DNA from: Pontivivens insulae
GTDB taxonomy: Bacteria > Pseudomonadota > Alphaproteobacteria > Rhodobacterales > Rhodobacteraceae
Assembly (NCBI RefSeq): GCF_900302495.1
Contig: NZ_OMKW01000004.1
Location: 1-64,000, forward strand
Reading direction: 5' to 3'
Length of the DNA: 64,000 nucleotides
Shown: positions 1 to 64,000 of the stretch, in pieces
How the letters are laid out: each line of letters begins with the position of its first letter
Numbering within the stretch: position 1 is the first letter of the stretch
Notes under the pieces: model-generated
What the model was told of the DNA's origin: nothing
The model's database searches: none
What the model saw: the letters and a program-made list of their open reading frames with translations, nothing else
Position numbers and translations under genes: made by a program

Positions 1-36
1 TGAAGGTCGTAGGTTCAAATCCTACCCCCGCAACCA
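1..36 (+). tRNA. Initiator tRNA-Met (fMet), 3' part only
   Basis: The window starts inside a tRNA gene. Visible are the end of the anticodon arm and variable loop (1-8), the T arm (GTAGG stem 9-13, TTCAAAT loop 14-20, CCTAC stem 21-25), the acceptor strand CCCCGCA (26-32), discriminator A33 and an encoded CCA (34-36). The variable loop and acceptor end match the bacterial initiator tRNA as I know it, where A72 is left unpaired with C1; here the last acceptor base is indeed A. The anticodon lies outside the window, so the identity rests on the 3' half. Confidence 0.85.
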
Positions 37-381
37 AATCAAAAGCATTGCAAGAACATGAGTGCGCGCAAGCGCCCATACTTGCCGTCACCACAAAACT
101 CAATCACGACGCCAAATCAACGACGCCTTTTTTGTCGCCGGTGTGCGCATTGGGTGCAGCAAGCTAGATGTTGATGACAGTGTTTTGGGCGACGTTACAC
201 ATGTTCGTGTCGTCTGCTCTATTAATGACGATCGCGCCCAACCGGGATCGCAGGACTGCTAGAGTTCGCGGATGTGACAGTGACCCCAAATGGACGAATG
301 ATCATCACTCGTGCTGATCAGTCCGGCAAGTCCTGGGAACAGACTGCCCTCATCCGAAAAGATGGTTTTCGAGGGCGGCGT
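37..381. other. Gene-free stretch after the tRNA
   Basis: I see no convincing gene in these 345 bases. Short open frames exist but lack a plausible ribosome binding site or family resemblance. A CGACGCC heptamer is repeated just before a run of six T (about 109-134), which may help end the tRNA transcript, but no good stem precedes the T run. An imperfect stem (CCCTC 347-351 and GAGGG 371-375, with GAAAA/TTTTC inside) lies just past the end of the minus-strand operon and could be its weak terminator. Confidence 0.4.
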
Positions 382-918
382 TCAGTCGTCGGCGCCACCC
401 GCGCCCAGTGTGCGGGATTGTTCTGTGGCTGGTGCGTAGGTGCGACGTGCAAACAGCTCCAGCTTGGTAAGTGCGGTGTCGTCGCACGTCGCTCTATGGC
501 AGATTGAGGTGTGGGAGCTATTCGTTCCGCAGGGTTCGACTATCATTGTCCCGCGAGCTGGAAGGGTTCCGACGACTGATAGCCCTTCGCCAACGTAGGC
601 GAACCCGTCCTGCCAAGTCATACGAAATCCTGAACTTCCCAATCCAAAGAGCAGGAGCGCTGGCGCTATCACATCAACATGCTCTTCGCGGCCACGCGGC
701 GGTTGATCGCTGAGTCGGCAGGCGAGCGTCAGGCCGCATTGGCCGACGACGGTGCCACGGTTGTCTAAAAGAAAGGTGAGGGTCGCTGCGCCGTCGAGTC
801 CCCATTCATGCAGAAACCGCACGGCCCGCCCGGCCTCGTCTGCCATGCCCCAACTGAAGCCAGCGCCGCGCGCAGCCTTGCGGGCAAGCGATTGTACTTC
901 GTTCAGCGAGAGGGTCAT
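382..918 (-). CDS. DUF3726 family protein, function unknown
   Basis: 178 residues. The N-terminus (SLNEVQSLARKAARGAG, then a Trp-Gly-Met segment) is what I recognise as the DUF3726 family, seen mostly in Rhodobacterales; no biochemical function is known to me. No signal peptide or membrane segment is visible, so it should be cytoplasmic. The ATG at 918 overlaps the stop of the upstream 558-residue gene (ATGA), so the two are translationally coupled, which is why this start is preferred over an in-frame ATG four codons earlier. It is the last gene of a four-gene minus-strand operon with an aldehyde dehydrogenase and an M19-like protein, so a role in the same catabolic route is inferred. Confidence 0.75.
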   Translation of the reverse strand: MTLSLNEVQSLARKAARGAGFSWGMADEAGRAVRFLHEWGLDGAATLTFLLDNRGTVVGQCGLTLACRLSDQPPRGREEHVDVIAPALLLFGLGSSGFRMTWQDGFAYVGEGLSVVGTLPARGTMIVEPCGTNSSHTSICHRATCDDTALTKLELFARRTYAPATEQSRTLGAGGADD

Positions 919-2591
919 TGGATCGGGCACGGATAGACCCAGCGATCACAATTCCAATCGCACAATTCGTCTGGGTAGGGCGCGCCAGCATACATGCAAA
1001 TGCGCAACCATCGGTCAGAGCGCGGGTCAAAACAGGTCGCACCAAAGAAGGACAGTTTCGCGCGCAGCATGTCGATGGGCATCATGTCCGCCGCGATGGT
1101 GTTGTCGCGAATTTCACCATAAGGGGCGAAGGCACAGATTTGCGCACGCCGCACCGTATGGCGATGTTCTGGATGTTTGACCAGGAATTCCGCGATCTCT
1201 GTGCCCGCATCCCAGTGTTCCAAAACCTGATGGGCAAGTGCCGCATCTCGTGCCGGCGCAAGGGGTTGTTCGTAAGGTTCAATCGGTTCCTCAAACCGTT
1301 CGCCGAGACGCGGTTCAAGCTTTTCCTCAGATACATACCAAGCCCGAGCGATCTGCGGGGACTCACTCCAGTCGCGCTCCAACGCCCAGCCAAAGCTTTC
1401 CTGCAACAGTCTGAGCACCTCACCGACTGTCATTCGACCGTTGATGCGAAAGCCTTGCTCGGTCACATCGCTCATACAGTCAGCAAGCCCGTCCACCAGA
1501 TCAGGATAAGGCTCAAGCATCAGTGAGTTCAGCAGCTCCTGCCCCTCAATGCTCAAGGTTTCGGAGGCCCATGCGGCCAGCGCTTTCCACGGTGTCGGCT
1601 GGGTCAATGACGCTTCGGCGAGGTAGTGACGCAGCGCCGCCAGATCATTACGCAATTCCGCGCAGCGCTCTGCCTGTCTGGGATGGGCGCTGTTCCAACG
1701 AGCCACGGTTTCATCAGCCCCGTTTAGACAAGCCTCGAAGATCCCGATCGCTTCAGGCGTTGCTGACGTTTCAGAAAGAACGCGCGCCAGCGCTTCTTCC
1801 CGCGCCATGATCCAATTGTTGAACAGGACCGGATGATTGACGAGAAACGGTGCCATGCCGAGGCCGGTCGAATTGCCGATGCCAAGAAGGCGCGCATTGG
1901 CAGAGGACAGGCAAACGGCGTCATCACCGCCGACCTGCTGCGCCATATGCTCCACCAAATCGCGCACGAATGTACGGATCAGATAGACGGTTAACATCTC
2001 CGCTTGGAACGGGGGCTGAAGCTCCCGCCGATCTGCGAGATACTCCCGATCTGCTGCACCGAATTTACCTGAGCCATAGACGGCTGTTGTGCGCATCAAA
2101 TAGCCGGTTTCTGCCAATTGCGCCGGGTCTGGCTGCAACCCGGCCGCAAGCCGTTCGACCACGTGGGACCACAGCCGGGTAGAGCGATTGGCGCGCGATA
2201 GCGTCAGTTCGCGTTCTGTGATCCGCCCCGCCTCCTGTAGCGGGACATTGGCGCGCAGGCGCGAGATATCATCCTCTGTGGGCGCCCCATCGAATAGCGC
2301 AAAGGTCGTATCCCAGGCCTCTGCAATCACCCGGTCAGAACGTAGCGAGTCGGGCAAATCATGCGCAAATGCCACCAAGGAATAGGTCCGTTCAGGACCA
2401 TGTGCTGAATAGACCGCATAACCCACACCGTTGCGGTCGATCTCAAACCGGGGACGCGAAAAACTCCATCCTTCACGCGCCATCCGGCGGGTGAGCTGGC
2501 GCATGAAGCTGAGCCGGCACTGGTGTAACGCGCCCAGCCGTTCGAGGCGCATGACCTCTTGCGGTGGGCGGCGTTGCACCGGGGCGTTCAT
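915..2591 (-). CDS. Uncharacterised 558-residue protein of a catabolic operon
   Basis: 558 residues, soluble, with no signal peptide. I do not recognise a named domain. Visible features are a basic, Arg-rich N-terminal region, a central block around an LGIGNSTGLGMAPF segment followed by VNHPVLFNNWI, and an acidic helical C-terminal half. The Gly-rich GNSTGLG turn could form a ligand loop, but that is conjecture. The ATG at 2591 overlaps the TGA of the M19-like gene (ATGA), and its own stop overlaps the DUF3726 start, so it sits in the middle of a coupled set. An in-frame extension back to 2810 exists but lies inside the M19 gene and is not used. Function is unknown; the cluster suggests an enzyme or partner in one degradation pathway. 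Confidence 0.8.
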   Translation of the reverse strand: MNAPVQRRPPQEVMRLERLGALHQCRLSFMRQLTRRMAREGWSFSRPRFEIDRNGVGYAVYSAHGPERTYSLVAFAHDLPDSLRSDRVIAEAWDTTFALFDGAPTEDDISRLRANVPLQEAGRITERELTLSRANRSTRLWSHVVERLAAGLQPDPAQLAETGYLMRTTAVYGSGKFGAADREYLADRRELQPPFQAEMLTVYLIRTFVRDLVEHMAQQVGGDDAVCLSSANARLLGIGNSTGLGMAPFLVNHPVLFNNWIMAREEALARVLSETSATPEAIGIFEACLNGADETVARWNSAHPRQAERCAELRNDLAALRHYLAEASLTQPTPWKALAAWASETLSIEGQELLNSLMLEPYPDLVDGLADCMSDVTEQGFRINGRMTVGEVLRLLQESFGWALERDWSESPQIARAWYVSEEKLEPRLGERFEEPIEPYEQPLAPARDAALAHQVLEHWDAGTEIAEFLVKHPEHRHTVRRAQICAFAPYGEIRDNTIAADMMPIDMLRAKLSFFGATCFDPRSDRWLRICMYAGAPYPDELCDWNCDRWVYPCPIQ

Positions 2592-3562
2592 GATCGCGCC
2601 CCGAAATTCTCTGCGAAGAAGCGGTACCAGTTGCCGCCCATCACACCCGCAACTTGCTCGGCGCTGAGGCCTGCATTGCCTAATCCGCGTTCGATATTGA
2701 TGAAGTCGCGATTGTCCTGAAACCAGGTCGGCATGGGCGGGAAGCCCGGCGCGCTGGCCGATCCCTCTCCATAGTCGATTTCCTTGCTCCAACGGCCCAC
2801 GCGCATCCACTCCACCACGCTGTCAGGTTGATCCTGGCACAGATCGGACCCAATCCCGATATGCTCGAAACCGTAACGCGCGCCTGTCTCTGCAATCATG
2901 TGGCAAAAGCTCTCAAGCGTGCAGTCGCTCTTATCCTTTAGGTGGTGGGGGTAGAGCGAAAATCCCAGCATACCGCCGCGCCGGGTGACAGCCTCGATCA
3001 CCTCATGCGGTTTGTTGCGCAATGCAGGCTGCCAGTCATGGGGGTTCGCGTGCGTGATGGCGATGGGCCGCTCTGACAGTTCAGCCGCCTCGATGGTAGA
3101 GCGGTCGCCGGAATGGCTCATGTCGATCACCAGGCCAACGCGGTTCATCTCCTTTATCACCTGTCGTCCCATCCGGGTGATGCCGCTATCTTCCTCTTCA
3201 TAGCAGCCCGTCGCCAGTAGCGATTGATTGTTATAGGTCAACTGCATGAAGCGCGCGCCGAGCGTGTGCACAATCTCCACCAGGCCAATATCGTCTTCGA
3301 TGGGGGAGGGGTTCTGAAACCCAAAGAATATCGCTGTTCGCCCGCTGTCGCGCGCGCGATCAATATCCGCTGCATTCAGCCCCTTCATGATCAGGTCCGG
3401 ATACTGCTCTAACCACCGATTCCAGCGCTCGAAATTGAGCACCGTCTCCCGGAAGTTCTCGTGATAGGCGATGGTGACGTGCACGGCGTCCACACCACCC
3501 TCCCGCATCTGGCGAAAGATATTCTCTGACCAGTTGGCATATTGCAGCCCGTCAATGCGCAT
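2588..3562 (-). CDS. M19 (renal dipeptidase-like) family protein with altered metal site
   Basis: 324 residues, cytoplasmic, matching the M19 membrane-dipeptidase/amidohydrolase fold in length. Conserved second-metal residues are visible: His150 (DMSH), His171 (ITHANPHDW), the Arg182-Asn183 pair and Asp240 (GIGSD). The canonical N-terminal DGHND metal motif instead reads DGLQY (residues 4-8), and the bridging Glu, usually in a G-x-E-G segment, appears as Gln83 (GFQN). So the first zinc site seems lost, and the reaction may not be dipeptide hydrolysis. The ATG at 3562 overlaps the aldehyde dehydrogenase stop by one base; a GTG one codon earlier is also possible. It is the second gene of the operon. 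Confidence 0.8.
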   Translation of the reverse strand: MRIDGLQYANWSENIFRQMREGGVDAVHVTIAYHENFRETVLNFERWNRWLEQYPDLIMKGLNAADIDRARDSGRTAIFFGFQNPSPIEDDIGLVEIVHTLGARFMQLTYNNQSLLATGCYEEEDSGITRMGRQVIKEMNRVGLVIDMSHSGDRSTIEAAELSERPIAITHANPHDWQPALRNKPHEVIEAVTRRGGMLGFSLYPHHLKDKSDCTLESFCHMIAETGARYGFEHIGIGSDLCQDQPDSVVEWMRVGRWSKEIDYGEGSASAPGFPPMPTWFQDNRDFINIERGLGNAGLSAEQVAGVMGGNWYRFFAENFGARS

Positions 3563-5013
3563 CACTCTGGCTCGCCTGCAGCGATATAGGCTGTCTTTAC
3601 GGTCGTATAGAATTCCGCCGCGGCCTTGCCCTGTTCACGTGGGCCATAGCTACTTTGCCCTCGGCCTCCGAACGGCACGTGATAATCGGTTCCAGCCGTC
3701 GGCAGGTTCACCGTGACTACGCCTGTGCGGGCGTTGCGGCGGAAATGTGTCGCGCGGGCGAGGCTTTTCGTGACGATCCCCGATGTCAGGCCGAACCGTG
3801 TATCATTGACTGTATCAACAGCTTCTTCATAAGAGCCGACTTTGATCACGGAAGTCAGGGGCGCAAACATCTCTTCCCGATTGATAACCATTTGATTTGT
3901 CGTGTTCAGGAAGATGCCAGGTGTCATGTAATACCCTTCGGTAGAGCGCTCGACACGAACACCGCCAGTCGCCAGTTCGGCGCCTTCAGCGACACCACGC
4001 TTGACCCAGTCAAGGTTTTCGTTCAATTGCGCTTCGCTGACGACGGGGCCGATCTGTGTGCCGGGCTCCAGCGCATGCCCCACGATCATCTTTTCTGCGC
4101 CTGCGACGAGCTTTTCTACAAAAGCATCGTGCACCGCCTCGTGCACGATCAGGCGTGAGGAAGCTGTGCATTTCTGGCCTGTTCCCCCAAAAGCGCCTGC
4201 CAAAGACAGGCTAACGCCAAGGTCCAGATCGCCGTCATCCATGATGACGAATGCATTCTTCGAGCCCATCTCCATCTGTACCTTGGTCAGATTTGCAATG
4301 GCGCTCGCCGCAATCCCTTTTCCGACCGGGACCGAACCGGTGAAGCTAACCGCGTCGATCATCGGGCTTTCGACCAGGCGTTGCCCGATGGTGCTCCCGG
4401 CGCCCATGACGAGGCTGAAGAGCCCGGCAGGAATGTCTTGCTTCGCGATAATCTCTGTCAGTGCCACGGCAGAGGCAGGCGTTACATTGGCTGGCTTCCA
4501 GACAACCGCGTTGCCATAGCAAAGTGCGGGCGCAATTTTCCACGAGGCCGTCGCGGTCGGGAAATTCCAAGGGGAAATGACAGCCACCGTCCCGACCGGC
4601 TCGCGCCGCACATCGATCTCCACACCTGGTCGGACGGAATCGGCATTTTCACCCAGTTGCCGCAGACACTCTGCCGCGTAATAGGTGAAGAACTGACCTG
4701 CGCGATAAACCTCACCCTTCCCTTCGGCCAACGGCTTACCCTCTTCACGAGACAGGAGCGTGCCCAGCTCTTCCGCGCGGGCCATCATTTCGCGTCCAAT
4801 GGCGTCCAGCACGGCTTGCTTTCGCTCCATGCCGTAGGCGGCCCACTCGGCTTGTGCAACCTTGGCGCACTCCAACGCGCAGTCCAACTGATCGCGCGAG
4901 GCTTGGGCGAAATGTCCGATCAAATCGCTGAGGTCGGAGGGGCTCCGGTTCTCGACTGTGCTTTCCCCTGAAACCCACGCGCCCGCAATGTAGTTTTGCT
5001 TCGTCTCAGTCAT
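3562..5013 (-). CDS. NAD(P)-dependent aldehyde dehydrogenase
   Basis: 483 residues, the usual ALDH superfamily length. Catalytic residues can be read: Asn150 (SPWNF), Glu248 (EMGSKN), nucleophile Cys282 (GQKCTASSR), with the FTGSVPVG nucleotide-binding turn near 225-231. It should oxidise an aldehyde to its acid; overall it resembles 2-oxoglutarate-semialdehyde or succinate-semialdehyde dehydrogenases, but the substrate cannot be fixed by reading. The ATG at 5013 has an AAGGA Shine-Dalgarno sequence about 8 bases upstream; a longer in-frame start at 5061 would run into the divergent promoter and is rejected. It is the first gene of the minus-strand operon and lies back to back with a LysR regulator, probably its activator. 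Confidence 0.9.
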   Translation of the reverse strand: MTETKQNYIAGAWVSGESTVENRSPSDLSDLIGHFAQASRDQLDCALECAKVAQAEWAAYGMERKQAVLDAIGREMMARAEELGTLLSREEGKPLAEGKGEVYRAGQFFTYYAAECLRQLGENADSVRPGVEIDVRREPVGTVAVISPWNFPTATASWKIAPALCYGNAVVWKPANVTPASAVALTEIIAKQDIPAGLFSLVMGAGSTIGQRLVESPMIDAVSFTGSVPVGKGIAASAIANLTKVQMEMGSKNAFVIMDDGDLDLGVSLSLAGAFGGTGQKCTASSRLIVHEAVHDAFVEKLVAGAEKMIVGHALEPGTQIGPVVSEAQLNENLDWVKRGVAEGAELATGGVRVERSTEGYYMTPGIFLNTTNQMVINREEMFAPLTSVIKVGSYEEAVDTVNDTRFGLTSGIVTKSLARATHFRRNARTGVVTVNLPTAGTDYHVPFGGRGQSSYGPREQGKAAAEFYTTVKTAYIAAGEPE

Positions 5014-5063
5014 GTTCGATCCTTGTTTCGCTGCGAGCAGGATGGACGGGGATGTAAACATCG

Positions 5064-5096
5064 GTCAAACTCAAATTCCGCAAGTCAAATTCGGAA
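5064..5096. promoter_or_regulatory. Putative LysR operator in the divergent promoter
   Basis: Between the aldehyde dehydrogenase and the LysR gene lies a dyad TTCCG-N11-CGGAA (5076-5080 and 5092-5096), with a direct repeat TCAAATTC at 5071-5078 and 5085-5092. Spacing and symmetry fit the dyad type bound by LysR-family regulators. It lies 12-32 bases upstream of the LysR start, a position suited to autoregulation. This is inferred from symmetry only. Confidence 0.45.
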
Positions 5097-5107
5097 AATC
5101 CGAAGCC

Positions 5108-5965
5108 ATGACAATCAAGATCGATATGCTGCGGTGTTTCAGCGCCGTCGCTGAGGCGGGCCATCTTTCCGATGCAGCCGCCCGGCTTGGCCGCAGTCCG
5201 TCCGCCGTTTCCGTCATGGTGAAGCAGCTAGAGGAGCATCTGGGCGCGCCCCTCTTTGAAAGTGATCGTAAGAGCCGCTTGACCCCGCTTGGTGCAGAGG
5301 TGTTCGAGTTGGCTCGCGCGCAACTTGCGCAATTTGACGAAGCGGTAAACGCAATGGAGCGGTCTGCCCGCGCCCCCGGCGGCATTGTCCGCATCGCCGC
5401 GGTCCCCTCAGCCGCTGGGGCCTTGTTCGACGAGGTTCTCACCTATCTGCAAAGTCACTATCCGCAAGTACAGGTCGAATTGCGGGACGCAGACAGTCAA
5501 GCCGTGCTGGAGGCACTGGTGCGTGGTGTCGTCGATATCGGCGTGGCGTCCGGACAGCCCACGCTGAACCAGATTCATCAGGAGCCGCTTTTTCAGGACA
5601 AGTTCGGTATGGTCGCCCATGTGGACCACCCGCTTATGGTGAGAGCAGAACCGCTCGATCTGCGCGATCTTGCGAATGCGCCATGTCTTCACAATGACTT
5701 AGCGCGGCAACACGGCATTGATCCCGGCGCGCGCAGCGGGGCGACAGTTCACAACACCCTGTCTCTGATCGCTTTGCTGCGGACAGGGAAGTGGGTGACA
5801 GTATTGCCGGAGTCTGTGGTGCGCTTGGCGCCGGGCGTGCTGGGATTTCGCCCCGTGACCGGTCTTTCTCAGCAACGCGAGGTGTCACTGTTTCTCAATC
5901 AGCGGGCGCCTCTGCCCGATGTGGTTGCGGATCTGGCAAACCGCATTCGCCAGATCCATTTGTAA
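5108..5965 (+). CDS. LysR-family transcriptional regulator
   Basis: 285 residues. The N-terminal winged helix (residues 1-65, MLRCFSAVAEAGHLSDAAARLG then PSAVSVMVKQLEEHLGAPLF) is typical LysR, followed by the periplasmic-binding-protein-like effector domain (about 90-280). The start is set at ATG 5108, where the LysR homology begins; the in-frame extension back to 5012 covers the intergenic operator and the opposite gene's start. It is transcribed divergently from the aldehyde dehydrogenase operon and most likely controls it in response to a pathway compound. It ends 10 bases from the end of lpd, which converges on it. Confidence 0.9.
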   Translation: MTIKIDMLRCFSAVAEAGHLSDAAARLGRSPSAVSVMVKQLEEHLGAPLFESDRKSRLTPLGAEVFELARAQLAQFDEAVNAMERSARAPGGIVRIAAVPSAAGALFDEVLTYLQSHYPQVQVELRDADSQAVLEALVRGVVDIGVASGQPTLNQIHQEPLFQDKFGMVAHVDHPLMVRAEPLDLRDLANAPCLHNDLARQHGIDPGARSGATVHNTLSLIALLRTGKWVTVLPESVVRLAPGVLGFRPVTGLSQQREVSLFLNQRAPLPDVVADLANRIRQIHL

Positions 5966-5975
5966 GGGCCTGACC

Positions 5976-7361
5976 TCAGGCGTGGATCGCGCCATCGCCG
6001 CACGCTAGGGCGGCCTCACGCATCGCTTCGGAGAAGGTCGGGTGCGCGTGGCAGGTGCGGGCGAGGTCTTCGGCAGCTGCACCAAACTCCATCGCGACGC
6101 AGACCTCGTGGATCAGATCACCGGCCATCGGGCCGATCAGATGCGCGCCGAGGATGCGGTCGGTCTCCGCATCTGCGAGGATCTTGACGAAGCCCTCACC
6201 GGCAAAATGCGATTTCGCCCGTGCGTTGCCCATGAACGGGAACTTGCCAACCTTGTACTTGCGGCCCTCAGCCTTCAGCTGCTCCTCTGTCTGGCCGACA
6301 TTTGCGACCTCCGGGTGGGTGTAGATCACACCAGGGATTACAGAGTAGTTAACGTGGCCATGCTGACCGGCGATGGTTTCGGCGACGGCCATGCCCTCAT
6401 CCTCAGCCTTGTGGGCGAGCATGGGGCCGGAGATCACATCGCCAATGGCATAGATGCCCTTGATATTGCTGGACCAATGGGCGTCTGTCTTGACCATCCC
6501 ACGCTCCATTTCCACGCCCAGTTCCTCAAGCCCCAGGCCGGAGGTGTAGGGGCGGCGGCCGGTGGCGAGCAGCACAACATCGGCGTCGAGCGTGTGTTCG
6601 CTGTCATCCTTACGCTTTTTGTAGGTGACGGTGGCCTTGCCGTTTTTCACGGACGTGCCCTGCACCGCAGCGTTCAGTTCGAACTTAAGCCCCTGCTTTT
6701 TCAGCATCTTAAGGAACTGCTTGGAGATCTCGCCGTCTGAGCCGGGGATGATGTGGTCCTGGAATTCAACGACGGTGACTTCGGAGCCAAGGCGTGAGTA
6801 GACCGAGCCGAGTTCGAGGCCGATCACGCCGCCGCCGATGACGACCATCTTGCCCGGGACTTTCTTCAGTTCCAAAGCGCCGGTGGAGGTGACGACGACT
6901 TTCTCGTCCACCTCAACGCCGGGAAGGCTTGCCGCCTCGGAACCCGTTGCGATTACGATGTTTTTCGCGGTGTGAACCTTATCACCGACCTTGACCTTGC
7001 CCGCTTCGGGGATGGAGCCGTAGCCCTTGAGCCAATCGACCTTGTTCTTTTTGAACAGAAACTCGATGCCGCTGGTGTTGCTGTCGACGGAGGACTGTTT
7101 GTATTCCAGCATTTTGGGCAGATCGACAGAGGGTGATTTGCCCATCAGGCCCATTTTCGCAAAGTTCTCAGTGGCTTCGTGGTACAGCTCAGAGGCGTGC
7201 AGCATCGCCTTTGACGGGATGCAGCCCACGTTGAGGCAGGTGCCGCCCAGCGTCTCCCGCCCTTCGACACATGCGGTTTTCAGGCCCAGTTGCGCGCAGC
7301 GGATGGCGCAGACATAGCCGCCGGGGCCTGCTCCGATAACGATCACATCATAGTCGGCCAT
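5976..7361 (-). CDS. lpd: Dihydrolipoyl dehydrogenase (E3)
   Basis: 461 residues. It reoxidises dihydrolipoyl groups with NAD+, acting as E3 of the 2-oxoglutarate dehydrogenase complex encoded just upstream. The FAD-binding GAGPGG lies at residues 10-15, the redox disulfide Cys42/Cys47 in [12 protein letters not shown], a second nucleotide motif [10 protein letters not shown] near 180, and the C-terminal dimer-interface HAHPTFSE with the active-site His. The ATG at 7361 is preceded by AGGAGAG. It is the last gene of the suc locus, separated from sucB by three small membrane-protein genes and from the nearest of those by a 111-base region with an ordered repeat array, so it may have its own promoter. 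Confidence 0.97.
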
Positions 7362-7375
7362 TTGGCTCTCCTAAT

Positions 7376-7467
7376 TTGGTTAACGGGCGAAATCTGGTGT
7401 GCACAAAGCGTACACAGACCGTACACCACCCGTACACCGGAGATATGCACTCCGGCAGTTGGTTAAC
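7376..7467. promoter_or_regulatory. Four hexamers phased at 11 bp upstream of lpd
   Basis: Hexamers GTGCAC (7399), GTACAC (7410), GTACAC (7421) and GTACAC (7432) start exactly 11 bases apart, about one helical turn, 33-71 bases upstream of the lpd start codon. The array is flanked by two direct copies of TTGGTTAAC (7376-7384 and 7459-7467). Such phasing suggests cooperative protein binding on one DNA face; no regulator can be named. Confidence 0.45.
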
Positions 7468-7472
7468 ACCGC

Positions 7473-7871
7473 TCAGAACAGAGCGACGATGAGCATGAGC
7501 GCGGTGGCCAGAAAGCCAACGAGCCAGATAAGCGTGCGCCATGGCACCCAGCCAAACGCATAGGCGGGCACGTAGAGAATGCGCGACACGACATAGGCCG
7601 CAGCGCACCCGGCGGTGAAGGCTGAGTTCTGTCCACTGAGCTGAATGACGAGCACGGCAATAGTGAACAGGATTAGCCCTTCGAAATGGTTGTTGAGCGC
7701 GCGGTAGAGGCGCGCATTACGCGGAGAAAGCTGATCCTCCATCCGCCCCTTGTCGCGCGGCGACAGGGTTTTGCCCGCGCCAAGTTCGAGATTGGCGGGA
7801 ACTGCCATCAGCACGAACTGGACGATCTGGAGAAGGGCGGCGCAGGCGAGGGCGGTGAGTTCGGGGGTCAT
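7473..7871 (-). CDS. MAPEG-family membrane protein
   Basis: 132 residues with about four membrane helices. The pattern of an N-terminal helix, a polar RNARLYRALNNHFEGLILF segment and hydrophobic C-terminal helices matches the bacterial MAPEG family (membrane-associated proteins in eicosanoid and glutathione metabolism). The precise reaction is unknown. The ATG at 7871 overlaps the TGA of the upstream 56-residue gene (ATGA), so this start is chosen over one four codons earlier. It is the last of three coupled membrane genes placed between sucB and lpd, with no evident link to the TCA cycle. Confidence 0.85.
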   Translation of the reverse strand: MTPELTALACAALLQIVQFVLMAVPANLELGAGKTLSPRDKGRMEDQLSPRNARLYRALNNHFEGLILFTIAVLVIQLSGQNSAFTAGCAAAYVVSRILYVPAYAFGWVPWRTLIWLVGFLATALMLIVALF

Positions 7872-8038
7872 GCGTGTCTCCAATTCTGGCTGAGACCTGC
7901 GAGGGTAACGTCGAGACGCTGCATCGTTGCCCCCTTCTTATAAAGGATGTAGGCCCCCTGCATGATGCTGGTCACGCAAAAGAGCGCGAGCAGGACGAGC
8001 GGCATGCTCTCGCCGGTCTGGAGCCAGAGGAGGTTCAT
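7868..8038 (-). CDS. Small 56-residue membrane protein
   Basis: 56 residues with one strong membrane helix (SMPLVLLALFCVTSIMQGAY), then a short basic tail. It is real rather than a shadow because its ATG (8038) overlaps the stop of the upstream gene and its stop overlaps the MAPEG start, each as ATGA, an arrangement unlikely by chance. I do not recognise a family. It may be a subunit or accessory of the adjacent MAPEG protein. Confidence 0.65.
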   Translation of the reverse strand: MNLLWLQTGESMPLVLLALFCVTSIMQGAYILYKKGATMQRLDVTLAGLSQNWRHA

Positions 8039-8481
8039 TCGCCGCCTCTTTCGAGCTTCTTTGCGTCTTTGCGGTAAAGCCAGCAGCCATATGCGAGGAC
8101 GATCGAAAGTATCGAAAATATCAATCCGCCTACTGAGCTTGAAGGTGGCCCCTGAGTGAGAGTCGGAACCGTGGTGAGAAATGTAAGTATGCAAACCACA
8201 TATGATGCATAGGCAGCGATCAAACTGCGCCGCTTCACGCCGTATAGTATCGCATACTTCAAAAATAAATCGACGATGATCATCAGCGCCGTTTCTTCGT
8301 AATCCTTAATGCCGATTACACTCAGAAAAAGCAGTAGAACGAATATAGAAATCTCAACCCAGAGCACAATTCGAAGTGACAAAACGGCATAATAGATGCC
8401 CCTTCGCCCGTCTGCGCCAATGCGCTGGTTCGGATCACTCGGGTGGGGTGCCGTGATAATTGGAGGAAAAATCACCCGCAT
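8035..8481 (-). CDS. Small polytopic membrane protein, unknown
   Basis: 148 residues with about four hydrophobic helices (roughly residues 25-60, 65-85, 90-110, 115-138) and a charged C-terminus. I do not recognise the family. The base composition is poorer in G+C than the flanking genes (8221-8280 is 43% G+C), suggesting acquisition. The start at ATG 8481 is tentative: the frame stays open to 8685, but that part runs through a strongly palindromic intergenic element and is unlikely to be coding. Its stop overlaps the next gene's start. Confidence 0.55.
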   Translation of the reverse strand: MRVIFPPIITAPHPSDPNQRIGADGRRGIYYAVLSLRIVLWVEISIFVLLLFLSVIGIKDYEETALMIIVDLFLKYAILYGVKRRSLIAAYASYVVCILTFLTTVPTLTQGPPSSSVGGLIFSILSIVLAYGCWLYRKDAKKLERGGE

Positions 8482-8558
8482 GATTGACGAAGTCCAGCGG
8501 CGCAGTGCTCCCGAGCGCACGTTTGCAATCGACTCACTTCTCACGGTCGAATTGCCTC

Positions 8559-8636
8559 GCCCGGCATCGCCGGGCAGCGCCCGACCCGCCCCCCAGGGCG
8601 GGCGCTTCTCGCCCACCCTCGGGTCGGGCGCTGCCC
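8559..8636. repeat. Composite palindromic element with 17-bp perfect arms
   Basis: A perfect 17-base inverted repeat (8572-8588 and 8620-8636) encloses 31 bases. Its left arm overlaps a separate 7-bp hairpin GCCCGGC-ATC-GCCGGGC (8559-8575), and the interior offers an alternative hairpin CCCGCCC/GGGCGGG (8585-8591, 8596-8602). It lies downstream of sucB and upstream of the low-G+C membrane gene. It resembles a REP/MITE-like intergenic element. Confidence 0.6.
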
Positions 8637-8686
8637 TATGTTGTTGAGAGTGGGCATTTGATGCGCTCTCCTTAGGCGGTGGCATG

Positions 8687-8744
8687 CCCCGGACTTGATC
8701 CGGGGGCGTGATGTTCAGAGTGGTCCCGGCTCGGTGGCCGGGAC
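8687..8744. repeat. Two hairpins downstream of sucB
   Basis: The first, CCCCGGA-cttga-TCCGGGG (8687-8705), belongs to a CCGGACTTGATCCGG type common between genes in alphaproteobacteria. The second, GTCCCGGC-tcggtg-GCCGGGAC (8723-8744), lies 10 bases beyond the sucB stop. Neither is followed by a T run on the minus strand, so they may act as mRNA 3'-end stabilisers or weak terminators. Confidence 0.55.
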
Positions 8745-8753
8745 GTGGCTTTC

Positions 8754-10250
8754 TTACAGGTCCATCAGCAGGCGCTGGGGATCTTCCAGCGCTTCTTTTA
8801 CGCGGACGAGGAACGTCACAGCGCCTTTGCCGTCCACGATGCGGTGGTCGTAGCTGAGGGCCAGGTACATCATCGGGCGGATGACGATTTCGCCGTTCAC
8901 CACGACCGGGCGGTCCTGGATCTTGTGCATGCCGAGGATGCCCGACTGTGGCGGGTTCAGGATTGGCGAGGACATGAGCGAGCCGTAGACGCCACCGTTG
9001 GAGATGGTGAAGGTGCCGCCCTGCATTTCTGCCATGCTGAGCTTGCCGTCGCGGGCCTTTTTGCCCATCTCACCGATCTTCTTCTCGATGCCCGCAAAGG
9101 ACATCTGATCGGCATCGCGGATCACCGGCACGACGAGGCCCGTGGGCGTGCCAGCGGCGACACCCATATGGACGAAGTTCTTGTAGACGACATCGGTGCC
9201 GTCAATCTCCGCATTCACCTCGGGCACTTCTTTCAGCGCGTGGATACAGGCCTTGGTGAAGAAGGACATGAAGCCGAGGCGCACGCCGTGCTTCTTCTCG
9301 AACTCGTCCTTGTACTTCTTGCGCAGGTCCATCACGGCCTTCATGTCCACCTCGTTATAGGTGGTGAGCATGGCGGCGGTGTTCTGCGCATCCTTCAGGC
9401 GGCGGGCGATGGTCTGGCGCAGGCGCGTCATCTTCACACGCTCTTCGCGGGCCGCATCCTCTGCCGGGGATGGCGCGCGCGGTGCAGCGGGTGCCGGTGC
9501 GGCGGCTTTCGGTGCGGCAGCAGCCTTCATGACGTCTTCCTTCATGATGCGGCCATCGCGGCCGGTGCCGGTGACCTGATCGGCGGTCAGACCCTTTTCG
9601 GCCATCATCTTGTTGGCCGACGGCGCGTTCTCGACATCCTTGGAACCGCTGGCGGCTGCTGGAGCAGCGGCAGGCGCCTCCGCCTTCGGAGCAGGGGCGG
9701 CTGCGCCCTCTGCGGACAGTTCGGCGAGGATGCCGCCCGCCTGAACGGTGCCGCCTTCCTCGACCAGCAACTTGGCGATGGTTCCGGCCTGCGGGGCGGG
9801 AACCTCAACAGAGACCTTGTCGGTTTCCAGCTCGGCGATCATCTCATCCGCCTCGACAGTGTCGCCGACCTTCTTGAACCAGCTGGCGACGGTCGCTTCC
9901 GTCACGCTTTCGCCCAGAGAGGGGACGGGGACGTCGATATGGCCCTTGGGCGCCTCGGCGGCGGCGGGTGCGTCTTCTTTCGCAGCGGCGGCCGGGGCAG
10001 GGGCGGCGCCCTCCCCCTCACTGATCGTGGCGAGCAGGGCATTCACCCCGACGGTTTCCCCTTCGGCGGCGACGATCTCTCCGAGTGTGCCAGCGACAGA
10101 GGCCGGGACCTCTACCGTGACCTTGTCGGTCTCAAGCTCGCAGAGCATTTCGTCAACAGCTACGGCGTCGCCGGGCTTCTTGAACCAGGTGGCGACAGTG
10201 GCTTCAGTGACGGATTCGCCGAGGGCGGGGACGCGGACTTCGGTGCTCAT
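8754..10250 (-). CDS. sucB: 2-oxoglutarate dehydrogenase E2, dihydrolipoyl succinyltransferase
   Basis: 498 residues. It transfers the succinyl group to CoA in the 2-oxoglutarate dehydrogenase complex. Two complete lipoyl domains are visible, with lipoylation lysines Lys43 (ETDKVTVEV) and Lys145 (ETDKVSVEV), joined by Ala/Pro-rich linkers. A peripheral-subunit-binding domain (about 205-240) and the catalytic domain with DHRIVDG at 468-474 follow. E. coli SucB has one lipoyl domain; two are found in several alphaproteobacteria. The start lies one base past the sucA stop, so the genes are cotranscribed. Confidence 0.97.
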
Positions 10251-10251
10251 C

Positions 10252-13209
10252 TTAGTTTCCTTCTCCGGTCAGCGCGTCGTTCACAAGCGCTTCCTGTTCA
10301 TATTTGTGCTGAGAGGCCAGGCCCGTCGCGGGCGAGGCGCTGGCGGAGCGGCCGGCATAGCGCGCCCGCTTGGATTTGCTGTCCTGACGCGACAGGACCC
10401 ATTCGATATTCGGCTCAACATGGAACCATGCGCCCTGGTTCTTGGGCTCTTCCTGACACCAGACAATTTCGGCATTGGGGAAGCGGGCCAGTTCCTTGCT
10501 CATCGACTGGGCGGGGAACGGATAGAACTGTTCCAGCCGCATCAGGTAGACATCGTCGAGGCCCTGTTCGTCGCGTGCTGCGAGCAGGTCATAGTAGACC
10601 TTGCCGGAGCTGATCACGACGCGCTTGATCTTGTCATCGGCCTTGAGCTTCATGTCCGAGTTGCCGTGCTGGGCATCGTCCCACAGGACGCGGTGGAAGG
10701 ACGAACCCTCTGCCAGTTCTTCCATCGTGCTGACGGCCATCTTGTGACGCAGCAGCGATTTCGGCGTCATCAGCACCAGCGGCTTGCGGAAGCTGCGGTG
10801 AATCTGGCGGCGCAGGATGTGGAAGTAGTTCGCTGGCGTCGTGCAGTTCGCAACGATCCAGTTGTCACCCCCGCAGAGTTGCAGGAAGCGTTCCAGACGG
10901 GCCGACGAATGCTCCGGTCCCTGCCCTTCATAGCCGTGGGGCAGCAGCATCACGAGGCCGGACATGCGCAGCCACTTGGACTCGCCTGACGAAATGAACT
11001 GGTCAATCATGATCTGCGCGCCATTGGCGAAGTCGCCGAACTGGGCTTCCCAAAGGGTCAGCGTGTTCGGTTCCGCGAGGGAGTAGCCATATTCGAAGCC
11101 GAGCACGGCGTATTCGGAGAGCATGGAGTCCACGACCTCATAGCCCGCTTGACCGCTTTCGATGTGGTTGAGCGGCAGGTAGCGCTCCTCCGTCTCCTGG
11201 TCGATGATGCCGGAATGGCGCTGGGAGAAGGTGCCGCGGGTGGAATCCTGACCCGCGAGGCGCACCGGATACCCCTCGGTCAGCAGGGAGCCAAAGGCCA
11301 GCGCTTCTGCCGTGGCCCAGTCGAGCCCCTTGCCGCTTTCAATCATCGCCTTCTTGGCTTCGAGCAGGCGAGAGACGGTGCGGTGCGGTTTGTAGCCGTC
11401 GGGCAGGCGGGTAAGCGCCGCGCCGACTTTCTTGAGCGTGTCCATGTCCACGGCGGTGGTGCCGCGCTGATACTCTTCCTTGCGCCGCTCCATATGGGAC
11501 CAGCGGCCGTCGAGCCAGTCAGCCTTGTTCGGCTTGTACTCTTTGCCAGCCTCGAACTCTTCGTTGAGGTGTGCCTGGAATGCGGCCTTCGCGTCTTCGA
11601 TCTCGCCCTCGGGGATCAGACCGTCGCGGATTAGACGTTCCGTGTAGAGTTGCAACGTCGTCTTCTGCGTCTTGATCTTTTTGTACATCAAGGGCTGCGT
11701 GAACATCGGTTCATCGCCCTCGTTGTGACCAAATCGACGGTAGCAGAACATGTCGATCACGACGTCTTTGCCGAACTTCTGCCGGAACTCCGTCGCGACC
11801 TTGGCCGCGTGGACAACCGCTTCCGGGTCATCACCGTTCACGTGGAAGATCGGGGCCTCAACCATCAGCGCGATGTCGGTCGGGTAGGGGGAGGAGCGGG
11901 AGTTGTGCGGCGAGGTGGTGAAACCGATCTGGTTGTTCACAACGATATGGATCGTGCCGCCGGTCTTGTGCCCGCGCAGGCCGGAGAGGCCGAAGCATTC
12001 CGCCACGACGCCTTGCCCGGCAAAGGCCGCATCACCGTGCAGCAGGACGGGCATAACCTGTGTCCGCTCTTCATCGCCCAGCTGTTCCTGCTTTGCGCGG
12101 ACCTTGCCGATTACGACCGGGTTCACCGCCTCCAGGTGGGAGGGGTTGGCCGTCAGCGACAAGTGCACTTCATTACCGTCAAAATCGCGGTCAGAGGATG
12201 CGCCGAGGTGATATTTCACATCGCCGGAGCCGTCGACATCCTCGGGCTTGAACGATCCGCCCTGAAATTCGTTGAAGATCGCGCGGTAGGGCTTTGCCAT
12301 CACATTGGCGAGCACCGACAGACGGCCCCGGTGGGGCATGCCGATGACGATTTCCTTAACACCCAGCGCGCCGCCGCGCTTGATGATCTGCTCCATCGCA
12401 GGGATCAGCGATTCACCGCCGTCGAGGCCGAAACGCTTGGTCCCGGTGTACTTGACGTGCAGGAATTTCTCGAAGCCCTCGGCCTCCACCAGCTTATTCA
12501 GGATCGCCTTGCGGCCCTGTTTGGTGAAGGCGATTTCCTTGCCGTAACCCTCGATCCGTTCTTTGAGCCACTGGGATTCCTCAGGGTTCGAGATGTGCAT
12601 GTATTGCAGGGCGAAGGTGCCGCAATAGGTCGCCTTCAGGATCTCGACGATCTGGCGAAGGGTCGCAACCTCCAGCCCCAGAACGTTGTCGATGAAGATC
12701 TGACGGTCATAGTCATCTTTGGTGAAGCCATAGTTCTCAGGCTTCAGTTCGGGATGGTCTTCGGGATCCTTGAGGTTCAGAGGATCGAGATTGGCAGCCA
12801 GATGCCCCCGGATCCGGTAGGCGCGGATCAGCATGATCGCGCGGATCGAGTCGGTCACGGCCTTGCGCACCTGATCCTGCGAAAGCTCGGCACCTTTCGC
12901 GGACGCTTTCTCGACCACTTTCTTGGCGAGTTTCTCTGGCGTTGCGGCTTCGTCCCACTCTCCGGTGAGAGCGGCCACCATGTCGCCTGTCGGCACTGGC
13001 GGCCAATCCGTGCGCGCCCAGGAGGGACCAGCGGCAGCATCGCGCGCGGCGTCATCCTCATCAAGCTGGGCGAAGAAATCCTGCCAGCTTGCGTCGACGC
13101 TCGCCGGATCGGCGACATAGCGCGCGTGCAGCTGCTCGACATATTCAGCGTTGTGCCCTTGCAGGAAGGACGAGTTATGGAACTGGTCGTTACTTGACTG
13201 ATCCGTCAT
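10252..13209 (-). CDS. sucA: 2-oxoglutarate dehydrogenase E1
   Basis: 985 residues, a normal length for the thiamine-diphosphate-dependent E1 that decarboxylates 2-oxoglutarate and succinylates the E2 lipoyl group. The N-terminal segment ([18 protein letters not shown]), the active-site region [13 protein letters not shown], the ThDP/Mg region [14 protein letters not shown] and the C-terminal transketolase-like part (RLEQFYPFP) are all present. The ATG at 13209 follows AGGAG. It is preceded by an unrelated DUF805 gene rather than directly by sucD. Confidence 0.97.
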
Positions 13210-13275
13210 CTTTTTTCTCCTGTCGGGCGTCGTGGAAGGCGTCCGGGTTCAAATCTAAATACGATCCCTACGGGA

Positions 13276-13743
13276 TCATTCCTTTGAGACCGACCCAGGG
13301 GGCGGCCCGTATTTGTTTGTTTCTGGATCGCTGCGGCGGACGTAGAAGAAGATCAGAGCCAGAATACTAAAAAGCAGTGATCCAAGAGCGATGAAAAGCA
13401 GCCAAAGTGCCAGTTGTTCATCAAACACCACGCTAGCCGCACCCAGAAAAACGGGGCTGAGATACAAAGGCGCCCACACCAGCCCACCCCACCAGCCTGA
13501 TCTTCCGGTATCGTGCAAGCGACGCGCTGATACCGCAAATGTGGGCGGAACTAGTGCTAAGAAGATCAGCGTGGAAAGCCAGAAGCTTTCGGGACCGAGC
13601 AGTCTTAGTTCCGCTCGATCCGCAAGAAAGCTGATCAAACAGAGGGCCAGAAAGAACCACCAAAACTCACTTCGCGAAGCACGCCCGCTAAAGGTGGCGT
13701 AGTGCGACGAAAGGTTACGTTCTAGCGCTTCGGTAAAGCCCAT
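13276..13743 (-). CDS. DUF805 family membrane protein
   Basis: 155 residues, about four membrane helices. The N-terminal soluble stretch (YATFSGRASRSEFWWF), the ARRLHDTGRSGWW loop and the C-terminal DPETNKYGPPP tail are hallmarks of DUF805, an inner-membrane family of unknown role. The start at ATG 13743 is preferred; an in-frame TTG at 13764 overlapping sucD is less likely. It sits between sucD and sucA, and a short hairpin GATCCC-tac-GGGATC (13263-13277) overlaps its stop. It probably travels with the suc transcript without a metabolic link. Confidence 0.85.
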   Translation of the reverse strand: MGFTEALERNLSSHYATFSGRASRSEFWWFFLALCLISFLADRAELRLLGPESFWLSTLIFLALVPPTFAVSARRLHDTGRSGWWGGLVWAPLYLSPVFLGAASVVFDEQLALWLLFIALGSLLFSILALIFFYVRRSDPETNKYGPPPGSVSKE

Positions 13744-13753
13744 CTGTCTTATC

Positions 13754-14638
<885 letters not shown>

Positions 14639-14654
14639 TGGAGCCTCCGTTCCT

Positions 14655-15461
14655 TTAGGATTGCGGGGCCGGCGCGGTGTCCGGCTTGATGAGGAGTGCC
14701 TGAATGTTGTCGTCAAACATCAGGTTCAGGCGGTTGACGATGCGCATCTCGAACCCGGCGCGCACGGCCACGCGGCGCAGGGAGGATGCGGTGAAATAGT
14801 TGACATGGTCCGGCCAGCGAAAGCCGCACCACTTGCGGCCCCGAACCTTGCGGTTGACCGAGCCGAAATTCGGGACGCGCACATAGACACGGCCCCCCGG
14901 GCGCAGGGCGCGGGCGGCCCCTTGCAGCACGCGATCGACCTCAACCTCGTGTTCCAGGTAGGAATGCATCATGACAGCGTCGAAGTGGCCCTCTGGAAAG
15001 TCCCAGATCGCGTCTGCGCCCGCGCCGTGAATGCAATAGCCCCCGCGGCTGCGCATCAGTTCGTCTGACATCTGATACTGAGCTTTCGAGATTTCGATCC
15101 CATAGGGCACGAAAGGCGGCTCCATCCGGTGCCCGCCGCCGCAGCCGATGTCGAGCACCTTGCCGCCGCCCAGCAGCTTGAGAAACTTCTCCGAGCGGGT
15201 GGGCCGCAGGCTGCGAAGCCCTGCCCGCATTTTTGCGACAGCAGAGCGGCCCCCCTTGCGCGGTTTTGCCTCAGACACTTCGGCAATCTGCTTTTCCCAG
15301 GCAAATTCCTCGACAAGCGCGTCATAGCTTGGAGGGTTCGTCAGGTAGACGAAGCGACATGACGTGCATTCCGCAACGCGCCACTCATCCTGCGAAAACG
15401 CGGGGAGCGTATTCGCTTCGGCACTGGTGCAGGAGGGGCAGGGGCGGATGGGGTTGGTCAT
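14655..15461 (-). CDS. Class I SAM-dependent methyltransferase with N-terminal zinc-ribbon-like motif
   Basis: 268 residues. The N-terminus carries two Cys pairs (CPSC near 8-11, CTSC near 33-36), suggesting a small zinc ribbon. The Rossmann methyltransferase domain follows, with motif [10 protein letters not shown], an acidic residue in YGIEISK, and the post-motif region [18 protein letters not shown]. This layout resembles methyltransferases of small glycolipids, sugars or quinone-like compounds, but the substrate is unknown. The ATG at 15461 has GGAGG about 12 bases upstream. It is inserted between sucC and sucD, ending 16 bases before the sucD start. Confidence 0.85.
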
Positions 15462-15694
15462 CTCACAAAATCCTCCCCCAGCACGCAAACAGGGACGCTG
15501 AGACCTCGACAGATGCCAGTCGCAACGCTTGGGTCTGGCTCCCAACATTGGCTGCGACATGCAAAAGCGGGCATGGTCAGCGCGGCCAGTGCGGAGCCAT
15601 TTTCTGGAATGTAAGACGCTTGAGGCACGTTAGTTCTTTCCGTCGATAATTGCGGGGGCTTTGGCGGCCAGTGCCAGCGCCCCCGCACTCTCGC

Positions 15695-16888
15695 TTAGCC
15701 CTTCACAGCCTTCACGATCTTCTCGGCTGCGTCGGCGAGGTTGTCGGCGGCGATGACGTCGAGGCCGGAGGTGTTGATGATCTCCTTGCCTTTCTCGACA
15801 TTCGTGCCTTCGAGGCGGACGACGAGGGGTACTTGCAGGCCGACCTCTTTCACTGCGGCGACCACGCCCTCGGCGATGACGTCGCACCGCATGATGCCGC
15901 CGAAGATGTTGACGAGGATGCCCTTCACGTTCTCATCGGAGGTGATGATCTTGAAGGCTTCGGTCACCTTCTCCTTCGTGGCGCCGCCGCCCACGTCGAG
16001 GAAGTTGGCAGGCTCGGCACCGTAGAGCTTGATGATGTCCATCGTCGCCATGGCGAGACCCGCGCCGTTCACCATGCAGCCGATTTCACCGTCGAGCGCG
16101 ATGTAGTTCAGGTCGAACTTGGAGGCGGCAAGCTCCTTGGGGTCTTCCTCGGTCTCGTCGCGCAGGGCCATGATGTCCTGGTGACGGTAGAGCGCGTTGC
16201 CGTCGAAGCCCATCTTGCAGTCAAGGCACTTCAGATCACCTTTGTCGGTGACGATCAGTGGGTTAATCTCAAGCATTTCGAGGTCTTTTTCGGTGAACAG
16301 CTTGTAAAGCTGGTTCACCAGCTTCACGCACTGCTTGACCTGCGCGCCTTCCAGCCCGAGGGCGAAAGCAACCTGACGACCGTGGAAGCCGGAGAGGCCA
16401 GAGGCCGGGTCAACGTCGAAAGACATGATCTTTTCGGGCGTCTCAGCAGCGACTTCTTCGATGTCCATGCCGCCTTCGGTTGAGCAGACGAAGGCGATGC
16501 GGGAGGTTTCGCGGTCGACGAGCATGGAGAGGTAGAGTTCGCGCTCAATGTCGGAGCCGTCCTCGATGTAGATGCGGTTGACCTGCTTGCCCGCCGGGCC
16601 GGTCTGGTGCGTGACGAGGGTACGGCCCAGCATCTTCTGCGCTTCCTCGGCGGCTTCCTCGACCGACTTGGCGAGGCGCACGCCGCCCTTTTCACCGGCG
16701 CTTTCCTCTTTGAAGGAGCCCTTGCCCCGGCCACCGGCGTGGATCTGTGCCTTCACGACCCAGAGCGGTCCGTCGAGTTCACCCGCTGCGGTTTTTGCTT
16801 CTTCGGCTTTGGTGATCGCACGGCCGTCAGAGACGGGGGCGCCATAGGCCTTGAGAAGTTGCTTTGCCTGATACTCGTGGATGTTCAT
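15695..16888 (-). CDS. sucC: Succinyl-CoA synthetase beta subunit
   Basis: 397 residues, full length. The N-terminal ATP-grasp domain begins [25 protein letters not shown] marks the nucleotide-binding loop, and [13 protein letters not shown] with [10 protein letters not shown] belongs to the C-terminal CoA-ligase domain. It pairs with SucD. The ATG at 16888 is preceded by AAAGGA. It is the first suc gene here; the malate dehydrogenase gene often found upstream in this group is absent. A striking palindromic operator candidate lies about 140 bases upstream. The 233 bases between this gene's stop and the methyltransferase start hold no convincing gene. Confidence 0.97.
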
Positions 16889-17025
16889 GGCCGATCCTTT
16901 CGCTCATGTCGTTGCGCAAAGGGCAGGGCCGTTGCGCCGTTGCGTAAGAACCTATGCGCGCAGGCGTCTGGGGCAAAATGCAAAGGGCGGGCAAAACCGG
17001 GGTCGGATCGGGGTATCGGCGGCTC

Positions 17026-17055
17026 TGTGATCACACCAATTTTTGTGTGATCACA
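17026..17055. promoter_or_regulatory. Perfect dyad of two TGTGATCACA palindromes upstream of sucC
   Basis: TGTGATCACAC (17026-17036) and GTGTGATCACA (17045-17055) form a perfect 11-bp inverted repeat around an 8-base AT-rich centre. Each arm contains the self-complementary decamer TGTGATCACA, with centres 20 bp (two helical turns) apart. The GTGATCAC core resembles GntR/FadR-type operators (GT..AC). It lies 20 bases past the lnt stop and about 140 bases before sucC, so it probably regulates the suc operon. The regulator is unknown. Confidence 0.6.
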
Positions 17056-17074
17056 AATTAACCAGAGTGGCGCC

Positions 17075-18637
17075 TCAGGGGCGTGTGCGAATCACCAAGA
17101 GCCCGGCGGACACCGCCAGCAGCAACACGAGCCCCGGCAGATCGCCGCCGCGTGCGTAGGGTGGCGCTGCGATGGCTGCGGGCAACGGCCCTTCCAGAAA
17201 TCCCTGCTCACCAATGGCGAGGCTTTGAAGAAGCGCGCCCCGCGGGTCGATGAGGGCCGAAATGCCCGTGTTTGCGGCGCGTGCCGCGGGCAGGCCCTGC
17301 TCGATCGAGCGGAAGCGCAATTGCGCCAGATGTTGGTGGGGGCCGGAGGACGTGCCAAACCAGGCATCATTGGTGACCACTGCAATCCATTCGGCGCGGG
17401 GCTGATCGGGCACGCGCAGTTCATGTGGGAAGATTGCTTCATAGCAGATCAGTGGCAGCGCACGGGGGAGGCCCTCGATTTCCAGCGTTGTTGGTCCGTC
17501 GCCCGGGACGAAGCCGCCCGCCGTGCCGCCGGCGGCAAGTCCACGCAAACCCAGCCGTGAAAGCTGCCGGTCGAAGGGAATGAACTCCCCCCCGGGCACG
17601 AGACTATGTTTGTCGTAATGGGCGGCGATCCGACCATCCTCGGCCACCAGGGCGATGGAGTTGTACCAATTGGCCCAGCCCGGTTCCTCCACACGCCGGC
17701 GTGCGCCGACCAGAGCGGGGCGGCCGTCGGTGGCCTGTGCGATGTCCTGCCAGGCATAGATCAATCCTGCGACCTGCACTGCCGGGGTTTCAATGCGTTG
17801 CGGGACTGCGGTTTCAGGCCAGAGAATGACGTCATATTCCCCGCCGCGCGATGCATCGAGGGCGCGGTTGTAGAAGACTGGCATGCCCTCGGCCGTCCAT
17901 TTTTCCCGCTGGGTTGCATTGGGTTGGACGACGCGAACGATGAAGGGTTCTTCCCGCTCTGGGATGGGCGTGTCCAGACGGGCTTGCCCCATGGTCCAAC
18001 CCAGACCGAACAGGCCGATGGCGACGAGGCTCGGCCATTGCCCCTTGCCGGAGAGGGCCAGCATCCCCCCCATCAGGAGTGTTGCAAAGCCCAGCAGGTG
18101 CGGTCCGATCAGCGCGCTCATCTGCGCGACCGGCGTGTCGAGCCAGCCATAGGCGATGAGGCCCCACGGAAAGCCCGTGAGGACATAGGTGCGTGCAAGC
18201 TCGAACAGCGTCAGCGCTGTGGCAAGTGCAAGTATCCCGTGCCATCCCCGCCGGGTCTGGGGGGTGGTCAGCCGGTGGGCCAGTGCGAAACCTGCCGCCC
18301 AGAACAGTGCAAGCCCGCCTGCAAGCCCGCCAATCGCGAAAGGGATCATCCAGCCGTGCCGTGCGGCATCGACGAGGAACGCTTCATGTATCCATGAAAG
18401 GCCCACGATCATCATGCCAAAGCCCGCGGCCCAGCCCGTCCACGCCGCCCCCTGCCAGCTGGTGCGCCCCTGCCATAGCCAGACAAGAACGGGGAGTGCG
18501 AGCAGATAGATCGGCCAGACGCCCCATGGGGCCTGTGCCAGTGTCAGCGCAGCACCGGCGAGCAGTGTCACGAAGAAGCGTGGCCAGCGGCCAAGACCGT
18601 CCAAGGCACGGCTGAGCGCAGGTACGGAGGACGCCAT
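17075..18637 (-). CDS. lnt: Apolipoprotein N-acyltransferase
   Basis: 520 residues. It adds the third acyl chain to the N-terminal Cys of lipoproteins in the inner membrane. The first 220 residues are hydrophobic, with about six helices; the periplasmic nitrilase-like domain follows. The Glu-Lys-Cys catalytic triad can be read in WPETAVP, YDKHSLVPGGEFIP and LICYEAIFP. A C-terminal helix closes the protein. It starts two bases after the corC stop, as in the common ybeZ-ybeY-corC-lnt order. Confidence 0.96.
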   Translation of the reverse strand: MASSVPALSRALDGLGRWPRFFVTLLAGAALTLAQAPWGVWPIYLLALPVLVWLWQGRTSWQGAAWTGWAAGFGMMIVGLSWIHEAFLVDAARHGWMIPFAIGGLAGGLALFWAAGFALAHRLTTPQTRRGWHGILALATALTLFELARTYVLTGFPWGLIAYGWLDTPVAQMSALIGPHLLGFATLLMGGMLALSGKGQWPSLVAIGLFGLGWTMGQARLDTPIPEREEPFIVRVVQPNATQREKWTAEGMPVFYNRALDASRGGEYDVILWPETAVPQRIETPAVQVAGLIYAWQDIAQATDGRPALVGARRRVEEPGWANWYNSIALVAEDGRIAAHYDKHSLVPGGEFIPFDRQLSRLGLRGLAAGGTAGGFVPGDGPTTLEIEGLPRALPLICYEAIFPHELRVPDQPRAEWIAVVTNDAWFGTSSGPHQHLAQLRFRSIEQGLPAARAANTGISALIDPRGALLQSLAIGEQGFLEGPLPAAIAAPPYARGGDLPGLVLLLAVSAGLLVIRTRP

Positions 18638-18639
18638 GC

Positions 18640-19554
18640 CTATTCGGCTGCCTGCTGTACGGGTTTCTCTGGATCATGGATGCGGACGCGCATGCGCTTG
18701 ATGCGCCTCGTATCTGCGTCGATAACCTCGAACTCATGACCATCGGGATGTGTCACCACCTCGGCCCGTTCGGGGATGCGACCGGTGAGCATGAAGACAA
18801 GGCCCCCCAACGTGTCCACATCCTCGTCCAGTTCATCGGCCAGCAGGTCGACGCCTGCATCCTTTTCGAAATCGACGAGTTCCGCGCGGGCCGAGGCGAC
18901 GAAGGTGCCGTCATCCTCACGCCGCCAGAGGGCGGTCTCTTCGGTGTCGTGTTCGTCTTCGATATTGCCGACGATTTCCTCAAGCAGATCCTCGATGGTG
19001 ACGAGACCATCGACGCCGCCATATTCGTCAATCACCAGCGCGATATGAATGCGCGTGCTTTGCATCCGCTGGAGCAACGCTCCCAGAGGCATGGAGGGGG
19101 GCACGAACAGGATGCGACGCACCAGACCTGCAAGATCAGGCTCTTTCGCCTCGGCCCCAAAGGCAAAGCCAAGGGCAAGATCCTTGAGGTGGAGAAAGCC
19201 GATCGGGTCATCGAGCGTGTCGTTGTAGACGGGCAAGCGGGTGAAGCCACTGTCGCGGTAGGTCGCCATAACCTCATCGAGTGAGGCGTCCTGTGCGATT
19301 GCAGCAATGTCGGCCCGTGGCACTGCCACGTCCTGAACGCGCTTGTCGCGCATGTTGCGCAGATTGATGAGCATTTCGCGCGCGCCCGCTTCGGACGCTG
19401 CTTCCATCGCGTTCTGGCTAGGCACGGGATCGGCGGCGGGATTGCGCCGGCGAAAGAGGCGGGACAGAAGCGGCGTGGGCCGCGTCAGACTGTCGGCTGG
19501 CTCGGGCTGCGCGCGGTGCGCCGCCGTAGAAGAGCCTTCGGGGCTATTGCTCAT
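18640..19554 (-). CDS. corC: CorC/HlyC-type CBS-domain protein
   Basis: 304 residues. Two CBS repeats (about residues 65-190, including TYRDSGFTRLPVYND and HIALVIDEYGGVDGLVTIEDLLEEIVG) are followed by a CorC_HlyC domain at the C-terminus. The family is linked to magnesium/cobalt efflux; this short form lacks the membrane DUF21 domain and would be cytosolic. The ATG at 19554 is chosen because GGAG lies 5 bases before it; an in-frame ATG at 19569 has no Shine-Dalgarno sequence. It lies between ybeY and lnt. Confidence 0.92.
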   Translation of the reverse strand: MSNSPEGSSTAAHRAQPEPADSLTRPTPLLSRLFRRRNPAADPVPSQNAMEAASEAGAREMLINLRNMRDKRVQDVAVPRADIAAIAQDASLDEVMATYRDSGFTRLPVYNDTLDDPIGFLHLKDLALGFAFGAEAKEPDLAGLVRRILFVPPSMPLGALLQRMQSTRIHIALVIDEYGGVDGLVTIEDLLEEIVGNIEDEHDTEETALWRREDDGTFVASARAELVDFEKDAGVDLLADELDEDVDTLGGLVFMLTGRIPERAEVVTHPDGHEFEVIDADTRRIKRMRVRIHDPEKPVQQAAE

Positions 19555-19594
19555 CGTCTCCATCTTCATGAACGGGCGAGATCGCCCACATCCC

Positions 19595-20089
19595 CTAATA
19601 TGGGTCCGCTATCCCTATGCTGGCAAGGGCTTCGCTTTCGAGTTTTTCCATCAATTGCGCGTCTTCCTCGGTTTCATGGTCGTAGCCGAGCAGATGGAGG
19701 GTGGCGTGGAGCAGAAGATGGGTCGCGTGATCGGCCAGCGCCTTGCCCTGTTCGCGCGCCTCTCGCACGCAGGTATCATAGCTGATGGCGATGTCGCCCA
19801 GCGCATCATCGAAGCCATCGGGGGCTGGCGGCGGCGCCGGGATTTCGCCGGGCATCAACGGCGCGAGATCGTGCGCGGGCCAGCTGAGCACATTGGTCGG
19901 TTTGGGCTTGTCACGAAACTCGGCATTGAGCGCTGCGATCCGTGGATCGTCGCAGGCCATGATGACGATCTCGTACCCTTCAGGCGCTTTTGCGGCTTTC
20001 AGGGCGAGTGCCGTCGCGCGGTCCGCCCAATTTGGCAACTGGACCTTTTCCCATCGCGGATCTTCGATGACGATGTCGAGGGTGGTCAC
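19595..20089 (-). CDS. ybeY: Endoribonuclease YbeY (rRNA maturation factor)
   Basis: 164 residues. It is a zinc-dependent RNase involved in 16S rRNA 3'-end maturation and ribosome quality control. The zinc-binding H-x3-H-x5-H signature is seen in LLLHATLHLLGYDH near residue 135. It starts with GTG at 20089, overlapping the phoH TGA (GTGA), so it is coupled to phoH, its usual partner. Confidence 0.95.
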   Translation of the reverse strand: MTTLDIVIEDPRWEKVQLPNWADRATALALKAAKAPEGYEIVIMACDDPRIAALNAEFRDKPKPTNVLSWPAHDLAPLMPGEIPAPPPAPDGFDDALGDIAISYDTCVREAREQGKALADHATHLLLHATLHLLGYDHETEEDAQLMEKLESEALASIGIADPY

Positions 20090-21105
20090 GCCGCCGGGTC
20101 CCGGTCGTAGGCCTCGATGATGCGTTGCACCAGTTTGTGGCGCACAACATCCGTCGCTGTGAAGCGTGTGAAGGCGATGCCTTTCACGCCGCGCAGTACG
20201 CGTTCGGCCTCAACCAGTCCGCTGGTGACGCCGCGCGGCAGGTCGATCTGGCTCATGTCGCCGGTGATCGCCATGCGGGAGTTCTCGCCCAAGCGGGTCA
20301 GGAACATCTTCATCTGCATTGTTGTGGCGTTCTGCGCCTCATCGAGGATCACGAAAGAGTTCGAGAGCGTGCGACCGCGCATGAAGGCGAGCGGGGCGAT
20401 TTCGATCCGCTTGTCCTCCATCAATTTGGCGACCTGCTTGCCCGGCAGGAAATCGTTCAGCGCGTCATAGAGCGGCTGCATGTAAGGATCGACCTTCTCC
20501 TTCATGTCACCGGGCAGGAAGCCGAGGCGCTCACCAGCCTCAACCGCCGGGCGGGACAAAATGATGCGGTCCACTTCGCCATTGAGAAAATAGTGCATGG
20601 CCGCGGCAACGGCGAGGTAGGTCTTGCCGGTGCCTGCCGGGCCGAGGCCGAAGACAAGTTCATGCTCGAAGAGCTGGGCAACATAGGCGCGCTGGGCGGG
20701 CGTGCGCGGCTCCACCACCTTCTTGCGGGTGCGAATTTCGATATGCTCCGCCTCTCCGGGGAACATTTCCACCTGATCGCCTGGCTCGGGCTGGGTGTCA
20801 GAGCCGGAGCGGCCCAGCCGGATGGCGGCATCCACATCTCCGCTTTCGACGGTCTTGCCTTGCTCCAGCCGTTCGTAGAGCGCGGTCAACGCCTCCGCCG
20901 CGCGGCGCACGTCATCTTCGTCCGTGCCTTCAACAGTGAACTCGTTGCCACGATGGTGGATGGTCACGCCGAGCAATTGCTCGACCTTAGCGAGGTTGAA
21001 GCCATGCGGGCCAATCAGCTCGATCAGCAGCATGTTGTCGGGAAAGCTCAGGACCGTTGCGGTTCCGGTGGCAGCGGGCGGGGTGGGCACGGCTTGATCG
21101 GCCAA
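20086..21105 (-). CDS. phoH: PhoH-family ATPase (YbeZ)
   Basis: 339 residues. The Walker A motif GPAGTGKTYLA lies in the central PhoH domain, with Walker B in SFVILDEAQNAT. An N-terminal KH-like segment (VEQLLGVTIHHRGNEFTVEG) precedes it. It is a probable RNA-associated ATPase/helicase acting with YbeY. It is the first gene of the phoH-ybeY-corC-lnt group; miaB, which often precedes phoH, is located separately at 32745-34070. A copy of the window's dispersed repeat lies about 105 bases upstream. Confidence 0.95.
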   Translation of the reverse strand: MADQAVPTPPAATGTATVLSFPDNMLLIELIGPHGFNLAKVEQLLGVTIHHRGNEFTVEGTDEDDVRRAAEALTALYERLEQGKTVESGDVDAAIRLGRSGSDTQPEPGDQVEMFPGEAEHIEIRTRKKVVEPRTPAQRAYVAQLFEHELVFGLGPAGTGKTYLAVAAAMHYFLNGEVDRIILSRPAVEAGERLGFLPGDMKEKVDPYMQPLYDALNDFLPGKQVAKLMEDKRIEIAPLAFMRGRTLSNSFVILDEAQNATTMQMKMFLTRLGENSRMAITGDMSQIDLPRGVTSGLVEAERVLRGVKGIAFTRFTATDVVRHKLVQRIIEAYDRDPAA

Positions 21106-21208
21106 CGGGTCTCCTTCCCTCGGGTGGGTATTGCTCTGGTTCGCTTATCGTGCCGGGTGGATGCGGGCACGGCAAGGGGCAAAGGGTGCGATTGGCGCAC
21201 CTGTCGCA

Positions 21209-21243
21209 GCCTCTGGCGGGGATATTTGTCTGAAAGTGAAAGA
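21209..21243 (+). repeat. Dispersed repeat, GGCGGGGATATTTG type
   Basis: It carries the core GGCGGGGATATTTG followed by a purine-rich tail ending GAAAG. Related copies lie at 26339-26356 (minus), 32716-32734 (minus) and 42205-42224. This copy lies in the phoH-irr gap, between two minus-strand genes, near the end of irr. Confidence 0.6.
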
Positions 21244-21254
21244 GGTGGGCCGCG

Positions 21255-21686
21255 TCAGGCCCGGCGCACGCGGATCACAACATCGACGCGCGAAATCTCC
21301 GCCCCTTCGGGCGGTTCGGGGAGCCGTTCGAACTTCACACTCTCTGTCGGTGCGTCCGTCAGGCTGCCGTCATCCTCCCAATAATAGTGGGGATGATCGT
21401 CGATGCGCGTGTCGAAATAAGAGCGTGTACCGTCAACGGTGACTTCATTCATCAGGCCCGCATCGCAAAAGGCGCGCAGCGTGTTGTAGACCGTTGCCAG
21501 CGAGACGGAGATCCGGGAATTCTGTGCCGCGTGGTGGAGCCCCTCCGCCGTGACATGGCGGTTCTGACCATCGCCGACCAGCAGTTCCGCCAGCGAAAGA
21601 CGTTGCCGGGTCGGGCGCAATTCAGCACCTGCGAGCCAGTCGCGTGCGCGCCGTTCGGGCGTGATCGTGGAGGACATCTGTTTCAT
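21255..21686 (-). CDS. irr: Irr, Fur-family iron/heme response regulator
   Basis: 143 residues. The Fur-family winged helix is evident (LRPTRQRLSLAELLVGDGQNRHVTAEGL, here quoted in part as residues 24-51, then VSLATVYNTLRAF), with the HPHYYWED metal-binding segment near 97-104. These fit the Irr branch that governs iron and heme genes in alphaproteobacteria. The heme-binding GCPW motif of the Bradyrhizobium protein is absent, as in many Rhodobacterales forms. It lies divergent from the fab genes, an arrangement seen in related genomes. The in-frame ATG three codons inside is an alternative start. Confidence 0.88.
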   Translation of the reverse strand: MKQMSSTITPERRARDWLAGAELRPTRQRLSLAELLVGDGQNRHVTAEGLHHAAQNSRISVSLATVYNTLRAFCDAGLMNEVTVDGTRSYFDTRIDDHPHYYWEDDGSLTDAPTESVKFERLPEPPEGAEISRVDVVIRVRRA

Positions 21687-21752
21687 CGTGCTACAAACCT
21701 AGGTAGTTCTTTGCAAAATTGCCAGCCCGTTTGCCGGAAAGGGCCCGTTCGC

Positions 21753-22820
21753 ATGTCGAATACCAAACTTTTGTCTCAATATGTTGAAGGTGCTTTGAAT
21801 GCGGGCTTGAGCCATTCGCAGGTCCGTGCCCATCTGGAGGCCGCTGATTGGCCCGCGGATGCCATCGAGGATGCGCTGGGCGAGTGGGCGGAGATCGATG
21901 TCATCCCACCCGTCCCGCGCGCGCGGGCAGTCTTTTCGGTCCTCGATCTGTTCACCTATCTGGCGCTGCTGGTCATGCTGGCGCTGACGGCGTTCTATAT
22001 GATCTCGCTGAGCCTTGGTCTGATTGAATATGCCTTTGATCCGCCCTCTGCCTCCAGTTGGCAGAGCGACCATCTGGCCTCCTCCGCGCGCTGGGCGCTT
22101 GCAATCATCGTTGTGGCCGCACCGATCTATGGCCTGTTGGTGCGCTGGACAGATCGCGACGTGATGCGCAATCCCGTGAAGCGCACAGCGGGTGTGCGAC
22201 GGTTTGCCATCGGGCTGACCATGCTGATCTCGGCGGCGGTTTTCGTCGGGGATCTGGTCTTTGTCGTCTATTCGTTTTTGCAAGGGGACGTCACCATCGC
22301 TTTCCTGTTGAAGGCGCTGGTCGTGGCTGCGGTCGCACTGGCCCTGCTTGCCATCGGCCGAGAGGATCTGAGTGCCCAGCGTGGAAGGTTCAAGCGCCCC
22401 CTGCTTTGGGCTGGGGCAGGGGCCACCGTCTTGCTGATCATCCTGACGGTTCTGGCGCTGGGCAGCCCGCGGGAGGTGCGCAGTGCTCAGCAGGATCGCG
22501 AGGCTTATGACGACCTCACGCGCATCGCGGTTGCGCTGCAATGCCCGGATGAGGGGAGTGCCGTTCTGCCTGAGACGCTGACCCCGGCAGCCCTTGCGCA
22601 ATTCTGCGATGGCGTTCGTTTGCGCTTTGCGGCCGAACCCGATGCAGGGGGCGCGCCGCCCTATGCCTATACCCGGATCGGAGAGACCGGTTTCACCCTT
22701 TGCTCAGAGTTTGGCGATGCCGCAGCGCTGGAAGGGCGCCGGACATGGACGCCGGACGGGTTCTGGTTCTTCAACACGGCGACGGGATGTGTTGAGGGCA
22801 GTATTCGCGCCGCGCAGTAG
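21753..22820 (+). CDS. Multi-pass membrane protein, DUF5671-like
   Basis: 355 residues. A short soluble N-terminus (about 1-55) reads like a small helical domain (YVEGALNAGLSHSQVRAHLE). Roughly five membrane helices follow between residues 60 and 235, with basic loops such as RWTDRDVMRNPVKR. The soluble C-terminal domain (240-355) is likely periplasmic and contains Cys-rich positions. The architecture suggests DUF5671 proteins, but I am not certain. The start ATG 21753 is chosen because upstream in-frame sequence runs through irr on the other strand. It sits between irr and fabA. Confidence 0.75.
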   Translation: MSNTKLLSQYVEGALNAGLSHSQVRAHLEAADWPADAIEDALGEWAEIDVIPPVPRARAVFSVLDLFTYLALLVMLALTAFYMISLSLGLIEYAFDPPSASSWQSDHLASSARWALAIIVVAAPIYGLLVRWTDRDVMRNPVKRTAGVRRFAIGLTMLISAAVFVGDLVFVVYSFLQGDVTIAFLLKALVVAAVALALLAIGREDLSAQRGRFKRPLLWAGAGATVLLIILTVLALGSPREVRSAQQDREAYDDLTRIAVALQCPDEGSAVLPETLTPAALAQFCDGVRLRFAAEPDAGGAPPYAYTRIGETGFTLCSEFGDAAALEGRRTWTPDGFWFFNTATGCVEGSIRAAQ

Positions 22821-22905
22821 CGCCCAAGGCCCATTGCCGCCCGGCGCGATCCGATGCTAGGAAGCGTGATCGAAAGAAACGAATTGAAAGACTGCGGGAG
22901 CGCCC

Positions 22906-23415
22906 ATGACTGATCGTCCGACAAGCATCGACTATGATGGCCTGATGAAATGTGCGCGGGGGGAGATGTTTGGCCCGGGCAACCCGCAGCTTCCCGCGCC
23001 ACCGATGCTGATGATGGACCGTGTTACGGAGATCAGCGCCGATGGTGGGGAGCATGGCAAAGGCCATGTGATCGCGGAATTCGACATCAATCCTGACCTG
23101 TGGTTCTTCCAGTGCCACTTCCTGGGCGATCCGGTCATGCCGGGTTGCCTCGGCCTCGACGCGCTGTGGCAGTTGACCGGCTTTAACCTCGGCTGGCGCG
23201 GCATGCAGGGTAAGGGCCGCGCGCTGGGCGTGGGTGAGGTAAAGTTCACCGGCATGGTGACACCGGATGTGAAGCTGGTGACCTATGAAGTCACCTTCAC
23301 CCGCGTGATCGACCGCAAGCTCAAGCTTGGAATGGCCAACGGCGTGATGAAAGCTGATGGCGAGACCATATATACCACCACGGACATGAAGGTCGGCCTC
23401 TTCCAAGAGGACTGA
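22906..23415 (+). CDS. fabA: 3-hydroxydecanoyl-ACP dehydratase/isomerase
   Basis: 169 residues. It makes and isomerises the 10-carbon enoyl-ACP that starts unsaturated fatty acid synthesis. The active-site His71 lies in [17 protein letters not shown] and the catalytic Asp in GLDALWQL, one residue shifted from E. coli FabA. It pairs with fabB, 34 bases downstream, as expected. The ATG follows a purine-rich stretch (GGGAGCGCCC). Confidence 0.97.
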
Positions 23416-23449
23416 TCCAGGGTAACCGAGGGCAAAAAGGGGGGACGCC

Positions 23450-24679
23450 ATGCGTCGCGTAGTCATCACGGGCATGGGCGCTGTTTCGTCCATCGGGAAC
23501 AATGTTGAAGAAATCGCGGCCAGCCTGAAGGCGGGCCGTTCGGGGATCGCAGCTGACACGGATATGGCCGAGCGTGGCTTTCGCAGCCAGATCAGCGGCG
23601 CACCCAAGATCGACATCAAAGAGCATATCGACAAGCGCGCCTTGCGCTTCATGGGGCCGGGCGCGGCGTACGCCTATATCTCGATGACGCAGGCGATTGC
23701 CGATGCGGGGCTGGAGGAGAGCGATATCTCCAACCCGCGCACGGGTCTTATTGCCGGGTCCGGTGGACCGTCGACGCAGAACCTCTTTGCCGCCCACCAG
23801 ATCGTGCTCGAGAAGGGGTCGCCCAAGCGGATCGGCCCGCTCATGGTGCCGCGCGGCATGTCCTCGACCGTTTCGGCCAACCTTGCCACGGCCTATGCGA
23901 TCAAGGGGATCAACTATTCGATCACCTCGGCCTGCTCGACCTCGCTGCACTGCATCGGGTCGGCGGCGGAGCAGATCCAGTTCGGCAAACAGGACGTTAT
24001 GTTCGCGGGTGGTGGCGAGGAGTTGGACTGGACCCTCTCCTGCCTCTTCGACGCGATGGGCGCGATGAGCTCCAAGTATAATGATACGCCAGAGAAGGCC
24101 TCCCGCGCCTTCGACGCCAACCGTGACGGCTTCGTCATCGCGGGCGGCGGCGGCATGGTGGTGCTTGAAGAACTGGAACACGCCAAGGCGCGTGGTGCGA
24201 AGATCTATGCCGAGGTCACGGGCTTCGGCGCGACCTCCGACGGCGTGGATATGGTGGCGCCGAGCGGTGAGGGCGGCGAGCGTGCCATGCGCCTCGCCCT
24301 CGACACGATCCCCGAGGGGCGGTCCATCAGCTACATCAACGCTCACGGCACCTCGACCCCGGTGGGCGATGTGGGTGAGATCGAAGCCGTCCGCCGCGTG
24401 TTCGGCGAAGGCTCCACACCGCCGGTGTCTTCAACCAAGTCGATGACGGGCCACAGCCAAGGGGCCACCGGCGCACAAGAGGCGATCTACTGCCTCCTCA
24501 TGCTGCGCGACGACTTCATCGCCCCGTCTATCAACGTGGAAACCCTCGACGAAGCGCTGAAACCGGAAGAGATCGCAACCTCGCTGGTAGAGAACGCCGG
24601 CCTCGACACGGTCATGACCAACAGCTTCGGCTTCGGAGGCACCAACGGCTCGATGCTGATGAGCAAGTGGCGGGGGTGA
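23450..24679 (+). CDS. fabB: 3-oxoacyl-ACP synthase I
   Basis: 409 residues. This condensing enzyme elongates the unsaturated acyl-ACP made by FabA. The nucleophile Cys162 is in [10 protein letters not shown]; the two active-site His residues lie in [12 protein letters not shown] and in [11 protein letters not shown], and the C-terminal FGFGGTNGS loop is present. The start follows AAAAAGGGGGGACGCC. The next gene on this strand, fabI, is displaced by about 850 bases because of an inserted reverse-strand gene. Confidence 0.97.
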
Positions 24680-24687
24680 TGAGCGAC

Positions 24688-25434
24688 TTAATGCTTCGTC
24701 TTTGAACTTCGGTTCCACCAGCCGAAGACTGATTTCGGTTGGCGGTTCTCGATCTCGCCCGCCGCGAGGAGGTCTTTCGCGATTTCGGCAACGCGCGCTC
24801 CCCATTCCCCATCCTTACCGCCCTCGATTATTTCAAGGCTAGGATGGCTAAGGATGTAAGCACAGGCGGCGATCTCAATCTTTGTGGCCTGCCAGTCTTT
24901 TGCGTCAACTGACTTTTCGAAGTTGATCTTCTGCTGCTCTGTCATGCCTTCCGTTAGGCTTTCGAGGTTTAGTTCAAATTGGCCTGCATTTGAGTAAAAA
25001 CCGTAATCCAAGCAATGGAGTATGGGCAGGTCTTCGTCGCCATCGAGTAGGTCTTGTGCAGAATCGCCTACGAGATCGAGCCACTGCAATTCAGCCAGCC
25101 AGACGCTTGGGTATGCCGAGTATTTTACCAGTTTGGTGCCGAGGTGAGCTTCGTTCAGAAACGGCCTCGTAAAGTCCAGTCCATGGATCCTGATGAGATT
25201 TCCAAGGCTTACTCTGACGCCACTGCCTTTGTGCGCACCAACAGAATTCAACATCGCTGCCAATTTTCGGAGTTCTTCGGAAATGTAGCTCCACTTAACA
25301 CCATGTTCTTGAAGCGTTGAGATATAGTGCTCGAAATTGCCGATGACGTCCAAAATGCTCTCCGCTTCTGGCGATACGTCGCGTTGCAGGAGCAGCGGAA
25401 CTGCCTTGGCCTTCTCGGGCTGAGTATCGGACAT
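24688..25434 (-). CDS. Hypothetical protein inserted between fabB and fabI
   Basis: 248 residues, soluble and acidic, with no signal peptide. I do not recognise it. It looks mostly helical with several Trp/Tyr-rich stretches (YPSVWLAELQWLDLV, HCLDYGFYS) and a lysine-rich tail. Its composition differs sharply from the neighbours: 24961-25020 is 40% G+C against 73% at 26041-26100 in fabI. It runs opposite to the fab genes and ends 8 bases from the fabB stop. Start ATG 25434 is preferred over 25647, which would overlap fabI. It is probably a horizontally acquired cargo gene. Confidence 0.7.
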   Translation of the reverse strand: MSDTQPEKAKAVPLLLQRDVSPEAESILDVIGNFEHYISTLQEHGVKWSYISEELRKLAAMLNSVGAHKGSGVRVSLGNLIRIHGLDFTRPFLNEAHLGTKLVKYSAYPSVWLAELQWLDLVGDSAQDLLDGDEDLPILHCLDYGFYSNAGQFELNLESLTEGMTEQQKINFEKSVDAKDWQATKIEIAACAYILSHPSLEIIEGGKDGEWGARVAEIAKDLLAAGEIENRQPKSVFGWWNRSSKTKH

Positions 25435-25531
25435 TTGAAATCTCGCAGGTCTGGTTTTTGCATTGCGCTTAAGGCGACTGTTTGTGAGGTTGCTACAGAA
25501 TGGCAATGGTCGACAACCGAAAGGCCCCAAA

Positions 25532-26320
25532 ATGACCCAACTCATGGCTGGCAAGCGGGGCCTCGTGCTCGGGGTTGCCAATGACAAGTCCATCGCTTGG
25601 GGCATCGCCCGGACCCTGGCCGAGCATGGGGCCGAGATGTGCTTCACCTATCAGGGTGAGGCGTTCGGCAAGCGGGTGGAACCGCTCGCGGCCTCCCTCG
25701 GTGACCCCTTCTGCCTCGATTGCGATGTGACCGATGAAGCCTCCCTCGACCGGGTCTTCGCGGCCATCGAGGCGAAATGGGGCAAGCTCGATTTCATCGT
25801 CCACGCCATCGCCTATTCCGCCAAGGAGGAGTTGACGGGCCGCTTCGTGAACACCACGCGGGCGAACTTCCTGAACTCGCTCGACATCTCCTGCTATTCG
25901 CTGATCGACATCAGCCGTCGGGCCGCACCGCTGATGAGCGAGGGCGGCTCAATCATCACGCTCAGCTTCCTGGGCGCGCAGCGCGTGACGCCGAACTACA
26001 ACGTGATGGGCGTCGCAAAGGCTGCACTCGAAAGCACGGTGCGGTACCTCGCCAACGACCTCGGCCCGGATGGCATCCGCGTGAACGCCGTCTCCCCCGG
26101 CCCGATGCGCACCCTCGCGGGTGCTGCCATAGGCGGGGCGCGCAAGGTCTACCGCACGACGGAGGCGAACAGCCCGCTCCGCGCCAATGCCGACCTTGCC
26201 CATGTCGGTGGTGCAGCGCTCTACATGCTCAGTGATCTGGGCGGGTCAACCACTGGCGAAGTGCTGTTCGTGGACGGTGGTTATCACGCGACAGGCATGG
26301 CTCAGCCAGAAAACCTCTAA
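25532..26320 (+). CDS. fabI: Enoyl-ACP reductase (NADH)
   Basis: 262 residues. It reduces enoyl-ACP in the last step of fatty acid elongation. The cofactor loop GVANDKSIAWGIA and the Tyr-x6-Lys active site in PNYNVMGVAKAALE are clear, as is the substrate-loop SPGPMRTLAGA. The start at 25532 follows AAAGG, and the residues after it align with FabI; the longer in-frame start is rejected. The promoter may lie in the 97 bases between this gene and the inserted reverse-strand gene. Confidence 0.97.
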   Translation: MTQLMAGKRGLVLGVANDKSIAWGIARTLAEHGAEMCFTYQGEAFGKRVEPLAASLGDPFCLDCDVTDEASLDRVFAAIEAKWGKLDFIVHAIAYSAKEELTGRFVNTTRANFLNSLDISCYSLIDISRRAAPLMSEGGSIITLSFLGAQRVTPNYNVMGVAKAALESTVRYLANDLGPDGIRVNAVSPGPMRTLAGAAIGGARKVYRTTEANSPLRANADLAHVGGAALYMLSDLGGSTTGEVLFVDGGYHATGMAQPENL

Positions 26321-26323
26321 CCG

Positions 26324-26402
26324 TCTTCATCTGTCCCGAAATATCCCCGCCGGAGGCGCAGGCTAGCCACTGGCGGGACATGGGTATTTGAGCCAATCCG
26401 AA
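26324..26402. repeat. Pair of dispersed repeats at a convergent junction
   Basis: Between fabI and the converging VOC gene lie a minus-orientation GGCGGGGATATTT element (26339-26356) and a plus-orientation 21-base element starting GGGTATTTGAGCC (26382-26402). The latter is identical, in reverse complement, to 49511-49531. They may serve as a bidirectional transcript end. Confidence 0.6.
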
Positions 26403-26405
26403 ACG

Positions 26406-26786
26406 TCAGGACGGCGTCATAAGGCCGATCGTCGCCCCTGCCGGATCCATCAGGATCGCGACCCGCCCCACTTCGGGCACGTCCCACGGTGCCCGGACGA
26501 CCGTCGCGCCATGTTTTACCGCATCCGCGCATGTGGCGTCGATATCGTCGACGGCCAGATAGGTCGCCCAGTGCGGGGGCACGTCGGCCATCAGCGGCTC
26601 GTCCTTCATGTCAAACAGGCCGCAGATCATCTGTTCGCCCAGCATCGCGCAGTGGTAGGTGCCGCCCCCCTCCATCGGCATTTCCGCATAGGTCCAGCCG
26701 CACGCATCAGCGTAAAAGGCTTTCGCCGTCTCGATGTCGCGGGTGGCGAGTTCTGTCCAGTGGATGGTGCCGTGGGTGTCGGTCAT
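26406..26786 (-). CDS. VOC/glyoxalase-fold protein
   Basis: 126 residues. The VOC superfamily fold is suggested by the pattern IHWTELATRDIETAKAFYA at the N-terminus and the C-terminal VGRVAILMDPAGATIGLM. Metal or substrate is not deducible. It is similar in length to single-module bleomycin-resistance/glyoxalase-like proteins, which dimerise. It starts at 26786 and is divergent from the haloacid dehalogenase operon, with 114 bases between them that should hold both promoters. Confidence 0.88.
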   Translation of the reverse strand: MTDTHGTIHWTELATRDIETAKAFYADACGWTYAEMPMEGGGTYHCAMLGEQMICGLFDMKDEPLMADVPPHWATYLAVDDIDATCADAVKHGATVVRAPWDVPEVGRVAILMDPAGATIGLMTPS

Positions 26787-26900
26787 TGTGCTCTCCCTTT
26801 TTCCGATAGCATATCACAAGGGGCTCAATTGTGGTGCAGACAATCCCGCCGTTGCCCTCTGCCGGTTGATTGCGCAGTTTGGGCAGGAGGAGGGCCGACC

Positions 26901-27581
26901 ATGCCGATCACGACCTGTATCTTTGACGCCTACGGCACATTGTTCGACGTCTCCGCCGCCGCGCGGGAGTTGGCCGGGCAGGAGGGGCATGCGGATCTGG
27001 CCGCGTGTTGGCAGAAGGTTGCGGCAGATTGGCGGCTCAAACAACTCGAATACACCTGGTTGCGCGCCACCGCAGGACGCCATGCAGATTTCTGGCAGGT
27101 GACGCAAGATGGCCTCGATTTCGCACTTGAGGCGTCATCGTTGACCCGGGCGGAGACGCGGCAGGCCTTGCTCGACCTCTATTGGGAGCTTTCGGCCTAT
27201 CCCGAAGTGCCCGGCATGTTGGCCGCGCTGAAATCGAAGGGCTTGGCCACGGGCATCCTGTCAAACGGGACGCCTGCCATGCTGAGCGGTGCAGTGGAGA
27301 GTGCCGGGATCGGCGACCGGCTCGATCATGTTCTGAGTGTCGAAGATGTCGGCGTCTTCAAGCCTGCCGATGTGGTCTATGACATGGTGGGCCAGGCCTA
27401 TGGATGCGCGCGCGACGAGGTGCTGTTCGTCAGCTCAAACGGGTGGGATGCGGCAGCCGCATCCGGCTATGGGTTCAAGACCGTCTGGGTCAATCGCGCG
27501 GGCATGCCACAGGATCGTCTGTGGGCCGCACCGGACGTCGTATTGAGCGACCTCACCACCATTCCGGAGATTGTGGGATGA
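26901..27581 (+). CDS. (S)-2-haloacid dehalogenase-like HAD hydrolase
   Basis: 226 residues, the normal length for type II haloacid dehalogenases, which convert L-2-haloacids to D-2-hydroxyacids. The nucleophile Asp9 is in FDAYGTLFD, motif II Ser-Asn in ILSNGTP, motif III Lys in FKPADVVYD, and the dehalogenase-type SSNGWDAAAA segment near the C-terminus supports a true dehalogenase rather than a phosphatase. The ATG at 26901 follows AGGAGG. It is the first gene of a four-gene operon, its stop overlapping the next start (ATGA). Confidence 0.88.
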   Translation: MPITTCIFDAYGTLFDVSAAARELAGQEGHADLAACWQKVAADWRLKQLEYTWLRATAGRHADFWQVTQDGLDFALEASSLTRAETRQALLDLYWELSAYPEVPGMLAALKSKGLATGILSNGTPAMLSGAVESAGIGDRLDHVLSVEDVGVFKPADVVYDMVGQAYGCARDEVLFVSSNGWDAAAASGYGFKTVWVNRAGMPQDRLWAAPDVVLSDLTTIPEIVG

Positions 27582-28411
27582 AGCATTTTCAATCGAGCGA
27601 TGGTTTGTCGCTGGCCTATGATGATCAGGGGGATGGGGTCCCGGTACTGTGCCTTGCGGGGCTGACACGAAATATGGACGATTTCAAACCGTTCATGGCC
27701 GTGACTTCTGGCGTGCGGATCATCCGGCTCGACACGCGCGGCCGGGGCGGATCGGATCATGATCCCAATCCGATTGAGGGCTATACCTTGCCTGTTGAGG
27801 CGCGTGACGCTGTCGAGCTGCTCGATCACCTAAGTCTGGAGAAGGCCGTTGTCGTCGGCACCTCTCGCGGTGGGCTGATCGCCATGCTTCTTGCGATGAG
27901 TGTGAAGGACCGGCTTGCGGGTGTACTGCTCAACGATATCGGACCAGTGCTTGAGGATGGCGCGCTGGATGTGATCAAGGACTATCTGGGTCGACGGCCA
28001 GCAGCACGGACCTATGCCGAAGCCGGGGCGGGATTGGCGCAGTTCTATTCTGCAAGCTTTCCAGAGGTGACCGCGGCAGAATGGGCCGGACATGCCCGCG
28101 CGATGTATGGGCAGGGTGAGGATGGCCTGACGCTACGTTATGATCCTGCGCTGCGCGAGGCGGTCATGGCCGGGGGCGCGGTGCCCGACCTCTGGCCCCT
28201 TTTCAACGCGCTGGACGGCCTTCCGCTCGCAGCCCTGCGGGGCGCGCATTCCGATTTGCTGAGTGCCGAGACCTTTGCTGCGATGCAGGCCGCTCGCCCC
28301 GATATGATTGCGGCCACGGTACCCGGACGCGGGCACGTCCCGTTTCTGGATGAGCCAGAAGCGCAAGCGGTCTTGAAGGGATTGATGGAGAAAGTCGATG
28401 AGCACAGTTGA
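27578..28411 (+). CDS. Alpha/beta-hydrolase fold protein
   Basis: 277 residues. The nucleophile elbow VGTSRGG places Ser96 as nucleophile, and the catalytic His is probably in GRGHVPFLDEP near the end. An oxyanion segment LAGLTRN follows strand 3. It hydrolyses an ester or related bond; the substrate is unknown. It overlaps the dehalogenase stop (ATGA) and the next gene by 14 bases, so it is a strictly coupled member of the operon. Confidence 0.88.
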   Translation: MKHFQSSDGLSLAYDDQGDGVPVLCLAGLTRNMDDFKPFMAVTSGVRIIRLDTRGRGGSDHDPNPIEGYTLPVEARDAVELLDHLSLEKAVVVGTSRGGLIAMLLAMSVKDRLAGVLLNDIGPVLEDGALDVIKDYLGRRPAARTYAEAGAGLAQFYSASFPEVTAAEWAGHARAMYGQGEDGLTLRYDPALREAVMAGGAVPDLWPLFNALDGLPLAALRGAHSDLLSAETFAAMQAARPDMIAATVPGRGHVPFLDEPEAQAVLKGLMEKVDEHS

Positions 28412-29369
28412 GCAGGTCCGCAAGGCGGCCGAGGTTCTGACCGGTGTTGCCCGGCGCACGCCGCTTTTGACCTCCCCCTTTCTGGATGAGATCGCCGGGC
28501 GGCGGGTCTTTCTGAAGGCCGAGTGTTTGCAGCATACGGGCAGTTTCAAGTTTCGCGGGGCGTGGTTCGCGCTGTCTCAAATCCCGGCAGAGCAGCGTGC
28601 GCGCGGGGTGATCGCGTTTTCTTCCGGCAATCACGCGCAGGGCGTCGCCAATGCCGCACGTGCGGCGGGGGTCCCGTCGGTTATCATCATGCCCGCCGAT
28701 GCACCGGCGCTGAAGATCGCCAACACGCGTGCGCTGGGCGCAGAGGTCGTGCTTTATGACCGGGAAACCGAAGATCGCGATGAAATCGGCGCGCGCCTCG
28801 CCGCTGAACGAAGCCTGACGCTGATCAAACCCTTCGATGATCCCAATGTGATTGCCGGACAGGGTACGGTGGGATTGGAGCTGCGCGAACAGGCAGCCGA
28901 GGCCGGGATTGAGAGCGCGGATGTTCTGGTGTGCTGTGGCGGTGGTGGGTTGACCAGCGGGATCGCCCTCGGCCTCGACGGTACGGACCTGACCGTGCGC
29001 CCGGTCGAGCCGGAGGGATTTGACGACGTCTCGCGCTCTCTCCGTTCTGGTGGGATCGAGCGGAACAATCGGATGAGCGGGTCCCTGTGCGACGCGATCA
29101 TCACACCGCAGCCGGGCGATATCACATTCCCCATTCTGAAGGCGCACTGCGGCGCGGGTCTGGTGATCAGTGACGAGGAAGCGCTGCGGGCCATTGCGCT
29201 GGCCTTTCAGCGGCTGAAGGTCGTGATTGAACCGGGCGGCGCGGTGGCATTGGCGGCAGCGCTGTTTCGCGCGGATCAGATCGAAGGCGACGCCGTGATC
29301 TGTGTCGCGACCGGCGGCAATGTCGATGCGGCGGTTTTCGCCCGCGCGCTCGATACGCTTGATGCCTAA
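28398..29369 (+). CDS. Threonine dehydratase/serine racemase-like PLP enzyme
   Basis: 323 residues without the C-terminal ACT regulatory domain, like the catabolic or serine-racemase type. The PLP lysine is Lys51 in SFKFRGA; the phosphate-binding GGGGLTSG and the SSGNHAQG loop are present. It removes ammonia from a beta-hydroxy amino acid or racemises serine; the choice is not clear from reading. It overlaps the genes on both sides, in an operon with a D-amino-acid-oxidase-like protein. Confidence 0.87.
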   Translation: MSTVEQVRKAAEVLTGVARRTPLLTSPFLDEIAGRRVFLKAECLQHTGSFKFRGAWFALSQIPAEQRARGVIAFSSGNHAQGVANAARAAGVPSVIIMPADAPALKIANTRALGAEVVLYDRETEDRDEIGARLAAERSLTLIKPFDDPNVIAGQGTVGLELREQAAEAGIESADVLVCCGGGGLTSGIALGLDGTDLTVRPVEPEGFDDVSRSLRSGGIERNNRMSGSLCDAIITPQPGDITFPILKAHCGAGLVISDEEALRAIALAFQRLKVVIEPGGAVALAAALFRADQIEGDAVICVATGGNVDAAVFARALDTLDA

Positions 29370-30411
29370 GGTCGTCATCATCGGGGGCGGAATCGCGGGC
29401 CTTTCGCTTGCGGCGGAATTGGCCGGTCAGGCAGAGGTTGTGGTTCTCGAGCGTGAGGCCCATCCCGGCATGCACGCCACAGGCCGATCTGCGGCCCTAT
29501 TCGTCGAGAATTATGGCAATTCAGCCATTCGCACGCTGAACCGTGCCAGTCGGTCGGGGTTGCAGCCCTATTTGAAGCAACGGGGCGTTTTATTCGTCGC
29601 CTCAGCGGAGGAACAGGACGCGCTCGATGGGCACCTTGCAGAGAGTGCGGGCATGGTTGAGATCAGCGTGCAGAAGGCGCTGGGCCACTTTCCGATCCTG
29701 AACGGCGCGCGGTTCAGCCGGGCCGCCTATGAAGAGGATGCCAGCGACATTGATGTGGATGCCTTGATGGGCCAACACCGCCGGTCATTGCGTGCGAGCG
29801 TCGGCCGCATCGCCACCCGCACAGAGGTCATTGCGCTGTCGCCGTCTCGCAACGGTTGGGATGTGGTGACGGCTGATCGGACCTATCGCGCCGATATCGT
29901 GGTGAATGCTGCGGGTGCTTGGGCGGATGAGGTTGCCCAGCTTGCCGGGATCACACCGCTCGGGCTGACACCGCTGCGCCGGTCGGCTGCGATCCTGCCC
30001 GCGCCGGGCGGTCACGATGTGTCGCGCTGGCCCATGGCGCTGTCTGCTTCTGAGACATGGTATGCAAAGCCGGAGGCCGGTCGCCTTATGGTTTCCCCCG
30101 CGGAGGAGGACCCCGTTGCCCCGATGGATGCCTGGCCGGATGACATGGTTTTGGCCGAGGGGCTGGATCGCTATGCACAGGCTGTGACCGAACCGGTGAC
30201 GCGGGTTGAGCGCAGCTGGGCCGGGTTGCGCACCTTTGCGCCAGACCGCACGCCGGTCCTGGGCTGGGGCGCATCGGGGTTCTTCTGGTGCGCCGGGCAG
30301 GGGGGATACGGGGTTCAAACCTCGCCAGAGATGGCGCGGCTGGCCGCGCAGGCGATCCTGCACGATAGCGACCTTCCCGCAGAACTGGATGTTGCGCGTT
30401 TCTTAAACTGA
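29362..30411 (+). CDS. FAD-dependent oxidoreductase, DAO family
   Basis: 349 residues. The dinucleotide-binding motif GGGIAGLSLAAEL is at the N-terminus, and the DAO-family C-terminal pattern (RSWAGLRTFAPDRTPVLG, then GQGGYGVQTSPEMA) is complete. It is likely to oxidise an amine or amino acid such as a D-amino or N-methyl amino acid. The start is at 29362, overlapping the previous stop by eight bases; an in-frame start at 29302 is inside the PLP-enzyme gene. It is the last gene of the operon. Confidence 0.87.
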   Translation: MPKVVIIGGGIAGLSLAAELAGQAEVVVLEREAHPGMHATGRSAALFVENYGNSAIRTLNRASRSGLQPYLKQRGVLFVASAEEQDALDGHLAESAGMVEISVQKALGHFPILNGARFSRAAYEEDASDIDVDALMGQHRRSLRASVGRIATRTEVIALSPSRNGWDVVTADRTYRADIVVNAAGAWADEVAQLAGITPLGLTPLRRSAAILPAPGGHDVSRWPMALSASETWYAKPEAGRLMVSPAEEDPVAPMDAWPDDMVLAEGLDRYAQAVTEPVTRVERSWAGLRTFAPDRTPVLGWGASGFFWCAGQGGYGVQTSPEMARLAAQAILHDSDLPAELDVARFLN

Positions 30412-30488
30412 CTGGCTGGCATTGCCGGCCTTAACCTTGCACTCTGCAACCAACCCTATGGTGGACAATTTCGGAGTGGGAGAAACAG

Positions 30489-31070
30489 ATGTCTTCATTG
30501 ATGAACATGTTGCAGGGCGCGGGTGGTGGTCAGGGCCTTGCACAGCTGGGGCAGCAATTTGGGCTGGACCGTGCTCAGGTAGAAAACCTCACCTCCATGC
30601 TGGCCCCCGCGCTTGGGCAAGCGACAGCCGCGCAGGCGCGTGCGGGCAATGATGAAACGGTGCTGCGCCAGATCGAGGGATCAGGACTTGCGGGTCTTTT
30701 GGACCGGCCGGAAGCTGCCGCAGATGAGGGCGTGCGTGCGCAGGGTGAATCGTTCCTGTCGTCCATTCTGGATGGTGGTGCGCGCGGCACGCTGGAAGCG
30801 CGAGCGGCGGAGCAAAGCTCGGTCTCGCCCGACACGGTGGCCAGTTTCCTTCCGGCACTTGCAGCAATGGTTCAGGGCGCGATGCAGCAGCAGGTTCCCG
30901 ATGATGAGATTACGGCAGAGCGGTCGCGTTCCGGTGGCCTCGGCGATCTGCTTGGCGGATTGAGCGGTCAGCAGCAGGGCGGTGCGCTGGGCGGGCTGAT
31001 GAACATGCTCGATCAGGACAATGACGGCAGCCCCATCGATGATGTGCTGGGCATGTTTGGCCGTCGTTAA
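30489..31070 (+). CDS. DUF937 family protein
   Basis: 193 residues, rich in Gln, Gly, Ala and Leu, with no signal peptide. The repeated helical pattern (LMNMLQGAG, LTSMLAPALGQ, VASFLPALAAMVQG) and the C-terminal DQDNDGSPIDDVLG (residues 175-188) are typical of DUF937, whose function is unknown. The DxDxDG segment resembles a calcium-binding loop. The start at 30489 follows GGGAG. It stands alone, ended by an intrinsic terminator shared with the converging dehydrogenase gene. Confidence 0.88.
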   Translation: MSSLMNMLQGAGGGQGLAQLGQQFGLDRAQVENLTSMLAPALGQATAAQARAGNDETVLRQIEGSGLAGLLDRPEAAADEGVRAQGESFLSSILDGGARGTLEARAAEQSSVSPDTVASFLPALAAMVQGAMQQQVPDDEITAERSRSGGLGDLLGGLSGQQQGGALGGLMNMLDQDNDGSPIDDVLGMFGRR

Positions 31071-31074
31071 ATGT

Positions 31075-31102
31075 AAAAAGGGGGCCCGTGCGGCCCTCTT
31101 TT
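31075..31102. terminator. Bidirectional intrinsic terminator
   Basis: An A-rich run and GGGGGCC arm (31075-31087) pair with GGCC-C-TCTTTT (31092-31102) across a short loop, giving a stem with an A tract on one side and a T tract on the other. It lies between converging DUF937 and the hydroxyacid dehydrogenase, overlapping neither start. Confidence 0.75.
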
Positions 31103-31104
31103 CG

Positions 31105-32088
31105 TCACAGCATTGATGGCACGACCAGATCAGGCGGGCGGTGACCGTCAGCAAAGGTCTTGATGTTGATGATCACCTTTTCGCCCATCTCGATACGCCC
31201 CTCGACTGTCGCCGATCCCATATGCGGCAGTAACAACACATTGGGCAGGTCGATCAGGCGGGGATTGACGCTGGCCCCATGCTCGAACACGTCGAGACCT
31301 GCGCCCGCCAGCTCTCCATTGCGCAGCGCGCGGGTCAGGGCATTCTCATCGATCACCTCTCCCCGCGCGGTGTTGATCACGCAGGCCGTCGGCTTCATCA
31401 GCTTCAGGCGGCGGGCGTTGAGCAGGTGAAAGGTTGCCGGAGTGTGGGGCGCGTTCACGCTTAACACATCCACCCGCGCCAACATCTGATCGAGACTTTC
31501 CCAATAGCGCGCCTCCAGAGGGCGTTCGATATCGGCGTGCAGGCGCCGGCGGTTGTGATAGTGCACCTGCATCCCAAAGGCCTTGGCCCGCTGGGCGACG
31601 GCCTGTCCGATCCGCCCCATGCCAAGGATGCCAAGTCGCTTGCCGCCGACCCGGTGACCCATCAGTGCCATCGGGCTCCACCCGGTCCAGTCGCCCGATT
31701 GCATCAGGTTCACACCTTCTTTCATCCGGCGTGTGACCCCCAGGATCAGGGCCATGGTCATGTCAGCCGTATCATCGGTCAGCACGCCGGGGGTGTTGGA
31801 CACCTGAATGCCGCGTGCGCGCGCCGTTTCCACATCAATATGATCCACGCCCGCACCGTAATTCGCGATGAGCTTCAGGTTCTCAGCTCCGGCCAGCATG
31901 CCGGCGTCGATCTTATCACCCAGCGTGGGAACCAGCACATCCGCGCGCGATACTGCATCGGCCAGGGCATCGCGGCTCATCGGCTTGTCGCTTTCGCACA
32001 GCTCAACCTCGAACAGTTCGGCCAGGCGTGTTTCGACCGGTTCGGGCAAGCGTCGCGTTACGACAACTTTCGGTGCCTGATCTGCCAT
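31105..32088 (-). CDS. D-2-hydroxyacid dehydrogenase (glyoxylate/hydroxypyruvate reductase type)
   Basis: 327 residues. The NAD(P)-binding motif LGILGMGRIGQAVAQRAKAFGM's central part GMGRIG lies near 155-160, the active-site Arg in VINTARGEVID, the Glu in the region GLDVFEHG and the His in LLPHMGSAT. The best general fit is glyoxylate reductase/D-glycerate dehydrogenase. The ATG at 32088 follows GGGGG. It is monocistronic and divergent from the SH3 protein gene. Confidence 0.9.
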   Translation of the reverse strand: MADQAPKVVVTRRLPEPVETRLAELFEVELCESDKPMSRDALADAVSRADVLVPTLGDKIDAGMLAGAENLKLIANYGAGVDHIDVETARARGIQVSNTPGVLTDDTADMTMALILGVTRRMKEGVNLMQSGDWTGWSPMALMGHRVGGKRLGILGMGRIGQAVAQRAKAFGMQVHYHNRRRLHADIERPLEARYWESLDQMLARVDVLSVNAPHTPATFHLLNARRLKLMKPTACVINTARGEVIDENALTRALRNGELAGAGLDVFEHGASVNPRLIDLPNVLLLPHMGSATVEGRIEMGEKVIINIKTFADGHRPPDLVVPSML

Positions 32089-32164
32089 AGATCCCCCCTT
32101 TGGACGTGATTTTCCGTTTTGCCCAGCTTAGGGTCAGGCCCGCACGAATTGAACCGGAAACACG

Positions 32165-32647
32165 ATGCGCCTGACGTTGATTTTGCTGATCACCCTTCTG
32201 GTCCAGCCGCTGACCGCGCAGGAGATCGGCCCGGAAACCGGATTGAGCATGCCACGGTTCGTCAGTCTGAAAGCCGCCTCCGCGAATGTGCGCCGTGGAC
32301 CGAACCTGACCCATAGAATTGACTGGCGCTATCTTCACCGCGGCACGCCGCTGATGGTGATCGCGGAGTTCGACAACTGGCGCAATGTGCGCGACGTGGA
32401 TGGGCAGGGCGGCTGGGTCCACTTCTCGCTGCTGTCGGGCAACCGCACGCTTCTGGTCCGCAGCCAAGACCTGACGATCCATGCCCAGCCCAGCGTGGAT
32501 GCGCGGATAATTGCCCGGGCACAGGCTGGCGCGATTCTGCGCCTCGTCGAATGTCCCGATGACTGGTGCCTGGTCACGGCGGACGGGCACGAGGGCTATG
32601 CGCCTGCAGATGGTGTATGGGGCAGCGACCGCGATCTGCCTCAGTAG
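32165..32647 (+). CDS. Secreted bacterial SH3-domain protein
   Basis: 160 residues. A signal peptide (MRLTLILLITLLVQPLTA) is followed by two SH3b-like repeats, the first with SANVRRGPNLTHRIDWRYLHRG, here residues 39-60, ending WVHFSLLSG, the second with HAQPSVDARIIARAQAGA. It should be periplasmic and may bind peptidoglycan. The start at 32165 follows CCGGAAACACG. It is divergent from the 2-hydroxyacid dehydrogenase, a pairing I have seen in this family of bacteria. Confidence 0.88.
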   Translation: MRLTLILLITLLVQPLTAQEIGPETGLSMPRFVSLKAASANVRRGPNLTHRIDWRYLHRGTPLMVIAEFDNWRNVRDVDGQGGWVHFSLLSGNRTLLVRSQDLTIHAQPSVDARIIARAQAGAILRLVECPDDWCLVTADGHEGYAPADGVWGSDRDLPQ

Positions 32648-32702
32648 TCACGACGACTGCAACGGATTGGCGGTGACCAATCCGGCCACGAAAAGCGTCT
32701 GA

Positions 32703-32735
32703 CTTCTTCTTGGGTCAAATATCCCCGCCGGAGGC
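32703..32735 (-). repeat. Dispersed repeat, GGCGGGGATATTTG type
   Basis: The minus strand reads CCTCCGGCGGGGATATTTG, then ACCCAAGAAGAAG. It fills most of the junction between the converging SH3 gene and miaB. An adjacent short inverted pair GATTGG/CCAATC (about 32665-32681) resembles part of the second repeat type. Confidence 0.6.
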
Positions 32736-32744
32736 CGCCGGACG

Positions 32745-34070
32745 TTAGATCGCTTCCCCGGCCAGGGAATTGGGGTTGGATCGGACGATGCGGGTCTGGA
32801 TGATCTGACCCACTGTGTCGGGCGCCGCGTCCAGGTGGACGGCCTGCAGATAGGGGGATTTTCCGATCATCTGACCGGGCTCGCGCCCCTCTTTCTCGAT
32901 CAGGATCGGCAGGGTCTTACCGACCTGAGCCTGTTGGAAGTCGCGCTGATGCTCGGTCAGCAAAGCCTGCAGGCGCGCCAACCGCTCCGATGCGACCTCG
33001 TCGGAGACAAATGTCCGACCGGAGGCTGGCGTGCCGGGACGCGGGGAGTACTTGAAGCTGAACGCAGCGGCGTAGCGGACCTCGCGGCACAGCGCCAACG
33101 TGTCTTCGAAATCTGCATCGCTCTCACCGGGGAAGCCGACGATGAAATCGCCTGAGAGGGCAATGTCTGGGCGAGCGGCGCGGATACGCTCAAGCAATCG
33201 CAGATAGCTCTCAGCGGTATGTTTGCGGTTCATGCCTTTCAATACACTGTCGGAGCCGGCCTGAACGGGCAGATGCAGATAGGGCATCAGCTTCTCGACC
33301 TCGCCATGCGCTTCGATCAGGTCGTCGGTCATGTCATTGGGGTGGGAGGTGGTATAACGAATGCGCTCCAACCCGTCGATCTTGGCCAGTTCGCGAACCA
33401 GACGGGCCAGCGACCAGTCGCCCCCCTCTCCGGCACCATGATAGGCATTCACATTCTGGCCCAGCAGCGTCACCTCGCACACGCCCCGTTCCACAAGGTC
33501 GCGCGCCTCGGCCAGCAGGCGGGGCGCAGGGCGGGAGACTTCAGCACCGCGCGTATACGGCACGACACAGAAGGCGCAGAATTTGTCACAACCTTCCTGA
33601 ACTGTGAGGAAGGCCGCAGGGGCGCGGCGCATTTTCGGACCACGCGGGCTGGGCAGATGGTCGAACTTGTCTTCCTCGGGGAATTCGGTGTCGAGCGCCT
33701 TCTGCCCGGTACGGGTCTTTGCCTCCATCTCTGGCAGGCGATGATAGGCTTGCGGGCCAACGACCAAATCGACGACGGGCGCCCGGCGCATGATCTCTTC
33801 CCCTTCGGCCTGTGCCACACAGCCCGCGACACCGATCTTTAGGTCGGGATTGGCGTCTTTGAGTGGTCGCAGGCGGCCCAACTCGGAATAGACCTTCTCC
33901 GCCGCCTTTTCCCGAATGTGGCAGGTATTGAGCAGGATCATATCCGCGTTTGAGGGATCGTCCGTTTCTTCATAGCCTGATTGCCCCAGCGCACCGGCCA
34001 TCCGCTCACTGTCATAGACGTTCATCTGACAGCCATAGGTCTTCACGAAGAGCTTCTTGGTCTCGGACAT
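32745..34070 (-). CDS. miaB: tRNA-2-methylthio-N6-dimethylallyladenosine synthase
   Basis: 441 residues. This radical-SAM enzyme adds a methylthio group to i6A37 of tRNAs. The N-terminal UPF0004 domain has Cys residues in [20 protein letters not shown] and GCVAQAEG; the radical-SAM cluster is CDKFCAFC; a TRAM domain ends the protein. The ATG at 34070 follows GAGGGACCGCTC. It is apart from the phoH-ybeY genes that often follow it. Confidence 0.96.
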
Positions 34071-34106
34071 GAGCGGTCCCTCAAACTACAGTCGGCACAA
34101 ACGAAA

Positions 34107-34134
34107 GCGGCGTGGCCGTCCCTTGCCACGCCGC
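34107..34134. terminator. Strong hairpin between mucR and miaB
   Basis: A perfect 10-bp stem GCGGCGTGGC/GCCACGCCGC (34107-34116, 34125-34134) encloses an 8-base loop. On the minus strand it is followed by TTTCGTTTGTG, a moderate T tract, so it should end mucR transcription before miaB. Confidence 0.7.
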
Positions 34135-34175
34135 CTCCATTACTGCCCTGCGGCCCCCGCCGCAAGGTTGTCGGA

Positions 34176-34589
34176 TCAGGACTTGGGCTTGCGGCCCAGA
34201 CCGTTTTCCTTTGCCAGCTGTTTACGCTTCTTGGAATAGTTCGGCGCAACCATCGGGTAATCGGCCTTCAGGCCCCATTTTGCACGATAGTCTTCGGGGG
34301 TCATGTCGTATGCTGTCTTGAGGTGACGGCGCAGCATCTTCAGCTTTCGACCATCTTCGAGGCAGATGATGTAATCGTCGGTGATCGACTTCTTGATCGG
34401 CACTGCGGGCACCAGCTCAACCTGTTCTTCCACAGTGTCCGAAGACAGATCATTGAGCTTTGTATAAACCGTCTCGATCAGGTTTGGCAGATCGACAGTC
34501 GCCACAGGATTGTTTGAGACATGCGAAGATACAATCTCAGACGTCAGGGCCAACAGCTCTGTCCGGTCAATGGTTGCAGTTTCACTCAT
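34176..34589 (-). CDS. mucR: MucR/Ros-family transcriptional regulator
   Basis: 137 residues. The C-terminal Ros/MucR DNA-binding domain is clear (YIICLEDGRKLKMLRRHL, then TPEDYRAKWGL). Of the four residues that bind zinc in Ros, only Cys76 and His89 remain as usual; the second position is Asp79 and the expected second His position reads Ala93. Such zinc-poor forms are known in the family. MucR proteins bind AT-rich DNA as H-NS-like silencers. The ATG at 34589 follows AAGGAA. The AT-rich DNA upstream may allow autoregulation. Confidence 0.92.
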   Translation of the reverse strand: MSETATIDRTELLALTSEIVSSHVSNNPVATVDLPNLIETVYTKLNDLSSDTVEEQVELVPAVPIKKSITDDYIICLEDGRKLKMLRRHLKTAYDMTPEDYRAKWGLKADYPMVAPNYSKKRKQLAKENGLGRKPKS

Positions 34590-34718
34590 GTGAGTTCCTT
34601 CCAATAGCGCCCAAATTTGCCCCCCTTGACTGCCGCTGGACGCAAGAAGCACTGCCAAGGTTAGGAGTAGATAGACCTAAAACAACTGTGCCTGCAATCG
34701 GTTACTTGTACATTGATG

Positions 34719-34732
34719 CTCAATTTATTGAG
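34719..34732. promoter_or_regulatory. AT-rich palindrome between mucR and the next gene
   Basis: CTCAAT-TT-ATTGAG lies in an unusually AT-rich tract (about 34660-34760) that contains TATTTAG and TATAGT steps. The 233-base gap between mucR and the downstream plus-strand gene holds no other gene. It is a plausible MucR binding region or promoter. Confidence 0.4.
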
Positions 34733-34822
34733 TATTTAGTATAGTAACGCGACGGTAATTGCTGTGCCTTCCGTGTTTCGTAGTGCTTGCGAACAGGGCG
34801 GTTTGCGCCCATCAAGGGGCGC

Positions 34823-35680
34823 ATGAGAACCGTTGCTGCCGATGATCCCCTTTCAGCGCTGGACGTGCCAGGACGTGGTCCGGTCTGTCTGATCTTTGCT
34901 GAGGATGAGACTGATGTTGTCGCGACGGCGCAGCATCACGCTGCACTCGGCTTCGATCATGTGCTTCTCTTTTACAAAGGGCAGATTGCAGAGGCGATGG
35001 GGGGCTTGCCCAACCTTACCGTCATTCCACGTCCCGTGCCCAACAGGCTGACCGCGATTGAGTTGCTCAATAGCCTTATGGGCAAACTTTCCGGGCGCTG
35101 GGTCTGTTATCTCTTCAACTCCGAGTATCTCTTCTACCCTTACATGAAGACCCGCGGCGTCGCGGATCTTGCAGGGTTCATGGAGGAGGAGCGGCGGCAG
35201 GCGATATTCACCTACGTGATTGACCTCTATGCCCAAGATCTCGAACAGTACCCCGATGCAGTGGACCGGCAGAGCGCGCATTTCGATGGCTCGGGCTATT
35301 ACGGGTTTCAGCGCTTTAGCGGGCCAGAGGCGCTCGACCGTCAATATGACATTTTCGGTGGGTTAGGGTGGCGATATGAGGAGTTCATTCCGTGGGAGCG
35401 GCGGCGAATAGACCGTATCGCGTTCTTCCGCGCCATCGACGGATTGCGGCTTGATGAGAACCTGCACCTCAACGAGCCTGAGATGAACACGATTTCCTGC
35501 CCGTGGCACAACAATGTGACGATTGCGCTTATGTCATTCCGGGTTGCGAAATCGTTGAAACGCAATCCTGGTTCGATGTTCGACATCGAAAGCTTCATGT
35601 GGCGCCAATCGGTCAAGTTTGATTGGACGCCAGAACAATTGCTGGAACACGGCCTGATCGAAGCAGGGCAGTGGTTCTAA
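34823..35680 (+). CDS. Glycosyltransferase-2-like protein
   Basis: 285 residues, cytosolic. The N-terminal part (AEDETDVVATAQHHAALGFDHVLLF, residues 28-52 in outline) resembles the Glyco_tranf_2_4 group, in which an E-x-D start is followed by a conserved H-x-x-x-G-F-D-H. Donor and acceptor are unknown; the family often acts in surface polysaccharide synthesis. The start at 34823 follows AAGGGG; an earlier GTG is less likely. It ends in a four-base overlap with the converging MATE gene, the two stops sharing CTAA. Confidence 0.7.
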   Translation: MRTVAADDPLSALDVPGRGPVCLIFAEDETDVVATAQHHAALGFDHVLLFYKGQIAEAMGGLPNLTVIPRPVPNRLTAIELLNSLMGKLSGRWVCYLFNSEYLFYPYMKTRGVADLAGFMEEERRQAIFTYVIDLYAQDLEQYPDAVDRQSAHFDGSGYYGFQRFSGPEALDRQYDIFGGLGWRYEEFIPWERRRIDRIAFFRAIDGLRLDENLHLNEPEMNTISCPWHNNVTIALMSFRVAKSLKRNPGSMFDIESFMWRQSVKFDWTPEQLLEHGLIEAGQWF

Positions 35681-37056
35681 GCCACGCCCTTTCTGGTCCA
35701 CAGGGTGATGTCGCTGCGGCGAACGGTGCGGATCAGAAAGATCAGTGACAGGATCGCGCCGCTTCCCGCTGCTACCAGCAGCGCCAGCCATACGCCTGTC
35801 GGGCCCATGTCCAGCGGTCCAGTGAACAGCCAGATCAGCAGAAGCAGCGCCAATCCCTGTCGCCAGAGTCCGATGAAAAGCGGCACAAGGGGGCGCTTGA
35901 AACCTTGCAGCACGTTCTGGGCAATGAAAACCACGGCAAAGAAGGGCAGCGCCCCGGACAGCACGCGCAAATAGGCCACGACGTTCGAGACAACCGCGTC
36001 CTCGTCATTGAACAGGCGGGCGATCGGCTCTGCCGCGAGCCAGATCAGGATGATGCTCAACCCGACGAAGCCGAAAGCGATGGCCGCAACTTGTTGGATG
36101 GCTTGTCGGATGCGATTTGGCTGATCGGCGCCACGGTTCTGCGCGGTCAGCGGCAACAGTGCAGTGGTCAGGCCGATCACCGGCAGCAGCAGCAGTTGCT
36201 GGAGGCGCAGGCCAACCCCGTAGGCGGCCACAACCTGTTCCCCGAAGTCCCGCAGGAAAAACTGACAGATCACGCCCGCCAATACGCTGACTGAAACGGT
36301 TCCGGCAGCCGGGCCCACTTGTTTAAGAAGTTCGAACATCCGTGCCATATCCGGCACGAAGTCGCGCCAACTCGTGCCCTGCATCACGTCAGAGCGCATT
36401 GCCCTCCACGCCACAAACAACAGCATCCCTGACTGCGCCGCGATGGTTGCAAGTGCGATTCCATTCAGACCAAACCCCGGCCAAAGTCCGGGCGCGCCCC
36501 AGATGAACAGCGGGTTCAATCCGATATTGGCCAGCATCGCGCCGCCCTGCGCGCGCTCTTGCGTCACGTTGTTTCCCTGAGCGGTCAAAATCCCGGCGAA
36601 GGCGTTCGACAGCACAAAGCCTGGTGCAGCGAGCAGCATGAGCTGTGCAAAGGTTACGGCTTCATTGACGTAGTCCTGCTCCCCGCCAATGGCGCGGATC
36701 AGGGCGGGCAGGCCCCAAAATCCCCCGACCATCGTGACAAGCGTCAGAACTGCCGCCGCGAGGATGCCCTGGACTGCGGCCCGCGCGGCGCCGTCCCCGT
36801 CGCCCCCTCCGATCGCGTCACCGACAAAGGCGGACATCCCGATGCGAAAGCCGATCCCGATCGCGATGACCAGAAAGAACACCTGCGCACCCAGTCCCAG
36901 ACCAGCCTGCGCTGTGGTCGAGATCATGCCCGCGTAAAACGTATCCGTAACGTTGTAGAGCGTAACGAACAGCAGGCTAAGGGCCGCCGGGAGGGCGACG
37001 GCCCGCACATGTCCCAAGACGGCGCCTTCGGTCAGATCACGCTCTTGCCCGCTCAT
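35677..37056 (-). CDS. MATE-family efflux transporter
   Basis: 459 residues with twelve predicted membrane helices in two halves. The N-terminal pattern ALPAALSLLFVTLYNVTDTFY and the repeat ILIWLAAEPIARLFN fit MATE multidrug/sodium or proton antiporters. The substrate is unknown. It starts four bases inside the upstream peptidase gene's end (ATGA), so it is coupled to the oligopeptidase gene. Confidence 0.93.
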   Translation of the reverse strand: MSGQERDLTEGAVLGHVRAVALPAALSLLFVTLYNVTDTFYAGMISTTAQAGLGLGAQVFFLVIAIGIGFRIGMSAFVGDAIGGGDGDGAARAAVQGILAAAVLTLVTMVGGFWGLPALIRAIGGEQDYVNEAVTFAQLMLLAAPGFVLSNAFAGILTAQGNNVTQERAQGGAMLANIGLNPLFIWGAPGLWPGFGLNGIALATIAAQSGMLLFVAWRAMRSDVMQGTSWRDFVPDMARMFELLKQVGPAAGTVSVSVLAGVICQFFLRDFGEQVVAAYGVGLRLQQLLLLPVIGLTTALLPLTAQNRGADQPNRIRQAIQQVAAIAFGFVGLSIILIWLAAEPIARLFNDEDAVVSNVVAYLRVLSGALPFFAVVFIAQNVLQGFKRPLVPLFIGLWRQGLALLLLIWLFTGPLDMGPTGVWLALLVAAGSGAILSLIFLIRTVRRSDITLWTRKGVA

Positions 37057-39068
37057 GCGTCTGCGAAGCCGCGCCCTTTCAACAACGCCTCCGGCCCGGG
37101 CATCTGTCCGCGGAACGCGGTGTAGAGATCTTCGGGAGGACGGGATCCACCGGCGGAATAGATGTGGGCCGCAAGCTTTTCGGCCATCGCCGGATCAAAG
37201 GCATTGCCAGTTTCCTTAAACGCCTCGAATGCATCGGCATCCATCACTTCGGACCACATGTAGCTGTAATAGCCTGCCGAATATCCGTCGCCCGCAAAAA
37301 CGTGGGCGAAATTCGGGGTCGCATGCCGCATGGGGATCGCAGAGGGTTGGCCGATCCGCGCCAGTGTTGCGGCCTGTGCATCCATCGCGTCAGCCGGTGG
37401 TTTGCCCGTGTGAAAGTCCAGATCGACCAGGGCCGATGCGACATATTCAACGGTCGCAAAGCCCTGACCGAACGTTTCCGCCGCCAGCAACTTGTCCAGC
37501 AGATCACCCGGCAGCGGCTCACCGGTTTCATGATGACGGGCAAAGCTCTCTAACACTGGGCGCTCGCTCAGCCAGTGCTCGTAAAGCTGGCTGGGCAATT
37601 CAACGAAATCGCGTGCCACTGATGTGCCCGAGATCAACGGATAGGTGACATCTGACAGAAGGGAATGCAGCGCGTGGCCAAACTCATGGAACAGGGTGCG
37701 CGCATCGTCAAAGGTCAAAAGCGACGGATCGCCCTTCGCAAAATTGCACACATTGATGACAATGGGTCGGATGTCTCCTGCCAGCTTCTGCTGCCCCCGG
37801 AATCGGGAGCACCATGCCCCCGAACGCTTTGAGGGCCGTGCGAAGTAGTCCCCGATGAACACACCAATATGGGTGTCGCCGCGCACAACCTCCCACGCGC
37901 GCGCGTCCTCGTGATAGAGCGGCACATTGAGCGGACGGAAATCGAGGTTGAACAGTTTGCGCGCCACATCGAAAGACGCCTCGATCATGGAATCGAGCGG
38001 GAAATAGGGTTTGAGTGCGGCCGCGTCGAAATCATGTTCGCGGGCGCGCAGCTTCTCTTCGTAAAAGCGCCAGTCCCAGCCTTCCAGATCATGGTTTTGA
38101 CCCGCTTCAGCGATCAGGCCGCGCAATTGCTCTGCATCCCGCTCAGCCTGCGCCTTTGCCGGGCTCCAGACTTTCATCAGAAGATCGCGGACGCGGTCGG
38201 GCGTCCCCGCCATCTCGGTCGCCAATTTGAAATGGGCGAAATCATCGAAGCCCAGCAAGGTCGCCTTCTCGTGGCGCAGAGCCAAGATCTCAGCGGCAAT
38301 CGCGCGATTGTCGGTCTGTCCGCCATTCGCACCACGGGCCGTCCATGCCTTCCACGCGGTTTCGCGCAAGTCTCGGCGGGTGGAGTTCTCTAAAAACGGC
38401 ACGATGATCGAACGGGAAAGGGTCAATCGGTACCCCTCCCCGCCAGCGGCCACCGACATGGCACGTTTCAGATCATCGGGCAGCCCGGCCAGATCATCGG
38501 CCGTCAGGGCCATGCCCCAATCGCGCTCATCGGCCAGCAGATTTTGGGTGAACTGGGTGCCCAGCTTCGCAAGTGCCTGCCCGATTTCCGCAAGGCGTGC
38601 CCGATCCGCCTCTGCCAGCGCGGCACCTGCCCGCACGAACGAGCGGTGATAAAGCTCAAGCACACGGGCCTGTTCTTGGTCGAGGCCCAGTTCGCCGACT
38701 TTGGACCATAAGGCATCAACACGCGAAAACAGCCTCTGATCCTGAAAGATTTCACTGCTCAGTGCTGACAGGCGCGGCGACAGATCCCGCATCAATGTCT
38801 CGATTTCGCTGTCGCTGTCCGTGCCAGACAGATTGTAGAAGACGCCCGCCACCCGGTCGAGCAAAGCGTCGGACTGCTCCAGCGCCTCGATCGTGTTCTC
38901 AAAAGTCGGCTCAGCCGCCTGCGTCGCAACCGCCTCGGCCCCGGCCCGCGCTTCATTGATCGCAACGTCGAATGCTTCGGCAAACTGACCGGTCTCGATC
39001 TGCTCAAAAGGCGGCATTTGGAACGGCGTGTTCCAGTCTGAGATAAGGGGGTTGGTCAAAGCTGTCAT
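37053..39068 (-). CDS. M3-family oligopeptidase (Dcp/OpdA type)
   Basis: 671 residues. The zinc signature LFHEFGHALH with the downstream Glu in the GTSVARDFVELPSQL region is clear. Length and the N-terminal FEQIETGQFAEAFDVAI resemble peptidyl-dipeptidase Dcp and oligopeptidase A, which degrade short peptides in the cytoplasm. No signal peptide is seen. The ATG at 39068 is used. It is the first gene of a pair with the MATE exporter. Confidence 0.95.
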   Translation of the reverse strand: MTALTNPLISDWNTPFQMPPFEQIETGQFAEAFDVAINEARAGAEAVATQAAEPTFENTIEALEQSDALLDRVAGVFYNLSGTDSDSEIETLMRDLSPRLSALSSEIFQDQRLFSRVDALWSKVGELGLDQEQARVLELYHRSFVRAGAALAEADRARLAEIGQALAKLGTQFTQNLLADERDWGMALTADDLAGLPDDLKRAMSVAAGGEGYRLTLSRSIIVPFLENSTRRDLRETAWKAWTARGANGGQTDNRAIAAEILALRHEKATLLGFDDFAHFKLATEMAGTPDRVRDLLMKVWSPAKAQAERDAEQLRGLIAEAGQNHDLEGWDWRFYEEKLRAREHDFDAAALKPYFPLDSMIEASFDVARKLFNLDFRPLNVPLYHEDARAWEVVRGDTHIGVFIGDYFARPSKRSGAWCSRFRGQQKLAGDIRPIVINVCNFAKGDPSLLTFDDARTLFHEFGHALHSLLSDVTYPLISGTSVARDFVELPSQLYEHWLSERPVLESFARHHETGEPLPGDLLDKLLAAETFGQGFATVEYVASALVDLDFHTGKPPADAMDAQAATLARIGQPSAIPMRHATPNFAHVFAGDGYSAGYYSYMWSEVMDADAFEAFKETGNAFDPAMAEKLAAHIYSAGGSRPPEDLYTAFRGQMPGPEALLKGRGFADA

Positions 39069-39125
39069 CCTTTAGCGGCTCCGCTTATACCTGTGCACAT
39101 CCTCTCTTTTGGCAAGGATCAAGTC

Positions 39126-39554
39126 GTGCGCGGTTATCTTCTGATCCTCCTGGTTGCTCTCCTCGTCTCACCGGCCATGGCCGACTATCCGGATACGGAT
39201 GAACAGGACTCGATGCTGATCGCGGCACGCGGTCAGATAAACAGCGGTGATGTTGCTGGCGCGATAGAGACGCTGGAACGCCTCGTTCTTTTGCGGCCCG
39301 ATGATGCGGACGTCCTGTCAGTGCTGGGCTATGCGCATCGGCTGCTGGGAGAGATCGCGCCGTCACGGCGATACTACAATCGTGCATTGGAAGCTGATCC
39401 AGACCATCGCGCGGCGCTCTCCTATGCAGGCATCCTCGAATGGACATCTGGCAATCGTGCGCTGGCGCGGCGCTATAGGGCGCGGCTCGCAACGCTGTGC
39501 CCGGAGGGCTGTGCGTCCCTGGCCCTATTGGATGACGTGATCGACGCGCACTGA
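39126..39554 (+). CDS. Exported TPR-repeat protein
   Basis: 142 residues. A signal peptide (MRGYLLILLVALLVSPAMA) is followed by about two tetratricopeptide repeats (GDVAGAIETLERLVLLRPDD, and GEIAPSRRYYNRALEADPDH), which mediate protein contacts in the periplasm. The start is a GTG at 39126 with AAGGA upstream; an earlier GTG would place extra residues before the signal. It is divergent from the oligopeptidase gene. Partner proteins are not evident. Confidence 0.82.
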   Translation: MRGYLLILLVALLVSPAMADYPDTDEQDSMLIAARGQINSGDVAGAIETLERLVLLRPDDADVLSVLGYAHRLLGEIAPSRRYYNRALEADPDHRAALSYAGILEWTSGNRALARRYRARLATLCPEGCASLALLDDVIDAH

Positions 39555-39674
39555 TTTGCGTTCCGTGCCCGAAACCGCAAGTCGCAATTCGCGCGTTAAC
39601 GGTCGCCAGCCCCTCGCCCTGCGCGCGTGGCGTTGGCTACAAAAGAGCCAACACCAGATGCGGGAGTGCGCGTG

Positions 39675-42164
39675 ATGAGAACCCATGCAAGAGCAGTCGT
39701 CGTTGGCGGGGGCGCGGTTGGCGCCTCCATCGCCTATCACATGGCCAAAGCGGGCTGGACCGACACGCTGTTGCTGGAGCGCGATGAGCTGACCTCGGGC
39801 TCAACATGGCATGCGGCGGGCCTGCTGCCCTATTTCAACATGAGCTACGCGACAACGTGGATCCACGACTACTCCATCAAGTTCTACAAGACCCTTGAGG
39901 AGGAGACGGGGCTAAACGCGGGCTTCTCGGTCGTTGGCAACCTGCGCATGGCGCAATCCAAGGCGCGCATGGATGAATACATGCTCTATGCCTCCACGGC
40001 AGAGAGTGTGGGCGTGCCCTTTGAATGGATGACCCCCGACCAGATCAAGGAGCGCTGGCCGTTGGTGCGCACCGAAGACCTGGAGGGCGCGATCTATCAC
40101 CCCACCGATGGCTACATCAATCCGGCGGACGTGACGCAAGCCATGGCCAAGGGTGCGCGCCAGCGCGGGGTGGAAATCATCCGCAAAGTGCAGGTCGATG
40201 GGTTCACCCGACGCGGGGATGAGTGGGTCGTCCACTGCCGCCGCATGGTCGAAAAAGGCGGCAACCTGATCGGCGGGGAAGAGTATTTCGACATCACGTG
40301 CGAGCACGTCATCACCGCCACCGGCAACCATGCGCAGCGCACGGCAGCGATGGTGAACTGCTACATCCCCGCGATGCCGGTCGAGCATCAGTTCATCGTG
40401 ACCGAAGAAGATCCGATGCTACAGGAATACCGCAAGCAGAATGCGGAACACCCGGTTTTGCGGGATGCGGATGCGAAATGGTATGTGCGTGAAGAACGCG
40501 GCGGCTGGATTCTTGGCCCTTACGAGCGCAACGCGCCTGCCTGCTTCAAACATGGCGTGCCCGACAGCTTCCGGGCTGATCTGTTCCCCTTGGATCTGGA
40601 GCGGATCGAAGAAGAATATATGTCGATGATTCACCGCATCCCGTCCTCGGAGAATTGCGGTCTCAAAGACGATTTCAACGGCCCGATCTGCTACACGCCG
40701 GACGGCAATCCGCTGATTGGTCCCGCGCCGGGTGTGGAGAATTTCTGGTTCGCCGAAGGATTTTCCTTCGGGATCACTGCGGCAGGCGGTGCGGGGCATT
40801 ACCTCGCCCAACTCATCACCGAGGGCGAGGCGGAGATCGACATGTGGTCGCTCGATCCGCGCCGTTTCGGCGCCTGGATGAACCGCGAATATGCAGCCGA
40901 GAAGAACGAGGAAGCCTACGAACACGTCTACATCCTGCACCACCCCGATGAGGAGCGGGAACGTGCGCGCCCCCTGCGCACAGCGCCCAGCTATGATCGT
41001 ATGAAGGCGGCAGGCGCACAGTTCGGGCAAGTGAACGGTTGGGAGCGGCCCAACTATTTCGCGCCACAGGGCTTCGACGATCACGCAAGCCGGTCCTTCC
41101 GCCGGGGCGGCTGGTGGCAATATGCCGAGGCAGAGGCAAAGGCCGTGCGCGAGGGCGCGGGCCTCTTCGATGCGACCGCCTTCACCAAGCATCGCGTCGC
41201 TGGGCCGGGTGCGACCGCCTTCCTCGACTGGCTGACCTGCAACAAGCTGCCCAAAATCGGGCGCATCAACCTGACCTATGGCCTGACCGACGCAGGCACG
41301 ATCCGCACCGAATTCACCATCGTGCGCGAGGCGGAGGACGAGTATTACGTCGTGACCGCGGGTGCTGCGACGGCCTATGATCACGACTACATGGTCAAAG
41401 AAGCGGCCAAAAAGCGTGAGGACTTCGGCTGGATTGAGGTGCAGGACGTGACAACCCAATGGGGCGTCTTTGCCATCGCCGGGCCAAAGTCGCGCGATAT
41501 CCTGAAAGAGATCATCTCCGCCGCCGACCCTGACACGGCCCTGACCAACAAGGCGTTTCCGTGGCTAAGTGCGAAGCGCATTGACCTTGGCATGGTCCCC
41601 GTGAAGGCGATCCGCGTGGCCTATACCGGCGAGCTTGGCTGGGAACTGCACCACCCGATCGAGATGCAGAACCATCTGTTCGATCTTCTGATGAAAGCAG
41701 GTGAGAAACACGGCCTCAAATTGTGCGGCGCGCGCGCGCAGAACTGGCTGCGGCAGGAAAAGAGCTACCGCGCCTTCGGCTCAGACCTTGGCCGCGATGC
41801 GACACCGCTGGAAGCGGGGCTCGACCGCTTCGTCGATATGGACAAAGACTATCGCGGCAAACAGGCGATGCTCGATACTGGGATCCGCGCGAAATGCGTC
41901 ACGCTGTTGATCGACGGCCCCGCGGACGCCGATCCCTGGGGGCGCGAGGCCCTGCTGGACGGTGACCAAATGATTGGACGCCTCACCTCCGGCGGCTACT
42001 CGGTCGCTTTCGGCAAATCCATCGGCATCGGCTACGTGAAACCGGACCTCGCCGAGGTCGGTAAGAAACTGAAAGTGCGCATGTTCCGGGAGCTCTATGA
42101 CGCAGAGATCGTCGAAGACAGCCCCTATGATCCAAAGAACGAGACCATTCGTGCAAATGGCTGA
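39675..42164 (+). CDS. Dimethylglycine-dehydrogenase-like FAD/GcvT enzyme
   Basis: 829 residues. The N-terminal DAO-type FAD domain has GGGAVGASIAY and, around His46, GSTWHAAG, the histidine to which FAD is covalently bound in mammalian dimethylglycine and sarcosine dehydrogenases. The C-terminal half (about 480-820) is a GcvT-like folate-binding domain that would accept the released methyl group as methylene-THF. Expected reaction: demethylation of dimethylglycine, sarcosine or a related N-methyl compound. The start at 39675 is the most likely of several in-frame starts. No other C1 genes are adjacent. Confidence 0.9.
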   Translation: MRTHARAVVVGGGAVGASIAYHMAKAGWTDTLLLERDELTSGSTWHAAGLLPYFNMSYATTWIHDYSIKFYKTLEEETGLNAGFSVVGNLRMAQSKARMDEYMLYASTAESVGVPFEWMTPDQIKERWPLVRTEDLEGAIYHPTDGYINPADVTQAMAKGARQRGVEIIRKVQVDGFTRRGDEWVVHCRRMVEKGGNLIGGEEYFDITCEHVITATGNHAQRTAAMVNCYIPAMPVEHQFIVTEEDPMLQEYRKQNAEHPVLRDADAKWYVREERGGWILGPYERNAPACFKHGVPDSFRADLFPLDLERIEEEYMSMIHRIPSSENCGLKDDFNGPICYTPDGNPLIGPAPGVENFWFAEGFSFGITAAGGAGHYLAQLITEGEAEIDMWSLDPRRFGAWMNREYAAEKNEEAYEHVYILHHPDEERERARPLRTAPSYDRMKAAGAQFGQVNGWERPNYFAPQGFDDHASRSFRRGGWWQYAEAEAKAVREGAGLFDATAFTKHRVAGPGATAFLDWLTCNKLPKIGRINLTYGLTDAGTIRTEFTIVREAEDEYYVVTAGAATAYDHDYMVKEAAKKREDFGWIEVQDVTTQWGVFAIAGPKSRDILKEIISAADPDTALTNKAFPWLSAKRIDLGMVPVKAIRVAYTGELGWELHHPIEMQNHLFDLLMKAGEKHGLKLCGARAQNWLRQEKSYRAFGSDLGRDATPLEAGLDRFVDMDKDYRGKQAMLDTGIRAKCVTLLIDGPADADPWGREALLDGDQMIGRLTSGGYSVAFGKSIGIGYVKPDLAEVGKKLKVRMFRELYDAEIVEDSPYDPKNETIRANG

Positions 42165-42204
42165 GGATGCCACCTGAAAACACGCTTCCGCCCTGCCGGG
42201 CGGA

Positions 42205-42302
42205 GGTATTTGTAAGAGCAAAGTTGGGGACGAAGCGCGTTATATCCGGCGTTAAATCTGAGAGTCCGGGCCGAATGTGCTGCACTTTGCTCTGACAATA
42301 CC
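42205..42302. repeat. Imperfect inverted repeat pair at a convergent junction
   Basis: GGTATTTGTAAGAGCAAAGT (42205-42224) is repeated in inverse orientation at 42284-42302 with one mismatch and one missing base, about 60 bases apart. The left copy follows CCGGGCGGA like the dispersed repeat of this window. The pair fills the junction of the FAD/GcvT gene and moeB. Confidence 0.6.
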
Positions 42303-42303
42303 T

Positions 42304-42330
42304 CGGGGTGAATGACCCCGAATGGGGTCA
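42304..42330 (-). terminator. Mutually exclusive hairpins at the moeB stop
   Basis: On the minus strand TGACCCC-attc-GGGGTCA (42313-42330) includes the moeB stop region. A second hairpin CGGGGT-gaatg-ACCCCG (42304-42320) shares bases with it, so only one can form. This could be a terminator with competing structures; no T run is clear. Confidence 0.4.
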
Positions 42331-43092
42331 GAGGGGCAGCGCCCCATGGCACGCCGGACAATCCGTGCGTCGTTCGATCGTGATCGTGCGATGCTCGGCA
42401 TAGAGGGCATCATGCAGCAGCAGCCGCCCCCGCAGCGGCGCGCCGGCGCCGGTCAGGTGTTTGACTGCCTCCATCGCCATCATGGATCCCATGACGCCGC
42501 CGAGCGCCCCGATCACGCCAGCTTCTGCGCAGCTGGGGGCGAGCCCCGCCTCTGGAGCCTCAGGAAAGACGCACTCATAGCAGGGACCGCCGCGGGCAGG
42601 GTCATAGAGGCTGAGTTGTCCCTCCCATTGCGTCATCGCGGCAGAGATCAACGGTCGCCCGGCGGCCACACAGGTGCGGTTCACAAGATAGCGTGTCGCA
42701 AAATTATCCGTGCCATCCAGTACGAGGTCATAGCCGTCGATGATCTCGCCCGCACTGGTCCCATCTAGCTGGACGTCGTGCCCCTCGACCGCTACATGGG
42801 GGTTGAGCCGCGCGATATGCCGCGCCGCGCTTTCCACCTTCGGGGTTCCCACGGCTTGTGTGTCATGGATGATCTGGCGCTGCAGATTTGACAGGCTCAC
42901 GTGATCATCGTCGATCAGGCCAAGCGTTCCGATGCCCGCAGCGGCGAGGTACATCGCCGCTGGTGCGCCCAGCCCGCCGACGCCCACGATCAGCACCCGC
43001 GCGGCCTTCAGCTGTGCCTGTCCCGGGCCGCCCACCTCGCGCAAGACGATATGGCGAGCATACCGCTCCAGTTCTTCGGGGGAGAAGCTCAC
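42328..43092 (-). CDS. moeB: ThiF/MoeB/HesA-family adenylyltransferase
   Basis: 254 residues. It should adenylate the C-terminus of a small sulfur carrier such as MoaD or ThiS. The ATP motif GVGGLGAPAAMYLAAAG, the Arg-finger pattern NLQRQII, and two zinc-binding Cys pairs (CYEC and CPAC) are present. No rhodanese domain is attached. MoeB and ThiF cannot be separated by reading; MoeB is the usual label. It starts with GTG at 43092, overlapping the upstream GNAT gene stop. It is last in the chaN-coaBC-dut-GNAT-moeB run. Confidence 0.85.
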   Translation of the reverse strand: MSFSPEELERYARHIVLREVGGPGQAQLKAARVLIVGVGGLGAPAAMYLAAAGIGTLGLIDDDHVSLSNLQRQIIHDTQAVGTPKVESAARHIARLNPHVAVEGHDVQLDGTSAGEIIDGYDLVLDGTDNFATRYLVNRTCVAAGRPLISAAMTQWEGQLSLYDPARGGPCYECVFPEAPEAGLAPSCAEAGVIGALGGVMGSMMAMEAVKHLTGAGAPLRGRLLLHDALYAEHRTITIERRTDCPACHGALPL

Positions 43093-43802
43093 AGCGCTTT
43101 CTCGAATGTCAGACGGGTTGCACCATGGCCAAGGTCGGTACGGTGGACCTCTGTCCAGCCCTGACGAAGATAGAACTCGGGAACCTGCCAACTGAACGTG
43201 TAGAGGCTTGCAATATGACAACCGCGACGGCGTGCCTCTTCCTCTGCTCCGGTCAGCAGGGCTGCACCAATCCCGTGGCCGCGCATCGCCTCATCAACAT
43301 GCAGCACCCGGATTTCGGCAAGACCCATGGTGATGCCCACACGCAAAGCGCCTACGACCTCACCCCGTTCATCCCGCCATGCCAGCGAGAAGGTCTCGCG
43401 GCTGAAATGCGGTGCCTTGTCGTTGAGCGCCAGAAGCTTGCCAAGCTGTTCGGCAAATAAAGCGTCGTCCTGTTCAATCAGCCGCAGGCCCGGCTCGGGC
43501 AGGGCGGTCTCAGCCTCTTTTCCGCGCGCTTTCTTACGCGCTTCGCGCAGCACCAGCGCATAGAGCACGATGGGAAAGAGGAAGATTGAGAGCCAAAACA
43601 CCGCGACGACGCTTTCACCCATCTGTGCGCGGAACACTTCCGACGGCAGCAGTGCAACCGTGATCACGATGGCGCCCAGCACCGCGCCGATCAGCGCACC
43701 GCGCCGACCGCCAAGGATCAGGGCGCCTGCCCCAGCCCCCAATGCGGCGAAGACCAGCAGGCTGAGCAATCCACCGCTTGCGAAGACGCTCAGGACGCTC
43801 AT
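43089..43802 (-). CDS. Membrane-anchored GNAT acetyltransferase
   Basis: 237 residues, a fusion. Residues 1-90 contain about three membrane helices with Gly/Ala-rich stretches (LGAGAGALILGG); residues 100-237 form a GNAT N-acetyltransferase with the acetyl-CoA loop RGHGIGAALLTG near 170-181. The fusion places the enzyme at the inner membrane. Its substrate is unknown. The ATG at 43802 overlaps the dut stop (TGATG), and its own stop overlaps the moeB start. Confidence 0.85.
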   Translation of the reverse strand: MSVLSVFASGGLLSLLVFAALGAGAGALILGGRRGALIGAVLGAIVITVALLPSEVFRAQMGESVVAVFWLSIFLFPIVLYALVLREARKKARGKEAETALPEPGLRLIEQDDALFAEQLGKLLALNDKAPHFSRETFSLAWRDERGEVVGALRVGITMGLAEIRVLHVDEAMRGHGIGAALLTGAEEEARRRGCHIASLYTFSWQVPEFYLRQGWTEVHRTDLGHGATRLTFEKAL

Positions 43803-44308
43803 CAGATGCGCGGAGTTGAGCGGCCGGTAGAGCCGAAGCCCCCTTCACCACGTGCCGTTTCGCCAAGGCTGTCTACTTCGTCCCAGACGATTTGCGTGAC
43901 CGGGGCCAGCACCATCTGCGCGATGCGATCGCCGTGACCGATATCGAACAGCTCATGTCCCTGATTGATCAGAATAACACCAATCTGGCCGCGATAGTCG
44001 CTGTCGATGGTGCCGGGCGCGTTGGCGACAGTGACCCCGTGGCGCAACGCCAGGCCAGAGCGGGGTCGAACCTGAATTTCATAGCCGCGTGGTATCTCAA
44101 CCGCGAGGCCGGTCGGGATCAATGCCCGGCCGCCCGGCATCAGCGAAATGCCCCGCTGGCGCTTGTCGTCCCCGAAATTGGCCAGCAGATCCATGCCGGC
44201 CGCACCACCAGACGCATAGCTGGGCAAGGGCAGTTCCAAATCCGCACCTTGCCAGCGGCGCACCCGCACGGTCACATCGCGGACGGCAAGTTTCAGGCCG
44301 GTATTCAT
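43802..44308 (-). CDS. dut: dUTP diphosphatase
   Basis: 168 residues, a trimeric dUTPase that removes dUTP and supplies dUMP for dTMP synthesis. The five motifs are visible, notably GGAAGMDL (I), [11 protein letters not shown] (II), [13 protein letters not shown] (III), [11 protein letters not shown] (IV) and [10 protein letters not shown] (V). The start at ATG 44308 overlaps the coaBC stop (ATGA). A coaBC-dut pairing is common in bacteria. Confidence 0.96.
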
Positions 44309-45489
44309 GACAACTCCTCTGCCAGACGGGCCGCAATGCGCCGCGCGGTCTGATCTTTGCTCAACCGGGGCCATTCCTCGACATCATCTGCCGTGACTAG
44401 GATGGCGGCATTCTCATCCCCGCCCATGATCCCGGTCTCTGGCCGCACATCATTCGCGACGATCCAATCGCATCCTTTGCGCGCGCGCTTAGCTTGCGCA
44501 TTGGCGATCACATCATGGGTTTCAGCGGCAAAGCCGATCACGATTCCAGGGCGATTGTCGCCTTGCGAGACCGTGGCGAGGATGTCGGGATTCTCCGCGA
44601 ACTGCAGCGCTGGAAGCGTGCCGGAGCCGTCTTTCTTCATCTTGAGGTCAGATGCATTTTCCACCCGCCAATCGGCAACGGCGGCGCAGAAAATCGCGGC
44701 GTCCGCAGGCAAAGCGGCCTGAACCGCATCGGCCATCTGCCGCGCAGTCTCCACTTCGACCACCCGCGCCCCGCTTGGGCGCGCGGCGGCGGCCGGACCG
44801 GTCACGAAGGTGACATTTCCCCCCAGCGCGAGCACGGCCTCGGCCAATGCTGTGCCCTGTGCACCGGAAGAGCGGTTGGCGATATAGCGCACAGGATCGA
44901 TCGGCTCGTGCGTTGGGCCGGACGTGATCAATACGTGCTTCCCGGCCAGTGGACCGTTGCGCAGTGCGCCATTTACGGCCTCTGCGATGGCTGCAGGTTC
45001 CGCCATGCGACCCGGTCCATATTCACCGCACGCCATATCCCCCTCATCCGGCCCTACCACCGCAATGCCATCCTCACGCAGGGTGGCGAGATTGCGTTGC
45101 GTGGCCGCGTGGGTCCACATGCGAACATTCATCGCGGGTGCGATCATCACGGGAGTATCCGTGGCCAGAAGCAAGGTGCTGGCCAAATCATTGCAGAGCC
45201 CATGGGCCATCTTTGCCATAAGGTCTGCTGTTGCTGGTGCGACGACGATAAGATCGGCGGAGCGCGACAACTGGATATGACCCATCTCTGCCTCATCGGT
45301 CAGATCGAACAGATCGCGGTAGACCTTTTGTCCAGACAGGGCACTGGCGCTGAGCGGCGTGACAAACTCCTCAGCAGCCCGCGTCAGGACAGGCGTTACG
45401 GTGTGCCCGCGCCGGCCAAGTTCCCGGATCAGGTCCAGTGACTTATAGGCTGCGATGCCGCCACCGATGATCAGCAGGATACGGCTCAT
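44305..45489 (-). CDS. coaBC: Bifunctional phosphopantothenoylcysteine decarboxylase/synthetase
   Basis: 394 residues. It carries out two steps of coenzyme A synthesis. The N-terminal flavin-decarboxylase half has [14 protein letters not shown] and the [12 protein letters not shown] motif; the C-terminal synthetase has [20 protein letters not shown]. Both halves are complete. It overlaps both neighbours (dut downstream, chaN upstream) by ATGA. Confidence 0.96.
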
Positions 45490-46295
45490 CGTGTGATCCC
45501 GAAGGCAGCACAGGGGTCTTCGCCCGCCGGAAGTGGCTGAACGCGCACCTCGTTGAATGGCTCGGTGCTGTCGGGGCCAACCTGCCCAATCGACCAGACG
45601 GCCAGATCAGGGTTTGCTGTCAAAAGACCACGCGGAGCCCCCCAGTCGATGCGCGCATGGCCGTTTCCGGTGATCAGCACCACCGTGCCGCCGCGGGTCC
45701 GCTCCCGCGCCAGAAGAACGGTCTGCGCCAGAACCGCATCGCGATAGCGCTGCGCCTCTACAAATCCGCTCATGGCGCGCAGCGGTACCGCCCCGCAATG
45801 GGCATCGAACTGGGCTTGTTCACGCGTCGCACGCTCCGCCGGGGCGAGCGGTACTGTCAGTCCGTATCGCGCGGCCTCTGCGCCAAATGCACTTGCAGCC
45901 CCCTGCAACCGTGCCTGACGGACATCCGCGTCCGGCGCAGCCGCCCCGAGTATAAGTGCCGAGGGTGCGGCCCGCATGATCTGTGCATAAAGCCCGAAAT
46001 CTGGCCACCCGCTTTGCGCCCATCCAAGGCGTTGCGCGATATCCCGATCCGAGGCGCCAGCCTGTAAGAGACCGTTCAGGCGGGCGGTGTCGGCACCATC
46101 CACCTGTTCGAACACGATGGCGGCGGGCTGAAGCGAAGCAACCAGCGCGGCCTGATAGGCGTGATGGTCCGCCACGCCATGCACCTCACCGATTATCACG
46201 ACATCGGCGGTTTGAACGGGATCAGGTTCCGGCTCCCGCTCGGCACAGGCGGCCAGCGCAAAAGCGATCAGGGTCAGGATCAAAGGCAGGCGCAT
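45486..46295 (-). CDS. ChaN-family lipoprotein
   Basis: 269 residues. A lipoprotein signal with lipobox LAAC puts Cys17 as the lipidated residue. The ChaN/heme-binding domain is seen from VVIIGEVHGVADHH, with IGEVHG matching the family's ligand loop and NGHARIDWGAP near the end. ChaN-type proteins bind heme or iron at the membrane. The ATG at 46295 follows GGAGGG; longer in-frame starts are rejected. It starts the chaN-coaBC-dut group and is separated from rpoH upstream by a terminator. Confidence 0.85.
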   Translation of the reverse strand: MRLPLILTLIAFALAACAEREPEPDPVQTADVVIIGEVHGVADHHAYQAALVASLQPAAIVFEQVDGADTARLNGLLQAGASDRDIAQRLGWAQSGWPDFGLYAQIMRAAPSALILGAAAPDADVRQARLQGAASAFGAEAARYGLTVPLAPAERATREQAQFDAHCGAVPLRAMSGFVEAQRYRDAVLAQTVLLARERTRGGTVVLITGNGHARIDWGAPRGLLTANPDLAVWSIGQVGPDSTEPFNEVRVQPLPAGEDPCAAFGITR

Positions 46296-46317
46296 GCCAT
46301 CCCTCCGCAAATAGACA

Positions 46318-46349
46318 AAGCCCCCGAAGCGACAACGCGCCGGGGGCTT
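46318..46349 (-). terminator. Intrinsic terminator after rpoH
   Basis: AAGCCCCCG (46318-46326) and CGGGGGCTT (46341-46349) form a 9-bp stem with inner pairing of GCGC type. On the minus strand it is followed by TGTCTATTTG, a T-containing tail. It separates rpoH from the chaN-coaBC-dut group. Confidence 0.75.
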
Positions 46350-46393
46350 CATATCAGGCAGTCTGGCACGGGTGCGCAAGCAGTTTCGCGTGC

Positions 46394-47272
46394 TTACCCC
46401 AGCTCCAGCAACTCGGCAGACGCACCGTTTTCGGCTTCGAGACGCTTGCGCAGCTTGCGCAAGGCCTGCGCTTCAAGCTGACGAATACGCTCCTTGCTGA
46501 GCCCCAGCTCGTTCCCGAGGCTTTCAAGCGTGCGCGGATCGTCACGCATCTTGCGCTCGATCACGATCATCTTCTCGCGGTCCGTTAGGGCCGTCATCGC
46601 GTCTGCAATCCAGCCGCGCACGCGGATCAGATCGACATCGTCGCTGACGGTTTCTTCGGCCTGCGGGCTTTCATCTTCCAGCGCCTCGACCCATTCGCGA
46701 CCTTCGTCGCCGGCCTGTTGAGCGTTGAGCGAGAAGTCAGAGCCGTTGAGCCGTGCCTCCATCATCTCCACATCCCGCAGGGGAACACCAACCTCGGTCG
46801 CGATCATTTCGCGCATTTCGTGACCGGACACGGTGTCATCCATCGCCGTCTCACGCTCAAGCTTGGCCTTCACGCGCCGCAGGTTGAAGAACAACGCCTT
46901 TTGGCTGGAGGTCGAGCCGGTCCGCACCATCGACCAGTTGCGCATCACATAATCCTGGATCGATGCCTTGATCCACCACACGGCATAGGTCGAGAAACGC
47001 ACACCGCGATCCGGGTCGAACTTCTCCGCAGCCTTCATGAGGCCCACACCAGCTTCCTGGATGAGATCGGGCATAGAGGCGCCATAGCGGCGATATTTCG
47101 ACGCCATCGATACGGCAAGCCGCATGTAAGCGTTCACGAGCCGGTGCAGCGACCGCTCGCACCCCTCGTCTCGCCAGGCACGGGCGAGCATCAGCTCCGT
47201 TTCCGCGTCCAGCATTTCGGCACCCATTGCTTGACGGGTGATGGAACGGTGTCCTGAATCATCCAAAGCCAT
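46394..47272 (-). CDS. rpoH: RpoH-type alternative sigma factor
   Basis: 292 residues. Sigma-70 regions 2 (DLIQEAGVGLMKAAEKFDP, FSTYAVWWIKASIQDY) and 4 (TLESLGNELGLSKERIRQLE) are present, and the RpoH box is seen as QKALFFNLRRVKAK. It directs RNA polymerase to heat-shock or, if RpoHII, singlet-oxygen/stress promoters. Rhodobacterales usually have two rpoH genes; I favour RpoHII here but cannot prove it. The ATG at 47272 has GGAGG upstream. It is divergent from cobU. Confidence 0.92.
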   Translation of the reverse strand: MALDDSGHRSITRQAMGAEMLDAETELMLARAWRDEGCERSLHRLVNAYMRLAVSMASKYRRYGASMPDLIQEAGVGLMKAAEKFDPDRGVRFSTYAVWWIKASIQDYVMRNWSMVRTGSTSSQKALFFNLRRVKAKLERETAMDDTVSGHEMREMIATEVGVPLRDVEMMEARLNGSDFSLNAQQAGDEGREWVEALEDESPQAEETVSDDVDLIRVRGWIADAMTALTDREKMIVIERKMRDDPRTLESLGNELGLSKERIRQLEAQALRKLRKRLEAENGASAELLELG

Positions 47273-47386
47273 TTTGAGCCTCCATCCGTTGTGATCGCGG
47301 TGTCTTCCCGCTTATCTTGTTTATGCAGCTGCGGACCATTCGGTTCACTTTAGGCTGCGATTTTTCTGAGCGTCTGTTGGTAAGAA

Positions 47387-47929
47387 ATGTTAAAAAATCT
47401 AAGCATCATCCTGGGCGGCGCGCGGTCAGGGAAGTCAGGCTTTGCTGAACGGCTGATCGTCGCGGACGGTCGCGCGCGGGCATATGTCGCCACAGCGCAG
47501 GCTTTCGATGCAGAGATGAAATTGCGGATCGCAGACCACCGTGCTGATCGGGGACAGGATTGGGAAACCATTGAGGAACCGCTCGCGCTGGTCGGCGCGA
47601 TGCAAGGATTGGAACAGCGCGGGTTCAATGGGATTATCCTCATTGACTGCCTCACCTTGTGGCTCTCCAACCTTCTGTTGGCCGAGCAGGATCTCGAAGA
47701 GAACACGAGCGCGCTGTTGAGATATCTCGCGGGCGCGACGTGTCCGGTGGTCTGTGTGTCCAACGAAGTAGGCATGGGATTGGTTCCCGATAATAAACTG
47801 GGAAGACGCTTTCGTGACGCCCAAGGCCGCCTGAACCAGCAAATTGCAGCGCAGGCGGACCTTGCCGTGTTCGTCGCCGCGGGCCTTCCCCTCGTGTTGA
47901 AAGGCACCTTGCCGGAGAAATTTTTGTGA
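47387..47929 (+). CDS. cobU: Adenosylcobinamide kinase/guanylyltransferase
   Basis: 180 residues. It phosphorylates adenosylcobinamide and adds GMP in the last part of coenzyme B12 assembly. The P-loop GGARSGKSGFAE and the guanylate-binding GHxxD-like segment HRADRGQDWETIEEP are present, and VSNEVGMGLVPDN is the second signature. It is coupled by GTGA to the following phosphatase gene. No cobalamin riboswitch is visible in the short gap to rpoH. Confidence 0.95.
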   Translation: MLKNLSIILGGARSGKSGFAERLIVADGRARAYVATAQAFDAEMKLRIADHRADRGQDWETIEEPLALVGAMQGLEQRGFNGIILIDCLTLWLSNLLLAEQDLEENTSALLRYLAGATCPVVCVSNEVGMGLVPDNKLGRRFRDAQGRLNQQIAAQADLAVFVAAGLPLVLKGTLPEKFL

Positions 47930-48480
47930 GAAATTGGTGGTTTATCCGACATGCTCCGACCCATGAGCGGCGCATGGTTGGCCAGCTCGACATTGATGCG
48001 GATTTTTCTAACGCGAAAAGCGTAAACAGATTGTTTCCAGTTTTACCCCAAAACGCTTTGCATCTTTGCTCCGATCTGACCCGGGCGCGTCAGACTGCCG
48101 CAGCGCTGAATTTGAACCCGCATTTCGATCCCCGCCTGCGTGAGATCAGTTATGGGGAATGGGAGGGGTTGGCCTTCGATGCTGCACCTGACCCAGACCT
48201 TGCCCGCGCCTTTTGGGAAAGCCCTGGCGATATCGCCCCACCTGGTGGCGAGAGCTGGAATGACCTCTCCGCGCGCGTCACCGCGCTGATTGATGAGGTG
48301 AATGCCGCAGGCGATGGTCCCGTCATCGCGGTTGGCCATATGGGCAGCATCCTTGCGGCCCTGTCTTATGCGACCGGATTGCCGCCGGAACGGGCGTTGA
48401 GCTTTCGGATTGACCCCCTCTCGATCACCCGGCTCGACTATCTCGATGGTCCATGGGCGATAAGCTGCGTCAACGCGTGA
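47926..48480 (+). CDS. cobC: Histidine phosphatase, probable alpha-ribazole phosphatase
   Basis: 184 residues. The phosphohistidine motif RHAPTHE at residues 8-14 defines the histidine phosphatase superfamily; the second His is in AVGHMGSI. Its position, overlapping cobU by GTGA, points to a role in the nucleotide-loop branch of B12 assembly, hence the CobC-like call; the family itself also contains phosphoglycerate mutases. The start is a GTG at 47926. Confidence 0.82.
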   Translation: MRNWWFIRHAPTHERRMVGQLDIDADFSNAKSVNRLFPVLPQNALHLCSDLTRARQTAAALNLNPHFDPRLREISYGEWEGLAFDAAPDPDLARAFWESPGDIAPPGGESWNDLSARVTALIDEVNAAGDGPVIAVGHMGSILAALSYATGLPPERALSFRIDPLSITRLDYLDGPWAISCVNA

Positions 48481-48573
48481 TCCGATGCCGTGATGGGTAC
48501 CACGCCAAATGCTGATTGGACCGATGCGGCCAAGACCGGCCAGAATGCTTTCACGAAGACAGGAGAGTACATC

Positions 48574-49476
48574 ATGACTTGGGACATTCTCATCGGCGAC
48601 CGTACCTATTCGAGCTGGTCGCTGCGCGGCTGGCTGTTGTTTGCCGGGTTTGAGACACCCGTAAATGTCTATCACGGTCGGATGTATTCGGATGAGCTTG
48701 AAGCGCTGAAAACGGATTTTGGTGCAGGTCGGCTCGTTCCGCAAATGCGGCGGGGCGATGTGCGGGTGTGGGACACGCTCGCCATGGCAGAGACGCTGGC
48801 GGATGAAAACCCGGCCATGTGGCCAAGCGATCCGGCTCAGCGAGCCTTGGCGCGCGCCATGACCGCCGAGATGCATTCCGGATTTGGGGCATTGCGCAAT
48901 GACTGCACCATGAACCTGCGCCACGCCTATGAGGGGTTCGAACCCTCTGACGCCGTGCGCAAAGATGTCGCCCGGATCGAAGAGCTCTGGTCTACGGCAC
49001 ACGCCATGGCGGACGGCGGACCGTGGCTCTTCGGCGCCTATTCCATCGCAGATGTCTTCTACGCTCCGGTGGCCACCCGTATTGCAACCTACCGTCTTCC
49101 GGTGGGCGCGGTCGCGGCGGAATATGTCAAAACAACGCTTTCCCATCTTCCGCTGCGCCAATGGCGTGCGCGCGGCATCGCAGAGAATTACGTGCAACCG
49201 GGCTATGATCTAGAGCTGCCCCGCATGCCGTGGCCCGGGCCGACGGCCCCTGCAGGGCGCGTAATCGAAGGCGTGGACCCGATCAACAAGACATGTCCGT
49301 TTTCGGGCAAGCCGGTGCGTGCGGACTCTATTGGCTTCATCAACGGGGCGCCGATCGGATTTTGCAACACGTTCTGCCGGGACAAGGCCATTGCTGATCC
49401 AGGTGCCTGGCCTGAACTGTCCGCGATGGACGGATTTTGCCACGCCGTTGAGGATCGTCTCGCAATAGATGACTGA
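48574..49476 (+). CDS. Glutathione S-transferase with cysteine-rich C-terminal extension
   Basis: 300 residues. The N-terminal thioredoxin-like domain (WDILIGDRTYSSWSLRGW, with Ser-rich catalytic turn) and the helical C-terminal GST domain (to about 215) are typical. An extra tail follows with CPFSGKPV (Cys241), then Cys264 and Cys268 in GFCNTFCRDK, resembling a metal-binding YHS-type patch. The tail could sense or bind metal or sulfur, or form a separate folded module. The start at 48574 follows AGGAGAG. It is followed by the inverted repeat pair and the converging truA gene. Confidence 0.85.
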   Translation: MTWDILIGDRTYSSWSLRGWLLFAGFETPVNVYHGRMYSDELEALKTDFGAGRLVPQMRRGDVRVWDTLAMAETLADENPAMWPSDPAQRALARAMTAEMHSGFGALRNDCTMNLRHAYEGFEPSDAVRKDVARIEELWSTAHAMADGGPWLFGAYSIADVFYAPVATRIATYRLPVGAVAAEYVKTTLSHLPLRQWRARGIAENYVQPGYDLELPRMPWPGPTAPAGRVIEGVDPINKTCPFSGKPVRADSIGFINGAPIGFCNTFCRDKAIADPGAWPELSAMDGFCHAVEDRLAIDD

Positions 49477-49482
49477 CGGATT

Positions 49483-49531
49483 GGGTATTTGGGACCAATC
49501 CGAAATCACCTTCGGATTGGCTCAAATACCC
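49483..49531. repeat. Inverted pair of dispersed repeats at a convergent junction
   Basis: A plus-orientation 22-base copy (49483-49504, starting GGGTATTTGGGACC) faces a minus-orientation copy at 49511-49531 that is the exact reverse complement of 26382-26402. Six bases separate them, so the RNA can fold into a long hairpin. It ends both the GST and truA genes. Confidence 0.7.
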
Positions 49532-49554
49532 AGATCCTGACGGAAGCCGCGCAC

Positions 49555-50316
49555 TCAACCTCGGCTGAAGAGCGGGATCGGGTACCCAACATCCATCAGG
49601 TAGAGGCCGCAGGACGGCGCGACCGGGCCGCAGGCCGCGCGATCTGCCGCGCGCAGGGCTGCGCCAACATCGTCCGGCTGCCAGCCGCCCGAACCAACCT
49701 TTTCCAGAGTTCCCGCAAAGCTGCGAACCTGATTGTGGAGGAAAGAACGGGCTTCGACATGGATGTGAATTTCCTCTCCCACCGCCTCGATGTCGAGCCT
49801 GTCCAGCGTCTTTACCGGACTTTGCGCCTGACAATTGACCGAGCGGAATGTCGTGAAGTCATGTTTGCCGATCAACTGTGCGGCTCCGGCCCGCATGGCC
49901 TCGATGTCCAAGCGGTTTCGGGTTTGCCAGACACGACCAAATTCCAGCGCGGTGGGCGCTTTGCGTGACAGAAGCCGATAGAGATAGCGCCGTGACCGCG
50001 CGGAAAATCGGGCGTGAAAGTCATCCTCTGCCGCCACAGCCTGCAGGATTGAGACGGGTTTGGGGCGCAAGTGATGGTTCACTGCCTGTTGCAGCCGGTA
50101 AGGGTCCCACGCCGTCGGCAGGTCCACATGTGCCACCTGACCGCGCGCATGCACGCCCGCATCCGTCCGCCCGGCTCCGGTGATCAGAGGGTTCTCCGGC
50201 ATGATTTTTGCCAGCGCCTTTTCAATCGCCTCCTGGACAGACGGATGCTTGTCCTGGCGTTGCCAGCCTGAGAAAGGCGCGCCGTCATATTCGATGAGAA
50301 AGGCATATCTGGGCAT
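49555..50316 (-). CDS. truA: tRNA pseudouridine(38-40) synthase
   Basis: 253 residues. It isomerises uridines 38-40 in tRNA anticodon arms. The catalytic Asp52 is in [11 protein letters not shown]; the N-terminal [18 protein letters not shown] and [19 protein letters not shown], cited partly, are typical. The start ATG 50316 is where TruA homology begins; the longer in-frame start overlaps the upstream ycjX promoter. Its stop is next to the inverted-repeat junction. Confidence 0.95.
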
Positions 50317-50414
50317 GATCCGGGGCCTAGTGTGTAACGGCGCGCTTGCCAAGCCCTCGAAATCCCGGCGTCGGGCCGCCATATTGAGCGCGACAGCTAG
50401 AATATGAGGCATCT

Positions 50415-51839
50415 TTGGGCATCACCGACATAACAGATGGCGTTCTGCGCCGGATCGAGGATGCGCAGGACGGTGCGCGGGAGATGCTGCTTGACCCGGT
50501 CGTACGCCTCGGCGTGACGGGGTTGAGCCGGGCGGGCAAGACCGTCTTCATCACCTCGCTTGTCGCCAATCTGCTTGAACGCGGGCGGATGGCGCAGATG
50601 GGCGCGGTGGGCGAGGGCCGGATCGCGTCAGTCTATCTTCAGCCGCAACCCGATGACAGCCTGCCGCGCTTTGATTTCGAGGGGCATCTGGCAAAGCTGA
50701 CGGCCCCTGATCCGACATGGCCCGACAGCACCCGCGCGATTTCCACGTTGCGCCTGTCGATCCGCGTGCAGCCAAAGGGCCTGCTGAGCGGCCTCAGGGG
50801 ATTGCGCACGGTCCATCTGGATATTGTCGATTATCCGGGGGAGTGGTTGCTCGACCTGCCGCTGATGACGCTCGACTATGCCCAATGGTCCGAGCAGGCC
50901 CTCAACGCCGCACGGTCCCCGGCGCGGCGCGATCATGCCGCGCAATGGCTGGCCGGGCTCGATCAGGTCGATCCCGCCGCAAAGTTGGACGAGAGCGTTG
51001 CTGGCGAACAGGCCCGCGCCTTCACAAATTATCTGGCCGCGATGCGCGCGGCGGGCCTGTCGGACTTCGCGCCGGGGCGGTTCTTAATGCCGGGTGATCT
51101 GGAAGGGTCCCCCGCGCTTACCTTTGCCCCGCTGCCCAAGCCGGACAAGGGCGGCTCACGCTCGCTCTGGCGCGCGTTCGAGCGCCGCTTTGAAAGCTAT
51201 AAGCGGCTGGTCGTCAAACCCTTCTTTCGCAATCATTTTGCGCGCATCGACCGTCAGATCGTGCTGATCGACGCACTTGGCGCAATCCATGCCGGACCGC
51301 AGGCCGTTGCCGATCTGCGCGGCTCCATGGCTGATATTCTGGAGGCTTTCCGCCCCGGCCCCAATTCTTGGCTGACGAGCTTTATGGGCCGCCGGGTGGA
51401 GCGGATCCTGTTTGCTGCCACCAAGGCCGATCACCTGCATCACACCCAACACGCAGAGCTGACCGCGATCATGGAGGCACTCGTCGCAGATGCCCGCAGG
51501 CGCGCTGATTTTCGCGGCGCGCAGACCGGTGCGATGGCGCTGGCCGCCGTGCGCGCAACCGTCGAACAGATGGTGGATCATGGCGGGCAGGAGCTTGGCA
51601 TGGTGCGCGGTCGCGCGCTCGACACCGGGCGCGACATCGCATTGCACCCCGGTGATCTGCCTCGCGATCCCAACGCGCTCATCGGCATGGCGACCAGCGG
51701 GGCGCAAAGCTGGCTCGACGACGGTTATTCGGTGATGCGGTTTGCGCCGCCGCGCCTGACCGGGATCGCGGGGGAGGGACCGCCGCATATCCGTCTCGAC
51801 CGGGCGGCTGAATTTTTGATCGGGGATAAGTTGCGATGA
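50415..51839 (+). CDS. ycjX: YcjX-family P-loop ATPase/GTPase
   Basis: 474 residues. The P-loop [13 protein letters not shown] is near residue 34-46, and the family-specific regions [13 protein letters not shown] and ALGAIHAG follow. The protein is probably membrane-associated and stress-linked, with unknown substrate. The most likely start is TTG at 50415, with GAGG six bases upstream; an ATG at 50404 is out of frame. It overlaps the next gene by ATGA, forming the common ycjX-ycjF pair. Confidence 0.9.
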
Positions 51840-52846
51840 GCGAGGAACCAAAGCGCCGCGGACCGGTCATTCTGGAGCAGGACTTGCCCGCCGCAGACGT
51901 TACACCGCAGACGGCGGCGCCTATTCTCGACGCCCCGCGACCGGCAATGGTGCGCGCCACAGCTCTGGCCGCGCGCCAGCAGCCACGGGGATCATGGCTT
52001 GCGCGCCTTTTCTGGAGCGCGATGGTCGCGCTCTTGGGAATTGCCATCACGACGAGTGCGTGGAGCTTTGTCGAGGGGCTGATCCTGCGCAATCCGCTGC
52101 TTGGACAGATCACGCTGGGCCTGATGGCGATCCTTGTTTTGACCATCGTCGCCTTTGTGTTGCGGGAGTGGTTGGCCCTGATGCGCCTGGGGCGTGTCGA
52201 CACGCTTCGCCAATCCGCTACGGCGGCGCGCACTGGATCCTTGCAAGAGGCGCAGGCCGTCGCCAAGCGGGTTGCGCAGCTCTATGCGGGCCGGGCGGAA
52301 TTGCGGGCGAAGGAAGACCGGATCGCGCGTCGGATCGACGATATGCTCGACCCGGACGCCGTTCTGGCAGAGGCGGAACGCGGCTGGCTGACCCAACTCG
52401 ATGCACAAGCGGTTGAGGAGGTTGGAAGCGCCGCTCGAACCGTCGCCGGTGTCACCGCACTTGTCCCGCTTGCGTTGATGGATGTGTTGACCGCAATGAG
52501 CGCGAATATCCGCATGATCCGGCGAATTGCTGAAATCTATAATGGGCGCACGGGTTTCTTTGGCTCATGGCGACTGTTTCGGGCGGTCGCCACTCATCTG
52601 GTTGCAACCGGTGCGGTCGCTGTCGGCGACGACGTGATCGGGGCGGTCGCAGGGGGCGGTGCACTCGCCAAGCTGTCTCGCCGGTTTGGTGAAGGGGTGG
52701 TAAACGGTGCGCTCACCGCACGCGTCGGTGTGGCCGCGATAGAGGTCTGTCGCCCCATGCCCTTTGCCGCGCTCGACCGTCCATCGGTGCGTGGCATTGC
52801 CAGCCGTGCCCTGGGCGGCCTGTTTGGAAGCCGCGAAAAATCTTAA
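51836..52846 (+). CDS. ycjF: YcjF/TIGR01620-family membrane protein
   Basis: 336 residues. Two membrane helices (about residues 60-80 and 90-110) follow an acidic N-terminus, and the C-terminal DUF697-like domain contains Gly-rich helices (ATGAVAVGDDVIGAVAGGGAL). It forms an operon with ycjX, its start overlapping that gene's stop. The pair is conserved in proteobacteria and induced in stress in E. coli. Confidence 0.87.
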   Translation: MSEEPKRRGPVILEQDLPAADVTPQTAAPILDAPRPAMVRATALAARQQPRGSWLARLFWSAMVALLGIAITTSAWSFVEGLILRNPLLGQITLGLMAILVLTIVAFVLREWLALMRLGRVDTLRQSATAARTGSLQEAQAVAKRVAQLYAGRAELRAKEDRIARRIDDMLDPDAVLAEAERGWLTQLDAQAVEEVGSAARTVAGVTALVPLALMDVLTAMSANIRMIRRIAEIYNGRTGFFGSWRLFRAVATHLVATGAVAVGDDVIGAVAGGGALAKLSRRFGEGVVNGALTARVGVAAIEVCRPMPFAALDRPSVRGIASRALGGLFGSREKS

Positions 52847-52911
52847 ATATTTGCGCCCTTGCAGCGACGCCCGTTTCCATCAAATTTGAAACAAAGCTGA
52901 CAGGAGCCACC

Positions 52912-53346
52912 ATGACCGTCGAAATCGGATTTGCCACCACGCCCGAGGATATCGCCGCTTGTATGGAGGTGCGTCGGCAGGTGTTCGTCATTGGTCAGAA
53001 CGTGGATCCCGAGCTCGATTTTGACGGGCTCGACGATGAGGCGATCCACTTCATTGCCCGCAAGGACGGAAAGGTTGTCGGCACGGCACGGTGGATTGTG
53101 GACGGGCCGAAAGTGAAGTTCGGGCGCCTGTCCGTGCTCGATGAAATGCGCGGACAAGGCATCGGCACGCTGATCTTTGATCGTATGGTGGAAGAGATGC
53201 GAACGCGTCCCGACCTGACTTATGCCAAGCTCAGCGCCCAGATCGGGCCGATGCATGTCTACCGTGATCGCGGCTTTGTCGAGATCGGAGAGCGCTACAT
53301 GGAGGCGGGCATGGAGCATCAGGACATGGAACAGCATTTCGACTGA
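52912..53346 (+). CDS. GNAT family N-acetyltransferase
   Basis: 144 residues. The acetyl-CoA-binding loop RGQGIGTLIFDR lies near 82-93, and the N-terminal ACMEVRRQVFVIGQNV has the ElaA/Tmk-type pattern (R-x-x-V-F). The substrate is unknown. The start at 52912 follows AGGAGCCACC. It ends 24 bases before the converging amidase gene. Confidence 0.88.
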   Translation: MTVEIGFATTPEDIAACMEVRRQVFVIGQNVDPELDFDGLDDEAIHFIARKDGKVVGTARWIVDGPKVKFGRLSVLDEMRGQGIGTLIFDRMVEEMRTRPDLTYAKLSAQIGPMHVYRDRGFVEIGERYMEAGMEHQDMEQHFD

Positions 53347-53370
53347 GCCGTGCCGGAGCGGATCAGCTCG

Positions 53371-54702
53371 TCAGCGAACGCCCAGCATGCGTTCCATTTC
53401 CGATGCAACGCGCAGCAGTTTTGCTTCACCGAACGCCGCACCCATTGCCATGATCCCGCAAGACGGTGTGCCAGTGGGCAAGGTGATCGCAGACAGGCCC
53501 AGCAGATTGCCGATGCGCGTGTTTTGCAGTGCCAGCAGGTTCTCCGCTCGATAAAAGTCGAGATCGGCGGCAAGATCGGCCACTTTCGGCGGCGTGATGG
53601 CTGCGGACGGGATGAGGACTGCATCAAAGGCGGAGACCTCTTCCCGCCAGATGGCCCGCAATTCTTCAAGCCGCTTACGCTTGCCGATGTAGTCCCAGGC
53701 CGCGACTGCCTCTCCTGCGCGGAACCGGGCCTCGACCTCCGAAAACATCGTGTCAGGATGCGCGGCGATCCGCTCTCCATGCGTGGCCCAGGCCTCTGCG
53801 ATGAAAAGCGGCCCGCCATTGGCCATTGCCTCCGCGACGGTCTCGCTCGTGATCCGAGTGATCTGCGCGCCCGCTTTGGCCAACGCATCGACGGCGGTCT
53901 CGAACGCTGCACGCGGTGCGTCCCGTGCGTCTTCGACGGCGACCGTGTCCAGCACCGCGAGGTTCAGCGTCGGATGGGTGCCCGCCAGATCCGGGGCCTT
54001 GGGGCCGCCAAGAGCCTCCAGCATCAACGCCGCGTCCTCGACCGAGCGGGTCAGGGGGCCAACCGTATCAAAGAACGCGCAGAGCGGCACGACCCCGTCC
54101 AACGGCAGCAATGTTGCGGTGGTCTTCAGGCCAACAAGGTCGTTCCAAGCCGAGGGCACGCGGACCGACCCGCCCGTATCAGACCCGATCCCGACGGCTG
54201 CCAGCCCGTGGGCAACGGACGCCGCTGCACCGGATGAAGATCCGCCCGGAACGGCGTCTGGGTCGTGAATATTCGGAGGTGTCGCTGTCACCGGATTGTA
54301 CCCGATGCCTGCAAAAGCCAACTCAGTCATATGAGTCTTGCCAAGGCAAACTGTCCCATGCGCCGCCGCCGTTGCCAGGACCTTTGCATCCGCATCAGGC
54401 AAGCGGCCCTTCAACAGGGCACTGCCCGCCTCGGTCTCGGTTCCTGCGGTGTCGAACAGGTCTTTCCATGAGATCGAAACCCCGTCGAGCGGCCCTTTGC
54501 GGGTTCCGGCCTTCGCCCGTTTCGCCGCGGCCATGGCCTCGGCGCGCGCGCGCTCAGCGGTGGTGCGGGCATAGATTGACTGGCCGGCGGGATGATTTGA
54601 GATGGCGTCCAGATAAGCCTCTGTCATCTCAACAGGATCAAGCGTGCCTGCGGCGATGGCTCGTCCCTGATCGGCGGCAGTCCAATTGAGGTGATCTGTC
54701 AT
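53371..54702 (-). CDS. Amidase signature family enzyme
   Basis: 443 residues. The Ser-cisSer-Lys triad is visible: Lys80 in SWKDLFD, the Ser cluster 155-157 in GGSSSGAAAS, and Ser179 in DTGGSVR. Substrate could be an amide, hydrazide or GatA-type tRNA; the absence of GatB/C nearby argues for a stand-alone hydrolase. The start ATG 54702 is preferred; a longer in-frame start overlaps the divergent ubiH promoter. It converges on the GNAT gene. Confidence 0.9.
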   Translation of the reverse strand: MTDHLNWTAADQGRAIAAGTLDPVEMTEAYLDAISNHPAGQSIYARTTAERARAEAMAAAKRAKAGTRKGPLDGVSISWKDLFDTAGTETEAGSALLKGRLPDADAKVLATAAAHGTVCLGKTHMTELAFAGIGYNPVTATPPNIHDPDAVPGGSSSGAAASVAHGLAAVGIGSDTGGSVRVPSAWNDLVGLKTTATLLPLDGVVPLCAFFDTVGPLTRSVEDAALMLEALGGPKAPDLAGTHPTLNLAVLDTVAVEDARDAPRAAFETAVDALAKAGAQITRITSETVAEAMANGGPLFIAEAWATHGERIAAHPDTMFSEVEARFRAGEAVAAWDYIGKRKRLEELRAIWREEVSAFDAVLIPSAAITPPKVADLAADLDFYRAENLLALQNTRIGNLLGLSAITLPTGTPSCGIMAMGAAFGEAKLLRVASEMERMLGVR

Positions 54703-54812
54703 CTGAAGCCCTTCTCTGGTCAAGCGGAGCCTAGCCGGGTGCTCTCCCGGCGGCAATCGGGCGCGGCTCTTGCCAGTGGACAATCCCTGCTCAGCGACCC
54801 CATATGCAAATC

Positions 54813-56039
54813 ATGAATTATGATTGCGATATCGCCATTGTCGGCGGCGGTTTGAATGGCCCCGCCCTCGCCCTTGCGCTTTCAGGCGCTGGATTTTCGG
54901 TGACGTTGATCGACGCGTTGCCGGTCGAGACACGCGCGGACCCAGCATTTGACGGACGCGCTTACGCCGTTGCGTTGACGTCGCAGAACCTCCTGCGTGC
55001 GCTCGGTATCTGGTCCGCGGTTGAAGATCATGCACAGCCCATTCTTGATATCGTGGTGAGTGACGGTCGCGCAGGGCAGGGCGGCTCCCCGCTTCATGTG
55101 CATTTCGATCATCGCGAGATCGAGGAGGGACCGTTCGGCGCGTTGGTCGAGGATCGCCACTTGCGCAGCGCGCTGATCGCAGCTGTCGCAGCCAATGAGC
55201 AGATCACCATGCGCGCGCCAGAGCGGGTTGTTGCTCAACATGTCGACAACACAGGCGCGACGCTGACGCTTGAAAGCGGCGAGAGCCTGCGCACCCGTTT
55301 AATCGTCGGCTGTGATGGCCGCGCGAGCGGCACGGCGGAGCGGGGGGGGATCGGGCGTATGGCCTGGGGATACGACCAGACCAGCCTTGTCTGTGCGATT
55401 GAACATGAGAAACCCCATGATGGCGTTGCCCACCAAATGTTCTTCCCCGAAGGACCACTGGCGATCTTGCCGTTGCAAGGCAATCGCTCCTCTATTGTCT
55501 GGACAGAGGAGACGACGCGCGCAAACGCGGTTCAGGCAATGTCGGACGTTGGGTATCTGGCGGCATTGCGTCCGCGCTTTGGTGATTTTCTGGGTGATAT
55601 TCGCCTTGCCGGGCAACGCTACACCTATCCGCTGGGGCTGAGCCTTGCGCGCAGCTGGACGGCAGATCGGATCGTGCTGGCCGGTGACGCGGCGCATGGT
55701 ATTCATCCGCTCGCCGGGCAGGGCCTGAACCTCGGCCTGCGCGACATCGCGGCTCTTGCGGAAGTGCTGACGGATGCAAAGCGGCGGGGTGAAGATTTTG
55801 CCCGTGCCAGCGTTCTTGAGCGATATGTGCGCTGGCGCCGGTTCGATACAGCCGGTCTTGCCATCGCAACGGACGGGATCAATCGGCTGTTTTCCAATGA
55901 CAACCCGATTTTGCGCGGTCTGCGCGATCTGGGCCTTGGTGCGGTGAACGCCGTGCCGCGCGCCAGGCGCGGGTTCATGCGGGAAGCGGCGGGGCTAACG
56001 GGCGACCTTCCGCGATTGCTTTCGGGACGCGCGCTCTGA
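54813..56039 (+). CDS. UbiH/COQ6-family FAD-dependent hydroxylase
   Basis: 408 residues. It has the FAD motif GGGLNGPALALAL, the DG-like VGCDGRASG segment, and the family C-terminal LAGDAAHGIHPLAGQGLNLGLRDI. It hydroxylates the ubiquinone ring at one position, most like UbiH. An in-frame ATG at 54804 is an alternative start. It is divergent from the amidase. Confidence 0.92.
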   Translation: MNYDCDIAIVGGGLNGPALALALSGAGFSVTLIDALPVETRADPAFDGRAYAVALTSQNLLRALGIWSAVEDHAQPILDIVVSDGRAGQGGSPLHVHFDHREIEEGPFGALVEDRHLRSALIAAVAANEQITMRAPERVVAQHVDNTGATLTLESGESLRTRLIVGCDGRASGTAERGGIGRMAWGYDQTSLVCAIEHEKPHDGVAHQMFFPEGPLAILPLQGNRSSIVWTEETTRANAVQAMSDVGYLAALRPRFGDFLGDIRLAGQRYTYPLGLSLARSWTADRIVLAGDAAHGIHPLAGQGLNLGLRDIAALAEVLTDAKRRGEDFARASVLERYVRWRRFDTAGLAIATDGINRLFSNDNPILRGLRDLGLGAVNAVPRARRGFMREAAGLTGDLPRLLSGRAL

Positions 56040-56051
56040 CCGCGCGATCAG

Positions 56052-56072
56052 ATGGGTATTTTTGCCAATCCG
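56052..56072 (+). repeat. Dispersed repeat, GGGTATTTG type
   Basis: The 21 bases differ at two positions from the copy at 26382-26402. It lies 13 bases after the UbiH-like stop, where it may help end transcription ahead of the SRPBCC gene. Confidence 0.6.
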
Positions 56073-56230
56073 AAGGGCGCAGGTTTCGCGCGCGAAACCT
56101 TTTATCTTTCATTTTCAGGGGTTTGTCGTTAACGCAAAATTAATTTTTGCAGAAATGTCGATCCGGGCCGGTCCCGTTCGTCATGGATGTGAAGGCGATG
56201 TGCCTTCGGATCATGATGAAAGGTTTAGAC

Positions 56231-56755
56231 ATGGCCCTTGCTTCCACTTTGACGGTCGGATCCGCGCTGGTGGCGCTTTTGGCGGCGGCTCCCTTTGCCC
56301 TGCCACGTGCACAAGTCATCGAGCGTACTGCGGTCGTTGCCGCTGACCCCAGCATTGTATTCGATCTGATCGAGAGCTCTGCCGGATATCAGCGGTTCAA
56401 TCCCTATCGGGATACCGATGCCGAATTGCAGATCACGCCTTTTGGGCCTGAGGCCGGCGTCGGGTCAGGCTTTGCCTTTGAAGGACGGGAAGGGACTGGG
56501 ACACAGACCGTGACCGCCGTGACCCCGGACCGAGAAATTGTCCATCTGATCGACCTGGGCGCGATGGGGCAGCCCGTTCAAACTTTCACGCTGACCCCGG
56601 TTGCCGGAGGGACGGAGGTGCGTTGGGCGATCCGCTCGGAATTCGGACTGAACCCGATTGGTCGCGTGTTTGGCCTGTTTATGGACGGGATGCTGGGACC
56701 ACGGCAGGAGGCGGGGCTGGAAAACCTTTCCGCAACGCTCACCCCTCAGGCATAA
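56231..56755 (+). CDS. SRPBCC-fold protein
   Basis: 174 residues. An N-terminal hydrophobic stretch (VGSALVALLAAAPFAL) could be a membrane anchor or signal, followed by a START/Bet v1-like fold (RTAVVAADPSIVFDLIESSAGYQRFNPY at the beginning). Such polyketide-cyclase-like proteins bind hydrophobic ligands. It starts at 56231 after AAAGG. It appears to be the first gene of a DGPF-ECF42 operon. Confidence 0.8.
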   Translation: MALASTLTVGSALVALLAAAPFALPRAQVIERTAVVAADPSIVFDLIESSAGYQRFNPYRDTDAELQITPFGPEAGVGSGFAFEGREGTGTQTVTAVTPDREIVHLIDLGAMGQPVQTFTLTPVAGGTEVRWAIRSEFGLNPIGRVFGLFMDGMLGPRQEAGLENLSATLTPQA

Positions 56756-56781
56756 TCAACTATAGGAAAAGGAATAAACTC

Positions 56782-57132
56782 ATGCGCTACACCCTGTTTC
56801 TCTACAGCAATGAAGCTGACTTCGCCGATGTTTCCAAAGCCGATATGGACGAGAGCAAAGCCGCGTTCGGTGCCTATATCGGCGCATTGAAAGAGGCCGG
56901 CGTCTTTGTTGATACCGATTGGCTGCAACCCAGCATGACCGCGACGACGATCACGCTGAAAGGTGGTGAACGTCGGGTGCAGGACGGGCCTTATGCGGAC
57001 ACCAAGGATCAGTTGGGCGGCTATTTCGTGCTGGATGTCGCGGATCTGGATGCTGCACTCGACTGGGCGGCCAAGTGTCCGTCGGTTCACTATGGCTATG
57101 TCGAGGTGCGTCCGACGGCCTTTCCTGCATGA
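56782..57132 (+). CDS. YCII/DGPF-domain protein
   Basis: 116 residues. The DGPYADTKDQLGGYFVL segment includes the DGP motif of YCII-related proteins. These are the usual partners of ECF42 sigma factors. Its stop overlaps the sigma gene start (ATGA). The start at 56782 follows AAAAGGAAT. It probably acts with the sigma factor in an uncharacterised stress response. Confidence 0.9.
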   Translation: MRYTLFLYSNEADFADVSKADMDESKAAFGAYIGALKEAGVFVDTDWLQPSMTATTITLKGGERRVQDGPYADTKDQLGGYFVLDVADLDAALDWAAKCPSVHYGYVEVRPTAFPA

Positions 57133-58337
57133 CTGATGCGGCGGCCCGCGCGACAGAGGTGGCGCGGGCGTCTTATGGGCGGCTTGTTGCGTTGCTTGCA
57201 GCCCGAAGCGGCGACATTGCCGGGGCTGAGGATGCGCTGGGCGATGCGTTTGCGCGCGCGTTGCAACGGTGGCCTGAAGAGGGTGTTCCCGACCGGCCGG
57301 ACGCCTGGCTGATGACCGTCGCGCGCAACAGGATGAAGGATCGGTGGAAAAGTGCAGCCGAGTGTCGCCGCGCGCCAGAAGCGGCTGCAGAGGACATCAT
57401 GGCCGAAATCACAGCGATAGACCCGGAGGGCATTCCGGATGCGCGATTGCGTCTGATGTTTGTCTGCGCACATCCCGCGATAGACGCCAAGGTACGGACG
57501 CCGCTTATGTTGCAAGTCGTTCTGGGTCTGGACGTCGCCACAATCGGCCCTGCCTTTTTGGTTCCACCAGCCACATTGGCGCAACGCCTGGTGCGGGCGA
57601 AGCGCAAGGTGCGCGACGCGGCCATTCCGTTTTCCCTGCCCGGTCGGGAGCATATGCCAGAGCGGCTCGACGCGGTGCTTGAGGCGATCTATGGCGCGTT
57701 TTCTGTCGAAGCTGGTGAAGAGCTGCGGGAAGAGGCTGTCTATCTGTCGGACATGATGGCCGCGCTCATGCCTGAAAGCGCAGAGGTGTTGGGGCTGGGC
57801 GCGCTCTTGCTGTTTGCGTCTGCCCGCGATGCGGCGGCGCGGGTGGAGGGTCGGTTCGTGCCATTGGCAGAGCAGAACGTCGGTCTGTGGGACCGGATGC
57901 GCTTGCGACGTGCGGAGGTGATGCTTGCGCGCGCGGGGGCGATGGGGGATCTGGGACGGTTCCAATTGGAAGCTGCAATTCAGGCCGTGCATTGTGATCG
58001 GGCCAAGACGGGGGAGACCGACTGGCGCGCAATCGAGCATCTTTATGTGGGCCTGATGCAGACCGCACCGACCGTAGGCGCGGCGGTCGGGCAGGCCGCC
58101 GCGGTTGGCGAGGTGCATGGCCCCCGCGCCGGTTTGACCGCACTCGATCGGATCGAGGCAGACGCGCTTGCCGTGCACCAGCCCGGTTGGGCCGTGCGCG
58201 CGCATCTTCTGGCGCGGGATGGCCAGACGCGGGCGGCGGCGGCCGCTTATGATCGAGCGCTGGGCCTCAGCTCGGACGCGGCGGTTCGGGCGTGGCTTTC
58301 TGCGCGGCGCGATGCGCTTTCACCGCAACGGATTTGA
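57129..58337 (+). CDS. ECF42-type sigma factor
   Basis: 402 residues. Region 2 (GAEDALGDAFARALQRWPEEG) and region 4 (QVVLGLDVATIGPAFLVPPATLAQRLVRAKRKV, quoted in part) make up an extracytoplasmic-function sigma core, and a long C-terminal extension with TPR-like helices (about 190-402) is typical of ECF42. This family is not controlled by a classical anti-sigma but is thought to be regulated through its C-terminal domain with DGPF partners. It starts at 57129. Confidence 0.9.
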   Translation: MTDAAARATEVARASYGRLVALLAARSGDIAGAEDALGDAFARALQRWPEEGVPDRPDAWLMTVARNRMKDRWKSAAECRRAPEAAAEDIMAEITAIDPEGIPDARLRLMFVCAHPAIDAKVRTPLMLQVVLGLDVATIGPAFLVPPATLAQRLVRAKRKVRDAAIPFSLPGREHMPERLDAVLEAIYGAFSVEAGEELREEAVYLSDMMAALMPESAEVLGLGALLLFASARDAAARVEGRFVPLAEQNVGLWDRMRLRRAEVMLARAGAMGDLGRFQLEAAIQAVHCDRAKTGETDWRAIEHLYVGLMQTAPTVGAAVGQAAAVGEVHGPRAGLTALDRIEADALAVHQPGWAVRAHLLARDGQTRAAAAAYDRALGLSSDAAVRAWLSARRDALSPQRI

Positions 58338-58428
58338 GCGGAATTTGGCTCAACACTGGACCGGAGGGGTGTCGGGCGGCTATTCTGCACTCAACGGGAC
58401 GCCATGATCCCGAACCATGAGGCCAGTT

Positions 58429-59628
58429 ATGCAGTATCCCCAGCGGTTTTCAGACCTGCCGGAATACGCCTTTCCGCGTCTGCGCGCGCTGCTTGCGCCG
58501 TTGATTCCGGGTGGGGCGGAATTGCCGATGTCAATTGGTGAGCCAATGCACCCGTTGCCCGCGATGTTGGGTGAGGTGTTGGCCGCGAATGTCGGGGGCT
58601 ATGCGAAATATCCCCCCAATGAGGGTCTTCCCGAGTTGCGTGCCGCGCAAGCGGCGTGGATCAAGCAGCGCTATGGTGTCGAGAAGGATCCCGAGACCGA
58701 AATTCTGCCGCTGAACGGGACACGCGAAGGTCTGTTTGCGGCCTGTGTCGCGCTGGTTGCGGAGCGCAAGAACGGGGACCGGCCGGTCGTGCTGCTGCCC
58801 AATCCGTTCTATCAGTGCTATGCCGTGGCGGCGCTGACAGCGGGGGCGGAGCCGGTCTATGTGCCGGCACTTGCCCAGAACGGCTTTCTGCCCGACTTTG
58901 CCAGTGTGCCTGCCGATCTTTTGGCACGGACGGCGGCTGTTTACATGTGCTCTCCCGCGAACCCGCAAGGCGCGGTTGCGGATCGTGCCTATTGGAGCGC
59001 ATTGCTGGATCTGGCGGAGACGCATGATTTCCGGATCTTTGCGGATGAATGCTATTCGGAGATCTGGCGCGAAACGCCTCCGACCGGGGCGTTGGAGGCG
59101 CTGGGCCCGCATGATCCTGAACGGCTGATGGTGTTTCATTCCCTGTCGAAGCGCTCGAACCTGCCTGGACTGCGCTCCGGCTTCTGCGCAGGGGGGGCAC
59201 GCAGTATCGCTGCGATGAAGCAGTTGCGGTCTTATGCAGGGGCACCCTTGCCCATTCCGGCCCAGAAGGCGGCCACGGCAATCTGGTCTGACGAAGCGCA
59301 TGTTGAGGACAATCGGGCGCTGTACCGTGAGAAATTCGCGATTGCGGATGAGGTTCTGGGCAATACGCCGGGTTACACCAGCCCGGAGGCTGGGTTCTTC
59401 CTGTGGATCGCGGTGCGCCATGATGAGGAGATGACGCGGCGCCTGTGGACGGAGCATGGCGTGAAAGTGCTTCCGGGGCGCTATCTGAGCCGCAACACCG
59501 ATACTCGCTTTGGCGGTGGAAACCCCGGTGCAGGGTATATCCGCGCGGCCTTGGTCGCGCCCGCCGATGATGTGCGGCGCGGGCTTGAGGCCATTCGGAA
59601 CGAGATTGAGAGGGAGCGGCAGCCATGA
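58429..59628 (+). CDS. Class I/II PLP aminotransferase, DapC-like
   Basis: 399 residues. The PLP lysine is in [15 protein letters not shown], and the substrate/cofactor residues include PNPFYQCY and ADECYSEIW. The closest fit is a succinyl-diaminopimelate aminotransferase of lysine synthesis, but other aminotransferases are possible. The start at 58429 follows GAGG; an in-frame ATG at 58417 lacks a ribosome binding site. It overlaps ftsK by ATGA. Confidence 0.88.
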
Positions 59629-62252
59629 CGTTTTTCACAGAGTCCGCGCCGCGTGAGCCTTTGCTGGGCAAGACGGTTCATGCCTTTCTCAGCCGGATTG
59701 CTGGACGGGCCTTGGGGGCTGCGTTTCTGGCGCTTTCGGTTGTGCTGGCTGTCGTGCTCTATACCTGGTCACCGGATGATCCGAGCTTCCTGAACATCGT
59801 GGATCGCGCGCCGCAAAATGCGCTTGGCGCGTTCGGGGCCAATTTGGCGGGGCTGCTGATGCCCGCCATTGGTCTGGCTGCCTGGGTGCTGCCGATCAGT
59901 CTTTTGGTGTGGGGCGCGCGCCTGGTCTTGCGGCGCGGAGAGGAGCGGCTGTTTCTGCGCTTTTTGTTGTTGCCCTTTGCGCTGCTGGTCACGGCCGTCT
60001 TTGCGGCGGCGCATGTTCCCTTCGTCAGTTGGCTGCCCGACTACGGTCTTGGTGGCCGGGCGGGTGATGGGCTTGCGGGCTGGTTGCTGGGCCTTTTGCC
60101 TATGGCGCCCGGCACTGGGGTTCGGGCCATCGCCTTTGTGGGCATCGTGGCCTTTGTTCTGATCAATGCGCTGATGTTGGGGGTGTCGCGGGCAGAAGCG
60201 CGCCTTGTGCTGAGGGGCTTTGCGCGCGGATTGCGGCGGGTCTGGGTCGTCGCCCTTGCTATGCTTGCATGGCTTTGGTCCAAGCGTGGATCGGTCGTGC
60301 CCGCCCGGCGCGCGCGGGCGGATGACGCGGAACCTGCCGCGCCCGTGTCCCGTGTACGGCGCGAGCCGGGATTTGACGCCGGTACGGCGGACCCAGCGCC
60401 TGCCCAATCGTTTGGTGCAGATGATGGGGTTGCCGAAATCGATCACGATGCGGACGAGGAAGAAGCGCCTGCAAGTTCGCCGATGAGGTTGATGGAGCGG
60501 ATCAATGCGGCCATGGCGCGAGACGCCGAGCCGCAGACCGCATCTGACGCCGATCTGTTGGACGAAGAGGATCAGCCCGAAGCGGTCACGACTTACTCCG
60601 CGCCGGACGCGGCGCGCACAGAGCCGGTATTCAAGCCGGTGGTGCAGCATCCGCCAAGCCGCCCGGTCGCCAAGTCCCAGCGGGCACAGGCCGAGGAGCA
60701 GCCGCGGTTCAAGCTGGACGACGAGGAAGACGGATATGAGCTTCCGCCGCTGTCGCTGTTGGAGAGCCCGCAGGGCCTTGTGCGCCACCAGTTGAGCGAA
60801 GAGGCGTTGGAACAGAACGCCCGTATGCTTGAAAGCGTATTGGATGATTATGGCATTCGCGGAGAGATCGTCTCTGTCCGGCCCGGCCCCGTTGTGACGA
60901 TGTATGAACTGGAGCCAGCGCCGGGTCTGAAAGCATCCCGTGTGATCGGGTTGGCGGACGATATCGCACGTTCGATGTCGGCCCTTGCGGCACGTGTCTC
61001 GACCGTGCCGGGCCGCTCGATCATCGGAATCGAACTGCCCAATGAGAACCGCGAGAAGGTGTTGTTGCGCGAGATGCTGTCGGCGCGGGCCTATGGTGAC
61101 AGCAATCACAAGCTGCCGCTGGCGCTCGGCAAGGATATCGGCGGGGAGCCGGTGATCGCGAACCTTGCCAAGATGCCCCACTTGCTGATCGCAGGGACGA
61201 CCGGTTCGGGTAAGTCGGTGGCGATCAATACCATGATCCTGTCGCTGCTCTATCGTCTGACACCCGACGAGTGCCGCCTGATCATGATTGACCCCAAGAT
61301 GCTGGAACTGAGCGTCTATGACGGCATCCCGCATTTGCTCTCGCCCGTTGTAACCGATCCGAAGAAAGCGGTGGTTGCACTGAAATGGACGGTTGCGGAA
61401 ATGGAAGAGCGCTATCGCAAAATGTCCAAGATGGGTGTGCGCAACATCGACGGCTATAACAGCCGGGTCGAGGACGCCCTGTCGAAGGGAGAGAATTTCT
61501 CTCGCACGGTACAGACCGGTTTTGACGAGGATACCGGGGAGCCGATTTTCGAAACGGAGGAATTCGCCCCCGAAAAAATGCCCTTTATCGTGGTGATCGT
61601 CGACGAGATGGCGGACCTGATGATGGTTGCGGGCAAAGAGATCGAAGCGTGCATTCAGCGCCTTGCGCAGATGGCGCGGGCGTCAGGTATTCACCTGATC
61701 ATGGCGACGCAGCGCCCGTCGGTCGACGTGATTACCGGCACGATCAAGGCCAATTTCCCGACGCGGATTTCGTTCCAGGTCACGTCGAAAATCGACAGTC
61801 GCACGATCCTGGGTGAGATGGGGGCCGAACAGCTGCTGGGCATGGGCGACATGCTCTATATGGCGGGTGGCGGTCGCGTGACCCGTGTACATGGCCCGTT
61901 CTGTTCGGACGAAGAAGTGGAGGAGGTCGTCAACCACCTCAAGGCGCTGGGCGCGCCCGAATATGTCTCGGGCGTTGTCGAGGGGCCGGATGACGGGGCC
62001 GAGGCGGATATTGACCTCGTGCTCGGTCTTGGCGGCAATACTGGTGGGGAAGACGCGCTCTACGACCAGGCTGTTGCCATCGTGGCGCGGGATCGGAAGT
62101 GTTCGACCAGCTACATCCAGCGCAAGCTTGCCATCGGCTATAACAAGGCCGCGCGCCTCGTTGAGCAGATGGAGGATAATGGTGTGGTCAGTCAGGCCAA
62201 TAAGGTCGGCAAGCGCGATATTCTGGTGCCCGAGCCCGTGTCCCACGGATAG
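59625..62252 (+). CDS. ftsK: DNA translocase FtsK
   Basis: 875 residues. Four or five N-terminal membrane helices (about 25-200) anchor it at the division site; a Pro/Ala/acidic linker (200-370) follows; the ATP motor has Walker [10 protein letters not shown] near 522-531 and Walker [12 protein letters not shown], and the C-terminal gamma domain (from about 810) binds DNA KOPS sites. It moves chromosome termini during division. It is coupled to the aminotransferase gene. Confidence 0.96.
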
Positions 62253-62270
62253 ATCGGGCGTGGAGGTCGT

Positions 62271-62582
62271 ATGCTGATTGAGGATCTTGGCCTGCTCATC
62301 GTGGCAATTGTGGTCTTTGCGTTGAACCTGTGGCTTTTGCGACGGGTGGCTCGGGATGAGGCCCAAGATGCGGCGGGTGCGGATCTGCCGCCATGGGAGC
62401 AGGTGATGGGCGTCACTGTGCTCGGAGGGTTGATCGCACCGGCCTATATCTGGATTGCGCGCGGAGCGGACCGACCGCGTGCGCGGAAGAATGCGCACTT
62501 GCGGATCGCGCTCTATGCGCAAGCGGCGTTGGCGGTGTTGGTTGCGGGTCTTGTCGGTTCGCTCATTCTTTATCCGTCCTGA
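62271..62582 (+). CDS. Small membrane protein
   Basis: 103 residues with three predicted helices (about 5-23, 47-62, 82-100) and basic loops. The family is not recognised. The start follows GGAGG a few bases upstream. It lies between ftsK and lolA, and is probably cotranscribed with ftsK. Confidence 0.75.
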   Translation: MLIEDLGLLIVAIVVFALNLWLLRRVARDEAQDAAGADLPPWEQVMGVTVLGGLIAPAYIWIARGADRPRARKNAHLRIALYAQAALAVLVAGLVGSLILYPS

Positions 62583-62712
62583 CGCGAAGCGGCGGTTTCT
62601 GCGTGAAACCCTCCTGCCAGTATTGGAACTGGATTTGCTGCTTTTCGCGCACTCTCGCCAAAGTGACATTGACCGTCTGGAACCAACCGCGGCGCATGCG
62701 CATATATATGCC

Positions 62713-63321
62713 ATGAAACGAAGAACATTTATCGCGGGCTCTACGGCCCTGGCTGCACTGGGCCTCGCGTCGGCGGGTCACGCGCAGGGAGCTGAAGAGC
62801 TGGCCCGGATCGACACCTATCTGAATGCGATGCGCGAGGCGGGCGGCCGTTTCGTGCAGTTCAACAGCGATGGTAGCCGATCCGAGGGAGAGCTATGGAT
62901 CCGCAAGCCGGGGCTGATGCGTTTCGAGTATGATGCGCCGCATTCCCATGTGGTGATTTCTGATGGCGTCTGGGTGGCTGTTGTCGACCGCCGATCCAAT
63001 GACGATGCGAACCGCGTGCCGTTGAGCCGCACGCCGCTTAACCTTATCCTGCGGGACAATATCGACCTGCTGCGCACGGGGGCCGTTCAGCGGATCCGCA
63101 AGAGCGGGGCGGAGACGCGGTTAATCATGATTGATCCGGACGAGCCGGATTCTGGCACGTTGGAGATGGTGTTCACAGAGAACCCGCTGAGCCTGAGCCG
63201 CTGGATCACGACCAACCCGCAAGGTCAGCGGACGGAAATCCAGCTGACCGATTTGCAGGAAGGTGTTTCCATTCCGCGCGGCATGTTCTCAATCGAAGCG
63301 GCCCTGACCAACCGGGGCTAA
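62713..63321 (+). CDS. lolA: Outer-membrane lipoprotein carrier LolA
   Basis: 202 residues. The periplasmic LolA chaperone moves lipoproteins to the outer membrane. The signal region reads MKRRTFIAGSTALAALGLASAGHAQ in outline, with RRTFIAG resembling a Tat motif; the mature part begins near GAEEL. The domain pattern EGELWIRKPGLMRFEYDAP is typical LolA. The start at 62713 sits just after a palindromic GCATATATATGC (62700-62711) that could be a promoter -10. Confidence 0.9.
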   Translation: MKRRTFIAGSTALAALGLASAGHAQGAEELARIDTYLNAMREAGGRFVQFNSDGSRSEGELWIRKPGLMRFEYDAPHSHVVISDGVWVAVVDRRSNDDANRVPLSRTPLNLILRDNIDLLRTGAVQRIRKSGAETRLIMIDPDEPDSGTLEMVFTENPLSLSRWITTNPQGQRTEIQLTDLQEGVSIPRGMFSIEAALTNRG

Positions 63322-63406
63322 GGAATCGGGGGTGCGCGGGTTGTCTCTCTGACCCGCGCGCGCCACAATGCAGCCCTGACGCGCCACCTGCCGCGAAAGG
63401 GCTGAA

Positions 63407-64000
63407 ATGCAGCTCTACCTTCCTATTGCCGAAGTCTCGGTCAACATGTTCCTGCTGCTCGGGCTGGGCGGAGGTGTCGGTGTGTTGTCCGGCCTGTTCG
63501 GGGTCGGCGGCGGATTTTTGCTGACACCGCTTTTGATCTTTATCGGCATTCCGCCCGCGGTGGCGGTTGCAACTCAGGCCCCACAGATCGCGGGGCTTTC
63601 GCTGTCTGGGACGCTCGCGCATCTGCGACGGCGGACTGTCGACCTTCGCATGGGGACAGTGCTGTTGAGCGGGGGCCTGGTTGGATCCGCAACCGGTGTT
63701 TGGGTCTTCCGGTTGCTGACGGAGTTGGGGCAGGTCGATCTGCTGGTCTCGCTGGCTTACGTGATCTTTCTGGGCGTCGTGGGCGGCTTGATGTTCTGGG
63801 AGAGCGTCGGGGCGCTGCGGCGAAGCAAAGGTGGCACGGTTGTCGTCAAACCGCGAAAGCGGCATGGCTGGGTGCATGGATTGCCGCTGAAGATGCGGTT
63901 TCGGGCGTCGCATCTCTATATCTCTGCGATCCCTCCGTTTGTGATCGGGCTTTTGGTTGGGGTGTTGTCCGCAATCATGGGGGTTGGTGGCGGGTTCATC
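63407..64000 (+). CDS. TauE/SafE-type membrane transporter, cut by the window
   Basis: At least 198 residues are visible, with no stop before the window end. The Gly-rich motif LFGVGGGFLLTPLLIFIGI at the N-terminus and the matching IMGVGGGFI at the end are the two halves of the TauE/SafE permease repeat. It probably exports sulfite or sulfoacetate-type organosulfur compounds. The ATG at 63407 has AAAGGG upstream. Confidence 0.9.
   Translation, partial: MQLYLPIAEVSVNMFLLLGLGGGVGVLSGLFGVGGGFLLTPLLIFIGIPPAVAVATQAPQIAGLSLSGTLAHLRRRTVDLRMGTVLLSGGLVGSATGVWVFRLLTELGQVDLLVSLAYVIFLGVVGGLMFWESVGALRRSKGGTVVVKPRKRHGWVHGLPLKMRFRASHLYISAIPPFVIGLLVGVLSAIMGVGGGFI

Follow-up and report, generated by a model that had tools for sequence, protein, structure and literature searches.

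An M19-fold protein that has lost the first metal site in a putative operon for N-methylated carboxylates

What does a protein of the M19 fold do when the residues that should hold its first metal have been replaced? The question is raised by a gene at positions 2588 to 3562 of the window, the whole stretch of 64,000 nucleotides from Pontivivens insulae that was analysed. In renal dipeptidase the metal ligands are an HxD motif, a bridging Glu and two His. A sequence-only reading of the locus had proposed that in this protein the DGHND-type metal motif is replaced by DGLQY at residues 4-8 and the bridging Glu by Gln83, whereas His150, His171, Arg182 and Asp240 of the second site are retained; that the protein would bind at most one metal; and that it may catalyse another reaction, possibly on the substrate of its operon. 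Here we ask how far these proposals hold, which proteins accompany the M19 variant, as we call it below, and which reaction it might catalyse.

Loss of the first metal site

The gene and the codons of the residues in question are as follows:

2588 to 3562, minus strand: M19-fold protein of 324 aa without the first metal site (the M19 variant); ATG at 3562-3560, TGA at 2590-2588
3545 to 3550, minus strand: codons of Leu6 and Gln7 within DGLQY (residues 4-8, positions 3539-3553); DxHxD in classical M19 proteins
3314 to 3316, minus strand: codon of Gln83, at the position of the bridging Glu; Gln in 87 of 87 aligned rows, Glu in all 18 classical rows
3233 to 3235, minus strand: codon of Tyr110, at the position of a His of GliJ (LTHN) in the alignment with that protein; Tyr in 87 of 87 rows
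3197 to 3199, minus strand: codon of Glu122, which might replace a lost ligand or act as a base; invariant in all 87 rows

The reading frame is intact, conserved and matched by the Pfam family Peptidase_M19 (PF01244; 238 bits, E 1.7e-70, cut-off 26), which rules out a chance open reading frame or a pseudogene; no NCBIfam model matched at 0.001. The replacement of the metal motif by DGLQY is present in the sequence and holds in the alignments, and the exchange of the bridging Glu for Gln83 is seen both in the sequence and in a profile alignment to GliJ. In the latter, GFQN of the M19 variant stands opposite GIEG, LTYN opposite LTHN, DMSH opposite DLSH, ITHAN opposite YSHSS, RN opposite RN, and GIGSDL opposite GIGSDF. 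This alignment with an M19 enzyme of solved structure agrees with the residue mapping of the sequence-only reading, and the four second-site residues that it had named are indeed found at their positions. It also reveals a further change that had escaped that reading, namely Tyr110 in place of the His of GliJ. The two other M19 genes in the same genome are classical, with DGHND or DWHAD and the Glu.

Orthologues of the M19 variant scoring at least 363 bits occur in 71 of the 149 genomes of the same family. Conservation was counted over an alignment of 87 rows; most of these come from the 80 named genome loci, the full set kept by the search. Like Gln83, Tyr110 and Glu122, His171, Arg182 and Asp240 are invariant in all 87 rows, and His150 is retained in 86. 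The one exception for His150 is an Asp in the copy from Shinella zoogloeoides (L081:7961-8956), whose operon is otherwise conserved. The first metal site has almost certainly been lost from the M19 variant. The further proposal that the protein binds at most one metal and catalyses another reaction appears reasonable, and it is in line with how strictly the replacement residues are conserved.

Fold and subfamily

In the predicted model of the M19 variant (49 sequences, pLDDT 91.9, pTM 0.91) the barrel is intact. The model aligns with the structure 2i5g at a Z of 47.1 (rmsd 1.6, 315 aligned), with human renal dipeptidase (1itq) at a Z of 37.0 (rmsd 1.8, 294 aligned) and with GliJ at a Z of about 38. 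The M19 variant shares its fold (Z 36.6 to 38) and the second-site His, Arg and Asp with the binuclear M19 dipeptidases (1itq, GliJ 5lwz and Sco3058 3id7), but has neither their HxD motif nor their bridging Glu, and carries Tyr for the His of GliJ. The NagA-type amidohydrolases of E. coli are mononuclear enzymes that have lost the first-site HxH, hold their metal at the second site and hydrolyse N-acyl groups. They belong to a different family of the superfamily and serve here only as a comparison for how the M19 variant might work; moreover, they retain a Glu ligand, whereas the M19 variant has Gln.

The structure 2i5g, solved in 2006 from Pseudomonas aeruginosa and called only 'amidohydrolase', belongs to the same subfamily as the M19 variant (32-33% identity over the full length). 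It likewise has DGLxx, GFQN, CYN, TGCYE, DLSH, SHC, RN and GIGTD, although it falls into a separate subclade of the M19 tree. We take 2i5g to be the product of the P. aeruginosa dipeptidase gene that is encoded before dgcAB. A dipeptidase gene precedes dgcAB in both Vibrio natriegens and P. aeruginosa, according to PMC12093977.

The change is not confined to this one protein. In the midpoint-rooted tree of 40 M19 proteins, 22 proteins, including 2i5g, make up one half (node support 0.762). DxHxD is found in none of these 22, Tyr occupies position 110 in all of them, and position 83 is Gln in 20 and Glu in two. The remaining 18 rows are classical, with Glu at position 83 in every case and DxHxD in 16; the two rows without DxHxD (L187 and L189) may have lost their N-terminus, the open reading frames having been cut at the first Met. 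At position 110 the classical rows are split between His (8) and Trp (10), so a His at this position is not a strict mark of the family. The loss of the first metal site, which is well supported at the sequence level, is common to the whole clade. Further M19 subclades without DxHxD are represented by L045, L047, L048, L190, L198 and L202, and of these L048 and L202 retain Glu at position 83.

The M19 variant is a protein of known fold from a known, uncharacterised subfamily. In a search of the open-licence literature we found no paper that assigns a function to the clade or to the operon, and none on DUF3726. The members whose records we examined are annotated as 'dipeptidase' or 'membrane dipeptidase', despite the missing two-metal site.

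The operon and the partner proteins

The neighbours of the M19 variant in the window are as follows:

382 to 918, minus strand: DUF3726 protein (PF12525, 60 bits, cut-off 22.1); ATG at 918-916, in a 4-base overlap with the H558 stop; alternative GTG at 930
915 to 2591, minus strand: H558, an unannotated protein of 558 aa; ATG at 2591-2589, in a 4-base overlap with the stop of the M19 variant
3562 to 5061, minus strand: aldehyde dehydrogenase (PF00171, 494 bits); start at 5061 or, more likely, at 5013
5012 to 5965, plus strand: divergent LysR regulator (PF00126, PF03466); a start at 5108 agrees better with the domain than one at 5012

The stop TGA of the aldehyde dehydrogenase (3564-3562) has one base in common with the ATG of the M19 variant. 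Its best NCBIfam model is 2,5-dioxovalerate dehydrogenase, at 469 bits and below the cut-off of 750. Because the window begins at the end of the contig, downstream genes of the operon may be missing here.

H558 gave no Pfam match at 0.001 and no NCBIfam match. It is present in 70 of the 149 family genomes, and its distribution follows that of the M19 variant closely: both occur in 69 genomes, the M19 variant alone in two (G002 and G137), H558 alone in one (G142, at a contig end) and neither in 77 (Fisher p 5e-39, not corrected for kinship). This near-perfect co-occurrence, together with the conservation of the operons, supports the earlier suggestion that the M19 variant may act on the substrate of its operon. 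The predicted model of H558 has a mean pLDDT of 88.7. As a whole chain it found no PDB match at E 0.001 with Foldseek (best E 0.32), and no convincing one with VIA-align (best Z 4.4 among 625 aligned chains); this does not imply a new fold, because whole chains and not domains were used in the structure search. The invariant residues of H558 include many Arg, Glu, Asp and Trp, and almost no His or Cys. H558 also occurs in the archaeon Natrinema versiforme, where it is 32.8% identical and adjoins a BCCT transporter.

The proteins at the DUF3726 position match the N-terminal part of Ldh_2 in Pfam in Natrinema (4.8e-9), Variovorax (0.0054) and S. meliloti (0.025), all below the curated cut-off, and direct profile comparison with Ldh_2 is weak (probability 6.5 and 15.6). 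The small partners in the distant operons (L079:9665-10615, L082:10683-11390 and L078:9674-10399) match the DUF3726 set as well (E 7.5e-7). Because the distant partners match both, Ldh_2 weakly, DUF3726 may be a cut-down relative of Ldh_2, which we take as a hint.

Related operons are found in other genomes. A plasmid of Phaeobacter carries LysR, the aldehyde dehydrogenase, the M19 variant, a BCCT transporter, H558 and DUF3726; the operons of Ruegeria TM1040 and Aliiroseovarius have the same set plus Ldh_2, and in the operon of Aminobacter a glycine betaine ABC transporter is present. A second copy of the operon, without the BCCT transporter, lies on the same plasmid in Phaeobacter inhibens DSM 17395 (L076), adjoining DMSP demethylation genes. 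Among the 80 named loci, H558 was detected at 66, DUF3726 at 45, the aldehyde dehydrogenase (at least 60%) at 37, LysR at 33, Ldh_2 at 22, and a BCCT or betaine ABC transporter at 22. Several of the 14 loci without detected H558 end early, and at 31 of the 66 loci with H558 no aldehyde dehydrogenase reached 60%. For BCCT the window's own genome has a match of 35% only. No ring-opening oxygenase was recognised in the operon.

These neighbours bear on whether the M19 variant could be a true dipeptidase or amidase after all, with other residues (e.g., Glu122) rebuilding a binuclear site that acts on dipeptides or on a betaine conjugate resembling a peptide. The invariance of Glu122 in all 87 rows and the retained overall fold would be compatible with such an enzyme. 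However, the clade has lost the whole set of classical first-site ligands along with the bridging Glu, and the operons have betaine-type transporters and oxidoreductases, with no peptide transporter seen in the operon regions of Phaeobacter, Ruegeria TM1040, Aliiroseovarius and Aminobacter. We consider a rebuilt binuclear site quite improbable, and an ordinary dipeptidase is not supported by the sequences.

The close association with H558 could also mean that the M19 variant is not a hydrolase but a metal-free subunit or scaffold of an H558-DUF3726 complex that carries out ring chemistry. The near-perfect pairing and the 4-base gene overlaps fit this explanation, as does the finding of a trio of H558, small partner and M19 variant in S. 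meliloti and Variovorax. However, a mere scaffold would not need the second-site residues, and these are retained in 86 (His150) or all (His171, Arg182 and Asp240) of the 87 rows; furthermore, several relatives in the clade have no annotated H558-like neighbour in the region shown. A purely structural role is unlikely on this evidence, and a hydrolase is the preferred reading of the M19 variant. For M19 genes without H558, a comparison of the neighbours gave no common partner.

Substrate and a possible deformylase step

A gene set annotated as sarcosine oxidase adjoins the operon in Phaeobacter, Ruegeria TM1040 and Aliiroseovarius. Between the operon-side set of Phaeobacter and the set of Paracoccus alcaliphilus, the beta subunits share 80% and the alpha subunits 67% identity. 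The copy in P. alcaliphilus has a type III glutamine synthetase and glutamate synthase-like genes as neighbours, which is how the N-methylglutamate pathway (mgsABC, gmaS, mgdABCD) is laid out. For the glyA/purU-linked sarcosine oxidase of Agrobacterium, the alpha subunit is about 45% identical. The subunit trees split the mgs-gmaS-type copies from the glyA/purU-linked sarcosine oxidase with a support of 1.000, and the operon-side copies fall into the Mgd clade (alpha subunits of L074, L077, L085, L092, L128 and L141; beta subunits of L074, L077 and L141). For the six loci of the alpha tree, the subunit trees rule out a true sarcosine oxidase beside the operon. The complex at L163 lies outside the Mgd clade and was used as root.

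Within the fetched flank, an Mgd-like beta subunit (at least 60%) was found at 6 of the 80 named loci, two of which (L098 and L106) are without H558. In the window's own genome, an Mgd-like pair of beta and alpha subunits lies on the same contig, about 3 kb past the end of the window (C9:66868-71317), and no MgsC was found at E 1e-150. The cut-off for MgdA was placed at 700 bits in view of the scores, which showed no clear gap; the own genome, at 707.7, is the last above it. Two matches of about 507 bits were left out of the MgsC set. On this basis H558 is present in 14 of the 17 genomes that have Mgd but not MgsC, against 30 of the 90 that have neither (p 0.00026). Counted by Mgd regardless of MgsC, it is present in 30 of the 46 genomes with Mgd and in 40 of the 103 without (p 0.004). 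At the same cut-off, 40 of the 70 H558 genomes are without Mgd, and 30 of these are without both Mgd and MgsC. The association of the two is thus a statistical enrichment with many exceptions.

The substrate of the operon is probably an N-methylated or betaine-like compound, and there is a somewhat better than even chance that this compound is homarine (N-methylpicolinate). Ferrer-Gonzalez et al. (2026, Nat Microbiol 11:1531) reportedly describe a homarine catabolic operon with the genes homABCDER, and their paper may already cover the operon discussed here; the five enzyme genes plus regulator of the fullest copies, the transporter uncounted, and the Mgd link would fit. The operon would be a catabolic one, consisting of LysR, the aldehyde dehydrogenase, the M19 variant, H558 and DUF3726, and elsewhere also of Ldh_2 and of a transporter of the BCCT or betaine ABC type.

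According to PMC13390433, Mgd is involved in the catabolism of homarine, and the end product of the pathway proposed here would be N-methylglutamate, which would pass to the Mgd demethylase. Judged from the chemistry, the conversion of homarine to N-methylglutamate would require the loss of ring carbon 6. Opening of the ring between carbons 5 and 6 would yield N-formyl-N-methyl-glutamate semialdehyde, the aldehyde dehydrogenase would oxidise the semialdehyde to the acid, and the M19 variant would cleave the N-formyl amide to give formate and N-methylglutamate. The step is a proposal; the two enzymes that it calls for are of just the kinds present in the operon. That the M19 variant is the deformylase is a tentative assignment, and a doubtful one. 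The protein would work with the second site only, using His150, His171 and perhaps Gln83 or Glu122, with Asp240 as the base and Arg182 for the carboxylate, and would need one metal or none, because only the second site would be left in use. The joint reading, in which a one-metal-or-none amidohydrolase, perhaps a deformylase, works in an operon for an N-methylated carboxylate, most likely homarine, falls a little short of an even chance.

The BCCT and glycine betaine ABC transporters are unspecific, and the operon might instead degrade another N-methylated or betaine-like compound (e.g., trigonelline, or a carnitine-like or proline-betaine-like compound), with the M19 variant acting on an intermediate. 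The position of the S. meliloti trio beside an aminotransferase and a succinate-semialdehyde dehydrogenase would suit another N-methylpyridinium carboxylate. However, the Mgd clade adjoining the operon speaks for N-methylglutamate, and among such compounds we found an Mgd link in print for homarine only (PMC13390433). Another substrate for the operon in the window is rather unlikely, and homarine is kept as the preferred one. The core genes may nevertheless serve more than one substrate, because the versions in S. meliloti, Variovorax and Natrinema have other neighbours. On pSymB of S. meliloti (L078) the genes are IclR, the H558 relative, the partner, the M19 variant, an ABC transporter, the aminotransferase and the succinate-semialdehyde dehydrogenase, perhaps a pathway for a related N-methyl compound.

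The clade without the first metal site might represent its own class of one-metal or metal-free hydrolases for N-formyl or N-acyl intermediates of N-methylated amino compounds, coupled in this operon to H558 and DUF3726 as a pair that opens the pyridinium ring without a recognised oxygenase. This extension is speculative, and we think it fairly unlikely to hold in full. If the overall reading holds, a role open to testing, in the marine turnover of N-methylated compounds, could be given to a misnamed and widespread enzyme group, which would also provide an example of an amidohydrolase that manages with one metal. The reading also draws attention to H558 and DUF3726 as uncharacterised enzymes that accompany the M19 variant.

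Amine oxidation recurs near members of the clade in a small, hand-picked set. The clade member of Azospirillum TSH58 follows a sarcosine oxidase-like gene set, and those of Palleronia, Agrobacterium and Azospirillum brasilense adjoin FAD oxidoreductases, which would fit a hydrolase that acts on the products of amine oxidation.
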